The position numbers and the translations under genes are program-made. DNA of 39,023 nt. It comes from a virus. The notes under the pieces are model-generated. The model made no database searches and had not been told where the DNA came from. It saw nothing but the letters and a program-made list of their open reading frames with translations. Shown here piece after piece: positions 1 to 39,023 of this stretch. The first letter of the stretch is position 1, and each line of letters starts with the position of its first letter. The stretch spans positions 1 through 39,023 of IMG/VR virus record IMGVR_UViG_3300044701_000344; one strand, 5' to 3'.

Positions 1-171
1 CTCTTCTACTAGCATACTAATATACTTGTCATTCTTCGCATTGTCAAGACTATCGTACTTACGCATAAGTTTCATGCACACCTGTGTAAGTTCTGCACAT
101 TCTTCTGCTGTGATAGCCATCAACTGTTGAAAGTCATTGATGGGCGTTTCGAGATCTTGATTACTTACCAT
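1..171 (-). CDS. MazG-like nucleotide pyrophosphohydrolase, N-terminal part (runs off the window)
   Basis: An open frame of 57 codons starts at an ATG at 171 and continues past the left edge. It contains EECAE at residues 23-27 and LVEE at 54-57, spaced as in the EExxE...ExxD metal-binding pattern of all-alpha NTP pyrophosphohydrolases (MazG/dUTPase-like superfamily). These enzymes hydrolyse NTPs or dNTPs to monophosphate and pyrophosphate. The start overlaps the end of the upstream membrane-protein gene by 11 bp, which suggests translational coupling. The second half of the signature lies outside the window, so the family call rests on one motif and the helical pattern. Confidence 0.6.
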   Translation of the reverse strand, partial: MVSNQDLETPINDFQQLMAITAEECAELTQVCMKLMRKYDSLDNAKNDKYISMLVEE

Positions 172-349
172 GTTCTTGTCTTTTTCTAAGATCGCAATAG
201 TCAACAGTCCAGAGAGAGTATACTAATCCTGCTAGTAGACCGTATGAAATATTCATCCAAAAGTTATCACTAGTTATACTGGCTATACTAAAACTAAGTA
301 TTATATCTGCTGCAAGAATAGCAATCGCCCAATCATACCAACGTATCAT
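161..349 (-). CDS. small two-helix membrane protein
   Basis: This 62-residue protein has two hydrophobic segments, about residues 5-25 and 31-49, and a charged tail ending in RKRQEHGK. It looks like a small inner-membrane protein with a cytoplasmic C-terminus. The ATG at 349 follows a GAGGT Shine-Dalgarno sequence at good distance. It sits between the exonuclease gene and the MazG-like gene in the same direction. No family is recognised and no function is proposed; many phages carry such proteins in their early regions. Confidence 0.6.
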   Translation of the reverse strand: MIRWYDWAIAILAADIILSFSIASITSDNFWMNISYGLLAGLVYSLWTVDYCDLRKRQEHGK

Positions 350-379
350 ACCTACCTCAATATAAAATATGTTTACCCA

Positions 380-916
380 TTATTTTGTCCATCCGTGGTG
401 TTTAAAGATAATTTGTACACTCTTGGCTTGGAAGTAAGCATCTGCAAGAGCATTGTGTAGATTGGTCTGCATGTCTTTGCGAGGATCCTTAGGCATACGT
501 TTGGTGATTGTTCTAGAATCATTAATCTGCCAAAACTGCCACGGAATAGGTTTGCCTACCATACGGTACATGTTTTCAAGAATAGTAATGTCAAAGCCAT
601 AGCCTTGGCCCCAAATCTCATCAACACCCACAACCCACCGATTAAGTTGTGACAATGCTTCTTCTACAGTAACAGCACCAGTCTGATCAAATGCTTCTTC
701 CATAACAGCAGGATCTTGTCGACCCCACCATTCAATAGTGCTGTCGCTTGTTGTGCGTCCAAGCCGGTCTTGATCATCTACAAGAATTTTAAGATACAGC
801 TCTGAATGTGGTTCGGCGTCAGTAGTCGGGTCAAATTTAACTGCTCCAAGACTAAGAACAGTTGCGGTAGGAAACACGTCAAGGGTTTCCAAGTCAATCA
901 TGCCATGAATGGTCAT
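380..916 (-). CDS. dexA: DEDDh 3'-5' exonuclease, DexA / Rv2179c-like
   Basis: This 178-residue protein has the DEDDh exonuclease signature: D8 and E10 in IDLET, D109 in GYGFD, and H154 with D159 in HNALADAY. The opening (MIDLETLDVFPTATVLSLGAV) and length match the T4 DexA / Rv2179c-like group, which degrades single-stranded DNA or RNA from the 3' end with two metal ions. It starts at ATG 916, overlapping the stop of the upstream 54-aa gene as ATGA, so the two are probably translated together. The likely role is nucleotide recycling or DNA processing during infection. The symbol is by similarity; substrate is not shown by sequence. Confidence 0.85.
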   Translation of the reverse strand: MTIHGMIDLETLDVFPTATVLSLGAVKFDPTTDAEPHSELYLKILVDDQDRLGRTTSDSTIEWWGRQDPAVMEEAFDQTGAVTVEEALSQLNRWVVGVDEIWGQGYGFDITILENMYRMVGKPIPWQFWQINDSRTITKRMPKDPRKDMQTNLHNALADAYFQAKSVQIIFKHHGWTK

Positions 917-1077
917 CGTTTTCTATTCTCCTGTCCTATGCCTGAGATAATAAGGAACACATACAGTAAAGGCCAAGCCCACCCTGTCAAATATCCCGTT
1001 GTGTGTAGAATCATTAGTGCAATACCTGTAGCACCAGTTGTGCCTATACCGCTAGTTTGTGGTACTGGTAACTTCAT
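913..1077 (-). CDS. 54-aa membrane protein
   Basis: A 54-codon frame begins at ATG 1077 behind a strong AAGGAG site and ends in an ATGA overlap with the exonuclease gene. The product begins MKLPVPQTSGIGTTGATG, has a hydrophobic stretch with a glycine/threonine-rich start (about residues 10-45), and ends in a basic tail (ENRKR). It is probably a membrane protein with one or two spans. It lies directly downstream of a host-type promoter and forms the first cistron of that unit. The good ribosome site and the stop/start overlap argue that it is real. No family recognised. Confidence 0.65.
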   Translation of the reverse strand: MKLPVPQTSGIGTTGATGIALMILHTTGYLTGWAWPLLYVFLIISGIGQENRKR

Positions 1078-1081
1078 GAGA

Positions 1082-1124
1082 ACTCCTTGCTTTGCAGTAT
1101 ATTAGCATATCACAAGCAAGGAGT
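1082..1124 (-). promoter_or_regulatory. inverted repeat masking the SD of the 54-aa gene
   Basis: Two perfect 11-bp arms (1082-1092 and 1114-1124) are separated by 21 bp. On the minus-strand RNA the second arm, AAGCAAGGAGT, is the Shine-Dalgarno of the gene starting at 1077. The first arm overlaps the -35 box. RNA reading through from upstream could fold and hide the ribosome site, while RNA started at the internal promoter would lack the first arm. Confidence 0.6.
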
Positions 1125-1127
1125 CAA
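1099..1127 (-). promoter_or_regulatory. sigma70-type promoter for 54-aa protein and exonuclease
   Basis: TTGACT (1127-1122), a 17-nt spacer, and TAATAT (1104-1099) on the minus strand. The predicted start near 1092 gives a leader of about 15 nt carrying the AAGGAG site. Confidence 0.7.
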
Positions 1128-1133
1128 CGGTTT

Positions 1134-1499
1134 TTATTCTCTATTTTCTACAAAGTTAGCAAGTTGCGGAGGTTGCCAACCTTCTGGCTTGAGAACTTTT
1201 CCATCTTCGCGCTTACGAACTTTGCCTGTAGCAGAATCAATCTTAGCAAAGTTTGTACGCATCACTTCATTCCAAGCACCTTCTCCGTCAAAGCCTCCTG
1301 CACGAATAGCACCCATAGTAACAACAAGAATGTCAACAAGAGCATCCAGTTGTTCTACACGGTCATTTGCTTCAATGGCATCTTGCAGTTCGGTGTATTC
1401 TTCGTCAATAAGACCAAGATACATTTTGTAGTTTGCTTCACTAGGTGTTTGATCACATGCTGTATGAAACGTATCAATATCTTTAAATGGATTTGTCAT
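1134..1499 (-). CDS. mazG: MazG-like / HisE-like nucleotide pyrophosphohydrolase
   Basis: This 121-residue protein shows E33, E34 and E37 in IDEEYTE and a second metal site E49xxD52 followed by D56. This is the standard MazG / phosphoribosyl-ATP pyrophosphatase-like pattern. The C-terminal stretch GKVRKREDGKVLKPEGW is typical of phage members. These enzymes cleave NTPs or dNTPs and may rebalance pools or lower (p)ppGpp-related signals in infected cells; the substrate cannot be read from sequence. The ATG at 1499 lies next to the co-chaperonin stop at 1501, so both are probably cotranscribed. It is a different protein from the MazG-like fragment at the left edge. Confidence 0.85.
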   Translation of the reverse strand: MTNPFKDIDTFHTACDQTPSEANYKMYLGLIDEEYTELQDAIEANDRVEQLDALVDILVVTMGAIRAGGFDGEGAWNEVMRTNFAKIDSATGKVRKREDGKVLKPEGWQPPQLANFVENRE

Positions 1500-1500
1500 T

Positions 1501-1911
1501 TTAAACTCTCATAAATGCTGACGGATCGATGGTTGCTGATTGGCCATCGCTATATTCTTTACCAATAACAACACCTTCTGGTTTGACGTCTGAATATGCC
1601 AATACACTTTCAGCTTCAACCATTCTAACTTCAATAGCACCTTCTGTGGGTGTTTCTAGTTTAACACCTCTAGTCCAACGACCATGTTCTACTAGGATCC
1701 AATCACCGATATTGTAATCATCGTTGTTGTCTGGACCTTTAGCATACACTCGGCCCCAGCGGGGATAAATGCCGCGTGTTTTACCATCATCTTCTGTAAT
1801 GATAAGTCCGCTTTTAGTGCGTTGTTCTCCAAAATACATGTCAGAGACTAGTACACGATTGCCGATAGCCTTTAGACCATTTACTTTTAGAGCATCAAGA
1901 TTAATTGCCAT
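1501..1911 (-). CDS. GroES/gp31-like co-chaperonin
   Basis: This 136-residue protein has the cpn10 fold pattern: IGNRVLV near residues 16-22, a flexible loop with GLII around 35-38, then GRVYAKGP and GDWILVEHG. In T4, gp31 replaces GroES to cap GroEL and fold the large major capsid protein. The basic loop and GLII tripeptide are the GroEL-binding part. It is longer than the roughly 95-110 residues usual for the family, with an extra C-terminal segment. The start overlaps the upstream stop as TAATG, with AAAGGTG upstream. It acts in the cytoplasm with host GroEL. Confidence 0.8.
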   Translation of the reverse strand: MAINLDALKVNGLKAIGNRVLVSDMYFGEQRTKSGLIITEDDGKTRGIYPRWGRVYAKGPDNNDDYNIGDWILVEHGRWTRGVKLETPTEGAIEVRMVEAESVLAYSDVKPEGVVIGKEYSDGQSATIDPSAFMRV

Positions 1912-2315
1912 TATTCACCTTTTTGTACAAAGTTTCCGTTTGCGTCTTCGATCCAGTCGTCTTCTACCAGTTCTTTTTCTGCCGCAGTTAACGGTTCTTC
2001 GATTACTGCTTTTCTAGTAGTCCTACGAGCAACTGGCTTAGTTTCTACTACAGGCTGTTCTTCAACTTCCGCAGTTTTAGGTTTAGCTGTACCTGAATCA
2101 GGTCTAGCTTTGCCAGCTTGTGCATAATGCTCTTTTACAATGTCTTCACGTTTGCGAACAATCATGCCACCTGGGCCTAGTTCGTCGCCTCTAGCATTAA
2201 CTTTAGCATTGCCAGCAGCAGGTGTAAGTTCGTTACGCTTGCGCAGTAGATCCATATCTACTACTTTTCCACGCATTGAACGATGTTGTTTCTTTCCTGG
2301 TGATACTTTAGACAT
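1911..2315 (-). CDS. conserved charged protein of unknown function
   Basis: This 134-residue protein has a basic N-terminal half (MSKVSPGKKQHRSMRG, then MDLLRKRNELTP and GDELGPGGMIVRKRED). A Pro/Glu/Lys-rich linker follows, and the C-terminus is acidic (EKELVEDDWIEDANGNF). It looks largely unstructured. A late-type promoter box sits about 25 nt upstream and AAGGAGA precedes ATG 2315. It is co-oriented and overlaps the co-chaperonin gene by one base, so a link to late assembly is possible. The pattern resembles small proteins seen in marine T4-like phages; no function is known to me. Confidence 0.7.
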   Translation of the reverse strand: MSKVSPGKKQHRSMRGKVVDMDLLRKRNELTPAAGNAKVNARGDELGPGGMIVRKREDIVKEHYAQAGKARPDSGTAKPKTAEVEEQPVVETKPVARRTTRKAVIEEPLTAAEKELVEDDWIEDANGNFVQKGE

Positions 2316-2339
2316 ATCAGTCTCCTTATAATATGCGTA

Positions 2340-2348
2340 TATTTATCG
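2340..2348 (-). promoter_or_regulatory. late-type promoter box
   Basis: CGATAAATA on the minus strand, about 24 nt before ATG 2315 and overlapping the 3' end of the upstream gene. It matches the T4 late -10 box TATAAATA in six of eight positions. Confidence 0.6.
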
Positions 2349-2900
2349 TAAGAACTCGCGCCAATCAAGGCCATATTGAATTGAATCTATGCGATGTACA
2401 CCAATCAAATATAGCACATAACTTGCCACACTTGAGCCTCGGCCCACACCCCACACAATACCATTCTCACGCATAAAGTCTACAAGATAGATCATATAGC
2501 GTAATAGATTTATCATACTGCGTTCTTCAAATGCTTTGAGTTCTTCGCAGACTCTATTCCATTCCGGTGTTTCTTGTATTTCGTATGCTTCAAAGATACC
2601 AGTTTTAGACATAAGTTTGGATATAATATACGCACCTACATCAAGGGTTTTATATTCGTCAGGCATGTACCATTCACTCTGACACACACTGTCAAACGTC
2701 TTTTGATCTACATCGATAGGAATATATTTTTGTAGTGTAGGAAGACCTTGGTCTTCCATAGCACTGTTAAACCGGTCAACATCATCGTTTGGATCGCAGA
2801 GAACTACGTGGCACTTGTCAATATTGCCACTGTATATCATATCTATTAGATCACGGTTCGTGAAACGTGGAATACCTAAGTCGTCTGTTTTCATTAGCAT
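2343..2900 (-). CDS. stand-alone fragment related to bacterial DNA polymerase III alpha
   Basis: The last 40 residues of this 185-aa protein read like the start of the C-family polymerase palm: GVGRGSSVASYVLYLIGV (151-168), then YGLDWREFL (176-184). In PolIII alpha the GxGRGS loop contacts the dNTP triphosphate and the segment ends in ERFLNPER. It stops exactly there, before the catalytic PDFDxDF aspartates, so it cannot be a polymerase by itself. The upstream 150 residues are helical and contain LRYMIYLVDFMRENG. No Shine-Dalgarno is visible before ATG 2900 and the previous gene ends 9 nt upstream, so coupling is likely. It may be a regulatory or decoy protein, or a remnant of a split gene. 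Confidence 0.7.
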   Translation of the reverse strand: MLMKTDDLGIPRFTNRDLIDMIYSGNIDKCHVVLCDPNDDVDRFNSAMEDQGLPTLQKYIPIDVDQKTFDSVCQSEWYMPDEYKTLDVGAYIISKLMSKTGIFEAYEIQETPEWNRVCEELKAFEERSMINLLRYMIYLVDFMRENGIVWGVGRGSSVASYVLYLIGVHRIDSIQYGLDWREFLR

Positions 2901-2909
2901 AAGAACAGT

Positions 2910-3155
2910 TTAACTGATATTGATTAAACTGTCAAGATCATTTCCGCCATTTTGTTGATATTGCTCTCTTTGGCGTTGAGCTGACATAGCTCTTCTATGG
3001 TATAGTTCTTCTTTGTATATTTCTAATACACCAGATATTTGTGATCTTAATCCTGGATTTTGAGTTAGAAAATACTTGCGCTGGAGTTCCATAACCTTGG
3101 ACTCCAGCTGTGTTTCTGTAAGATTTGATAGACTGTCTATCAACGGGTTTATCAT
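2910..3155 (-). CDS. small conserved helical protein of unknown function
   Basis: I take ATG 3155, giving 81 residues, because it overlaps the upstream stop as ATGA; a longer frame to 3209 would run far into the neighbouring gene. The protein is helical (LTETQLESKVMELQRKYF, LEIYKEELYHRRAM), turns glutamine-rich, and ends DLDSLINIS. It resembles small proteins that accompany structural genes in marine T4-like phages. Overlap with the fibre-like gene upstream suggests late expression from the promoter at 3779. Function unknown. Confidence 0.7.
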   Translation of the reverse strand: MINPLIDSLSNLTETQLESKVMELQRKYFLTQNPGLRSQISGVLEIYKEELYHRRAMSAQRQREQYQQNGGNDLDSLINIS

Positions 3156-3757
3156 GCAAATACGCCTAAATAGTTTGCATAAACAGTATTGCCTTGGTTC
3201 ACTGTCCAAAATTCTACAATAACTGGATTGTCTCTATTAGTTACGCTATCTACAGTTAGTGAAGCAGGGAAGTTGCCGCTTTTCTTAAGAGTGCCGCCAC
3301 CTTCTACAGTCAGTGTCACAGTATGAACAACACTAACATCTCCGTCTGCGGCTGTGCCTCTAAACTCTACAGTAATCTTAGCATAGCCGTCGCGATTGGG
3401 CCAATCGGATAGTGTAAAGTTAGCAGTGCCGGGTGTAGCATTACTGTTTAGATTTAGTGCAATCCTTTGATAATGACCGTTTAGAAAACTGATACTATCT
3501 CCTGCAATCTTTGTACCTGCATTGAAATACTGTTCTGTAGTCTGTGTTAGTGACGCATCGGCAATAGTAGTTCCATTAAAGTCGTTGGATGCATCTAATT
3601 TAGCAGTTGAGTTTTGTAGCTGTGTAACTTCGCTTGCTGCTGTAGCAAGACCTGTTTTTATAATACTAAAGTTATCGCGAAATCCCTGTGTGTCATTGTC
3701 TACACCAGCTACTGGATATGCTGCGTCAATAGTTTCGCTTACGATATTACTGGTCAT
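3152..3757 (-). CDS. virion structural protein with fibre-type N-terminus
   Basis: This 201-residue protein starts with YPVAGVDNDTQGFRDNF followed by a short coiled coil (about 20-55). This is a divergent form of the baseplate-attachment module seen in the neighbouring giant proteins. The rest is beta-rich (HTVTLTVEGGGTL, VIVEFWTVNQGN). It is probably a small fibre or fibre-associated protein. A late-type promoter lies about 21 nt upstream and AAGGA precedes ATG 3757. The structural role comes from context and composition; receptor-binding activity is not shown. Confidence 0.7.
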   Translation of the reverse strand: MTSNIVSETIDAAYPVAGVDNDTQGFRDNFSIIKTGLATAASEVTQLQNSTAKLDASNDFNGTTIADASLTQTTEQYFNAGTKIAGDSISFLNGHYQRIALNLNSNATPGTANFTLSDWPNRDGYAKITVEFRGTAADGDVSVVHTVTLTVEGGGTLKKSGNFPASLTVDSVTNRDNPVIVEFWTVNQGNTVYANYLGVFA

Positions 3758-3778
3758 TTGTTTTCCTTGTTATACACA

Positions 3779-3787
3779 TATTTATCG
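3779..3787 (-). promoter_or_regulatory. late-type promoter box
   Basis: CGATAAATA on the minus strand, about 21 nt before ATG 3757, in the 33-bp gap between two structural genes. Confidence 0.6.
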
Positions 3788-3790
3788 CTA

Positions 3791-6700
3791 TTATACGTTA
3801 AATTGATAATTTGCGAACAGTATAAACTGTTCCTGTTGAGAATTTTCTGTTCTTTTTATTATATATCTATCAATATCATAGTTTATGTTTTTTTGATCAA
3901 AGTCGCTATTTTTAATATTAGCCAGTATGTCTGCGCTGGTTCCAGGCTTACAGTAGCATACAGGTATCGCAGTCACATAGTCAAGTTCTTGGAAACCGTT
4001 TTGCGGAGTTCTCATCCACAGTGGCAAATAGTTTCTTTCTTTTTTACCTACAGTTTCTATGTTATCTCTCATATGCTCAATGCTGGATCTGTATCTCACA
4101 TTGTCTTTAGTTTGACTAACTTTGATAGCATTAGTGTCAGCTTTGATAGTGTTAGGAGGATTTGGTCTTAGACGCTGCGGCTCACTGTCACTCTTTTCAA
4201 GTGCGACACTTACGTCACTAGTATCAAACAGTTCTAATTCAAAATCTGCGTTGTCTACATTAAGATCAAAACTACCATCTCTAGTTTCTATTACTAGTTC
4301 ATCATTTTCAGCAAATATAAATCTCACATATCCGCCACGCCCGTACACAGGCAGTGCTTCATACCCTAAGCCCGTTTTGGTTTGATCATCCTTAGCAGCA
4401 TACAACAAACTATCTGCTGTGATACGATTTTGTGTATTAATCTTAAAGGTACTAGCAGTTTTTCCTCTAGAACTTTGAGCGAAGTCTTTTACTTCTATAT
4501 ATACAACTTCATATACTGTTTCATTACTGCCTGGTTCTCTAGCAATAGCAGTTTTAAACTCTCCTAGACCGTACTGTTTTCTACGATGATTTTTAGCAGC
4601 CGCAGCTACAAAGTTACCTACAGTTTTAGCTTCTATGCCAGCATAGACCAGCATGTCAAGATTTTTTTGAATACCAAACGCAGGATCGCCTAGTCTATAA
4701 ATCTTTGAAGGGTTGAATACGTCTGTGTTGCTTACAAAGTTTCTATACAATGTACGCTCTACGTCCTTGAGCATTGGTCTCATATAGATATCAGTGTACT
4801 GTACATCGTCAAGGTCTTCTACTTTTAATATAAACTCACGCTCTATAGCAGTGTATCCAAATCTATCTCTAGCTTCTGCGGTAAATCTATAGACTCTATC
4901 AAATGTAGTATCACTTGGGAATACACCGTCCCAACTTAAAGTTTTATTGTCGAATGTGGTAAGTCCTGCACCTTCATTGTCAGGAAACTGTCTAGCAAAT
5001 CCTACTATTTCACCATCATATCTCAGTGTCATGCCATTAGGCAGTTTACCACTTTTTAGAGTATAGATCATTCTAGTATCAGGTACTGTGGTCTCTGCTT
5101 CTATTTTTAGTGTACTAACAAAGTTGGCATTGATAGTGCCTAGATCCACAGGTGTAATCCAACTGATATTTGTATCAATTTCACCTATCACACGTAAATC
5201 AAATGTTTTGATAGTACTAGGTATATCAACATCGTCGCTAGTAGCTAATACTAAAGTTTCACTAAAGAAATCGTTTCTAAACAGTGCTATGCCTACATTG
5301 CGACCTTGATTCAGTTGACGTGATAGATTTCTGTCAAACTGTATTCTGTCTTCGTTATCTCTTAGCAGTGATACACGTATTTCCCCACTATCGCCAGAAG
5401 TAAGGAAGAAACTTCTAATGTTAGATATCACACGACTTCTAGCAGTGCTAGGTATTTTTATACGCCAGCGTGTGCGTTCTATAACTTCTATGTATGCTAC
5501 ACCACCATATGCTGATTCTAATGCTTGTGTTGTAGCCGTTAGTCTATCACTTAGGCTTAGTTCCTCTAGAGTTTCGGCAACCTGTGTCCAATTAGCAGTT
5601 ATAAAGTTTATTTGTATATTACCGTCTTCGTCTAGAACTAAATCACCGTCTATATCTAATTGTGGAGTAACATTGTGAGAAACAATGCATCTATAAATGA
5701 ATCCATTCCCGCCTGATTCTGTAGTATATACAACGTAGTCGCCTACAAAGTAGTTTTCATTTACCTGTATATTTTGCGGCGAACTGCTAGGATAAATCTC
5801 GTTATTAAACGGATCTGTTTGTGATATTTCATATTCAATGTATGGAGTGATACTGTCTATGGTATAAGTTTCACTTTCTTCAAAGCGAAGTATACGTTTA
5901 TTATATTTTTCTTTATCGGCTTCGTTTAGTCTTTGAACAAACATGTAGTCTTGGCCAGTAAGTGCAGTTCTGCTTAACAGTAAGCTGATATTAGGAGCAA
6001 GTGTTTGATCAAGAAATATAATGTCATAGTCAGCATTTCTACTGTCTACGTTGGTAACACGATATTGTCTGCGTCCTAACAGAATGTCTCTGCCAATCAG
6101 ATCAAATAGATCCTGTACTCCGTCTATGTTTCCAGTAAGATCTACTTTAAATATTTTAAATGATGTTTTGCCTAACAGAGTGTCTTCGTAGAAGTTGGCA
6201 AATATCTCCACAATGTCTAGATCTGTAGTTATACGTGTGGCTCTAACTGTAAACTTGTAGTCTGTAGTAATAGCAGGTTGATAGGGAATATAACCCACTA
6301 TTTCACCTGTTTGACTGTCTAGACTTAGACCGGGCGGCAGTTCGCTAGGTGATCCATCGTTGTTTACACTTTCTAGTGTAAAAGTTATTATACCCTCCAA
6401 TGTAGGATTATCTATTACATCTAGATAAAGTGTAGTATAGTTGTTAGCACGTTTAAATCCTAAATCACTAGGTGTTAACCAAGTTGGTGTACGAACATTT
6501 GTAGCATCTGCTCTAAACACACCTGTACTAGATCTCATTACAGTGTTATCTGCTTTAAGATAATCATCACCTACCACATAAATTCTAAATTCTCTGCGTA
6601 CAAAAGTGTCTCCGTCTGTAACTGTTACAGCAAAAGGATAATATCTGTTTAGCTTTCTAAAATTAATTGTTGGTTCGTTATAGTCATAATCTTGTGAGTC

Positions 6701-7321
6701 GTAAAAGAAGCTGGCAAAACCATTTGAACTAAGTGTTCCGTAGTCTGCCGGCAATCCACCGTAGGGCGCACTGTCATATCCGCCTGCTTGGAAACGTTTG
6801 TCTAGACTAAGCAGTGGCTCTACAACACCAAATAATCTGCCATCTTCTGTAAGTGTAATGCCTGGCGGAAGTTCCCCGTCAGCATTAGCTATGAAATATC
6901 TGAGACTGTCACCAGCAGGAAGGTCAGTGTCTGTAGCAATTAATTGGAAATCTATCAGTTCGTTATCTAGCACATAAAGTGTGTCATTTGGTCCTACAGG
7001 CAATAGTCCTGCATTAGTTTGCCATTGCGGGTCGTCTGGACCTGTTACTGCAATCTCTACAGTTCTGTCTTGGAATCTATCTTCGTGATACGCTCTTATA
7101 ACTGCTGTAAAAGTTCTGTTGTAAGCAACTTCGTACACAGTACCAACAATTTTAGTGCCTTCTAACCTAGTACCAGTAGGTAACTCGCCGCTGATTAATT
7201 CTAGTTCTATCCCAGTTATGTTGTTTGCTAGCGGCAGATTCAGTTCAACTACACTTCTTTCTATCAGTGTAGTTAATCTTGAACCCGAACTTATGCTCCA
7301 TAGGTTAGTGTCTACAATCAT
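3791..7321 (-). CDS. 1176-aa structural protein with Ig-like (He_PIG) domains
   Basis: At least four copies of the signature G-x-LP-x-G-x(2)-L...G-x-I/L-x-G mark putative Ig/cadherin-like He_PIG modules: LPTG at 47-50, LPPG at 151-154, LPPG at 328-331 and LPNG at 760-763. Between them are beta-rich segments, and the C-terminus holds a cysteine pair in AIPVCYCKPG. Such proteins form extended, surface-exposed parts of phage tails and often mediate weak carbohydrate adhesion. No signal peptide or membrane span is present. A late-type box lies 22 nt upstream and AAGGAATATAACG precedes ATG 7321. Probably a fibre or baseplate-proximal appendage; exact place unknown. Confidence 0.8.
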   Translation of the reverse strand: MIVDTNLWSISSGSRLTTLIERSVVELNLPLANNITGIELELISGELPTGTRLEGTKIVGTVYEVAYNRTFTAVIRAYHEDRFQDRTVEIAVTGPDDPQWQTNAGLLPVGPNDTLYVLDNELIDFQLIATDTDLPAGDSLRYFIANADGELPPGITLTEDGRLFGVVEPLLSLDKRFQAGGYDSAPYGGLPADYGTLSSNGFASFFYDSQDYDYNEPTINFRKLNRYYPFAVTVTDGDTFVRREFRIYVVGDDYLKADNTVMRSSTGVFRADATNVRTPTWLTPSDLGFKRANNYTTLYLDVIDNPTLEGIITFTLESVNNDGSPSELPPGLSLDSQTGEIVGYIPYQPAITTDYKFTVRATRITTDLDIVEIFANFYEDTLLGKTSFKIFKVDLTGNIDGVQDLFDLIGRDILLGRRQYRVTNVDSRNADYDIIFLDQTLAPNISLLLSRTALTGQDYMFVQRLNEADKEKYNKRILRFEESETYTIDSITPYIEYEISQTDPFNNEIYPSSSPQNIQVNENYFVGDYVVYTTESGGNGFIYRCIVSHNVTPQLDIDGDLVLDEDGNIQINFITANWTQVAETLEELSLSDRLTATTQALESAYGGVAYIEVIERTRWRIKIPSTARSRVISNIRSFFLTSGDSGEIRVSLLRDNEDRIQFDRNLSRQLNQGRNVGIALFRNDFFSETLVLATSDDVDIPSTIKTFDLRVIGEIDTNISWITPVDLGTINANFVSTLKIEAETTVPDTRMIYTLKSGKLPNGMTLRYDGEIVGFARQFPDNEGAGLTTFDNKTLSWDGVFPSDTTFDRVYRFTAEARDRFGYTAIEREFILKVEDLDDVQYTDIYMRPMLKDVERTLYRNFVSNTDVFNPSKIYRLGDPAFGIQKNLDMLVYAGIEAKTVGNFVAAAAKNHRRKQYGLGEFKTAIAREPGSNETVYEVVYIEVKDFAQSSRGKTASTFKINTQNRITADSLLYAAKDDQTKTGLGYEALPVYGRGGYVRFIFAENDELVIETRDGSFDLNVDNADFELELFDTSDVSVALEKSDSEPQRLRPNPPNTIKADTNAIKVSQTKDNVRYRSSIEHMRDNIETVGKKERNYLPLWMRTPQNGFQELDYVTAIPVCYCKPGTSADILANIKNSDFDQKNINYDIDRYIIKRTENSQQEQFILFANYQFNV

Positions 7322-7343
7322 TCGTTATATTCCTTATACAACG

Positions 7344-7352
7344 TATTTATCG
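7344..7352 (-). promoter_or_regulatory. late-type promoter box
   Basis: CGATAAATA on the minus strand, 22 nt before ATG 7321, in the 36-bp gap between genes. Confidence 0.6.
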
Positions 7353-7357
7353 GAATA

Positions 7358-8050
7358 TTAAATTGAACCTAGATCTACACTAAACGGAGCAGGACTTCCA
7401 AATGTTCCAAGGTTAATATCTACTGTAGCAGCCAGCAGTTCTATAATATTAGTAATGTTTAAGCTGATATTGCCTAGATCAATGTTATTAAAATAGTAAG
7501 CTGTAGCCGCAGGATCTACCCCGTTTACATTTCCAGTTAAATTTCCTACAAAACTACCTGTTGCAGTACCTAAATTTAAAATATTAAACCCTTGAGCGTC
7601 TAGATTTCCACCCAGTTGTGGTGTAGTATCTTCTACTATTTCTGATACATAATCATTAGTAATTGTAAGTGTATTACCTGTAATACTGGTAGTAATTCCG
7701 TCGCCACCTGCTATAGAAATACTAGAACTAGTATCTAGTGTAACACTACCCGTGTCTGCACTTACTGTAATATCAGTTACAACATTCGAAGCATTGATTA
7801 TGATTTTTTCATTGTCAGCAGACAGTGTGATATTATCGCCACCTGCTATCTTTTTAAACTGTAGATCATAATTTACACGATTAAAGAATATGCCTTGCCC
7901 TATGTTTCCTAAGTTACTGGCAGTGGTCTGTTCATCGTCTCGTAAATCTAATTCATCAAAATTCTGATTTATTTTGATAAAGGCTTCGCGTAAATCGTCG
8001 CCAGTACCGTCGTTAGCTATCTGTCCTACATTGATTAACTGTATTGCCAT
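7358..8050 (-). CDS. structural protein with T4 gp10-type N-terminal module
   Basis: This 230-residue protein opens INVGQIANDGTGDDLREAF then KINQNFDELD. That is the same pattern as the first 40 residues of T4 gp10 (INIG..DDGTGD.LR...KINENFDELY), a baseplate wedge protein that holds the short tail fibres. The rest is a repetitive beta-rich shaft with SGNLTG-like turns. It begins with GAAGG about 12 nt before ATG 8050 and follows the next fibre gene by 18 bp, so it is probably cotranscribed from the late box at 8921. I infer a small baseplate-docked fibre; it is far shorter than gp10 (602 aa), so orthology is not claimed. Confidence 0.75.
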   Translation of the reverse strand: MAIQLINVGQIANDGTGDDLREAFIKINQNFDELDLRDDEQTTASNLGNIGQGIFFNRVNYDLQFKKIAGGDNITLSADNEKIIINASNVVTDITVSADTGSVTLDTSSSISIAGGDGITTSITGNTLTITNDYVSEIVEDTTPQLGGNLDAQGFNILNLGTATGSFVGNLTGNVNGVDPAATAYYFNNIDLGNISLNITNIIELLAATVDINLGTFGSPAPFSVDLGSI

Positions 8051-8068
8051 TTTATAATTTACCTTCTA

Positions 8069-8896
8069 TTAATACAACGCATTCCATGCAACACCATCGT
8101 AGAATACTGGATAAGACACTGCGCCTGCTTTTGATGCTGGGTCCCAACTTACTCCGTCAGCTGCTACTATTGTACCTGCTACAGGAGATATAGGTTCTAC
8201 ATTAAGTGGAGTAAGAATCATAGCATCAGAGAACATTACATAGTTTAACGCATCAACCATTACACTGCTGTCATCTGCAAATACTGATCCTTTTATATCT
8301 GTAGAGAAAGCTGTGCCCTGATCAAATAAATCATTTAGTGCATCATCTAAATCGTTTGTTCTTAAAAACCCAAGATCGTCAGTAAATTCTGACAGAAATT
8401 GTGGAGCACCTTGCAGTGCAGCATAGCTAATAAAACCTGTAGCAGCATCAAAAACTTTAGATTCATTGTTGGCTAATAGGTCGCCCTTGAATTCTCGTGC
8501 TGTTACAGTTCGAAAACGCAGTAAATCTGAGCCTATATCAACGGTATTAGTTACAGTAGGTAATACTATATCGCCGACTTCTATGATCTCAACTTCTATG
8601 TTACCAATGTCGCTGAACGGACGGAATTCTAATCCAGTACCGTCTTCTTTAACTTTAACAAAATAGTTAGCTGCACCAGCAAATGTGTTAGGGGTATCAG
8701 TAAGATCAGCAAAACTTTGTGCAACCAAACGGTTTCCATTTACACGGATGTCTGCTGCATTTATAGTACCCAGTGCTGTAATGTCTTGCACATTAACTAT
8801 TGAACTTTCTCTTAGGTTAAGATTGTCGCCACTAGGCAGTTCTTTTATTTTGTTGCCATCACCTGTGTCTAATACTAGTGGAAATCTATTTGCCAT
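8069..8896 (-). CDS. fibre-like structural protein
   Basis: I choose ATG 8896 (275 aa) over a TTG two codons upstream, because MANRFPLVLDTGDGNKIKEL is the usual opening of this marine-phage fibre family. The protein carries SFADLTDTPNTF, a linker common in phage fibres, and one KGSVFADDS module (around nt 8280) that recurs in the 1253-aa and 1637-aa proteins. The end (VSWDPASKAG, YPVFYDGVAW) is a small C-terminal cap. A late-type box lies about 24 nt upstream. Probably a tail-fibre component. Confidence 0.75.
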   Translation of the reverse strand: MANRFPLVLDTGDGNKIKELPSGDNLNLRESSIVNVQDITALGTINAADIRVNGNRLVAQSFADLTDTPNTFAGAANYFVKVKEDGTGLEFRPFSDIGNIEVEIIEVGDIVLPTVTNTVDIGSDLLRFRTVTAREFKGDLLANNESKVFDAATGFISYAALQGAPQFLSEFTDDLGFLRTNDLDDALNDLFDQGTAFSTDIKGSVFADDSSVMVDALNYVMFSDAMILTPLNVEPISPVAGTIVAADGVSWDPASKAGAVSYPVFYDGVAWNALY

Positions 8897-8920
8897 TCTC
8901 AAAAATCCTATTGTTATACA

Positions 8921-8929
8921 TATTTATCG
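8921..8929 (-). promoter_or_regulatory. late-type promoter box
   Basis: CGATAAATA on the minus strand, about 24 nt before ATG 8896. Confidence 0.6.
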
Positions 8930-8933
8930 TATC

Positions 8934-11900
8934 TTACCAAGTATCACCACTCCAGGCCACACGCTTCCAGATGTTACTTGCACCGTTATATAACCCTGTA
9001 CAATAATAGATGTATGTAGCATCAAACGCTACCCTTCCTGGAGAATCACCTGCTACTCCTATGCTTGTGGCAGGCACAGACTGATTTAGGAATATAACTT
9101 TTTCTGATATAATCTCTGTTAGTGTGCCGCCTTCGGGATTACCTATTGCAACACTGCCGGTGCTGTTGTATCCAATAAGGATAGTTCCGCTGTCTCTGAT
9201 ATCTACATAATTTCCACCGCCATCTATTACTAATGAGGGAGATCCGCCGTATTCTGTTTCTATGGTCATTCCGCCTGGGAATGTTATGCTGCCGTCAGAA
9301 TCAAATGTCCAAGATTTAACTGAACTATCACCAGGATTGACTGCCAATATTAATTGAGCACCACCGCCTAATTGATAGTCACTGCTTTCGATAGTTATAG
9401 GGTATGATGTTTGAATTCCACCGGCAACGTAGAAACTCCAGTAACTGCCACTGTCAATCTTGTTGGTAATTGTCTGTGGTCCGCCGCCACTGCCACGGAT
9501 GATCCATCCCGCTTGAACCTGATCTGTATCTGCGGTCTTGCTTAATGCGAATACGTTTGAGTTTTGACTTGTAGCACCAAGATAGTTTGAATTAACAGTG
9601 ATCTGTGTGCCCACCGTGCCTAACGTATTGCCCTGTATAGTGTTGTCATCAAAAGTGACGTTGCCTGTGTCTGCTGTTCCGCCACCTGTGTAGGCAGTGG
9701 TCTGTACAGTACTGTCTGGGAATATTATGCTGCCGTCATCGCCAAATTGCCACTGGTACCCAGTTCCTTCAGTATCTGTATAGATATTAACAACACCTGA
9801 GGCTTCCACATTGAAGTTAGTTACACCGCCAACCTCTACATTACTACCGTCTGTACGGATCACAGCATCGTTAGGTAATGTTATGCTGCCGTCTGTGTTG
9901 AAAGTCCATTGTTTGATGGTGCTGCCACCATTTGCCATAATGGTCAAGTTTGTACGTGCTACCAGTTGAGCATCACCTTCGCCTTCTTCTATTTGGAAGT
10001 AAGCAGGATCGTCGCCTAGCTCAAAATACACATAACCGTTAGTTCCGATCCTTATGCCTTTACTTACATTGAAAGTGGTGTCGTAACTCTGTAGTATAAC
10101 TGTGTCATTGTTGCTACGGATAACACCCTCGCCTGGTAAAGTTAAAACACCATTAGTTCCAAACAACCAATTTTTACTATCCAGTTGCGAATCAGTGGCT
10201 CTCAATGCCACTCCCCAATTGGCCTGACCTTCCAGGCCGATGAAATTATCCTCACCGGTAGCGAACCCTACCACGCTGCCAACACCTTCTATGTTTATAG
10301 TTCCCGGAACTGTCAGTGTGCCGCCTTCGAATATGTATTCGCCGGAGGCATTGCGTATGACCAAGGGACCGTCGTTGCTGTTGATAATAAAGTCGTTGGC
10401 TCTGGTTGTGATCTTGAAATCATTATCTACGTCTATGACATGTGAGAATTCTCTGGGCTCATAGTCCGCAGTGGTCAAGATCATAGGATAACTTAACGCG
10501 GTCTGATCTTCGGCAGTGACTAAGGATATGGCAAGACCGTAGGGGTTATTAGTTTCACCTGCTACAACTTCGGTTTCGGTGCCATCGTCCCACTCAAGTA
10601 TTATAGTCTGTGTGGGCGAGTAACTAGGGAATCCACTAGCATAAAATTCAAATTCAGTGCCTAAGACTATTTCTGCCGCTAACGGTTCTCCCAGCAATAC
10701 CCATGAAGTGTCACCTATCTGAGATTGAATATCACCAACTGGAATAGGAGTACCATTAATAATAGCCCACACTGATGTATTAGGGTCGATAGGTGCTCCA
10801 GTGACCGAAGCCACTTCCAGTATGATTTCACCGAAGTTTGTGGGATGATTGTAGGCTCTGGCAGTAGTAGATGTAGCAAACGCCTCTACTTGAAACAATG
10901 CTCGGACCTGTGCGTTTGATTCTAATAAGACTAATGTCTGGTATGGAGCAACTGCTCCACCAGTTGAGTTAGCATATGCGTCAGTGTCGAACATCAGCTG
11001 GTAGCCGACCTGTGCGACAGTTTCTGTCTTAAATGCTGTGGCCTGTAGTGTGTTGTCAGGGAACTGTAAGTAGGGCGATCCGAGGCTGGCGTCAAAGGAC
11101 CATTCGTAGCGTGTGCTTGGATTTAATGAATCTGGAATGGAGAAGTTGATGGCATTTTGATCCATATCTCCACCAAGAGTTATACTGGCATCGTTAGGTA
11201 AAGTTAAACTACCATTAAAACCAAATGTCCAAGTGTTGGTAGCATTGAGGGTGTTTGTTATAAGTTGTATGCCGCTGTCGTCAGTCTGGCCATCATTTTG
11301 ATTGAGTGTTATTTCTAATGTGCTGCCGGCTGTGAGCGTAATATCATCTGCCGCGATAAGATCGATGTCTCTGCCTGATCGTAAGTCAATATCATCATTG
11401 TCAGTGGCCATACCAAATCGGTCTTCTGTCACATCTAGACCTATGGTGTTGTTGTAGTCATAGGATATGATGATGTCTGTAAGACTGCCTACTACTGCGG
11501 TAGGGTCTTGATCTATAGTTAGTTCGTAGGTTAACGGATCAGAGTTAGTTTGAGATACTAAAGTTATATTGGCCACTACTGCCTGATCGTTAGGATTGAG
11601 ATTGATCTGAACATTGCTGTAGTCCCAGATGAAATCAGTGCTTCCAACATTTAATTTAGTTTCTAGTCGCTCTAACAACTGTCTAAAATATAAGCCTAAG
11701 TTAGGACTAAATGTTACTGTTACTATGTGCGGTGTGCCCGCAGTGGCAGTAATAGTATAATCTCCATTGTCATTAAAAAATTCTCTATTAAAAGTTTTCT
11801 TGGCTATGAGCAGAGCAGATTGGTTTAGGCTGTTCAATCTCACACCAGCATCGGCTGAGCCTATTTGTAACAGGGTAGGATCTTCAGCATCAATTTGCTG

Positions 11901-12695
11901 TCCATTTGGCAGAGTTAATATACCAGTGTTACCATAGTTCCAAATATAACTACTGCTGTCGTCATTGTTGATGATAATATTAATATCGTTGTTGCTGGTT
12001 AGACTATCCGCTGAACCAGCACCTAATAAATTTCCGGTGTCAGTTAAATCACTAATGTCTGCGGGGATAGTAGGAACGCCGCTTAACACCGAGTAAGGAA
12101 TACTAGCATTTACTCCGTCTACTAATAGTGTACTGTCGTCTGCGAATACGCTGCCTTGATAGTCTCTAGGAATGTCTGCCGCAGTAATAAAGTTTGATAC
12201 ATCTGGGATTGTAGGAGTATCTGTTAAATCGTTATAACTGCCCGATGTAGCCACGTTGGCGAATGCGGGCTTATTTGTTACGCTGTCCCAAGTTGTGGCA
12301 CCGCCTGGAGTAGCTGCTACTTGCCCATCTATTATCAATGTACCATCGTCGGTTACACTTAACGGAATCCCATCGAAATAAACTGTATTTCCTGTAAGAT
12401 ATAAACTACGCCACTGCTGTGTAGGCGAACCGAGATCGTAGGCATTGTCTGCGGCAGGAACAATATCTCCGCTCATTATTAAATCAGATGTAATAGTTAC
12501 ATTTTGTGCAATAGTTATATCTGAACTGTCTGTGGTAGTAATAGTACTACCTTCAAACTCAAAAGCACCTAGCTCTGAAGCAGCGCCGGAATATAGCTCG
12601 TCAAAGTTTTCATTTATTTTACGGAACGCTGTGCGTAAAGGATCACCGTCTCCTTTGTTAGGCGTGGTTCCTAGATTAATTGTTTGTTTTGCCAT
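8934..12695 (-). CDS. 1253-aa fibre/baseplate protein with gp10-type N-terminus
   Basis: It opens INLGTTPNKGDGDPLRTAF then KINENFDELY, the gp10-type docking module. It continues through ADNAYDLGSPTQQWRSLYL, a KGSVF-type module (QGSVFADDSTLLVDG) and many repeats of the pattern W-x-F-x(3)-G-x-L/I-x-L/F-P (WTFGFNGSLTLPND, WTFNTDGSITLPND, WTFDSDGSITFPGG). These form a repetitive beta shaft. The C-terminus (VAFDATYIYYCTGLYNGASNIWKR) is a small cap domain frequent in marine phage fibres. AAAGGA lies upstream of ATG 12695, inside the preceding 51-aa frame. Base composition resembles its neighbours. Probably a trimeric fibre; trimer state is inferred. Confidence 0.8.
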   Translation of the reverse strand: MAKQTINLGTTPNKGDGDPLRTAFRKINENFDELYSGAASELGAFEFEGSTITTTDSSDITIAQNVTITSDLIMSGDIVPAADNAYDLGSPTQQWRSLYLTGNTVYFDGIPLSVTDDGTLIIDGQVAATPGGATTWDSVTNKPAFANVATSGSYNDLTDTPTIPDVSNFITAADIPRDYQGSVFADDSTLLVDGVNASIPYSVLSGVPTIPADISDLTDTGNLLGAGSADSLTSNNDINIIINNDDSSSYIWNYGNTGILTLPNGQQIDAEDPTLLQIGSADAGVRLNSLNQSALLIAKKTFNREFFNDNGDYTITATAGTPHIVTVTFSPNLGLYFRQLLERLETKLNVGSTDFIWDYSNVQINLNPNDQAVVANITLVSQTNSDPLTYELTIDQDPTAVVGSLTDIIISYDYNNTIGLDVTEDRFGMATDNDDIDLRSGRDIDLIAADDITLTAGSTLEITLNQNDGQTDDSGIQLITNTLNATNTWTFGFNGSLTLPNDASITLGGDMDQNAINFSIPDSLNPSTRYEWSFDASLGSPYLQFPDNTLQATAFKTETVAQVGYQLMFDTDAYANSTGGAVAPYQTLVLLESNAQVRALFQVEAFATSTTARAYNHPTNFGEIILEVASVTGAPIDPNTSVWAIINGTPIPVGDIQSQIGDTSWVLLGEPLAAEIVLGTEFEFYASGFPSYSPTQTIILEWDDGTETEVVAGETNNPYGLAISLVTAEDQTALSYPMILTTADYEPREFSHVIDVDNDFKITTRANDFIINSNDGPLVIRNASGEYIFEGGTLTVPGTINIEGVGSVVGFATGEDNFIGLEGQANWGVALRATDSQLDSKNWLFGTNGVLTLPGEGVIRSNNDTVILQSYDTTFNVSKGIRIGTNGYVYFELGDDPAYFQIEEGEGDAQLVARTNLTIMANGGSTIKQWTFNTDGSITLPNDAVIRTDGSNVEVGGVTNFNVEASGVVNIYTDTEGTGYQWQFGDDGSIIFPDSTVQTTAYTGGGTADTGNVTFDDNTIQGNTLGTVGTQITVNSNYLGATSQNSNVFALSKTADTDQVQAGWIIRGSGGGPQTITNKIDSGSYWSFYVAGGIQTSYPITIESSDYQLGGGAQLILAVNPGDSSVKSWTFDSDGSITFPGGMTIETEYGGSPSLVIDGGGNYVDIRDSGTILIGYNSTGSVAIGNPEGGTLTEIISEKVIFLNQSVPATSIGVAGDSPGRVAFDATYIYYCTGLYNGASNIWKRVAWSGDTW

Positions 12696-12831
12696 GTGTT
12701 GGTTTTCCTTTGCCCACTTGTATTCTCAGTTTTCCTGCCGCAGCAACCACTTGACGCTGCTGCGGATTTTTTGTATCTGTGCTAGCTTTAGCACCTTGCT
12801 GCACTAAATCTTTTACATAAAGTTTGTTCAT
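12676..12831 (-). CDS. 51-aa basic protein between two giant structural genes
   Basis: A 51-codon frame starts at ATG 12831, overlapping the stop of the 2622-aa gene as TAATG, and ends 20 bp inside the start of the 1253-aa gene. The product begins MNKLYVKDLVQQGAKAS and is rich in Gln, Lys and Gly with little hydrophobic content. It fills what would otherwise be a 135-bp gap in a packed operon and contains the Shine-Dalgarno of the next gene. Both junctions favour a real coupled cistron; the alternative is a leader without a protein function. No family recognised. Confidence 0.5.
   Translation of the reverse strand: MNKLYVKDLVQQGAKASTDTKNPQQRQVVAAAGKLRIQVGKGKPTHGKTNN
12738..12773 (+). terminator. 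plus-strand terminator-like hairpin inside a minus-strand gene
   Basis: CCGCAGCA (12738-12745) and TGCTGCGG (12758-12765) form an 8-bp perfect stem. On the plus strand it is followed by ATTTTTTG. It would stop transcripts running antisense to the structural operon; on the minus strand there is no U-tract. Confidence 0.45.
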
Positions 12832-15800
12832 TAGTGCTTGCCTACCACTACTTCTATTACACCACGTTCTGTATTTAACTTATCTTCTAGAGCTTTACCT
12901 ATCACAGTACCAACACTAGGTGTATTGTTAACCATAGCATAACCTGGAACTGCACTGGCTACCAACAGATCACCTTTAGATACCTTGCCTATAACCTTAC
13001 ATGGCACACGACCTTGCAGTGCTATTGCTGCTACATTCTCGCCTTTGAGATGACTGTTCATAAGGTGTGCTGGATTTGTACTTACAACACCAGCTACACG
13101 ATGTGTATCTTTTTCTGTGCTTACAGTAACTTCTTCAGCACCACCAAACACTAGCACTGTTCCTGGTTCATAGATACCGTCTGCTAGATAGTTTTCTGCT
13201 AAGTCAGCGTAGTATGCTTCTGTAGCAGTACCACGGAAGGTAGTAGCATAAATGTTTGCATACTTAAACGAAGCAGTACCTATATCATATCTATTATTAA
13301 TATCCGGTCTTGCACCTGTTGAACTAAACACAAATGGAGCAACACTTGAACTAGTTCCGCTGTCTGCTGTAACTATAGCAACCTGCCCTGCTGTTGTAAC
13401 ACCAGTTCCTGCACCTATTGCGATGCCAGTTGAAGCAGCTCCTCTTTCCCCCGGTGCTTCTATAAAGCTCGAGAATATCCAGTCAACTCCCAGTCTGCTT
13501 TCGCCTGCTAGTGTTGATGTACTTTGAAGTATACTCTGTGTAACTCCTGTGCCATCAATGTTTACGCTACCAGGTATTTGTACCGTAGGATAAGTAGGAC
13601 TTGCTCCGCCACTACCGCCGACAGCTCTGAGTATTTCACCCTGTGCTGGTGTTTTAAATACCACAGTAGTAGTATCTAGTGCTAGTATTTCATAGTTACT
13701 GTCACCGCCTAGTATCAAACTGTTAGCTTGTATACTACCATTTGCTCTAGTTTTTACAATACTGTTTACTTCACCAGTTGTAGTAACATTACTAATACCG
13801 TAAGTACCCTCACCTGTTTTGATTAAAGCAAACCCAGGATCACTTACAGCAGATATAACAGTTCCTGCACCAAAGTCAACATCAGCGAGGCCGCCACCTT
13901 CTTGTATAACTGTACTGAATGGTATTTGATCAATATCGTTATCTGAACTATCTCCGCTCCAGTTACCTAAAACGTTTCCGTCTTGAATACGCTGTATTTT
14001 TCTTAACGGAAGTTGGCCATTGTCTATAGTAACCCATCCATTTGTTGTAGTAAACACCTGAGGATCAAATGCTGCTACACCTAAATCAGCTTGACTAATT
14101 GCAGTAGCATTTGCTCTAGTACCAGCACTGTTTAGGTTAAGTTTGCTTTGTGATATATTGGCGCTAGCTGATACATCTGAATTTACTATACTGTTTGTTT
14201 TGAGTTGGAAGTTTAGTGTTGTGTATCTGTCTGTAACTGCACTGCCTACAACAGTAACTTCTCTGTTGGTAGTGATAACAATGTCACTGGCCGGGTTAGC
14301 AACACCGTTTGCCCATTCATCTACAGGTCCGTCTACTACTAATCCTTCTGCACCACCTAGTACAGTCACAACATCAGGATCAGGCGATAGTCCTGCAGGT
14401 TTGCCGTCACTGAATTCACCAGTCAGTGGAGTATACGTTATTTCGACAATATTACCCTCTAGTCCTGTTGAAGTTTTAACATCAACTATCTGGCCAGTTG
14501 CTCCGGTAATACTACCTGTAATTGTTTGACCTCGTACAAAAGGTCCTCCAACTACGCTGCCTGCGCTAATGATTAGTTTTTTATAACCTGTAGCAACAAT
14601 AAATTGTCCTTCGTCATACTGATTGTATTCTATACTGCGTAGATCTTGCAGTTCATCTAAACCAGCGGAAGCATTGTCGACATATGCTTTAGTTGCAGCA
14701 TCTGAATCTGTAGCAGGTGCTCTTAGATTAGTGATAGTATTTCCTGCTGCATTTAAATCGTCAGTCATAGGTACTGATCCGTTAGGAGCAAGTACACCGG
14801 GTCCTATTTTATTAGCTACAGGATTACCGTTAGAGTCATAGCCTAAACGTCTATTAACATATCCACGCACAGCAAGTTCTGTAGGAACAGTGTCTGATGC
14901 GTTGTCAGTCATTGCGGTATCGGTTGAAAACTCAGTAACAACAACTCCACGTTTGAATCCTAAGCCATCAACATCTGACAGTGCAATACTTGCGCTAAAT
15001 GTAACTGTACCAGTACCTTGATCAACGCTAAAGAAACGTCCCACACGGAAAACACCGTTTTGGTCCGTGCTTACATAGAACACACGACCCTTACCGCGCT
15101 CGTCTACTTCGTTGGCATCGTTCTTATCAGCAGGTTCACCAAAGATAACGTTTGGATAGTTACTAGCGTTAAATCCGCCTGTACCAATGTCTAAGAAGTC
15201 ATGGCCAGTTGCACGGCATGTTGAAATATTAACTGTAACGTCACCTGTAGCACCTGCTTTTAAGCCAGCTCTGAGTGTAACAACTTCGCTGCCTAACACT
15301 ACTGGACTTGCTAGACCTGTAGCAGTAGCAGGATAGTTAATTTCTTCTCCTACTTCTGCAATGTCTACGATTGCATATTCGTTATCTTCTGCGGCAGGAA
15401 CTTCTGTTTCTACAGTAGCAATAGTTCTAACACCTCGATAGTTGAATACATAATGCTTCTTGCCCTGCCAAGTAATAATTGGCGGCGTTTTTAAAGTTTC
15501 AACAGTCCATCCTAGTGGTCTATTAGCCTCTGGTGTATTTGTGTTATTGTTAAGTCTAAATATCTCGTTGCTGTCGGCTACTGGTAACAGTGCAATTCTC
15601 ACGTCTCCGGCAGTACCGCCTTTGGTTGTTCCGCTACCAGCAAGATCTGTTTCTTGAGCTTTAGAACTGTCAACAATAAGTCTAATATAATCGTAACCTG
15701 AATCAAATCCAGTTTGTAGTGTATCGTTAGGAAGTTCTGTACCAATACTGTTTGATGTTAAGAAACTGATACTTCTATAAACAAATCCTGGATTTTCGTC

Positions 15801-18800
15801 GAATATTACCGCAGTACTTGGACGTATAGTTAATATGTCAGGTCTAGCCAAATCTGAGATAATGTGTGTTTGGTTTCTTCTGTACTGTATTAAAATCCCA
15901 AACGGTACTGCTTCTAATAGTCCTGTATCAGAAAATTGTGCGTCGCTAGTTGAGAAGTTAAGTTTATAAACAGTTCCACTAAACATTGGCGTTGTATTTT
16001 CAATAAAAATAGTTCCGCTAGCAGATGCTTGTGTAATTATGCCTGCACCATCTGTACTGTCATCATCATCAATTTCATCTACTAAAATAGTACAATCATT
16101 TACGCCGTCTTGTCCTCCCAGTAATGCACCACTTACAACAAAAGAATCATTCCATCCATAGCCTGTGCCGCCATTTATAATATCTACACTATACCCGTCT
16201 GTAATGGTCTTTTTAATTCTAAATATAGCACCAGCATCTGAGCCAGTTGCATCAGGGCCACCTACAAAAGTGTATGCTATATCAGTGCCTACATTTTCGT
16301 AGCCGCCAACTATGTGGTCAATTACTTCAACATTAGCAACTTCATATCTAGCAAATGCAGGACGTAGAGGATGATAAATGTCAAATTCTGATCTGTTGCT
16401 AGGCGCATCCTTCATATCATACACATGTAGATACAGATTTTGTCTTGCATTTCCAAACCCTGTACTGTCTACTCTAACTGGAACACTGTTTGCTCCTAAT
16501 GATGTAACAGTTGAGTCTCCAGTAATAGGTCCAGTAATGCTTATTTGATTAGTAGTATCAAACGCATTGGCTGTATTGGTTAAGTATACTACTATAGAAC
16601 CAGTACCACCAGCATCGGCTTGACTGGTATTGGCACTAACAGTACCAGTTGCGCCGGTACTGGCTTGTGTAACAACGTCACCTGCTTGTAGTACAACCGG
16701 ACCCGTTAGGTATAGTACAACATCTGCTGCAAATGTTTTAGCAGGCTGTGTCATATCTTCTACTAGCTGTATGCTGTCAGGAATTTCGTTTGGATCTGAG
16801 CCTTCAGCAACCAGTCCAAACTCGCCATAGCAACTTGAACCCGTTAGTGAACGAATTTCAGCGCCATTTTTTGCATAGTAAGATACATGGCAATAATATG
16901 TAAACATACTGACCATTTCTGATAACGCACCGTTTACTGCAACAAGACCATAACCTAGATCGTTAACTTGTGTAAAGTCGTTACCTAAGATACTTCTATT
17001 ACCTGCGGTTTGTAGTGTGAGAGGAATAGGTGAGCTAAAATCATCAAGGTCAACACCAGTTGATAGCAAACTGGTAACTCCAGTAAATCCTTGACCTGCA
17101 TTTGAACTAGGATCAAGTATAAGTTCGGCTGTACCAAAATCTGGATCATATTGTGTAACAGCGTTAACTTGGAAGCGTCTACCGTCTATATAGAACGCAC
17201 ATGGAGTTTGAGGACGTCTTATAAACAAACCTTGTCCCGGTAAACTTTGTATGCTTAGTCTAAACGGTGAACCGTCTACTCTGTCTGATACTTGTACTGC
17301 CGAGTTGCCTACAAAAGCATCTACAAATAAGCCGCCGCTGAACACTTGTCTATTTCTGGATCTAGAGAAGCTAGATCCAGTTTGAATATATGGCGACTTT
17401 GTAAGAACCTGTCCTTCAGGATCTAGTACCAACATAAATCCGCCATGTCCTTGAACTGTTAAATTACGTAGGATAGTAGCATCGTTCATCAAGAACGCAT
17501 CCATTTCGTCATTGCGAAGCGGTGGGTTATAATCAACATTAAATGCAAATGCTACAGTATCAATCAAGTTTTGTAATACTGTTTGTGGTCCGTCAATTTC
17601 TCTCCAGTATTCGTTGATTTCACCTACGTTAAACACACTTCCAGAAATGTGTTCTTTTGTTGGAGTATAGTAACGATCAGTTCCGGCAAAATTAAATTTA
17701 ACAACTGCGCCTAGTCTATAAGTAATGCCCGATTGCCAAACAGCCGGATCACCATCGCCATTAAAGTCATCAAAGCTAAAATCAGGTGATACTCCGTATA
17801 GTGTAACTGGAGCAAGACCTCTAATAATTCTTTTTGCAATAGTAGCAATATACTGTATACCTGCCACAGTCTCTACTTCGGTTCCTGTTTCTATAGCATC
17901 AGCGTAGTATTCGCCTTGTGCTTCTAGACTAAATTCATTACCTCCATTGCGAAGGTCTTTTACCAGTGCATCTACTGTTAGTCCAACATCTCTAGCAAAC
18001 TTGGTTCTACTGTAAACACCTACAATAGCAGGGTATGTAGTTTCAACATAGTTTGCAACCTGTTCTTGTATAAATTCTCTGTTGTCAATCAGTGCAAGTG
18101 CTGCTGTTTCCCACTTGCCTATATTTTCATAGCCAGCACCTGTGTTACGTAGTTGGTCTGGTTTAAGTAGATAGTGATAGCCAAAATACCCATCGACGTT
18201 ACCTGTTAATGGATTTACGTATTCTATACCATTTGGAACTTTAGTTACTCTAAGAACAACGTTTGCTGCACCACCTGCTCCTAAAAGAGAATCATCTATA
18301 GTTATCAGTTCATCTTTAACAAAGTTGGTGCCTGCACCAACAACTGTTATTGCACTTACTGCACCAGATCCGTTCACTGTAATTTCAAACTCTGCACCTG
18401 AACCTATACCAGTCGATGTAAAACTGTCAACAGTATAAGTTCCTGCTGTTCTAAGAGCATCAGCAGTTGACACAGCTTCTATAGTTTCAATTGAACTTTT
18501 ACCAAGTATCAATCCGTCAAACTCAGCATCTCTATAGAAGAACGTATTAGCCCAGCGTGATTGCGATACACGCAGCTTTGGACGCACAATTACACGACGG
18601 AATTCATCGCCTTTGATAGACACGTTAGCAGGAACACGGATTGGATAATCTTCTTCATAGATTCCTGATTCTACACGTATAGTGATCTGTGTTTCGCGAA
18701 CAACATTTCCATATTCCAGTTCTTCACCATTTTCAAACTCAAATGGTTCTAACAGTTGTACTTCAATTTCATCTGTAGTAGGTAAGCTAACTGCTCTAGG

Positions 18801-20699
18801 ACCAGCTTCATACTTATAGTCAATAATACGACCAATTGCACCTGAGTTTTTACCACGCACAACTTTACCTGGAATAATATCAGTATTCTCCGGGTTAGCT
18901 TGATCGATAAATCCAAAGTTACCATTAGATACATTTAGTTTGTATGTAGTTTGACCGTCAACAATAGGTGGAGCATCTAGAACACCGTCGGCTATAACAT
19001 CGAGCACAATATCAAACTTAGCACCAATTGCTTCGTCTGCAGAACTGTCAGGAACAATAAGAGGTTCAATATATTGTGCAACACGAGATTGATACAGTGT
19101 AGGTGGTGCTGTGTTTGTTAAGATGTACTGTACAACCAGTGTTTTAGCATATTCGATACCAGCAATTGTTTGTACACGCTGTGATCCAATAGCACGTTGC
19201 GCACTTACACTTGAATAATATCTTATACCTGACCAACGAGATAGATAGTTGGCGTTATTACCTAGTAATGCGTCTAAACTAACGCTGTCTAGAATATACT
19301 CAACATCTCGTTGACAGATTTCTTTGCTATAGCTGTCAGCAAAATCTGGGAACGTAGCGTCAATGTAGCCTGTAACTTCTTTGGCTACAAATTCTTTGTT
19401 AGCTAAAATCAGTGTCCTAGCATTTGTTCTACCAGCAATAGGACTAGTAATACCTGCTGTAGTAATCGTTGCTACACCTGCACCGTTGTTAAAGGTCATA
19501 GTCTGCTGATACGGACCTGGCTCAAATGGAGCAGCTTCGATTAGTTCTTCTGCTTTTCTAGCCGCAGCATTGATCGTACGGAAAGCATAACCTGGCGCAC
19601 GACCTTCCTTACCGTCAGGAGTAAATGTTTGCAGATCACTACCGCTAGTGCTCACATAAAGATTAACTTGACTAGAAGACGCAGCATTGTCTACATAAAG
19701 TTTAGTAGCAGCTTGCAGATCATCTGGACCGTTAGGAAGACCAGTACCTGCTAGTTCGCCCGGATGGTCGAATAGGTTAAGAGCACCAGTCATGTTATCG
19801 CCTTGACGGCGAACAGCACTCTTTCTTGGTATAGCAACATTGCTTAACCAGTTGCCCGTTAGACTTGGATCATATGCAGCGTCAGTAATAGTAAATGTTC
19901 CCGATCCTCCACTTAGGAGTATACGACCAGTACTGTTAATAGCGTCTGATTCACTGTTGTAGAAAGATAGTGTATTATTATCTACAATACGGATATAAAC
20001 TGAGCCTTCGTTGGTTACACCAAACGGCGCTGTTCCTGTGGTGCGGAAGATAAATTCAGCACCGTTAAATGCATCACTTAATCCGTGATTTGGAACAGTA
20101 AAGTTACCTAAACTAAGACCAGTTGCAGTTTTTGTATACTGTGATACTGTTGCTGGTTCGTCATCTAGACGTAAGCCGCCGCCTGCAACTTCTTTTTCTT
20201 GATAGCTTCTGTCAGCATAACTTTTATTAATAACAAGATCGCCAAGATCGTAGTTTGTACCATATACTGAGTTAAATGTGTCTACTGCACTTTGGCTAAC
20301 TGTTACACCAGCAATTGGTTGTGTAGCTGCGTTTAACGGCCCGCCCAGTGTTGGTTCCGGGTCATTGCTAACTCTAGAAACTAACTGGCGAACAATCAGT
20401 TTTCCGTCTACACTAAAGTCAAAACCTATAGTATCAATAGATCCATTTAGAGCGTTATCTGAAGCAAGCTCAAGCAGATTAATACCGCTACCGTCGGACT
20501 TCACAGCGGGTACTTTGTTTTCGTTACCTTCATAGGTGTCCGGAGTATCGCTTAGGTCAGTAAAATTGATCTGGCCGCCAATACCAAAAACAGCATACAA
20601 TTCTTGAAAGTTTTCGTTAACTTTACGGAAACTTTCGCGAATGCTATCGCCAGTGCCGTCATTACCTTCTACACCAATATCAACCTGTTGTCTTGCCAT
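12831..20699 (-). CDS. 2622-aa giant structural (fibre/baseplate) protein
   Basis: This is the largest gene here. It starts VDIGVEGNDGTGDSIRESF then KVNENFQELY, the gp10-type docking module. It then holds fibre linkers (LSDTPDTYEG; MTGALNLFDHPGE with AATKLYVDN; DAATKAYVDN). Two helical RDVEYILDSV / RDVGLTVDAL repeats follow the beta-rich AFRTINAAARKAEELI segment, and an IRVPANVSIKGDEFRRV turn suggests a right-handed beta-helix. The last roughly 120 residues (YYADLAENYLADGIYEPGTV...GVIEVVVGKH) match a C-terminal domain common in marine phage fibres. GGAG precedes ATG 20699, 11 bp after the IscA-like gene. Probably a major receptor-facing or baseplate-rim protein; enzymatic activity is not evident. 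Confidence 0.85.
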   Translation of the reverse strand: MARQQVDIGVEGNDGTGDSIRESFRKVNENFQELYAVFGIGGQINFTDLSDTPDTYEGNENKVPAVKSDGSGINLLELASDNALNGSIDTIGFDFSVDGKLIVRQLVSRVSNDPEPTLGGPLNAATQPIAGVTVSQSAVDTFNSVYGTNYDLGDLVINKSYADRSYQEKEVAGGGLRLDDEPATVSQYTKTATGLSLGNFTVPNHGLSDAFNGAEFIFRTTGTAPFGVTNEGSVYIRIVDNNTLSFYNSESDAINSTGRILLSGGSGTFTITDAAYDPSLTGNWLSNVAIPRKSAVRRQGDNMTGALNLFDHPGELAGTGLPNGPDDLQAATKLYVDNAASSSQVNLYVSTSGSDLQTFTPDGKEGRAPGYAFRTINAAARKAEELIEAAPFEPGPYQQTMTFNNGAGVATITTAGITSPIAGRTNARTLILANKEFVAKEVTGYIDATFPDFADSYSKEICQRDVEYILDSVSLDALLGNNANYLSRWSGIRYYSSVSAQRAIGSQRVQTIAGIEYAKTLVVQYILTNTAPPTLYQSRVAQYIEPLIVPDSSADEAIGAKFDIVLDVIADGVLDAPPIVDGQTTYKLNVSNGNFGFIDQANPENTDIIPGKVVRGKNSGAIGRIIDYKYEAGPRAVSLPTTDEIEVQLLEPFEFENGEELEYGNVVRETQITIRVESGIYEEDYPIRVPANVSIKGDEFRRVIVRPKLRVSQSRWANTFFYRDAEFDGLILGKSSIETIEAVSTADALRTAGTYTVDSFTSTGIGSGAEFEITVNGSGAVSAITVVGAGTNFVKDELITIDDSLLGAGGAANVVLRVTKVPNGIEYVNPLTGNVDGYFGYHYLLKPDQLRNTGAGYENIGKWETAALALIDNREFIQEQVANYVETTYPAIVGVYSRTKFARDVGLTVDALVKDLRNGGNEFSLEAQGEYYADAIETGTEVETVAGIQYIATIAKRIIRGLAPVTLYGVSPDFSFDDFNGDGDPAVWQSGITYRLGAVVKFNFAGTDRYYTPTKEHISGSVFNVGEINEYWREIDGPQTVLQNLIDTVAFAFNVDYNPPLRNDEMDAFLMNDATILRNLTVQGHGGFMLVLDPEGQVLTKSPYIQTGSSFSRSRNRQVFSGGLFVDAFVGNSAVQVSDRVDGSPFRLSIQSLPGQGLFIRRPQTPCAFYIDGRRFQVNAVTQYDPDFGTAELILDPSSNAGQGFTGVTSLLSTGVDLDDFSSPIPLTLQTAGNRSILGNDFTQVNDLGYGLVAVNGALSEMVSMFTYYCHVSYYAKNGAEIRSLTGSSCYGEFGLVAEGSDPNEIPDSIQLVEDMTQPAKTFAADVVLYLTGPVVLQAGDVVTQASTGATGTVSANTSQADAGGTGSIVVYLTNTANAFDTTNQISITGPITGDSTVTSLGANSVPVRVDSTGFGNARQNLYLHVYDMKDAPSNRSEFDIYHPLRPAFARYEVANVEVIDHIVGGYENVGTDIAYTFVGGPDATGSDAGAIFRIKKTITDGYSVDIINGGTGYGWNDSFVVSGALLGGQDGVNDCTILVDEIDDDDSTDGAGIITQASASGTIFIENTTPMFSGTVYKLNFSTSDAQFSDTGLLEAVPFGILIQYRRNQTHIISDLARPDILTIRPSTAVIFDENPGFVYRSISFLTSNSIGTELPNDTLQTGFDSGYDYIRLIVDSSKAQETDLAGSGTTKGGTAGDVRIALLPVADSNEIFRLNNNTNTPEANRPLGWTVETLKTPPIITWQGKKHYVFNYRGVRTIATVETEVPAAEDNEYAIVDIAEVGEEINYPATATGLASPVVLGSEVVTLRAGLKAGATGDVTVNISTCRATGHDFLDIGTGGFNASNYPNVIFGEPADKNDANEVDERGKGRVFYVSTDQNGVFRVGRFFSVDQGTGTVTFSASIALSDVDGLGFKRGVVVTEFSTDTAMTDNASDTVPTELAVRGYVNRRLGYDSNGNPVANKIGPGVLAPNGSVPMTDDLNAAGNTITNLRAPATDSDAATKAYVDNASAGLDELQDLRSIEYNQYDEGQFIVATGYKKLIISAGSVVGGPFVRGQTITGSITGATGQIVDVKTSTGLEGNIVEITYTPLTGEFSDGKPAGLSPDPDVVTVLGGAEGLVVDGPVDEWANGVANPASDIVITTNREVTVVGSAVTDRYTTLNFQLKTNSIVNSDVSASANISQSKLNLNSAGTRANATAISQADLGVAAFDPQVFTTTNGWVTIDNGQLPLRKIQRIQDGNVLGNWSGDSSDNDIDQIPFSTVIQEGGGLADVDFGAGTVISAVSDPGFALIKTGEGTYGISNVTTTGEVNSIVKTRANGSIQANSLILGGDSNYEILALDTTTVVFKTPAQGEILRAVGGSGGASPTYPTVQIPGSVNIDGTGVTQSILQSTSTLAGESRLGVDWIFSSFIEAPGERGAASTGIAIGAGTGVTTAGQVAIVTADSGTSSSVAPFVFSSTGARPDINNRYDIGTASFKYANIYATTFRGTATEAYYADLAENYLADGIYEPGTVLVFGGAEEVTVSTEKDTHRVAGVVSTNPAHLMNSHLKGENVAAIALQGRVPCKVIGKVSKGDLLVASAVPGYAMVNNTPSVGTVIGKALEDKLNTERGVIEVVVGKH

Positions 20700-20710
20700 C
20701 TATTACTCCA

Positions 20711-21076
20711 TTATTCCATAAAATGTGGAATTGTATCCATATCAAAATTTACACTAACTCCGCAGCCACAACTTGACTTTGCGTTAGGGTTTCTTATTTC
20801 AAAGTTTGAACCTACTAGACTTTTTATATAGTCAACTTCGGTTCCGATCAAAAACATAAGACTGTGTGCGCCAACTACAAAACGTCCAGCATGGTCTGTG
20901 TGAACTATTTCGTCGCCTGGTTCTAAATCTGAAGGGTGTACTACTGTACCCCAGTCATACTCAAAGCCTGCACAGCCGCCGCCACGTATGTTTAGACTGA
21001 TTGCATAACAGTTGTTTTCTTTACACAGTAGGTCTATCTGGTGTTTGGCAGATTCTGTGAGAGTGCAAATGCTCAT
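20711..21076 (-). CDS. IscA/HesB-type Fe-S cluster carrier
   Basis: This 121-residue protein has the three A-type carrier cysteines: C35 in GGGCAGFEY, and C103 and C105 in SSCGCGVSVNF. Length and order fit IscA/ErpA/HesB, which bind iron or a [2Fe-2S]/[4Fe-4S] cluster and pass it to target proteins. It is driven by its own late-type box and lies 11 bp upstream of the giant structural gene, so it is expressed with virion genes. It could mature a phage or host Fe-S enzyme, or help load metal into tail proteins; the latter is speculation. Family call secure, target unknown. Confidence 0.9.
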   Translation of the reverse strand: MSICTLTESAKHQIDLLCKENNCYAISLNIRGGGCAGFEYDWGTVVHPSDLEPGDEIVHTDHAGRFVVGAHSLMFLIGTEVDYIKSLVGSNFEIRNPNAKSSCGCGVSVNFDMDTIPHFME

Positions 21077-21093
21077 GATTTTACCTTTCCTTA

Positions 21094-21120
21094 TTGATAT
21101 TTATCGTATGATTTTATAAT
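21094..21120 (+). promoter_or_regulatory. possible sigma70-type promoter for the zinc-ribbon gene
   Basis: TATAAT at 21115-21120 with TTGATA 15 nt upstream (21094-21099) on the plus strand. The spacer is short, and the region also carries the divergent late box. The start would fall about 12 nt before ATG 21139. Confidence 0.4.
21098..21106 (-). promoter_or_regulatory. late-type promoter box for IscA-like and giant structural genes
   Basis: CGATAAATA on the minus strand, about 21 nt before ATG 21076. It is the only late box seen upstream of the 20711-21076, 12831-20699, 12676-12831 and 8934-12695 run. Confidence 0.6.
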
Positions 21121-21138
21121 CTTAATGTAAATATATGT

Positions 21139-21426
21139 ATGTTCATTCGAGAATATACAGAGCAAACACGGCACACTAGAACCAGCAAGTTGGGCGCGGC
21201 ACACGAATATTTGAGATCTAAAACATTTGCAGTGTTTCGTTGCGACAGTTGCGATACAGAATTTTCTAGACCTAGAGGAAGCATGGATCCAAAGCGTCTA
21301 AGCAACAATTATTTTCATGTGTGTGAAAATTGCGATGCCAAACGCTTTGCCCAAAAAAAAGGTGTAGAACGCAAGCAGGTCTGGAATTTACATGCTAGTA
21401 GTAGTATACCTATTTCAAAGTTATAA
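21139..21426 (+). CDS. small zinc-ribbon-like protein
   Basis: This 95-residue basic protein has two CxxC pairs, C35/C38 in RCDSC and C62/C65 in HVCENC, separated by RPRGSMDPKRLSNNYF, followed by a lysine-rich segment and VWNLHASSSIPISKL. The spacing suggests a zinc ribbon or treble-clef nucleic-acid-binding fold, possibly related to HNH-type proteins, but no catalytic HNH triad is clear. It is the first of two plus-strand genes in a mostly minus-strand region. No Shine-Dalgarno is visible. Function unknown. Confidence 0.7.
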   Translation: MFIREYTEQTRHTRTSKLGAAHEYLRSKTFAVFRCDSCDTEFSRPRGSMDPKRLSNNYFHVCENCDAKRFAQKKGVERKQVWNLHASSSIPISKL

Positions 21427-21444
21427 ATTTTTTTGCAAATAGTC

Positions 21445-21452
21445 TATAAATA
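21445..21452 (+). promoter_or_regulatory. late promoter, perfect T4 consensus
   Basis: TATAAATA on the plus strand, 21 nt before ATG 21474, with AAAAGGAG as the ribosome site in between. Confidence 0.75.
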
Positions 21453-21473
21453 AATTTCTAAAAGGAGAACCCA

Positions 21474-21770
21474 ATGTTTTCATGGATTAAAAACTTATTC
21501 AGTAAAAAGACTGAACCTTTACTGCTAACTGATCCCATCAAACACGAAGATGAAGTTAAAGTAACTGAAAGTCTGCCTGAACCTACCCCTATTAAACCTA
21601 AAACAGAAAAGCCTAAAAAGAAAAAAGCACCAACTAAAAAAGTTGATGCTGTTGATTTTGATTTAATGAGTAAAACACAACTTCTTGCAGAAGCTAAAAG
21701 CCGTGGTGTAAAAGCCAATGCCAGTCTAAAGCGAGAAGAACTGTTAGAAAGACTTAAGACCTCGAATTAA
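21474..21770 (+). CDS. SAP-like (helix-hinge-helix) small protein
   Basis: This 98-residue protein has an amphipathic start (MFSWIKNLFSKK) and a long Lys/Pro/Glu-rich linker (about 15-58). Its C-terminal helix-extension-helix (MSKTQLLAEAKSRGV then SLKREELLERL) resembles SAP or Rho-N-like nucleic-acid-binding motifs. The strong AAGGAG site and perfect late box make it a clear late gene. It may bind DNA or RNA, or link to the membrane by its N-terminus. It ends by overlapping the convergent gene by 17 bp and is followed by a terminator. Confidence 0.75.
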   Translation: MFSWIKNLFSKKTEPLLLTDPIKHEDEVKVTESLPEPTPIKPKTEKPKKKKAPTKKVDAVDFDLMSKTQLLAEAKSRGVKANASLKREELLERLKTSN

Positions 21771-22041
21771 CTTGGTTAACAAGTTGCTCAATAGTACGTT
21801 CTTGACGAGCCTGCTTTCTCTCTAAAACAGTGAAAGCGGCTCGTGTTTTTTTGAGCTGTTCTTCTAAACTGCGAACATATTCAAGTGTAGGGATCTCTCG
21901 ATTAGAACCGTCTTCAGCAACCATAGTAAAACGATCGACACCTTGCGCACGTAGCCCACCTGCTACACGGTTAGGGTTTTTGTTAGACTGCGATTGGGCT
22001 GGTTGCGAACTTCTGCCATACATCTTGTTTAGATAGGTCAT
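21754..22041 (-). CDS. coiled-coil protein of unknown function
   Basis: ATG 22041 (95 aa) is preferred over a longer frame to 22083, because GGAG lies just upstream. The N-terminal half is polar (MTYLNKMYGRSSQPAQSQS), followed by GGLRAQGVDRFTMVAEDG. A coiled coil runs from about 55 to 92 (VRSLEEQLKKTRAAFTVLER, then heptads). The start lies 59 bp inside the end of the UvdE gene, with a CATAAATA late-type box there. The structure suggests a scaffold or tail-associated small protein; no family is recognised. Confidence 0.65.
   Translation of the reverse strand: MTYLNKMYGRSSQPAQSQSNKNPNRVAGGLRAQGVDRFTMVAEDGSNREIPTLEYVRSLEEQLKKTRAAFTVLERKQARQERTIEQLVNQVNSRS
21806..21852 (+). terminator. strong intrinsic terminator for the plus-strand pair
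   Basis: CGAGCC-t-GCTTTC (21806-21818) pairs with GAAAGCGGCTCG (21832-21843) in a 12-bp stem with one bulge, followed by TGTTTTTTT. It lies 36 bp past the stop of the 98-aa gene, inside the opposing coiled-coil gene. Confidence 0.75.
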
Positions 22042-23065
22042 TATTTTTCTCCGTAAAGTATTTATGTAGAGCAATACTAGCAAGATTTTTACATTTTGAC
22101 TCTACCATAATATCAGCCCATTCCCAATGACTCTGTGCCCAGTCGTTAACAGCATCATTCCACATGTAATCGCTGTGCGCTCTTAGTTTGGCTTTTTTGT
22201 ATCCTGTTCCCAATAATACTTGATAATCGGGTCGTAGTGTGCTAGCATGGCCCGATAGTACATCCTCACGGCTAACGCTGTAATGCATAGCAGGGCGCTC
22301 ACCCCGCCAGCTATCAATAATAGTTCTAATACGGTCGTCTGATGGTTCAATGTATTCTCCTGTTTTCACCCAGTGGTGATGAATGTCTAGCACCAAAGCG
22401 AGATCGTCTGCAAGCTCAAGACTTGCTTCGAGTCCCCAGCTGTTTTCGTCGTTTTCGATAGTAATACAGTTTCTTGCTTCTGGCGAGAGGCGTTTAAGCG
22501 CACGTTTAATACCGGCTGGACCTTGGCGGCCTGAGATGTGGACGTTGCACTTAAAGTCTTGAAACTTGATGCCGTACCCCATCCACCTGATACAATCGAC
22601 ATGATACTCAAACTCCTCTATACTACGCTCAACAATGTCTGGGTTATCGCTAGCAAGCACAGTAAACTGACCAGGATGCATACTGACTCTAACATCAAGG
22701 CTACGTGCAAGCTCGCCAACCTTTGCGAAATTTCTTTCACAATAGCTAATTACATCAGGTTTACGCCAATAATAACTCCAAGTAGGCTCAGTGTAAACAG
22801 GAAGTACATCACTGCCCAATCGAACCATTCGTAGTTCATTTGGCAAACTTCCTACATAGTCAATCAAGTTGTAATATGATTGAATGTTATGTTCCATGAT
22901 TTCCCAGAGACGCTGTTCTGCTACATCACGAGATTGACGATTAAGCCATTGTACTGTTGTTGAACGAGTATTTACTGGCCGTTGAATTTCCTCCAGCAGT
23001 TTTTTCTTCTGCGTTTGGTCAGGGTGCATATATTTGCAGGCAAAGCCGATACGTTTTTGTGTCAT
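21983..23065 (-). CDS. uvdE: UV-damage endonuclease, UvdE/UVDE family
   Basis: This 360-residue TIM-barrel-type protein has the family motifs: IGFACKYM at the start, HPGQF at 130-134, H176 in NVHISG, ENDEN at 204-208, DIHHHW at 227-232, HYSVS at 261-265 and HSDYMW at 297-302. UvdE nicks DNA 5' of UV photoproducts and other lesions using a metal cluster held by these His/Glu/Asp residues. A host-type promoter lies so close that the mRNA may begin at or near the ATG, and no Shine-Dalgarno is seen. It protects the genome in sunlit water. Product call is secure; leaderless translation is inferred. Confidence 0.92.
   Translation of the reverse strand: MTQKRIGFACKYMHPDQTQKKKLLEEIQRPVNTRSTTVQWLNRQSRDVAEQRLWEIMEHNIQSYYNLIDYVGSLPNELRMVRLGSDVLPVYTEPTWSYYWRKPDVISYCERNFAKVGELARSLDVRVSMHPGQFTVLASDNPDIVERSIEEFEYHVDCIRWMGYGIKFQDFKCNVHISGRQGPAGIKRALKRLSPEARNCITIENDENSWGLEASLELADDLALVLDIHHHWVKTGEYIEPSDDRIRTIIDSWRGERPAMHYSVSREDVLSGHASTLRPDYQVLLGTGYKKAKLRAHSDYMWNDAVNDWAQSHWEWADIMVESKCKNLASIALHKYFTEKNNDLSKQDVWQKFATSPIAV
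22059..22066 (-). promoter_or_regulatory. late-type promoter box
   Basis: CATAAATA on the minus strand, 17 nt before ATG 22041 and inside the uvdE coding region. Confidence 0.5.
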
Positions 23066-23071
23066 GTGTTA

Positions 23072-23099
23072 AGTATATACTCTTATTTCCAGTTGTCAA
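23072..23099 (-). promoter_or_regulatory. sigma70-type promoter for uvdE
   Basis: TTGACA (23099-23094), 16-nt spacer, TATACT (23077-23072) on the minus strand. It overlaps the end of the glycosyltransferase gene, and the -10 box is 6 nt from ATG 23065. Confidence 0.65.
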
Positions 23100-23910
23100 C
23101 CACCCAAGGGTCTTTACAGTTGTGAGGATTAGGATCGCCGTGGAATACTGCTACATTTGTAGTGTCTTTGATTATAGGGTTGCCAGGAGTCAAAAAGTCT
23201 CGTTGTCCTCTAGGTTTGTTATCAACACGTGGTTTTCCCCTCATTTCCCACTTGTAACTTTGTATCCATTCATCAGGCCAGTATTCAAAATCGTTTTTGA
23301 TACAGTGACGAATCCAATCTTGATCGCCAAAGTGACGTTTACTTATACCTTTAGGATCTTTTATAAAATCGTTGTACACATGGCTGTGTTGTCCTGTGTT
23401 TAATCTAAAAACTGAACTGTTAAACTTATCATAGTTTTTGATTGCATATCTATTGAAGTCTCTTATGATGCAAAATTTTTCAGGTTTGTAAGTAAAAAGA
23501 CTGTCGATATTTCTAAAAATAACAATATCAAGATCAAGAAAAAGCAGTGTGCCTCTTAATCCGAGTTTAGGATTAAAAAACATAGGTTTGAACCACCATC
23601 CAGTAACTGGCAGACCGGGTAAAGGTTCTATTCGTATGTGTGGATCAATGCCTTTACTGTTTTCAGTAAAGCATACAAACTCATAGGTTATAGTAAGATT
23701 ACGTTTGACCATGTTATAGAGTCTGTTTACATATTCTGCACTATACTTGTCGCCGTATTTCAGACAAACCACATAGTTTTTATTTGTAGATTGCTTATAG
23801 GCTTCTAAGTATCCTCTTACATAGTCAGTTCGCTCAACAGTAGAAAGGCTCTGTTTTTCTAGAGCCTTTCTTGCTTTTCTTTCATCCTTAGTTTCAGACC
23901 AAGTTTTCAT
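23083..23910 (-). CDS. GT-A-type glycosyltransferase-like protein
   Basis: This 275-residue protein has a charged 27-residue N-terminus, a Rossmann-like start (NYVVCLKYGDKY), the metal-binding DxD in FLDLDIVIF (D126, D128), and a conserved end VFHGDPNPHNC (H257). This is the layout of GT-A fold glycosyltransferases (GT8-like), which use a nucleotide sugar. Targets could be phage DNA bases, capsid proteins or host surface glycans. It follows QueD with stop and start adjacent (TAA then ATG), so both are expressed together. Donor and acceptor unknown. Confidence 0.7.
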   Translation of the reverse strand: MKTWSETKDERKARKALEKQSLSTVERTDYVRGYLEAYKQSTNKNYVVCLKYGDKYSAEYVNRLYNMVKRNLTITYEFVCFTENSKGIDPHIRIEPLPGLPVTGWWFKPMFFNPKLGLRGTLLFLDLDIVIFRNIDSLFTYKPEKFCIIRDFNRYAIKNYDKFNSSVFRLNTGQHSHVYNDFIKDPKGISKRHFGDQDWIRHCIKNDFEYWPDEWIQSYKWEMRGKPRVDNKPRGQRDFLTPGNPIIKDTTNVAVFHGDPNPHNCKDPWVVDNWK

Positions 23911-24408
23911 TTAGCCTTCGTATATAGCACTGTTAGCATCGTGCTCAAATACTTCGGCACTCACTAGTCTTACACTGCCTTCTACTGGATAGCGACTGTG
24001 TTTGTTTTGTTTCATTTCTTCAAGAAGCTCTGTCATTTTGTCATAGCACATTTTAGCAAACATTTCACAGCCTACGCCTTCTGCAATACGTAGATCAACT
24101 ATGCCTTGATTGTTATAGCCACCAGTAAGGTCATTTAGACGTTCAAATGTAGCACGTTCTGGATCATCTGCTGCGATAACCAGTGTGTGATCGAACATGT
24201 ACTCTGTCCACTCTTTAAACATTTTAAGTCCGCCAAAGTCCATAACCCAGTTACGGCTGTCCAGTGTATCACTTTCAAAAATTAGTTTAATACCTATACT
24301 ATAACCATGCAGCAAACTACAGTGCGAGTGTGTAGCACGCCATTGTCTAAAGCAGCAACTTAACCCACGATCGTTGCCATAAGTTTTTGTTGAATAAAAT
24401 TTTGCCAT
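23911..24408 (-). CDS. queD: QueD-like 6-carboxy-tetrahydropterin synthase
   Basis: This 165-residue protein belongs to the PTPS/QueD family: HSHC at 27-30, LHGYSI at 33-38, VMDFGGLK at 55-62, FDHTLV at 72-77, EGVGCEMFAKMCY at 110-122 and AEVFEHDANSAIY near the end. QueD converts dihydroneopterin triphosphate toward preQ0, used for queuosine in tRNA or deazaguanine in phage DNA. C30 is the likely catalytic cysteine. The usual zinc HGH is HGY here (Y36), as in some divergent members. AAAGGAG precedes ATG 24408. No other preQ0 gene is in the window. Confidence 0.85.
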   Translation of the reverse strand: MAKFYSTKTYGNDRGLSCCFRQWRATHSHCSLLHGYSIGIKLIFESDTLDSRNWVMDFGGLKMFKEWTEYMFDHTLVIAADDPERATFERLNDLTGGYNNQGIVDLRIAEGVGCEMFAKMCYDKMTELLEEMKQNKHSRYPVEGSVRLVSAEVFEHDANSAIYEG

Positions 24409-24490
24409 CTCTAGTCTCCTTTGTAAGTAGCAAGTTTGATGACACGCAGAATATTTAGAGTGGGATGAGCGTCTTAGACCACTTCGTTGT

Positions 24491-24508
24491 ATACTATACT
24501 ATACTATA
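24491..24508. repeat. short tandem repeat (ACTAT) at a promoter
   Basis: About three and a half copies of a 5-bp unit overlap the -10 region of the promoter of the queD unit and the stop codon of the upstream gene. Copy number could change the -35/-10 geometry. Confidence 0.5.
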
Positions 24509-24524
24509 TTACTTATCTTGTCAA
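24496..24524 (-). promoter_or_regulatory. sigma70-type promoter for queD and the glycosyltransferase
   Basis: TTGACA (24524-24519), 17-nt spacer, TAGTAT (24501-24496) on the minus strand; other -10-like hexamers arise from the ACTAT repeat. The leader to ATG 24408 would be about 80 nt. Confidence 0.6.
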
Positions 24525-25068
24525 CTGCAACATTAGATTTTTTCCAACTATCAGGAATAACCCATTCATCTGTTTGACAGATTTTGAACTGTGTGTTAGG
24601 AAAACATTCAAACACTTTTGCTATCTGATATATCCAATACCTAGGATCAACTGCTCTAGCGTTACTGTTTTTATAGTTAATAGTATCTTTGTAAACGTTA
24701 TTTGTAAACCCTGTAGTGCTGTATAAATCAAAACCTAGCAGTAATACACTATTTGCAATACTTGCAGCAAGAAGCACTGCGTATGGGCCGCTGCCCCAGT
24801 TGAACGGATCATCTGCTTTGTATGCTCCTTTGTAAGGAAGCGCAGGTACACTGTAAACTTTAAATCTGTCAGCCCAATCTGATCTAGTATAAACTACTCT
24901 ATCTATATCTGCACCTGCTGCTTGAGCTTCTTTTACCATACTTCTATCAACACACACTAGATATTCTGTATAGTAATCTCTAAAAATAGCATTACAGCCT
25001 ATCTTAGGTCCGGCTAATTTATTAAGATTTATACTTTTTCTAGATTCGCCGTTGCCTATCACTATCAT
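24499..25068 (-). CDS. putative glycan-related transferase (sialyltransferase/DUF115-like)
   Basis: I use ATG 25068 (189 aa); a longer TTG frame would reach the divergent gene. The N-terminus MIVIGNGESRKSINL with a GCNAIF turn, then LVCVDR, GSGPYAVLLAASIA (near 107-120) and LLLGFDLYS, resembles GT42-like or DUF115/MptE-like proteins that bind nucleotide-activated substrates. No Shine-Dalgarno is seen. It lies next to the glycosyltransferase/QueD pair, suggesting a surface-glycan or modification cassette. The similarity is from motif order only, so the function is tentative. Confidence 0.5.
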   Translation of the reverse strand: MIVIGNGESRKSINLNKLAGPKIGCNAIFRDYYTEYLVCVDRSMVKEAQAAGADIDRVVYTRSDWADRFKVYSVPALPYKGAYKADDPFNWGSGPYAVLLAASIANSVLLLGFDLYSTTGFTNNVYKDTINYKNSNARAVDPRYWIYQIAKVFECFPNTQFKICQTDEWVIPDSWKKSNVAVDKISNIV

Positions 25069-25075
25069 ACTGATA

Positions 25076-25093
25076 TTTACATAAATATGTAAA
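25076..25093. promoter_or_regulatory. palindrome in divergent intergenic region
   Basis: TTTACATA-AA-TATGTAAA: perfect 8-bp arms around 2 bp, between the divergent genes at 25068 and 25116. The late box CATAAATA lies in its centre, so it may be an operator or a symmetric promoter element. Confidence 0.4.
25080..25087 (+). promoter_or_regulatory. late-type promoter box for the 1637-aa fibre
   Basis: CATAAATA on the plus strand, 28 nt before ATG 25116, with TTAGGAAC as ribosome site. Confidence 0.55.
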
Positions 25094-25115
25094 ACAACCT
25101 TACTTAGGAACAAAA

Positions 25116-28100
25116 ATGGCAGCGTTTTATGATATTTTTAGACAGATAGTACTTCAGCCTAATGATATTTCTCTACAAGCAGACAGTGTTAATGATACAC
25201 TTACAATAAGTTCTGCTAATGGAGTATCATTCACTGGAGATGTGTCGACAGATAGTTTTACTATTGATGTGAACTATCAACTATATGTTCCTATTGGAAG
25301 TACAGCAATAACTCTGCAAGATATAAATTCTAACTCTACAGAAATTAAAATTACAGCAGGACAAAATATAAATGTCAGCAGAGTCGGCGACGATGAATTA
25401 GTCATCAGTGGTATATTCGGTGGCATAGCAAAAAATATTGTTAATGCTACACAAACCAATCCTGTAGTAATCACAACTAGCACAAATCATGATTTTACCA
25501 GTGCAGTTTTTATTACTATAGAAATAGTCACAGGTATGACACAGCTAAACAACAATAGCTATTATATTGATGTATTGTCACCAAACACTTTTGCACTATA
25601 TACTGACGGTGGGCTTACATCACCTTTAGATGGTACTGGTTTTAGTGCGTACTCTGGACCTAGTGGCACTGCAACAGCATATTTTTTTACAACTGGCACG
25701 TACTATACTGACAGTAGAGAAACAGCAATTAGAGCAGATATTGAACCTGTATTAGCAACAGCAATTCAACCAGGAGATCTTTTTGTCGGAGACTTAAAAG
25801 GCAGTGTATTTGGAGACGACAGTACAGTATTAGTAGATGGTGTAAACAACAGTATCAACCTAGATGGCACTGTCAGTGGTAATATTATACCAGATACAGA
25901 CGAAGCTTATGATATAGGTTCTCCTACAAAAAAATTCCGTGATTTATACTTGAGTGGCACAACCATATATTTAGGTACTACTCCGTTGAGTGTGGTCAAT
26001 GGAACATTTTTAGTAGGCGGTGTAGCATTAGGTGCTGGCAGCCTAGAAGGAGATGTAAAAGGTTCAGTATTTGGTGACGACAGCGCTCTACTAGTAGATG
26101 GTGTAAACAGTAGATTGATTACTAGTAATTTAAGCCAAGACGGAGCAGCCGACGGCCAAATTTTAACATGGAATAGTAGTTCTAATTCTTGGGTACCTGG
26201 TGCATCAAACACCTTTGATGGTCAGTTTAGTAGTTTAAGTAACGTGCCCACAACTGTAGCAGGTTATGGTATAACTGATGCATATTCTCATATTGACATT
26301 ACTAATACCAACGGGCTTACTACAACATATTACTTAACTTTTGTTGATAGTTTATTGCCGCAGCAAGTGTTAAGAGCAGATGTTGATTTACAATACAGAA
26401 CAGATACTAATACACTAACTGCCAGTGTGTTTGAAGGTAATTTAGTAGGTGACGTTAAAGGTAGTGTATTTGGTGACGACAGCACATTACTAATAGATAG
26501 TGTAAATTCCTCAATACCTGCATCAGTTGTTCAAGGTACATTTACTGGAAATGTAATAGGTGATTTACTAGGCAATGTTACAGGTGATTTATTAGGTAAT
26601 GTTACTGGAAATGTTACTGGTAACTTATTAGGCAATGTTACAGGTAACGTAGTAGGTGACGTTAAAGGTAGTGTATTTGGTGACGACAGCACATTACTAA
26701 TAGATAGTGTAAATTCCTCAATACCTGCATCAGTTGTTCAAGGTACATTTACTGGAAATGTAATAGGTGATTTACTAGGCAATGTTACTGGGAACGTAGT
26801 TGGTAATCTAACTGGTAATGTTACAGGTGACATTACTGGAAATGTTACAGGTAATTTAGTAGGTGACGTTAAAGGTAGTGTATTTGGTGACGACAGCACA
26901 TTACTGATAGATAGTATAAACAGTTTAGTTGTTGGAACGGTTGTAGGACCATTAGATGTCGTTGACCCTATTATAACAGGGCAAATATCTAGTAGTGATT
27001 CTAGTCCAATAGTTATTGTGCCTGTTGTAGAAATGCGTTCAGATTTAAATGTAGACAACGGTATATTCATACAAAGTCAACCTGTTGCAACTGAACAGTT
27101 TGTGAGAGACGCTCTAACTTCTGCTGCACTTATTAATCCATCTGCACCTAACACAGTATTATCAATCACAAACATACTAGATGAATTTTTAGATGTTGCT
27201 AGAGCAGTATGGTTAGTAGATGATTCTCAAGCCAGTCAAACTGACAATTTGTATGCTGATGGTGTTGCACAAACAGCATTAGATGATGCAAAGGCGTATA
27301 CAGACGCTGAAATCATTAATTTAATTGATGGTGCTCCTACCGACTTAAACACTTTAGATAAACTTGCATTTGCTATCAATAATGATCCTTTATTTTATCA
27401 AAGCATAAGTAGCGGAGCTAGTTTAACATCTTTTAGCGTATCTACAGGCAGTGCATCAGGAGGCGGTAGTCTAAGTTATAACAACACTAATGGCGTGTTT
27501 ACTTTTGCTCCTCCAGATTTAAGTTCATATTTGACCGGTATTGGTTCATTAAGTATTAATGCACTATCAGACGTCGATACATTAACTACAGCACCTACTA
27601 ATGGTCAAGCACTAGTATGGAGCGGAACAACTTGGGTGCCTGGTAGTGTTGCAGCCCCAGGAGGCGGCGGCTCTACAACTTTTGTTGGGCTTACTGATAC
27701 CCCTAGCACATTTACAGGCAATGGAGATTATTTTGTCAAAGTTAATAGTGCTGCAACTGCTTTAGTTTTTACAGCTGATCCTGGATATTTGACAGGTAGT
27801 AGCAGTATCGATGCGCTTAATGATGTAGACACAGCTACGGTTGCTCCTCAAAATGGACAAGGATTAGTTTGGAATGGAACCAAATGGGTTCCTTCTGCTA
27901 TACCTAGTTTAGGTTCGTTCTCCGTAACTACAAGTACTGCAAGTGGCGGCGGGAGTTTAAGTTATAATACTGGCACTGGCGTGTTTACGTTTGTACCTGC
28001 AGATTTAACTGGAGCAACAACACTGTCATCCTTCAGTGTATCATCTGCTACTGCTAGCGGAAGTGGAAGTTTATCCTATAACAATACAACAGGTGCATTT

Positions 28101-30029
28101 ACATTTACTCCTCCAGATTTAAGTGGTTTTGTTACATCATCAAGTGCAGTTACTTTGTCGTCATTCAGTACATCAACTGGTACTGCAAGTGGTGGTGGTA
28201 GTTTAAGCTATAACAATACCACTGGTGCATTTACATTTGTTCCTGCAGATGTATCGAGTTTTGTAAGTCGATCAGCATTTAGTGTGTCATCTGGTACTGC
28301 AAGTGGTGGCGGCAGTTTAAGTTACAATAATACCACTGGGGTGTTCAGTTTTGCTCCTGCAGACGTATCAAGCTTTGTAAGTCTTTCAGCATTGAGTGTA
28401 ACTACAGGTACTGCAAGTGGTGGTGGTAGTTTAAGCTATAATAATACCACTGGGGTGTTCAGTTTTGCTCCTGCAGAGCCTGCACAATTAGGTAATTTTG
28501 TATTTACTGGTTCTAACATAGATACAGACGATTCGAGTGAAATTATAGTTACTCCACAAACTAGATTTAGCAGTGATGTAATTACCGAAAATGAATTTAA
28601 AGGCGATATTAATTGGAGTTATGTTACTAATACTCCAACGCTGCTGGCAGGGTATGGTATACAAATAGGTGATCCTTTACTGACCTCTGTTACTTTGACT
28701 GCTAGTACTGCTTTAACAAGTGCTATTTCAACATTAACAACTCAAATTACAACAGGCGATTCTAACGTAACTGCGTTGATTCCTACAGATTTAAGCGATT
28801 TAACAGATACTACTGGTTTATTATTTGACGAAGCTAATGTTAATGCAGATTTATTACCAGAACCTACAGCAACACATAGTTTAGGATCGCTAACCAAAAG
28901 ATGGCTCAAGGTATGGACTCAAGAATTATCACTAGGTCAAAAAAGTATAACTGTAAGTGGTACTGCACCCAATGAGATTATAAATTTACCGTCTGGTACT
29001 ACACTAGATGGCAACACAATTGTCACCAGCGCCAGTGCAGTAACATTGAGTAGTTTTAGCGTATCTACAGGTAGTGCAAGCGGTGGTGGTAGTTTAAGCT
29101 ACAATAATACAACAGGTGCATTTAGTTTTGCTCCTGCAGATTTATCAACTTTTACAACTCGTTCATCATTTAGTGTTAGTACAGCTACAGCCAGCGGCGG
29201 CGGAGCATTAAGTTATAACAATACCACTGGTGTTTTTACATTTACACCGTCAGCTGGTATTGCTTTAACTAGTTTGAGTGTATCAACTGCTGCTGCCAGT
29301 AGTGGTGGCGCATTAAGTTATAACAATACCACTGGTGCATTTACATTTACTCCTCCTGATTTGACCAGTTTTGCAACTCGTTCATCATTTAGTGTGTCAA
29401 CTGCTACAGCTAGTGGCGACGGAAGTTTAGCATATAATAATTCAACAGGAGTGTTTACATTTACACCGCCTGCACTTGGTAGTTATGTTACCACAGGCAC
29501 AGCTCAAAACATTACTGGTGCCAAGACATTTACTACAAACAATCTAAGAATGAATGACAACATAGAACTAGAAATAGGTTCTGGTGCCGATATGGAAATT
29601 TATCATAACGGAACAGACAACTATATAGATTTAAATGTTGGTAATTTATTGATGAGAGATACCACTACATCTAGATTTAGTTTTGCTAGAACTACAGGTG
29701 ATTTTATTGCAACCGGCGATGTTACTGCTTATGGTACAATATCTGATATTAGACAAAAAGAAAATCTAGTAAAAATCGATAATGCTTTGGAAAAAGTCTT
29801 AAAATTAAATGGGTATACATTTAACTATATAGGTAATGATCAGAGAATCACAGGTGTTGTAGCTCAAGAAGTACTAGAAGTACTACCAGAAGCAGTTTAT
29901 ACAACTAAGAAACTAGACACTGATGAAGAAATATATGCTGTTAGACACGGTAACATGGTAGGTTTGTTGATAGAAACAATCAAAGAACTGTCAGCAAAAA
30001 TTACAGAGTTAGAAAAACGTTTATCTTAA
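25116..30029 (+). CDS. 1637-aa repeat-rich tail fibre with S74 chaperone end
   Basis: A beta-rich head (about 1-200) is followed by five KGSVFGDDS modules, a low-complexity LLGNVTGNV stretch, and ten copies of a roughly 35-residue repeat (FSVSTGSASGGGSLSYNN, then TGVFTFAP). The last 95 residues begin SDIRQKENL (S1543) and contain GVVAQEVLEVLPEAV and IKELSAKITELEKRL: the peptidase S74 intramolecular chaperone, which trimerises a fibre and cleaves itself off before the Ser. It is the only large gene on the plus strand and converges on the next fibre gene, sharing the stop region. Probably a receptor-binding fibre. Confidence 0.88.
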   Translation: MAAFYDIFRQIVLQPNDISLQADSVNDTLTISSANGVSFTGDVSTDSFTIDVNYQLYVPIGSTAITLQDINSNSTEIKITAGQNINVSRVGDDELVISGIFGGIAKNIVNATQTNPVVITTSTNHDFTSAVFITIEIVTGMTQLNNNSYYIDVLSPNTFALYTDGGLTSPLDGTGFSAYSGPSGTATAYFFTTGTYYTDSRETAIRADIEPVLATAIQPGDLFVGDLKGSVFGDDSTVLVDGVNNSINLDGTVSGNIIPDTDEAYDIGSPTKKFRDLYLSGTTIYLGTTPLSVVNGTFLVGGVALGAGSLEGDVKGSVFGDDSALLVDGVNSRLITSNLSQDGAADGQILTWNSSSNSWVPGASNTFDGQFSSLSNVPTTVAGYGITDAYSHIDITNTNGLTTTYYLTFVDSLLPQQVLRADVDLQYRTDTNTLTASVFEGNLVGDVKGSVFGDDSTLLIDSVNSSIPASVVQGTFTGNVIGDLLGNVTGDLLGNVTGNVTGNLLGNVTGNVVGDVKGSVFGDDSTLLIDSVNSSIPASVVQGTFTGNVIGDLLGNVTGNVVGNLTGNVTGDITGNVTGNLVGDVKGSVFGDDSTLLIDSINSLVVGTVVGPLDVVDPIITGQISSSDSSPIVIVPVVEMRSDLNVDNGIFIQSQPVATEQFVRDALTSAALINPSAPNTVLSITNILDEFLDVARAVWLVDDSQASQTDNLYADGVAQTALDDAKAYTDAEIINLIDGAPTDLNTLDKLAFAINNDPLFYQSISSGASLTSFSVSTGSASGGGSLSYNNTNGVFTFAPPDLSSYLTGIGSLSINALSDVDTLTTAPTNGQALVWSGTTWVPGSVAAPGGGGSTTFVGLTDTPSTFTGNGDYFVKVNSAATALVFTADPGYLTGSSSIDALNDVDTATVAPQNGQGLVWNGTKWVPSAIPSLGSFSVTTSTASGGGSLSYNTGTGVFTFVPADLTGATTLSSFSVSSATASGSGSLSYNNTTGAFTFTPPDLSGFVTSSSAVTLSSFSTSTGTASGGGSLSYNNTTGAFTFVPADVSSFVSRSAFSVSSGTASGGGSLSYNNTTGVFSFAPADVSSFVSLSALSVTTGTASGGGSLSYNNTTGVFSFAPAEPAQLGNFVFTGSNIDTDDSSEIIVTPQTRFSSDVITENEFKGDINWSYVTNTPTLLAGYGIQIGDPLLTSVTLTASTALTSAISTLTTQITTGDSNVTALIPTDLSDLTDTTGLLFDEANVNADLLPEPTATHSLGSLTKRWLKVWTQELSLGQKSITVSGTAPNEIINLPSGTTLDGNTIVTSASAVTLSSFSVSTGSASGGGSLSYNNTTGAFSFAPADLSTFTTRSSFSVSTATASGGGALSYNNTTGVFTFTPSAGIALTSLSVSTAAASSGGALSYNNTTGAFTFTPPDLTSFATRSSFSVSTATASGDGSLAYNNSTGVFTFTPPALGSYVTTGTAQNITGAKTFTTNNLRMNDNIELEIGSGADMEIYHNGTDNYIDLNVGNLLMRDTTTSRFSFARTTGDFIATGDVTAYGTISDIRQKENLVKIDNALEKVLKLNGYTFNYIGNDQRITGVVAQEVLEVLPEAVYTTKKLDTDEEIYAVRHGNMVGLLIETIKELSAKITELEKRLS
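26443..26581 (+). repeat. 139-bp perfect direct repeat, copy 1
   Basis: This segment is identical to 26650-26788, with an offset of 207 bp, inside the 1637-aa fibre gene. A third copy of the first 49 bp starts at 26857. The identity extends over synonymous positions, so the duplication is recent or kept by conversion. Confidence 0.9.
26650..26788 (+). repeat. 139-bp perfect direct repeat, copy 2
   Basis: Second copy of the 26443-26581 repeat. Unequal exchange between the two would add or remove 207 bp (69 codons) in frame. Confidence 0.9.
27427..29485 (+). repeat. ten degenerate repeats encoding the fibre shaft
   Basis: Six copies lie in 27427-28490 and four in 29043-29485, with unrelated fibre sequence between. 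Each encodes about 35 residues with the core ASGGGSLSYNN-TTG-F-F-P. DNA identity is partial, so copies have diverged. Confidence 0.75.
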
Positions 30030-31609
30030 GGATCTACTACTGTAACTGCTATAGAACTTGCTCCGTTATTTAGGCTTAAAACAAAAGATTCGCTAGCTGT
30101 TTCGATTACTCTTATATAGCTAGCGCGAGCATCATTAAAGAATGCAGATAAATCCCAAGTTCTAACAAATGTAGCACTAGAAAGTGACCAAGCAGTGCTT
30201 AGTTCGTAATAGTGTATTTTTGCACTGTTGGTGCCATTACCATCCGTAACATACATTCTTGTTCCTGCATCGTTAACAAATACGTCTGTAGGGAAAGAAC
30301 CAACAGGTGTTAGTATAGTTGTATTTAAGGTCCATAAATCTGCTCTAAAAGCAGTGCCGGTATATTCAGCAATTGTTCTACTAGGACTTAAAGTACTTAT
30401 AAATGCTCGTGTTCCGTCTGGTTTTACAGAAATACCCGTGGGCAGAGTAATACCACCATTGGTACCTATATTAAGAGTTCTTGTAGGTAAACCTGGAGTC
30501 ATAGGATTCCACGCTGATATAGTATCTTGTAGGATAGTTTGCGCGGTTCTATCAACCTCAAATAAAGTTGTACCTGCTGATGATATCCACATACCTTGAT
30601 GATTACTTCCTGAAGAACCATACGGAGCTGTTGTACGATTGCCAGCACTGCTTACATCCCAAGGAGTAAACATTGTATATCTAGCAAACTGATCATCATT
30701 AGGGTCCTGTAACCAAAGTGTAGTACCGTCATTTCTAAAATACATGCCTGCCGCAGTGTCATTTGTAGTAAGCTGTCGGACATATGCAGTTACTGATAGA
30801 TCATTGCTTACTGTAAATTCCTTAACATATTGACCATTTGATGTTTGTCCTAATACATAAGCAGTTGAGCTTGTGTCCGTGTTAACACTAGTGTTTACTG
30901 TTAGACTAGCAGTATTGTTTTGTACAGTGAATGACCCTGTCAACGGAACATCAATATCAGCTGTATCAACTCCTGTTATACTGTAAGGCAGCACTGTTCC
31001 ATTGGCAACATTAGTTGTTGTAAGAGTAATAAGAAAACTGTTTCCTTCTGTGACCGAAGATGTACTTCTTGCAAGACTGTAAGTAGGAGTTAGAGATGTA
31101 TCTGCTACAGTAACAGTTGAACTAGTAGCAACTATTGTTCCCGAAACAGAATTGACTCTTATTGATAGCGTAAAAGAGTCAATGCCATCGGTGTTTGCAT
31201 CGTTGGCTAAAGTTAAACTGACTGTGCCTACGTTGCTGACAATTGAGACTGAACCACCACTTAGCACATTAGAAGGTGAACTAAAATCACCGTTTGTAAT
31301 AGTTCCAGAAACAGTTGACAGTGTCCAATATAATGTACCAGAGCCAAAATCAGTTGTGTTAACTGTGAATGTTACTGTATTGCCTTCGTTAATGTTAGTA
31401 CTGTTTGGCAATACACTAAAAGTAGCTTTACTACTTCCTCTAAAAGTAGATATGCTTATAGTGCCAGTTGTTGAAATTAGTGTATTTAGAGCAGTGTCGG
31501 GAACACTACCTCCACTTTTGTAGTATTCACTAATACTAATAGGCTCAACGCCACCAAATTCAGTTTGTAAAGTAGATAAAGATACTGAACCAGTTGTGGG
31601 AATAGACAT
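30026..31609 (-). CDS. 527-aa adhesin-like structural protein (Ig-like and beta-propeller-like)
   Basis: The N-terminus (MSIPTTGSVSLSTLQTEFGG and TGTISISTFRGSS) is typical of a marine-phage tail-tip family. One or two Calx-beta/Ig-like segments follow (INEGNTVTFTV, near 70-165, and VTEGNSFLITL). The rest has repeated GMYFRNDGTTLWL, ISVKPDGTRAFIS and VFVNDAGTRMYVTDG blades, as in a beta-propeller. It resembles carbohydrate-facing adhesins. A CAATAAATA late box lies about 21 nt upstream and AAGG precedes ATG 31609. Its end overlaps the convergent fibre gene. Confidence 0.75.
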   Translation of the reverse strand: MSIPTTGSVSLSTLQTEFGGVEPISISEYYKSGGSVPDTALNTLISTTGTISISTFRGSSKATFSVLPNSTNINEGNTVTFTVNTTDFGSGTLYWTLSTVSGTITNGDFSSPSNVLSGGSVSIVSNVGTVSLTLANDANTDGIDSFTLSIRVNSVSGTIVATSSTVTVADTSLTPTYSLARSTSSVTEGNSFLITLTTTNVANGTVLPYSITGVDTADIDVPLTGSFTVQNNTASLTVNTSVNTDTSSTAYVLGQTSNGQYVKEFTVSNDLSVTAYVRQLTTNDTAAGMYFRNDGTTLWLQDPNDDQFARYTMFTPWDVSSAGNRTTAPYGSSGSNHQGMWISSAGTTLFEVDRTAQTILQDTISAWNPMTPGLPTRTLNIGTNGGITLPTGISVKPDGTRAFISTLSPSRTIAEYTGTAFRADLWTLNTTILTPVGSFPTDVFVNDAGTRMYVTDGNGTNSAKIHYYELSTAWSLSSATFVRTWDLSAFFNDARASYIRVIETASESFVLSLNNGASSIAVTVVDP

Positions 31610-31630
31610 TATGATAAACCTTATTTTAAG

Positions 31631-31639
31631 TATTTATTG
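31631..31639 (-). promoter_or_regulatory. late-type promoter box
   Basis: CAATAAATA on the minus strand, about 21 nt before ATG 31609. Confidence 0.55.
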
Positions 31640-31646
31640 CTTAAAT

Positions 31647-31955
31647 CTACTTCTTGTCTTGTATATCTTTTTTAATAAAGGCAATGTTATCTTTTACAAT
31701 TTCAAACTTTTGACTGACTCGTTCTAGTATTTCTACTAAAGATTTGATTTTAAACAGTGCCCACCACCACCAAAAAACACTAACAGTAAAAAAAGTCACT
31801 GCTCCTACAACAATACTTTTATTATAAAGTGTTTCCCAACCTATAAAATGTATGAATCCTATGCTTGACAAAGCTACAAAAGGCAGTGTCCATGCAGCAT
31901 ACGCCCACCATTTAATTTCTCTAGAAGTTTTTTTATTAAAGTCTTTATCTGGCAC
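31647..31955 (-). CDS. small membrane protein, holin-like topology
   Basis: This 102-residue protein starts at GTG 31955 behind AAGGAGG. It has two hydrophobic helices, about residues 16-38 and 46-67 (the second with VFWWWWALF), and a charged helical tail (EILERVSQKFEIVKDN, then KKDIQDKK). Size and topology fit small phage holins or other inner-membrane accessory proteins. It is late-controlled and flanked by fibre genes, not by a lysozyme, so the holin idea is only a possibility. An unusual hairpin covers its leader. Confidence 0.65.
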   Translation of the reverse strand: MPDKDFNKKTSREIKWWAYAAWTLPFVALSSIGFIHFIGWETLYNKSIVVGAVTFFTVSVFWWWWALFKIKSLVEILERVSQKFEIVKDNIAFIKKDIQDKK

Positions 31956-31960
31956 TAGGG

Positions 31961-31997
31961 CCTCCTTCTTCTACAAAAATATTTATAGTAGTAGAAG
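31961..31997 (-). promoter_or_regulatory. hairpin with late promoter inside, partly masking an SD
   Basis: CTTCTTCTAC (31965-31974) and GTAGTAGAAG (31988-31997) pair with one mismatch. The late box lies in the loop side, and the Shine-Dalgarno AAGGAGG (31967-31961) partly in the downstream arm. Late RNA would start near 31974 and lose the upstream arm. Confidence 0.6.
31980..31987 (-). promoter_or_regulatory. late promoter, perfect T4 consensus
   Basis: TATAAATA on the minus strand, 24 nt before GTG 31955. Confidence 0.75.
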
Positions 31998-32015
31998 CTG
32001 TAATTTTATACTAGT

Positions 32016-33137
32016 TTATGATCCGATTTGACCAAAAGGTTTCCACGTGCCTGGTGTGCCTTCTCTAACACATACCCATCCCATATATCCTGTAGGTTGT
32101 GGATTAGCATTCCATACTACATCGCCTTGACGATATGAACCCACTGTAGGAATTGAGTCGCCCGTTTCAAAACGTTTGTTTTGTACTTGTATAGGCCCGT
32201 CAACTGCTAAACTGACGCCTTCGGGAACATTGTTGACGTTAACACCTAACTGCCCAAATACGCTTACTCGTGTAGGCTTACCGTCTTTGTTGCCTAAATG
32301 TATATTTCCTGTAGCAGTAACAGTAAGTCTAGTAGTATCATCGGTGATAAATGCTAGATCAGATGTGGTCCACGCACCTAGTTTTATCAGTCTAGGTTCA
32401 GTGTTAACAACAAACTCAGCGTCTAGTGTAGCAACACTCAACTTACCGTTGGGATTTTCTGTACCAATACCTAGAGCTTCTAGTGTGCTATTGTAGTAGA
32501 TATAATCATCTATTACTAGATCGCCCTGTGTTCTTAGATTCTGTAGTGTTCCTACTTTAGTTAACTCACTGTGTCGTATGCTTGATCCTAAGCTATCTGC
32601 TGTAAGAACAACACGGTTGCCAATATTGTAGCTCTTGCCTTCTTGCAGATCTATAGTTTCTGATGTCCATATGCGATCCGGATTAGCACGATAAGTAAAC
32701 TGACGAGTAGGACCGTCGCCCTTCCACTGTAGACCCTTACCGTAGATACCTTTTTCGTCGGCTAGAAACTCTAAAGGTCCTGTTCTTTCGTTTCTTACGT
32801 CCGCAGTAAGTTCATCAACGTGTAGTTTTTTAGCAGTAATAGAACCGTTAACGTTTAGATCGCCATTGACAGCTACTGGACCTTGTACAGTTTTTATAGT
32901 AATGTTGTCAACGTGTAGTCCTAGATCATTTATTAAAACCTTGAGACGTGTAGCTTCGTCCTTAATACCTACACTGCTGAATTTAGTTATTTTTCCGCCG
33001 TGTACTTTATCGCCACTGATACTGTTGTTTAGAGGTTCTGGTATTTCAATAGGCATAGTGGCGATAGTTTCTATCGCCTCATGTACCTTGTTTAAACCCT
33101 GTTGTAAGTCTGCTAATACATCGTTAATGTGTTTCAT
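32016..33137 (-). CDS. 373-aa fibre-like structural protein
   Basis: A helical start (residues 1-27) leads to MPIEIPEPLNNSISGDK, then beta-helical shaft sequence (VNGDLNVNGSITAKKLHVDE, KVGTLQNLRTQGDLVIDD, LGIGTENPNGKLSV). A cap ends YMGWVCVREGTPGTWKPFG, common in marine phage fibres. A late-type box lies only 4 nt upstream of ATG 33137 with no Shine-Dalgarno, so its translation is unusual. Alternatively it starts at M28 (33056), which would remove the helical start. The upstream gene ends 10 nt before. Confidence 0.75.
   Translation of the reverse strand: MKHINDVLADLQQGLNKVHEAIETIATMPIEIPEPLNNSISGDKVHGGKITKFSSVGIKDEATRLKVLINDLGLHVDNITIKTVQGPVAVNGDLNVNGSITAKKLHVDELTADVRNERTGPLEFLADEKGIYGKGLQWKGDGPTRQFTYRANPDRIWTSETIDLQEGKSYNIGNRVVLTADSLGSSIRHSELTKVGTLQNLRTQGDLVIDDYIYYNSTLEALGIGTENPNGKLSVATLDAEFVVNTEPRLIKLGAWTTSDLAFITDDTTRLTVTATGNIHLGNKDGKPTRVSVFGQLGVNVNNVPEGVSLAVDGPIQVQNKRFETGDSIPTVGSYRQGDVVWNANPQPTGYMGWVCVREGTPGTWKPFGQIGS
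33060..33078 (-). promoter_or_regulatory. perfect 8-bp hairpin early in the fibre mRNA
   Basis: GGCGATAG-TTT-CTATCGCC, inside the coding sequence just before codon 28 (ATG 33056) of the 373-aa gene. It could be chance, since it encodes ordinary residues. Confidence 0.3.
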
Positions 33138-33141
33138 ACAG

Positions 33142-33150
33142 TATTTATCA
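33142..33150 (-). promoter_or_regulatory. late-type promoter box
   Basis: TGATAAATA on the minus strand, overlapping the stop of the 404-aa gene and 4 nt upstream of ATG 33137. Confidence 0.5.
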
Positions 33151-34362
33151 TGATACCTTTAGAAGCACGGTATCAGGATTAAGACGACCGTTCATTTTAG
33201 TTTCTGTAGTAGGAATTTCTTCCAAAAACTTTCGAAGTGCAACCTTACCAGCTGCCTTAAACGCTTTGAGCTGTTCTTCGGGCTTGCGCAGTGTTTTCTG
33301 AACACTTAGATTTTCGTCAAATCCTTCGATGCTAGTACCTTTAACACTAAGACCTGTTCCAGTCCGAGCCATACCTTTTGGATCAATATTTGACGCAACA
33401 TATTTGCCCAACTTACGTGTCTTAATGTTGAATACCCATAGCTCATTAGCGCCAACAATATCTACAGGGTTGATTGACGTCAGCTTGTATTTGTCATCAA
33501 TCTTGAGATACTTGGCTTTGGTTACTTGCTTGTCTGCGCTCTTGGGTTTTGCCACACGAGGCTTACGAGTAGCTTTGCTTTGCTCAATAACAAACTCCAA
33601 TGCAGAAAGCAGACCTTCGATAGCTTGTGTATACTTGGCGATATCTGTTTTACGCAGATGACCGTATCCTTCTTTGAGTTGTGCCCAAAGATCAGCCTCA
33701 CGCTCGCTCATCTTTTTAAGTTGCCCTTGAGTGGGCATACGCTCGAGATCACGGAAGTCGTCTAGTTCATGTTCATAAAAGTTCTTGAGTCTGCGAGCGT
33801 GTGCCTGCGTTACCCCAGTACGGGCAAAGTGTCCCTTAAAATCAAAACCAGTAGGATCAAATCCATCTTTGTCTACAACAAAACCTTCCAGCCACTCTTC
33901 GATAGCTTCTGTTTGTGCTTCGGCTTGTTCTTTAATACGCTCCTGAATAGTAGGAACATATACGTTCTTTTTAGCAGTTTCTTCTGCTTGCTTTTCTACA
34001 GCCAGTGCAGCACCTTCTGCTGCCAACTGTTCTACCCATTTTACAATGCCAGTTTTGTAGCTATCGGGCACAATGTCTGGATTTGCACTCAGCATAAACG
34101 CTGTACATGCCCAATGACTGTAGTTGTTAATTTTCCAGTCAGGCAGCTTGTTAACTGCTGCTACAATCTTACGATCATAGTTGTTGCGAATGTAGTCTTT
34201 GACTTTATCACCCCATTCATTGCTCTCAATTTCGTAATGAACAAAATGTTTAGCTTTAAACCAATTGTTCGTAGGAGCAAGTGCAAAACGATTCACACCT
34301 CTACGAGTAGCACGAACTGTTTTCTTTTTGGGTTTAGCAGGAGTTTTAGCGGCACGAGCCAT
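33148..34362 (-). CDS. 404-aa basic protein of unknown function
   Basis: The N-terminus is strongly basic (AKTPAKPKKKTVRATRRG). A helical centre (VEKQAEETAKKN, IKEQAEAQTEAIEEWLEGF) and HARRLKNFYEHELDDFRDLE follow, then a beta-rich C-terminal part (VGANELWVFNIKTRKLGKYV). It resembles conserved unknown proteins of about 400 aa in marine T4-like phages. A strong host-type promoter and GAGGAT site precede ATG 34362, so it is likely made early, unlike the fibre gene after it. The basic tail suggests nucleic-acid contact; no catalytic motif is seen. Confidence 0.75.
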   Translation of the reverse strand: MARAAKTPAKPKKKTVRATRRGVNRFALAPTNNWFKAKHFVHYEIESNEWGDKVKDYIRNNYDRKIVAAVNKLPDWKINNYSHWACTAFMLSANPDIVPDSYKTGIVKWVEQLAAEGAALAVEKQAEETAKKNVYVPTIQERIKEQAEAQTEAIEEWLEGFVVDKDGFDPTGFDFKGHFARTGVTQAHARRLKNFYEHELDDFRDLERMPTQGQLKKMSEREADLWAQLKEGYGHLRKTDIAKYTQAIEGLLSALEFVIEQSKATRKPRVAKPKSADKQVTKAKYLKIDDKYKLTSINPVDIVGANELWVFNIKTRKLGKYVASNIDPKGMARTGTGLSVKGTSIEGFDENLSVQKTLRKPEEQLKAFKAAGKVALRKFLEEIPTTETKMNGRLNPDTVLLKVS

Positions 34363-34391
34363 AGGATGATCCTCTGTTATACTTCTATAAC

Positions 34392-34420
34392 ACTATATAG
34401 CTCTTGTGTAAGATTGTCAA
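34392..34420 (-). promoter_or_regulatory. strong sigma70-type promoter for the 404-aa gene
   Basis: TTGACA (34420-34415), 17-nt spacer, TATAGT (34397-34392) on the minus strand, overlapping the stop of the 77-aa gene. Confidence 0.75.
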
Positions 34421-34650
34421 CCGTATTTGAGTCTGTAGTAAGTTTCTTTTTTAGGGTCTAACTCAAACTGAAAATCAACTATATATTGATATGTGTCAGC
34501 TTTGAAATGTTTTACGCTTGTAACGTTTGTAGCATTTTCTAACAAATAAGTCAACCACGGCATGCCTCGATATTGTTGTAAGAACATGCTAATATCGTTA
34601 CTGTTTTTAGCATCGTAGAAAGGGTCAACTGTAAATGGTATTTTAATCAT
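34417..34650 (-). CDS. 77-aa protein of unknown function
   Basis: Last gene of the seven-gene operon. The protein (MIKIPFTVDPFYDAKNSNDI...) has mixed helix/strand character and ends YQYIVDFQFELDPKKETYY. The start overlaps the upstream gene by 8 bp, which supports coupled translation. No motif or family is recognised. Confidence 0.65.
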   Translation of the reverse strand: MIKIPFTVDPFYDAKNSNDISMFLQQYRGMPWLTYLLENATNVTSVKHFKADTYQYIVDFQFELDPKKETYYRLKYG

Positions 34651-35020
34651 AGTGACTGTCTACCATTGCCAGTATTGTTTGATACTTTTCATAAGCAATT
34701 TTTGCCGCAGGATTAGTGTTACGAATACGCATTTCTCTTTCGTGACAGTCAACAATCGATTTAGCATAACCAGCATAATGATTAGTATCTCTCCAGTTTA
34801 GTTGTTCCTCCCAGTATTTTTCCATGCCAATCAGTGTTTCAAAGTCACGCTTGGGCATGTCAATTTGAACACTGGGTTCGTATTCGAAATCGAGATCAAA
34901 CGGTTCGTAATTAGGAGTTAGAGAGTCCATGCTCATACGTTTAGGTACAGCATAGCGTCTATTCCCGGGTTGTATGTGAGCACGATATTTGTCTTTAAAA
35001 TGTTTTAGTTCGTCATCCAT
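34643..35020 (-). CDS. 125-aa protein of unknown function
   Basis: ATG 35020 is used; a TTG one codon earlier is possible. The protein is acidic to neutral, with FDLDFEYEPSVQIDMPKRDF, a tryptophan pair in YWEEQLNWRDTNHY, and a C-terminal helix (AAKIAYEKYQTILAMV). It overlaps both neighbours by 8 bp in the operon. No family is recognised; its place next to the ligase suggests a DNA-metabolism or nucleotide-related accessory role, which is only context. Confidence 0.65.
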   Translation of the reverse strand: MDDELKHFKDKYRAHIQPGNRRYAVPKRMSMDSLTPNYEPFDLDFEYEPSVQIDMPKRDFETLIGMEKYWEEQLNWRDTNHYAGYAKSIVDCHEREMRIRNTNPAAKIAYEKYQTILAMVDSHYD

Positions 35021-35282
35021 CAATCTTTGTTCCGTATTTCATAGCAAACAAGCTACCGTGTTTAGTTTCGTTAGGTACAAAGAAAACATCGTGGTAGTTT
35101 TCATAACTCGGTACAGATTTACCACGGCTATCTACTACAGGCACTTCTTCAAAGTAAAGTTTTTTTACTGCTTTACGAGCAAGAGCAGTGTCAATGCCCA
35201 ATACTGCAATGGCGGCAAACGGGCTAGACTCCGGCGGAGGGTGTCCAATATGTCCCATAATTCTACCAAGTTTGTAGATCAC
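35013..35282 (-). CDS. 89-aa protein of unknown function, GTG start
   Basis: The start is GTG 35282, overlapping the ligase stop as GTGA, with GGAG upstream in the ligase end. The protein begins MIYKLGRIMGHIGHPPPESS, contains GIDTALARKAVKKLYF, and ends NETKHGSLFAMKYGTKIDG. It has no recognised motif. Tight overlap argues for a real gene translated by re-initiation after the ligase. Confidence 0.65.
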   Translation of the reverse strand: MIYKLGRIMGHIGHPPPESSPFAAIAVLGIDTALARKAVKKLYFEEVPVVDSRGKSVPSYENYHDVFFVPNETKHGSLFAMKYGTKIDG

Positions 35283-36583
35283 ATTTTTTCTCCAGGTGCA
35301 AATCCACGGAATGTTTTGAAACGTGGGAAGCGTAGGCTGTAGGTACCGTCTTGATTCTGCGTTACAGCATCAGCACGAACTTCCACCAACTGACCAATAA
35401 GATCATTGCGAGCAGTCCAAAAACTGGATCTGTCAGCATCCGTAAAGCCACTGCCAACATTAACCCTAATATCTTTCCCGTCATCCTGCCCAGCGCATAC
35501 CAAAGCCCCGAGTCTTCCTTCATTACGTCCAGTTCCTTCTTCGACGGCAATCACCTCAAGAGTAACTTCAATAAACGGTTTAGCTTTGAGCCAGCTGTGA
35601 CTGCGCTTACATTCATAAGGTGCGTCTACGTCTTTGATCATCACACCTTCATACCCACCGTCTACAGCCGCCTTATTAAGTGCTACAAAGCGGTTTTCAC
35701 CTTCTGATGTATCCAAGTCTACAGTTTCCCACTCCAGTGCTGTAACGTGCTCTAAGACCTCCTTGTGTTCCTCTACCCAAGCCTTAGTAATAGCACTGCG
35801 GAAACTTTGCGGCTTATCCCAACAGCCTGCCTGAAAGCTGTCTAGAGGAATAGTATCAAACAAGTGTAGCACTGCGTCTGAATTTTGAACAGTTTCTTTA
35901 CGATGAATCTGCTTCATCAAATCTTGAAAACTAGCACTCATAACTTCACCATCCAGTACTAAAGGATAAGGCACAGGATGATTTTTGATTACAGTTTCAA
36001 TCTCTTGAATAATATGTCCAAAGTTAAAAAATTGTTTGCCATTGCGACTAAACATTTCTACCTTGTTGCCTTGAATAACTGTAAGCACACGAACGCCGTC
36101 GAGCTTGATTTCAATCTGCTTAGAGCCACGCATCTTCTTTTCGTGGTTGGCGCTGTCGTGAGCTAACATACATTCAAATACAGGAACACAGTCTGGCACT
36201 ACCTTATTAACAGTCTTTTCACTTACACCGCAGCGTAGATCTTTGATAAGGATACGGCGATACCAATCATTCCATTGACACTGTGTAGCAACTGCCATTG
36301 CCAGCTGTATGGCGTCACGAGCAGCGTGACCTGTTAGTTCACGATCACGCAGTTTGTCAGCTAGCTCAACAAATACTGTCCATGCAAGTCCTTGGCCGTC
36401 ATTTGCATCTTTTGTAGGAACCTGCTTTACACCAAATGTCACCAGTGGATCTAGTGCCATACGTAGCCCTTCAAAGAACTCTGGCAAGCCTTCATCGGCA
36501 GCGACCTTGAGAATTGCTTCTTTGTCTAGTCGGCTGTTGTGTTCTTCAAGATTGCGAATAATTACGTCAGGTTGCGTTCGCAT
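35279..36583 (-). CDS. ATP-dependent DNA ligase, T4 gp30-type
   Basis: This 434-residue enzyme has the nucleotidyltransferase motifs in order: KLDGVR (160-165, with K160 as the adenylated lysine), SRNGK (179-183), LDGEVM (210-215), EGVMIK (312-317) and WLKAKP (331-336), followed by an OB-fold. It seals nicks using ATP, and like T4 gp30 would join Okazaki fragments and repair breaks. The N-terminal helical part (about 1-150) binds DNA. The start overlaps the upstream stop as TAATG. All catalytic motifs are intact. Confidence 0.93.
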   Translation of the reverse strand: MRTQPDVIIRNLEEHNSRLDKEAILKVAADEGLPEFFEGLRMALDPLVTFGVKQVPTKDANDGQGLAWTVFVELADKLRDRELTGHAARDAIQLAMAVATQCQWNDWYRRILIKDLRCGVSEKTVNKVVPDCVPVFECMLAHDSANHEKKMRGSKQIEIKLDGVRVLTVIQGNKVEMFSRNGKQFFNFGHIIQEIETVIKNHPVPYPLVLDGEVMSASFQDLMKQIHRKETVQNSDAVLHLFDTIPLDSFQAGCWDKPQSFRSAITKAWVEEHKEVLEHVTALEWETVDLDTSEGENRFVALNKAAVDGGYEGVMIKDVDAPYECKRSHSWLKAKPFIEVTLEVIAVEEGTGRNEGRLGALVCAGQDDGKDIRVNVGSGFTDADRSSFWTARNDLIGQLVEVRADAVTQNQDGTYSLRFPRFKTFRGFAPGEKM

Positions 36584-36798
36584 TACATTTCTCCCCAGTA
36601 TTCTAAAACTGCTTGAAAGTGTTCTTTAAGTTTAACATTGCGTTCATAGTCGTCAGGATGTCCTTTTTGATGTAAGACAAAATTATCCATATCTTCTACA
36701 ACACTGTTGTAATGCCATTTGATAGCATACACAGCCATACGATCGATCAGTTCACTGTTGACAGTGAAGTTTTCGGGTATGTCAAATTTTCTTTTCAT
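36583..36798 (-). CDS. 71-aa helical protein of unknown function
   Basis: ATG 36798 gives an ATGA overlap with the PTH2-like gene and a GGAG site; a start at 36813 is possible. The protein (MKRKFDIPENFTVNSELIDR...) is mostly helical with a His/Trp-containing centre and ends AVLEYWGEM. No family is recognised. It is coupled to the ligase by TAATG. Confidence 0.65.
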   Translation of the reverse strand: MKRKFDIPENFTVNSELIDRMAVYAIKWHYNSVVEDMDNFVLHQKGHPDDYERNVKLKEHFQAVLEYWGEM

Positions 36799-37187
36799 TG
36801 GTGCAGACTCCATTGCCGCATATATTCCAGTTCCGCTTCAGTGTAAGCAAACACCCACATGCAGGTAACTTCACTGCGAGTGAAAACTTCACCGTAGTAG
36901 TTGCGGTATGGATATGTAGGATCTGTAGTAAATCCCCAGTGTGTAACATTCATTGAGATCTTACCAAATGTATCCAGTGGTTCATGCAGTACTAGCGTGG
37001 TACCAAAGTGCCTATCTTCACGCCATGCTACCACAGCATCTGCAATTTCTTTGCTGATTGCAGCTTCGGGATCATCAAACATAAACATATCAAAGTCTGC
37101 TTGTGCGTGAGCAGCCTGTGCCATAGCTTTGCCTGGGTTCATATCCCACAGGTCACGCCGCATAACGATGTAAAATTTAGGTTCCAT
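36795..37187 (-). CDS. PTH2-like (peptidyl-tRNA hydrolase 2 fold) protein
   Basis: This 130-residue protein starts KFYIVMRRDLW and carries G19-K20-x-x-A23-Q24-x-x-H27-A28 (NPGKAMAQAAHAQ), the signature of archaeal/eukaryal PTH2. PTH2 releases tRNA from aborted peptides. The second half (TTLVLHEPL, VTCMWVFAYTEAELEYM) is divergent and lacks a typical PTH2 tail, so catalysis is not assured. Given the tRNA cluster next door, a role in recycling phage tRNAs is attractive but inferred. Start and stop overlap neighbours (TAATG, ATGA). Confidence 0.65.
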   Translation of the reverse strand: MEPKFYIVMRRDLWDMNPGKAMAQAAHAQADFDMFMFDDPEAAISKEIADAVVAWREDRHFGTTLVLHEPLDTFGKISMNVTHWGFTTDPTYPYRNYYGEVFTRSEVTCMWVFAYTEAELEYMRQWSLHQ

Positions 37188-37723
37188 TATTTAATCCTTA
37201 GTTCTTCGATATTTACTGGAGTATAGTCTGTAACTTCTACGCTTACATTGCGATACGGACCTTCCGGACTAGGGTTCTGATGAATGTGTCCGTGTACATT
37301 TAACAGTACCTGCACATCAGGATCGTTGGGCGGACCTCGACGTAGACTGCTAGCATGTAGCGGCACGTGGCTCAGCATCAATCCAAATTCCGGAAACATA
37401 CGCCACATACTGACTTTTTTAAAGAAGCCGCCGCTGGCAAGAAAAGGGACATCGTCGTGATTACCAACAATCAGCCTTTTACTACCATTCAGTCGTGGCC
37501 AGTTCTTTTTGAACCATTCTCTGTCGCCCATTACAACGTCGCCTAGATGATACACAATGTCACCTGGCTTGACAACACTGTTCCAACGTTCGATCATGTG
37601 TTCGTCCATGGCACCTACGTCAGCAAACTGAGGACGAATTAAAGCACCTGTAGTGCTGTCTGTAAACTTTAGAATATTAGCATGTCTAAAGTGTGTGTCC
37701 GATGTAACCCAAATATCTTTCAT
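37187..37723 (-). CDS. calcineurin-like metallophosphoesterase
   Basis: This 178-residue enzyme has the full metallophosphoesterase set: D9 and H11 (SDTHF), G61-D62 (HLGDVV), GNHD at 87-90, H119 (LSHVP) and GHIH at 145-148. These bind two metals that hydrolyse phosphomono- or diesters. The substrate is unknown: nucleotides, RNA ends or cyclic dinucleotides are possible. First gene of the operon, with AGAGGA upstream of ATG 37723 and a strong host-type promoter about 25 nt before it. Confidence 0.88.
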   Translation of the reverse strand: MKDIWVTSDTHFRHANILKFTDSTTGALIRPQFADVGAMDEHMIERWNSVVKPGDIVYHLGDVVMGDREWFKKNWPRLNGSKRLIVGNHDDVPFLASGGFFKKVSMWRMFPEFGLMLSHVPLHASSLRRGPPNDPDVQVLLNVHGHIHQNPSPEGPYRNVSVEVTDYTPVNIEELRIK

Positions 37724-37746
37724 ATCTTGTCCTCTAGTTCTATAGC

Positions 37747-37775
37747 AGTATACAGCACGGTACTGTTTTAGTCAA
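37747..37775 (-). promoter_or_regulatory. strong sigma70-type promoter for the ligase operon
   Basis: TTGACT (37775-37770), 17-nt spacer, TATACT (37752-37747) on the minus strand, immediately downstream of the tRNA terminator. Confidence 0.8.
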
Positions 37776-37776
37776 G

Positions 37777-37808
37777 AGAAAAGGCACATGCATTTCTGCA
37801 TGTGCCTT
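37777..37808 (-). terminator. intrinsic terminator of the tRNA cluster
   Basis: A 12-bp perfect stem AAGGCACATGCA / TGCATGTGCCTT (37781-37792 with 37797-37808), 4-nt loop, followed on the minus strand by TTTTCTCTT. It lies 3 bp after the last tRNA. Confidence 0.85.
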
Positions 37809-37811
37809 GAA

Positions 37812-37886
37812 TGGTGCTCCTGGAGAGATTCGAACTCCCGACCAATGGTTTCGAAGACCACCGCTCTTCCACTGAGCTACAGAAGC
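37812..37886 (-). tRNA. tRNA-Arg(TCG)
   Basis: 75 nt including encoded CCA. Acceptor GCTTCTG/CAGGAGC, D-arm GCTC/GAGC, anticodon loop CTTCGAA, T-loop TTCGAAT. Reads CGA and other CGN codons by wobble. Last tRNA of the cluster. Confidence 0.93.
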
Positions 37887-37887
37887 A

Positions 37888-37963
37888 TGGCCTGCCTGGC
37901 AGGAGTCGAACCCACAACCTAGGGAGTAGAAATCCCTGGCTCTTCCAGTTGAGCTACAGACAG
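37888..37963 (-). tRNA. tRNA-Arg(TCT)
   Basis: 76 nt with encoded CCA. Acceptor CTGTCTG/CAGGCAG, anticodon stem AGGGA/TCCCT with loop TTTCTAC, T-loop TTCGACT. Reads AGA/AGG. Confidence 0.92.
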
Positions 37964-37969
37964 ATAGAA

Positions 37970-38045
37970 TGGTGCCTAGGGACGGGATCGAACCGCCGAC
38001 ACGCGGATTTTCAGTCCGCTGCTCCACCAACTGAGCTACCTAGGC
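37970..38045 (-). tRNA. tRNA-Phe(GAA)
   Basis: 76 nt with encoded CCA. Acceptor GCCTAGG/CCTAGGC, anticodon stem GCGGA/TCCGC, loop CTGAAAA, T-loop TTCGATC. Confidence 0.94.
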
Positions 38046-38064
38046 TTAATTTCTGACAACTAAC

Positions 38065-38134
38065 AAAGTGCAAAGGGACTCGAACCCCTGTCTCCGACTG
38101 CACGCCGGCGTCCTATCCTCTAGACGATACACAC
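38065..38134 (-). tRNA. tRNA-like element, anticodon uncertain
   Basis: A classic D-arm (GTCT-AGAGGATA-GGAC) and T-arm (AGGGG-TTCGAGT-CCCTT) are present. The acceptor (GTGTGTA with TGCACTT) has one T-T mismatch and no CCA. The anticodon arm has only about 4 good pairs (CCGG/TCGG) and a loop CGTGCAG with G, not T, at position 33, so TGC (Ala) is only the formal reading. An alternative 7-bp outer pairing AAAGTGC/GCACTTT would extend it to 38151. Either a decayed tRNA or a tRNA mimic. Confidence 0.5.
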
Positions 38135-38152
38135 AATTATCGCAGCACTTTT

Positions 38153-38369
38153 CTACGCTCCGGCAAGAACATCGAAGTTACTGCAACAAAAGGTCAGTTG
38201 CCAAGGCAGTTGCCGCTGCCTATTCTAATTTCTGGGCATCTCCAATTGGGACTCTTACCCCTGCATCTGAGCTGTGACTCAGACCGTGTTTCCCGATACG
38301 CCGAGTGGCCCTAAGGCGTATGCAGTATTCTCATTGTAGTAGATGTCGACCTCTTCTACAACGTTTTAT
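38153..38369 (-). other. 217-bp inter-tRNA spacer with several hairpins
   Basis: It holds no tRNA. Besides RNA 1 it has AGGCAG-TTGCCG-CTGCCT (38204-38221) and TTGTAGTAGA/TCTTCTACAA (38334-38361, one mismatch) just downstream of tRNA-Arg(ACG), plus a CAGTTGCC direct repeat. The latter may be processing hairpins. Confidence 0.5.
38261..38325 (-). ncRNA. candidate structured RNA 1 between tRNAs
   Basis: Closed by CTGCAT/ATGCAG (38261-38266 with 38320-38325). It holds hairpins TCTGAG-6nt-CTCAGA (38266-38283) and ATACGCC/GGCGTAT (38296-38302 with 38315-38321). It shares a core with segments at 38672-38695 and 38979-39010. Strand taken from the flanking tRNAs. Confidence 0.4.
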
Positions 38370-38445
38370 TGGCACTCCCGAAGGGACTCGAACCCCTAAC
38401 AATCGCCTTCGTAGGGCGGCGCTCTTCCAGTTGAGCTACGGAAGT
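38370..38445 (-). tRNA. tRNA-Arg(ACG)
   Basis: 76 nt with encoded CCA. Acceptor ACTTCCG/CGGGAGT, anticodon loop CTACGAA, T-arm AGGGG-TTCGAGT-CCCTT. The outermost anticodon-stem pair is a C-A mismatch. Needs A34 to inosine editing (TadA) to read CGC and CGA as well as CGT. Confidence 0.9.
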
Positions 38446-38450
38446 ATTTT

Positions 38451-38526
38451 TGGTACCGATTTCTGGATTCGAACCAGACCTAAAAGATCCACAATCTTTC
38501 GTGCTGACCGCTAACACTAAATCGGC
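38451..38526 (-). tRNA. tRNA-His(GTG)
   Basis: 76 nt with encoded CCA. Acceptor GCCGATT/AATCGGT (G1-T72 wobble), anticodon stem AAAGA/TCTTT, loop TTGTGGA, T-arm TCTGG/CCAGA. The discriminator is A and the base before position 1 is T, not the usual G-1:C73 pair. Confidence 0.9.
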
Positions 38527-38533
38527 ATTGTTT

Positions 38534-38608
38534 TGGTTGCCCCTACTAGATTTGAACTAGTGACCTATCCCTTATCAGGGGATTGCTCTACCACTGAGCT
38601 AAGAGGCA
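38534..38608 (-). tRNA. tRNA-Ile(GAT)
   Basis: 75 nt with encoded CCA. Acceptor TGCCTCT/AGGGGCA, D-arm GCTC/GAGC, anticodon stem ATCCC/GGGAT with loop CTGATAA, T-arm ACTAG/CTAGT. Confidence 0.93.
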
Positions 38609-38625
38609 ATATTTATTGTTTAGAA

Positions 38626-38717
38626 GATACACTAGCAGGATCCTCCCCTGCGTAGCCCCGTCAACAGGGCAACTTAGTCTCATCGTAGCATACGCCACTT
38701 CTAGTTCATAGTGTATC
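38626..38717 (-). ncRNA. candidate structured RNA 2 between tRNAs
   Basis: Closed by a perfect 9-bp stem GATACACTA/TAGTGTATC (38626-38634 with 38709-38717). Inside are GCGTA/TACGC (38650-38654 with 38691-38695), a GCAGG/CCTGC hairpin and GCCC/GGGC. 92 nt, tRNA-sized, but no T-loop or D-arm and no CCA. T4 has two small stable RNAs of unknown role in its tRNA cluster, a possible precedent. Confidence 0.5.
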
Positions 38718-38727
38718 ATCAAAACAA

Positions 38728-38803
38728 TGGTGGACCGGGTGGGATTCGAACCCACGTACTCCGATTAAAAGTCGGGTGCTAAAACCACCTCAGCTACCGG
38801 TCC
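38728..38803 (-). tRNA. tRNA-Lys(TTT)
   Basis: 76 nt with encoded CCA. Acceptor GGACCGG/CCGGTCC, anticodon loop CTTTTAA, T-arm GTGGG-TTCGAAT-CCCAC. Confidence 0.92.
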
Positions 38804-38847
38804 ACGTTTCGTTTGTCGCTTTCTTCTTTGTTACGTTTTCGTTTCAT
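38794..38847 (-). CDS. possible 17-aa basic leader peptide between tRNAs
   Basis: ATG 38847 follows AAAGGA at about 10 nt and opens MKRKRNKEESDKRNVDR, stopping inside the 5' end of tRNA-Lys. Lys and Arg codons make up more than 40 percent, next to Lys and Arg tRNA genes. It may be a chance frame. Confidence 0.25.
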   Translation of the reverse strand: MKRKRNKEESDKRNVDR

Positions 38848-38865
38848 TTTACTTTCCTTTGTTTA

Positions 38866-38952
38866 TGGTGGGGGAGGATGGATTTGCACCAACTCACCTT
38901 TTCAAGAACGGTTTTACAGACCGCCGCGACTCTCTAACTTCGCCGCTCCCCC
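38866..38952 (-). tRNA. tRNA-Tyr(GTA)
   Basis: 87 nt with encoded CCA and a long variable arm (class II). Acceptor GGGGGAG/CTCCCCC, anticodon stem GCGGT/ACCGT with loop CTGTAAA. The T-loop is TGCAAAT with G in place of the invariant T55, and the T-stem has a T-T mismatch. Confidence 0.85.
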
Positions 38953-38961
38953 TTGTTTGTT

Positions 38962-39023
38962 GTATGCCACAAGCCCACCTGTTATCCTCAAGTCGTTTCC
39001 GCATACTCTACACAGGTTGCCGG
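38962..39023 (-). ncRNA. candidate structured RNA 3 (pseudoknot), cut by window edge
   Basis: GTATGC (38962-38967) pairs with GCATAC (39001-39006), while ACCTGT (38977-38982) pairs with ACAGGT (39012-39017). The two stems cross, forming an H-type pseudoknot. It resembles RNA 1 around the GTTTCC-GATAC core. Confidence 0.35.

What the first reader, a model, noticed from the sequence alone, without database searches (positions are those of the whole stretch)
38261..39023. Family of three related structured RNAs interspersed with tRNA genes
Three segments without tRNA features (38261-38325, 38626-38717, 38962-39023) each have closed stems. They share a core that on the minus strand reads roughly GTAT(G)C-(GG-AAA)-ACGa-TGAG-(ACAG): GTATCGGGAAAC...CTGAG...ACAG, GTATGC...ACGATGAG, and GTATGCGGAAACGACTTGAG. 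RNA 3 can form a crossing pseudoknot. No known ribozyme or tmRNA motif fits. T4's two unassigned stable RNAs in its tRNA cluster are a precedent for location.
Basis: partly seen in the sequence, partly recalled or inferred. Interest (0 to 1): 0.65.

Follow-up and report, generated by a model that had tools for sequence, protein, structure and literature searches.

The report
Hidden structured RNAs among phage tRNAs
Between the tRNA genes of this virus lie at least three real, unrelated kinds of folded non-coding RNA (one a tRNA look-alike with no usable anticodon, one a conserved RNA clamp whose contents differ in nearly every phage), which may help the phage deal with host enzymes that act on tRNA; the three-member family first proposed does not exist.

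Summary
The shared core is not above chance, and a covariance model of RNA 1 finds neither RNA 2 nor RNA 3.

RNA 1 (38227-38368, minus) is a conserved ~140-nt RNA with a pseudoknot. It has at least 18 distinct members in tRNA arrays of other metagenomic phages and strong covariation.

RNA 2 (38614-38729) is a 19-bp clamp helix with two U.U mismatches, right after tRNA-Lys. The helix covaries, but its contents are hypervariable: 19 distinct inserts directly after tRNA-Lys are no more alike than shuffled sequence, while the clamps are 91% identical on average.

RNA 3 (38962-39023) runs off the contig, folds no better than shuffles and has no convincing relative: unsupported.

RNA 4 (38048-38222) combines kissing hairpins, an enclosing covarying helix, and a tRNA-like body without a real anticodon; ARAGORN calls it tRNA-Ala.

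None matches any Rfam family except the generic tRNA model on RNA 4's tRNA-like part. None of RNA 1, 2 or 4 was found in cultured phages by the searches made. The function is inferred: stable RNAs cut from the tRNA transcript, possibly tRNA mimics or decoys.

The parts
38227..38368 (-). RNA 1: conserved ~142-nt structured RNA (P1 hairpin, three-way junction P2/P3/P4, P5 hairpin, P3-loop pseudoknot)
   Evidence: CM R1 159 bits; 16-sequence alignment A1; covariation
38332..38363 (-). RNA 1 P1 hairpin (38363-38352 with 38343-38332); loop GGUCGACA contains the palindrome GUCGAC (UUCGAA in pattern-independent relatives L105, L186)
   Evidence: 7 of 11 pairs changed on both sides; loop variants
38261..38325 (-).
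38234..38311 (-). RNA 1 pseudoknot: P3-loop GGGC 38311-38308 with GCCC 38237-38234
   Evidence: pairs in all 16 sequences; variants GGGCUA/UAGCCC, UGGGAC/GUCCCA, UGGAAC/GUUCUG
38614..38729 (-). RNA 2: clamp helix with cargo. Outer stem 38729-38722/38621-38614, UGAU/UUCU with two U.U mismatches 38721-38718/38625-38622, inner stem 38717-38709/38634-38626
   Evidence: 96.5% of pair cells paired, 11 of 19 pairs changed on both sides over 24 frames; location after tRNA-Lys
38635..38708 (-). RNA 2 hypervariable cargo (74 nt here), with a T-arm-like hairpin GCAGG-GGAGGAU-CCUGC at 38651-38635 abutting the clamp
   Evidence: 26 clusters among 37 cargos; T-arm-like end in 10 of 37 vs 1.8 expected; cargo identity equals shuffled
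38048..38222 (-).
   Evidence: CM R2 106.8 bits; 32 of 52 pairs changed on both sides; per-sequence helices
38161..38215 (-). RNA 4 kissing interaction: hexaloop CGGCAA 38215-38210 with hexaloop UUGCCG 38166-38161
   Evidence: complementary in 13 of 13 sequences, CUGCAA/UUGCAG in L014 and L016
38065..38134 (-). tRNA-like body of RNA 4, called tRNA-Ala(UGC) by ARAGORN; anticodon arm is a variable hairpin
   Evidence: ARAGORN isotype calls differ between homologues: Val, Ser, Leu, Tyr, Ala, unknown
38962..39023 (-). RNA 3 segment: cut by the contig end; no support as a structured or conserved RNA
   Evidence: fold z = +0.35; no exact relative, no nhmmer hit, 16-mer scan inconclusive
37781..37808 (-). 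intrinsic terminator after the last tRNA; end of the array's transcription unit

Best explanation
The tRNA transcription unit of this tailed phage carries at least three separate non-coding RNA families besides tRNAs. Shown by comparative sequence: each folds and is conserved as RNA, lies on the same strand as the tRNAs, and usually lies within a few bases of one. Inferred: they are co-transcribed with the tRNAs and released by tRNA-type processing, which would cut at the RNA 2 clamp (an irregular double helix of RNase III-substrate type) and at the AU-rich AGAAAUU ends. They then persist as stable RNAs. RNA 4 presents a tRNA-shaped body that cannot decode, held in a kissing-loop frame. RNA 2 presents an exchangeable cargo, often ending in a T-arm-like hairpin. 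The most likely role (my estimate 0.35-0.4) is to engage host factors that recognise tRNA or small RNAs, such as tRNA-cleaving defence nucleases or processing and modification enzymes, as mimics or decoys. That would also explain the rapid turnover of the cargo. RNA 1 probably works as a folded, perhaps dimerising, RNA of still unassigned role. RNA 3 is not part of this. The stated confidence covers the anatomy and the claim of three separate RNA families in one processed unit; the decoy role carries the lower figure.
For: RNA 1: 11 of 36 pairs with changes on both sides; 96.3% of cells paired against 33-47% when slid; at least 18 distinct members, all in tRNA arrays. RNA 4: 32 of 52 pairs with changes on both sides, 93.3% paired against 38-48% when slid; kissing loops and enclosing helix complementary in 13 of 13; isotype calls inconsistent. 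RNA 2: clamp pairs covary; 19 cargos directly after tRNA-Lys, clamps 91% identical on average, cargo similarity 0.340 against 0.335 for shuffled; the same cargo appears at different places in different phages. T-arm-like cargo ends in 10 of 37 against 1.8 expected. Rfam finds only tRNA-type families in these arrays. Phage tRNAs that evade tRNA-targeting defence are documented (PMC10264068, PMC11555353), as are phage RNA decoys (PMC3475682, PMC10651486).
Against: No expression data. Cargos are not folded better than shuffles on average (z near 0), so the cargo may be a tolerated loop rather than an effector. No binding partner or target is known. The RNA 2 members were collected by a pattern on the clamp, which inflates apparent clamp conservation. 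All relatives are metagenomic contigs and no host is known.
Confidence: 0.6

Rival explanations
1. Processing elements only: the clamp and the other RNAs serve to cut the long tRNA transcript into pieces, and the cargo is a loop of no consequence that drifts or is replaced freely.
For: The clamp starts in the CCA of a tRNA and the next tRNA often follows within a few bases; a 19-bp helix with two U.U mismatches is of RNase III-substrate type; cargos are not better folded than shuffles; RNA 1 and RNA 4 often end 2-4 bases before the next tRNA.
Against: Drift should leave recognisable similarity where clamps are nearly identical, yet of 67 pairs with at least 95% identical clamps only 1 has related cargo. 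Some cargos are kept at 95-98% between different phages and places, and T-arm-like ends are enriched. Does not explain the kissing loops and tRNA-like body of RNA 4.
Confidence: 0.25
2. Remnants: RNA 2 and RNA 4 are decaying tRNA genes that lost the anticodon, kept by chance in recombining arrays.
For: tRNA-like T-arms, D-arm and acceptor in RNA 4 and in part of the RNA 2 cargos.
Against: Decaying genes do not keep compensatory base pairs: the enclosing helix and kissing loops of RNA 4 are complementary in 13 of 13 sequences with 8 of 9 helix pairs changed on both sides; even the replaced anticodon stem covaries (helix 9). Tested and found unlikely.
Confidence: 0.06
3. One reading: three related copies of one small RNA family.
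For: Short strings such as GTATGC, GGAAAC and TGAG recur.
Against: Not above chance; RNA 1 model does not hit RNA 2 or RNA 3; RNA 1 and RNA 2 each have their own separate relatives.
Confidence: 0.02
4. The RNA 2 clamp is a DNA element: an inverted-repeat recombination site (attC-like) that captures short cassettes.
For: Conserved inverted repeats around variable content; the same cargo at several places.
Against: No GTT/AAC core as in attC at the clamp ends by inspection; clamps in the tRNA-bearing arrays lie in the sense of the tRNAs; clamp variation includes 13 G.U cells against 16 non-pairs, which is mild support for RNA level only. No recombinase was sought.
Confidence: 0.07

Closest known systems
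Phage T4 rnaC and rnaD (species 1 and 2 RNAs of the tRNA cluster)
   Same: Small RNAs of unknown role inside a phage tRNA cluster; rnaC carries a T-arm-like 3' part.
   Different: Models R1 and R2 find no full-length match in the T4 tRNA region or in the whole T4 genome; no kissing-loop frame or clamp/cargo organisation was noted.
GOLLD and ROOL RNAs
   Same: Structured phage RNAs often encoded near tRNA islands, function unknown; they assemble as RNA-only homo-oligomers (PMC12286853).
   Different: Several hundred bases long; Rfam scan finds no match here. Oligomerisation of RNA 1 through its palindromic loop is only a guess.
tRNA (Rfam RF00005)
   Same: RNA 4's inner part has acceptor stem, D-arm and T-arm and passes the tRNA model (35.3 bits).
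   Different: Anticodon loop of varying size, mostly without U33; no CCA encoded; enclosed in a larger kissing-loop RNA.
RNA-based phage counter-defence: pseudo-ToxI of phage PhiTE; RNA anti-CRISPRs (Racrs)
   Same: Small phage RNAs that mimic a host defence RNA (PMC3475682, PMC10651486).
   Different: No CRISPR-repeat or other defence-RNA match to our RNAs in Rfam; mimicry here would be of tRNA and is inferred.

Membership tests
tRNA (for RNA 4) | Cloverleaf with acceptor, D- and T-arms | tested here: met
   RF00005 35.3 bits; helices 7, 8, 10 covary; the acceptor of the window copy is weak
tRNA (for RNA 4) | 7-nt anticodon loop with U33 and a consistent isotype among orthologues | tested here: not met
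   Loop sizes and sequences vary; ARAGORN gives Val, Ser, Leu, Tyr, Ala or unknown
tRNA (for RNA 4) | 3' CCA, encoded or added, and aminoacylation | not testable with these tools
   CCA is not encoded after the acceptor strand; addition and charging need experiment
Rfam families other than tRNA | Score at or above the gathering threshold | tested here: not met
   Window and ten related arrays: only tRNA and one tRNA-Sec
GOLLD / ROOL | Match to the Rfam model | tested here: not met
T4 rnaC/rnaD | Sequence-structure homology | tested here: not met
   R1 and R2 give no full-length match in T4; reverse comparison with a T4-based model not done
tmRNA | tRNA-like ends plus tag reading frame | tested here: not met
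   ARAGORN finds none; permuted tmRNA 11.8 bits, threshold 47
RNase III substrate (for the RNA 2 clamp) | Near-continuous double helix of about 20 bp | tested here: met
   8 + 2 + 9 pairs with two U.U mismatches, covarying
RNase III substrate (for the RNA 2 clamp) | Cleavage by RNase III | not testable with these tools
   needs experiment
attC / integron cassette site | GTT/AAC core sites at the ends | tested here: not met
   Clamp ends are CATTRYTT/AARYAATG by inspection; recombinase not sought

The most novel reading that the evidence does not exclude
The site after tRNA-Lys is a display slot: a conserved, processed RNA clamp into which these phages exchange unrelated short RNAs, a repertoire of RNA counter-defence effectors, many of them tRNA-like. 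Next to it, RNA 4 is a tRNA mimic without an anticodon held by kissing loops, and RNA 1 is an RNA that dimerises through a palindromic loop.
Probability: 0.28. Interest if true: 0.85.

Novelty: new variant of a known kind. Interest (0 to 1): 0.6.

Why it matters
Why phages carry large tRNA arrays is an old question, now partly answered by tRNA-targeting defences (PMC10264068, PMC11555353). These arrays also hold conserved RNAs that are not tRNAs, one of which an annotation program calls a tRNA with a different anticodon in each phage. Tallies of phage tRNAs by anticodon would therefore be wrong for such genes. The clamp with exchangeable cargo gives a simple search handle for many new small RNAs, and its fast turnover points to an arms race that can be tested directly.

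Tried and rejected
(1) The common core of three RNAs: rejected. (2) RNA 3 relatives: exact 20-mer, no hit; nhmmer over the loci held then, none; 16-mer scan gave 4 contigs, one of them (L178) in a tRNA array but sharing little beyond the 16-mer; inconclusive. (3) RNA 1 in bacterial genomes: 47 pattern matches in GTDB contigs, none recognised by the model, so chance. (4) Cultured phages: RNA 1, RNA 2, RNA 3 and the 5' part of RNA 4 find only chance-level matches; a 24-base Vibrio phage match to RNA 2 is chance; RNA 1 has none in plasmids. (5) The whole-cluster search hits only tRNAs. (6) Group I intron, known ribozymes, tmRNA: nothing above threshold in Rfam. (7) Cargos as well-folded RNAs: z-scores scatter around zero. 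(8) L085, L118 (8105) and L117 (476) clamp matches are doubtful and were left out of the pair counts; L109, L110, L113, L119 and L120 were judged chance matches and left out.

Full report
What was claimed. Three segments between tRNA genes at the right end of the window were said to be one family of related structured RNAs. Observation and interpretation were tested separately.

Setting. The window is one whole virus record of 39,023 bases. On the minus strand it carries a tRNA cluster, nine ARAGORN calls from 38952 down to 37812, followed by an intrinsic terminator at 37808-37781 and a promoter-like site for the next gene. The neighbouring proteins include an ATP-dependent DNA ligase, a phosphoesterase and a QueD-like enzyme. 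The phosphoesterase is nearest to that of Sinorhizobium phages phiM12 and phiN3 (66% identity). That suggests, but does not show, an alphaproteobacterial host.

The supposed family. The three segments are no more alike than shuffles (p = 0.83, 0.10, 0.76), and a covariance model built for RNA 1 finds nothing at RNA 2 or RNA 3. Segments 1 and 2 fold better than shuffles (z = -2.6 and -4.3); segment 3 does not (z = +0.35). Exact and 16-base searches for RNA 3 gave no convincing relative. RNA 3 is cut by the contig end, so it is unsupported rather than disproved.

RNA 1. A 20-base pattern found four other contigs; blastn and a gapped pattern found more. Sixteen distinct sequences were aligned. 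The structure has a P1 hairpin, a three-way junction P2/P3/P4, a P5 hairpin, and a pseudoknot from the P3 loop to the 3' tail. 96.3% of pair cells are standard pairs, against 33-47% with partners slid by one to three columns, and 11 of 36 pairs have changes on both sides. The pseudoknot columns are partly misaligned, so they were matched per sequence: all 16 can pair, with variants GGGCUA/UAGCCC, UGGGAC/GUCCCA and UGGAAC/GUUCUG. P4 is a quite different hairpin in several members. The model found additional members that the pattern would have missed (L115, L105, and L186 in a 342-kb contig). In L105 and L186 the loop palindrome GUCGAC is UUCGAA, both ends changed. This fits a self-kissing dimer, or simply one more closing pair in the loop. 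Every member examined lies on the tRNA strand within an array, often 2-3 bases from a tRNA. The 47 pattern matches in bacterial genomes were chance.

RNA 2. Close relatives in L003 and L034 match throughout, but L004 and L006 match only at the two ends. Pattern and mismatch searches show the reason. A clamp CATTRYTT-UGAU-GATACACTA ... TAGTGTATC-UUCU-AARYAATG holds contents that differ. The helix has 8, 2 and 9 pairs separated by two U.U mismatches. Over 24 distinct clamps 96.5% of cells pair and 11 of 19 pairs change on both sides. The clamp strands were put together with an artificial spacer for that count, and members were chosen by similarity to the clamp and by pairing of its inner stem, so its conservation is overstated; the outer stem was not selected for pairing and still covaries. 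Many clamps begin inside the CCA of a tRNA-Lys. Thirty-seven distinct cargos of 39-93 bases fall into 26 unrelated clusters. Among 19 cargos directly after tRNA-Lys the clamps are on average 91% identical while cargo similarity equals that of shuffled sequence (0.340 against 0.335). Of 67 pairs with at least 95% identical clamps, one has related cargo. Identical or near-identical cargos occur in different phages and at different places, so clamp and cargo appear to travel together. Ten of 37 cargos end in a hairpin with a 7-base loop abutting the clamp, like a tRNA T-arm, against 1.8 expected. Cargos are otherwise not better folded than shuffles.

The rest of the gap after RNA 1, together with the gene called tRNA-Ala, is one conserved RNA (38048-38222; model R2, 106.8 bits). 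A hairpin loop CGGCAA is complementary to a second hairpin loop UUGCCG (CUGCAA/UUGCAG in L014 and L016). A nine-base helix encloses the second hairpin and a tRNA-like body. All 13 sequences keep these pairings although the helix sequence changes completely. 32 of 52 pairs change on both sides. The body has acceptor, D-arm and T-arm, but the anticodon arm is a variable hairpin with a loop of varying size, and no CCA is encoded. ARAGORN calls the same element Val, Ser, Leu, Tyr, Ala or unknown in different phages. Full-length relatives exist in two further large contigs, and L095 shares the longer version seen in the window. Model R2 also gives many weaker matches to ordinary tRNAs (41 bits and below); these are not members.

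Known or new. No RNA here matches Rfam except through the tRNA model. BLAST finds no relative of RNA 1, of RNA 2 or of the 5' part of RNA 4 in 50,697 phage records. The literature searches made showed no description of these RNAs. That is a limited search of open-access papers only. By location they belong with T4 rnaC/rnaD and with GOLLD/ROOL, which also sit near phage tRNA islands (PMC12286853), but no homology was found.

How it may work. Shown: conserved RNA structures on the tRNA strand inside arrays. Inferred: one transcript, cut by host enzymes, releases tRNAs and these RNAs. Further inferred, at roughly 0.35-0.4: they engage host factors that handle tRNA. Phages are known to counter tRNA-targeting defences with their own tRNAs (PMC10264068, PMC11555353) and to use RNA mimics against ToxIN and CRISPR (PMC3475682, PMC10651486). 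The main rival is that clamp and RNAs are only processing elements.

Limits. All relatives are metagenomic contigs, some overlapping or near-identical. Model E-values are rough. Covariation counts are over sequences, not independent events. Expression, processing and partners are unknown.

Noticed in passing
window 38065-38134 (-): ARAGORN's tRNA-Ala(UGC) is the tRNA-like body of RNA 4, not an ordinary decoding tRNA; homologues are called with different anticodons.
   Followed up: yes
window 38794-38847 (-): Possible 17-aa basic peptide (MKRKRNKEESDKRNVDR) with a purine-rich upstream stretch between tRNA-Tyr and tRNA-Lys, overlapping the tRNA-Lys gene.
   Followed up: no
window 36795-37187 (-): Protein with the N-terminal motif of peptidyl-tRNA hydrolase PTH2 (22.8 bits, cut-off 23), two genes from the tRNA cluster.
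   Followed up: partly
L003 4719-4806, L004 866-947: tRNA-Arg(ACG)-like sequences in which the anticodon arm follows the acceptor strand almost directly and a D-arm-like stretch lies after it; missed by ARAGORN.
   Followed up: no
L004 about 985-1140, L084 about 390-530, L014 about 4640-4800: A further conserved long tRNA-like RNA (GAGTAG...CTTTACCAG...GCTGGTAACAC...T-arm) in the same arrays, reminiscent of T4 rnaC.
   Followed up: no
L003 about 4850-4970, L004, L014, L034: Another conserved intergenic RNA candidate (GGCTGAGTTTAGTGTTTCTCGAGATAAAC...GTTCCCACCGTGG...AACGGTGGGCCG).
   Followed up: no
L085 11028-11118 (-): Match to selenocysteine tRNA above Rfam threshold (50.6 bits, threshold 47) in a phage tRNA array.
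   Followed up: no
L178 around 611-626 (-): 16-base match to RNA 3 inside the tRNA array of a 362-kb virus contig; little similarity beyond it.
   Followed up: partly
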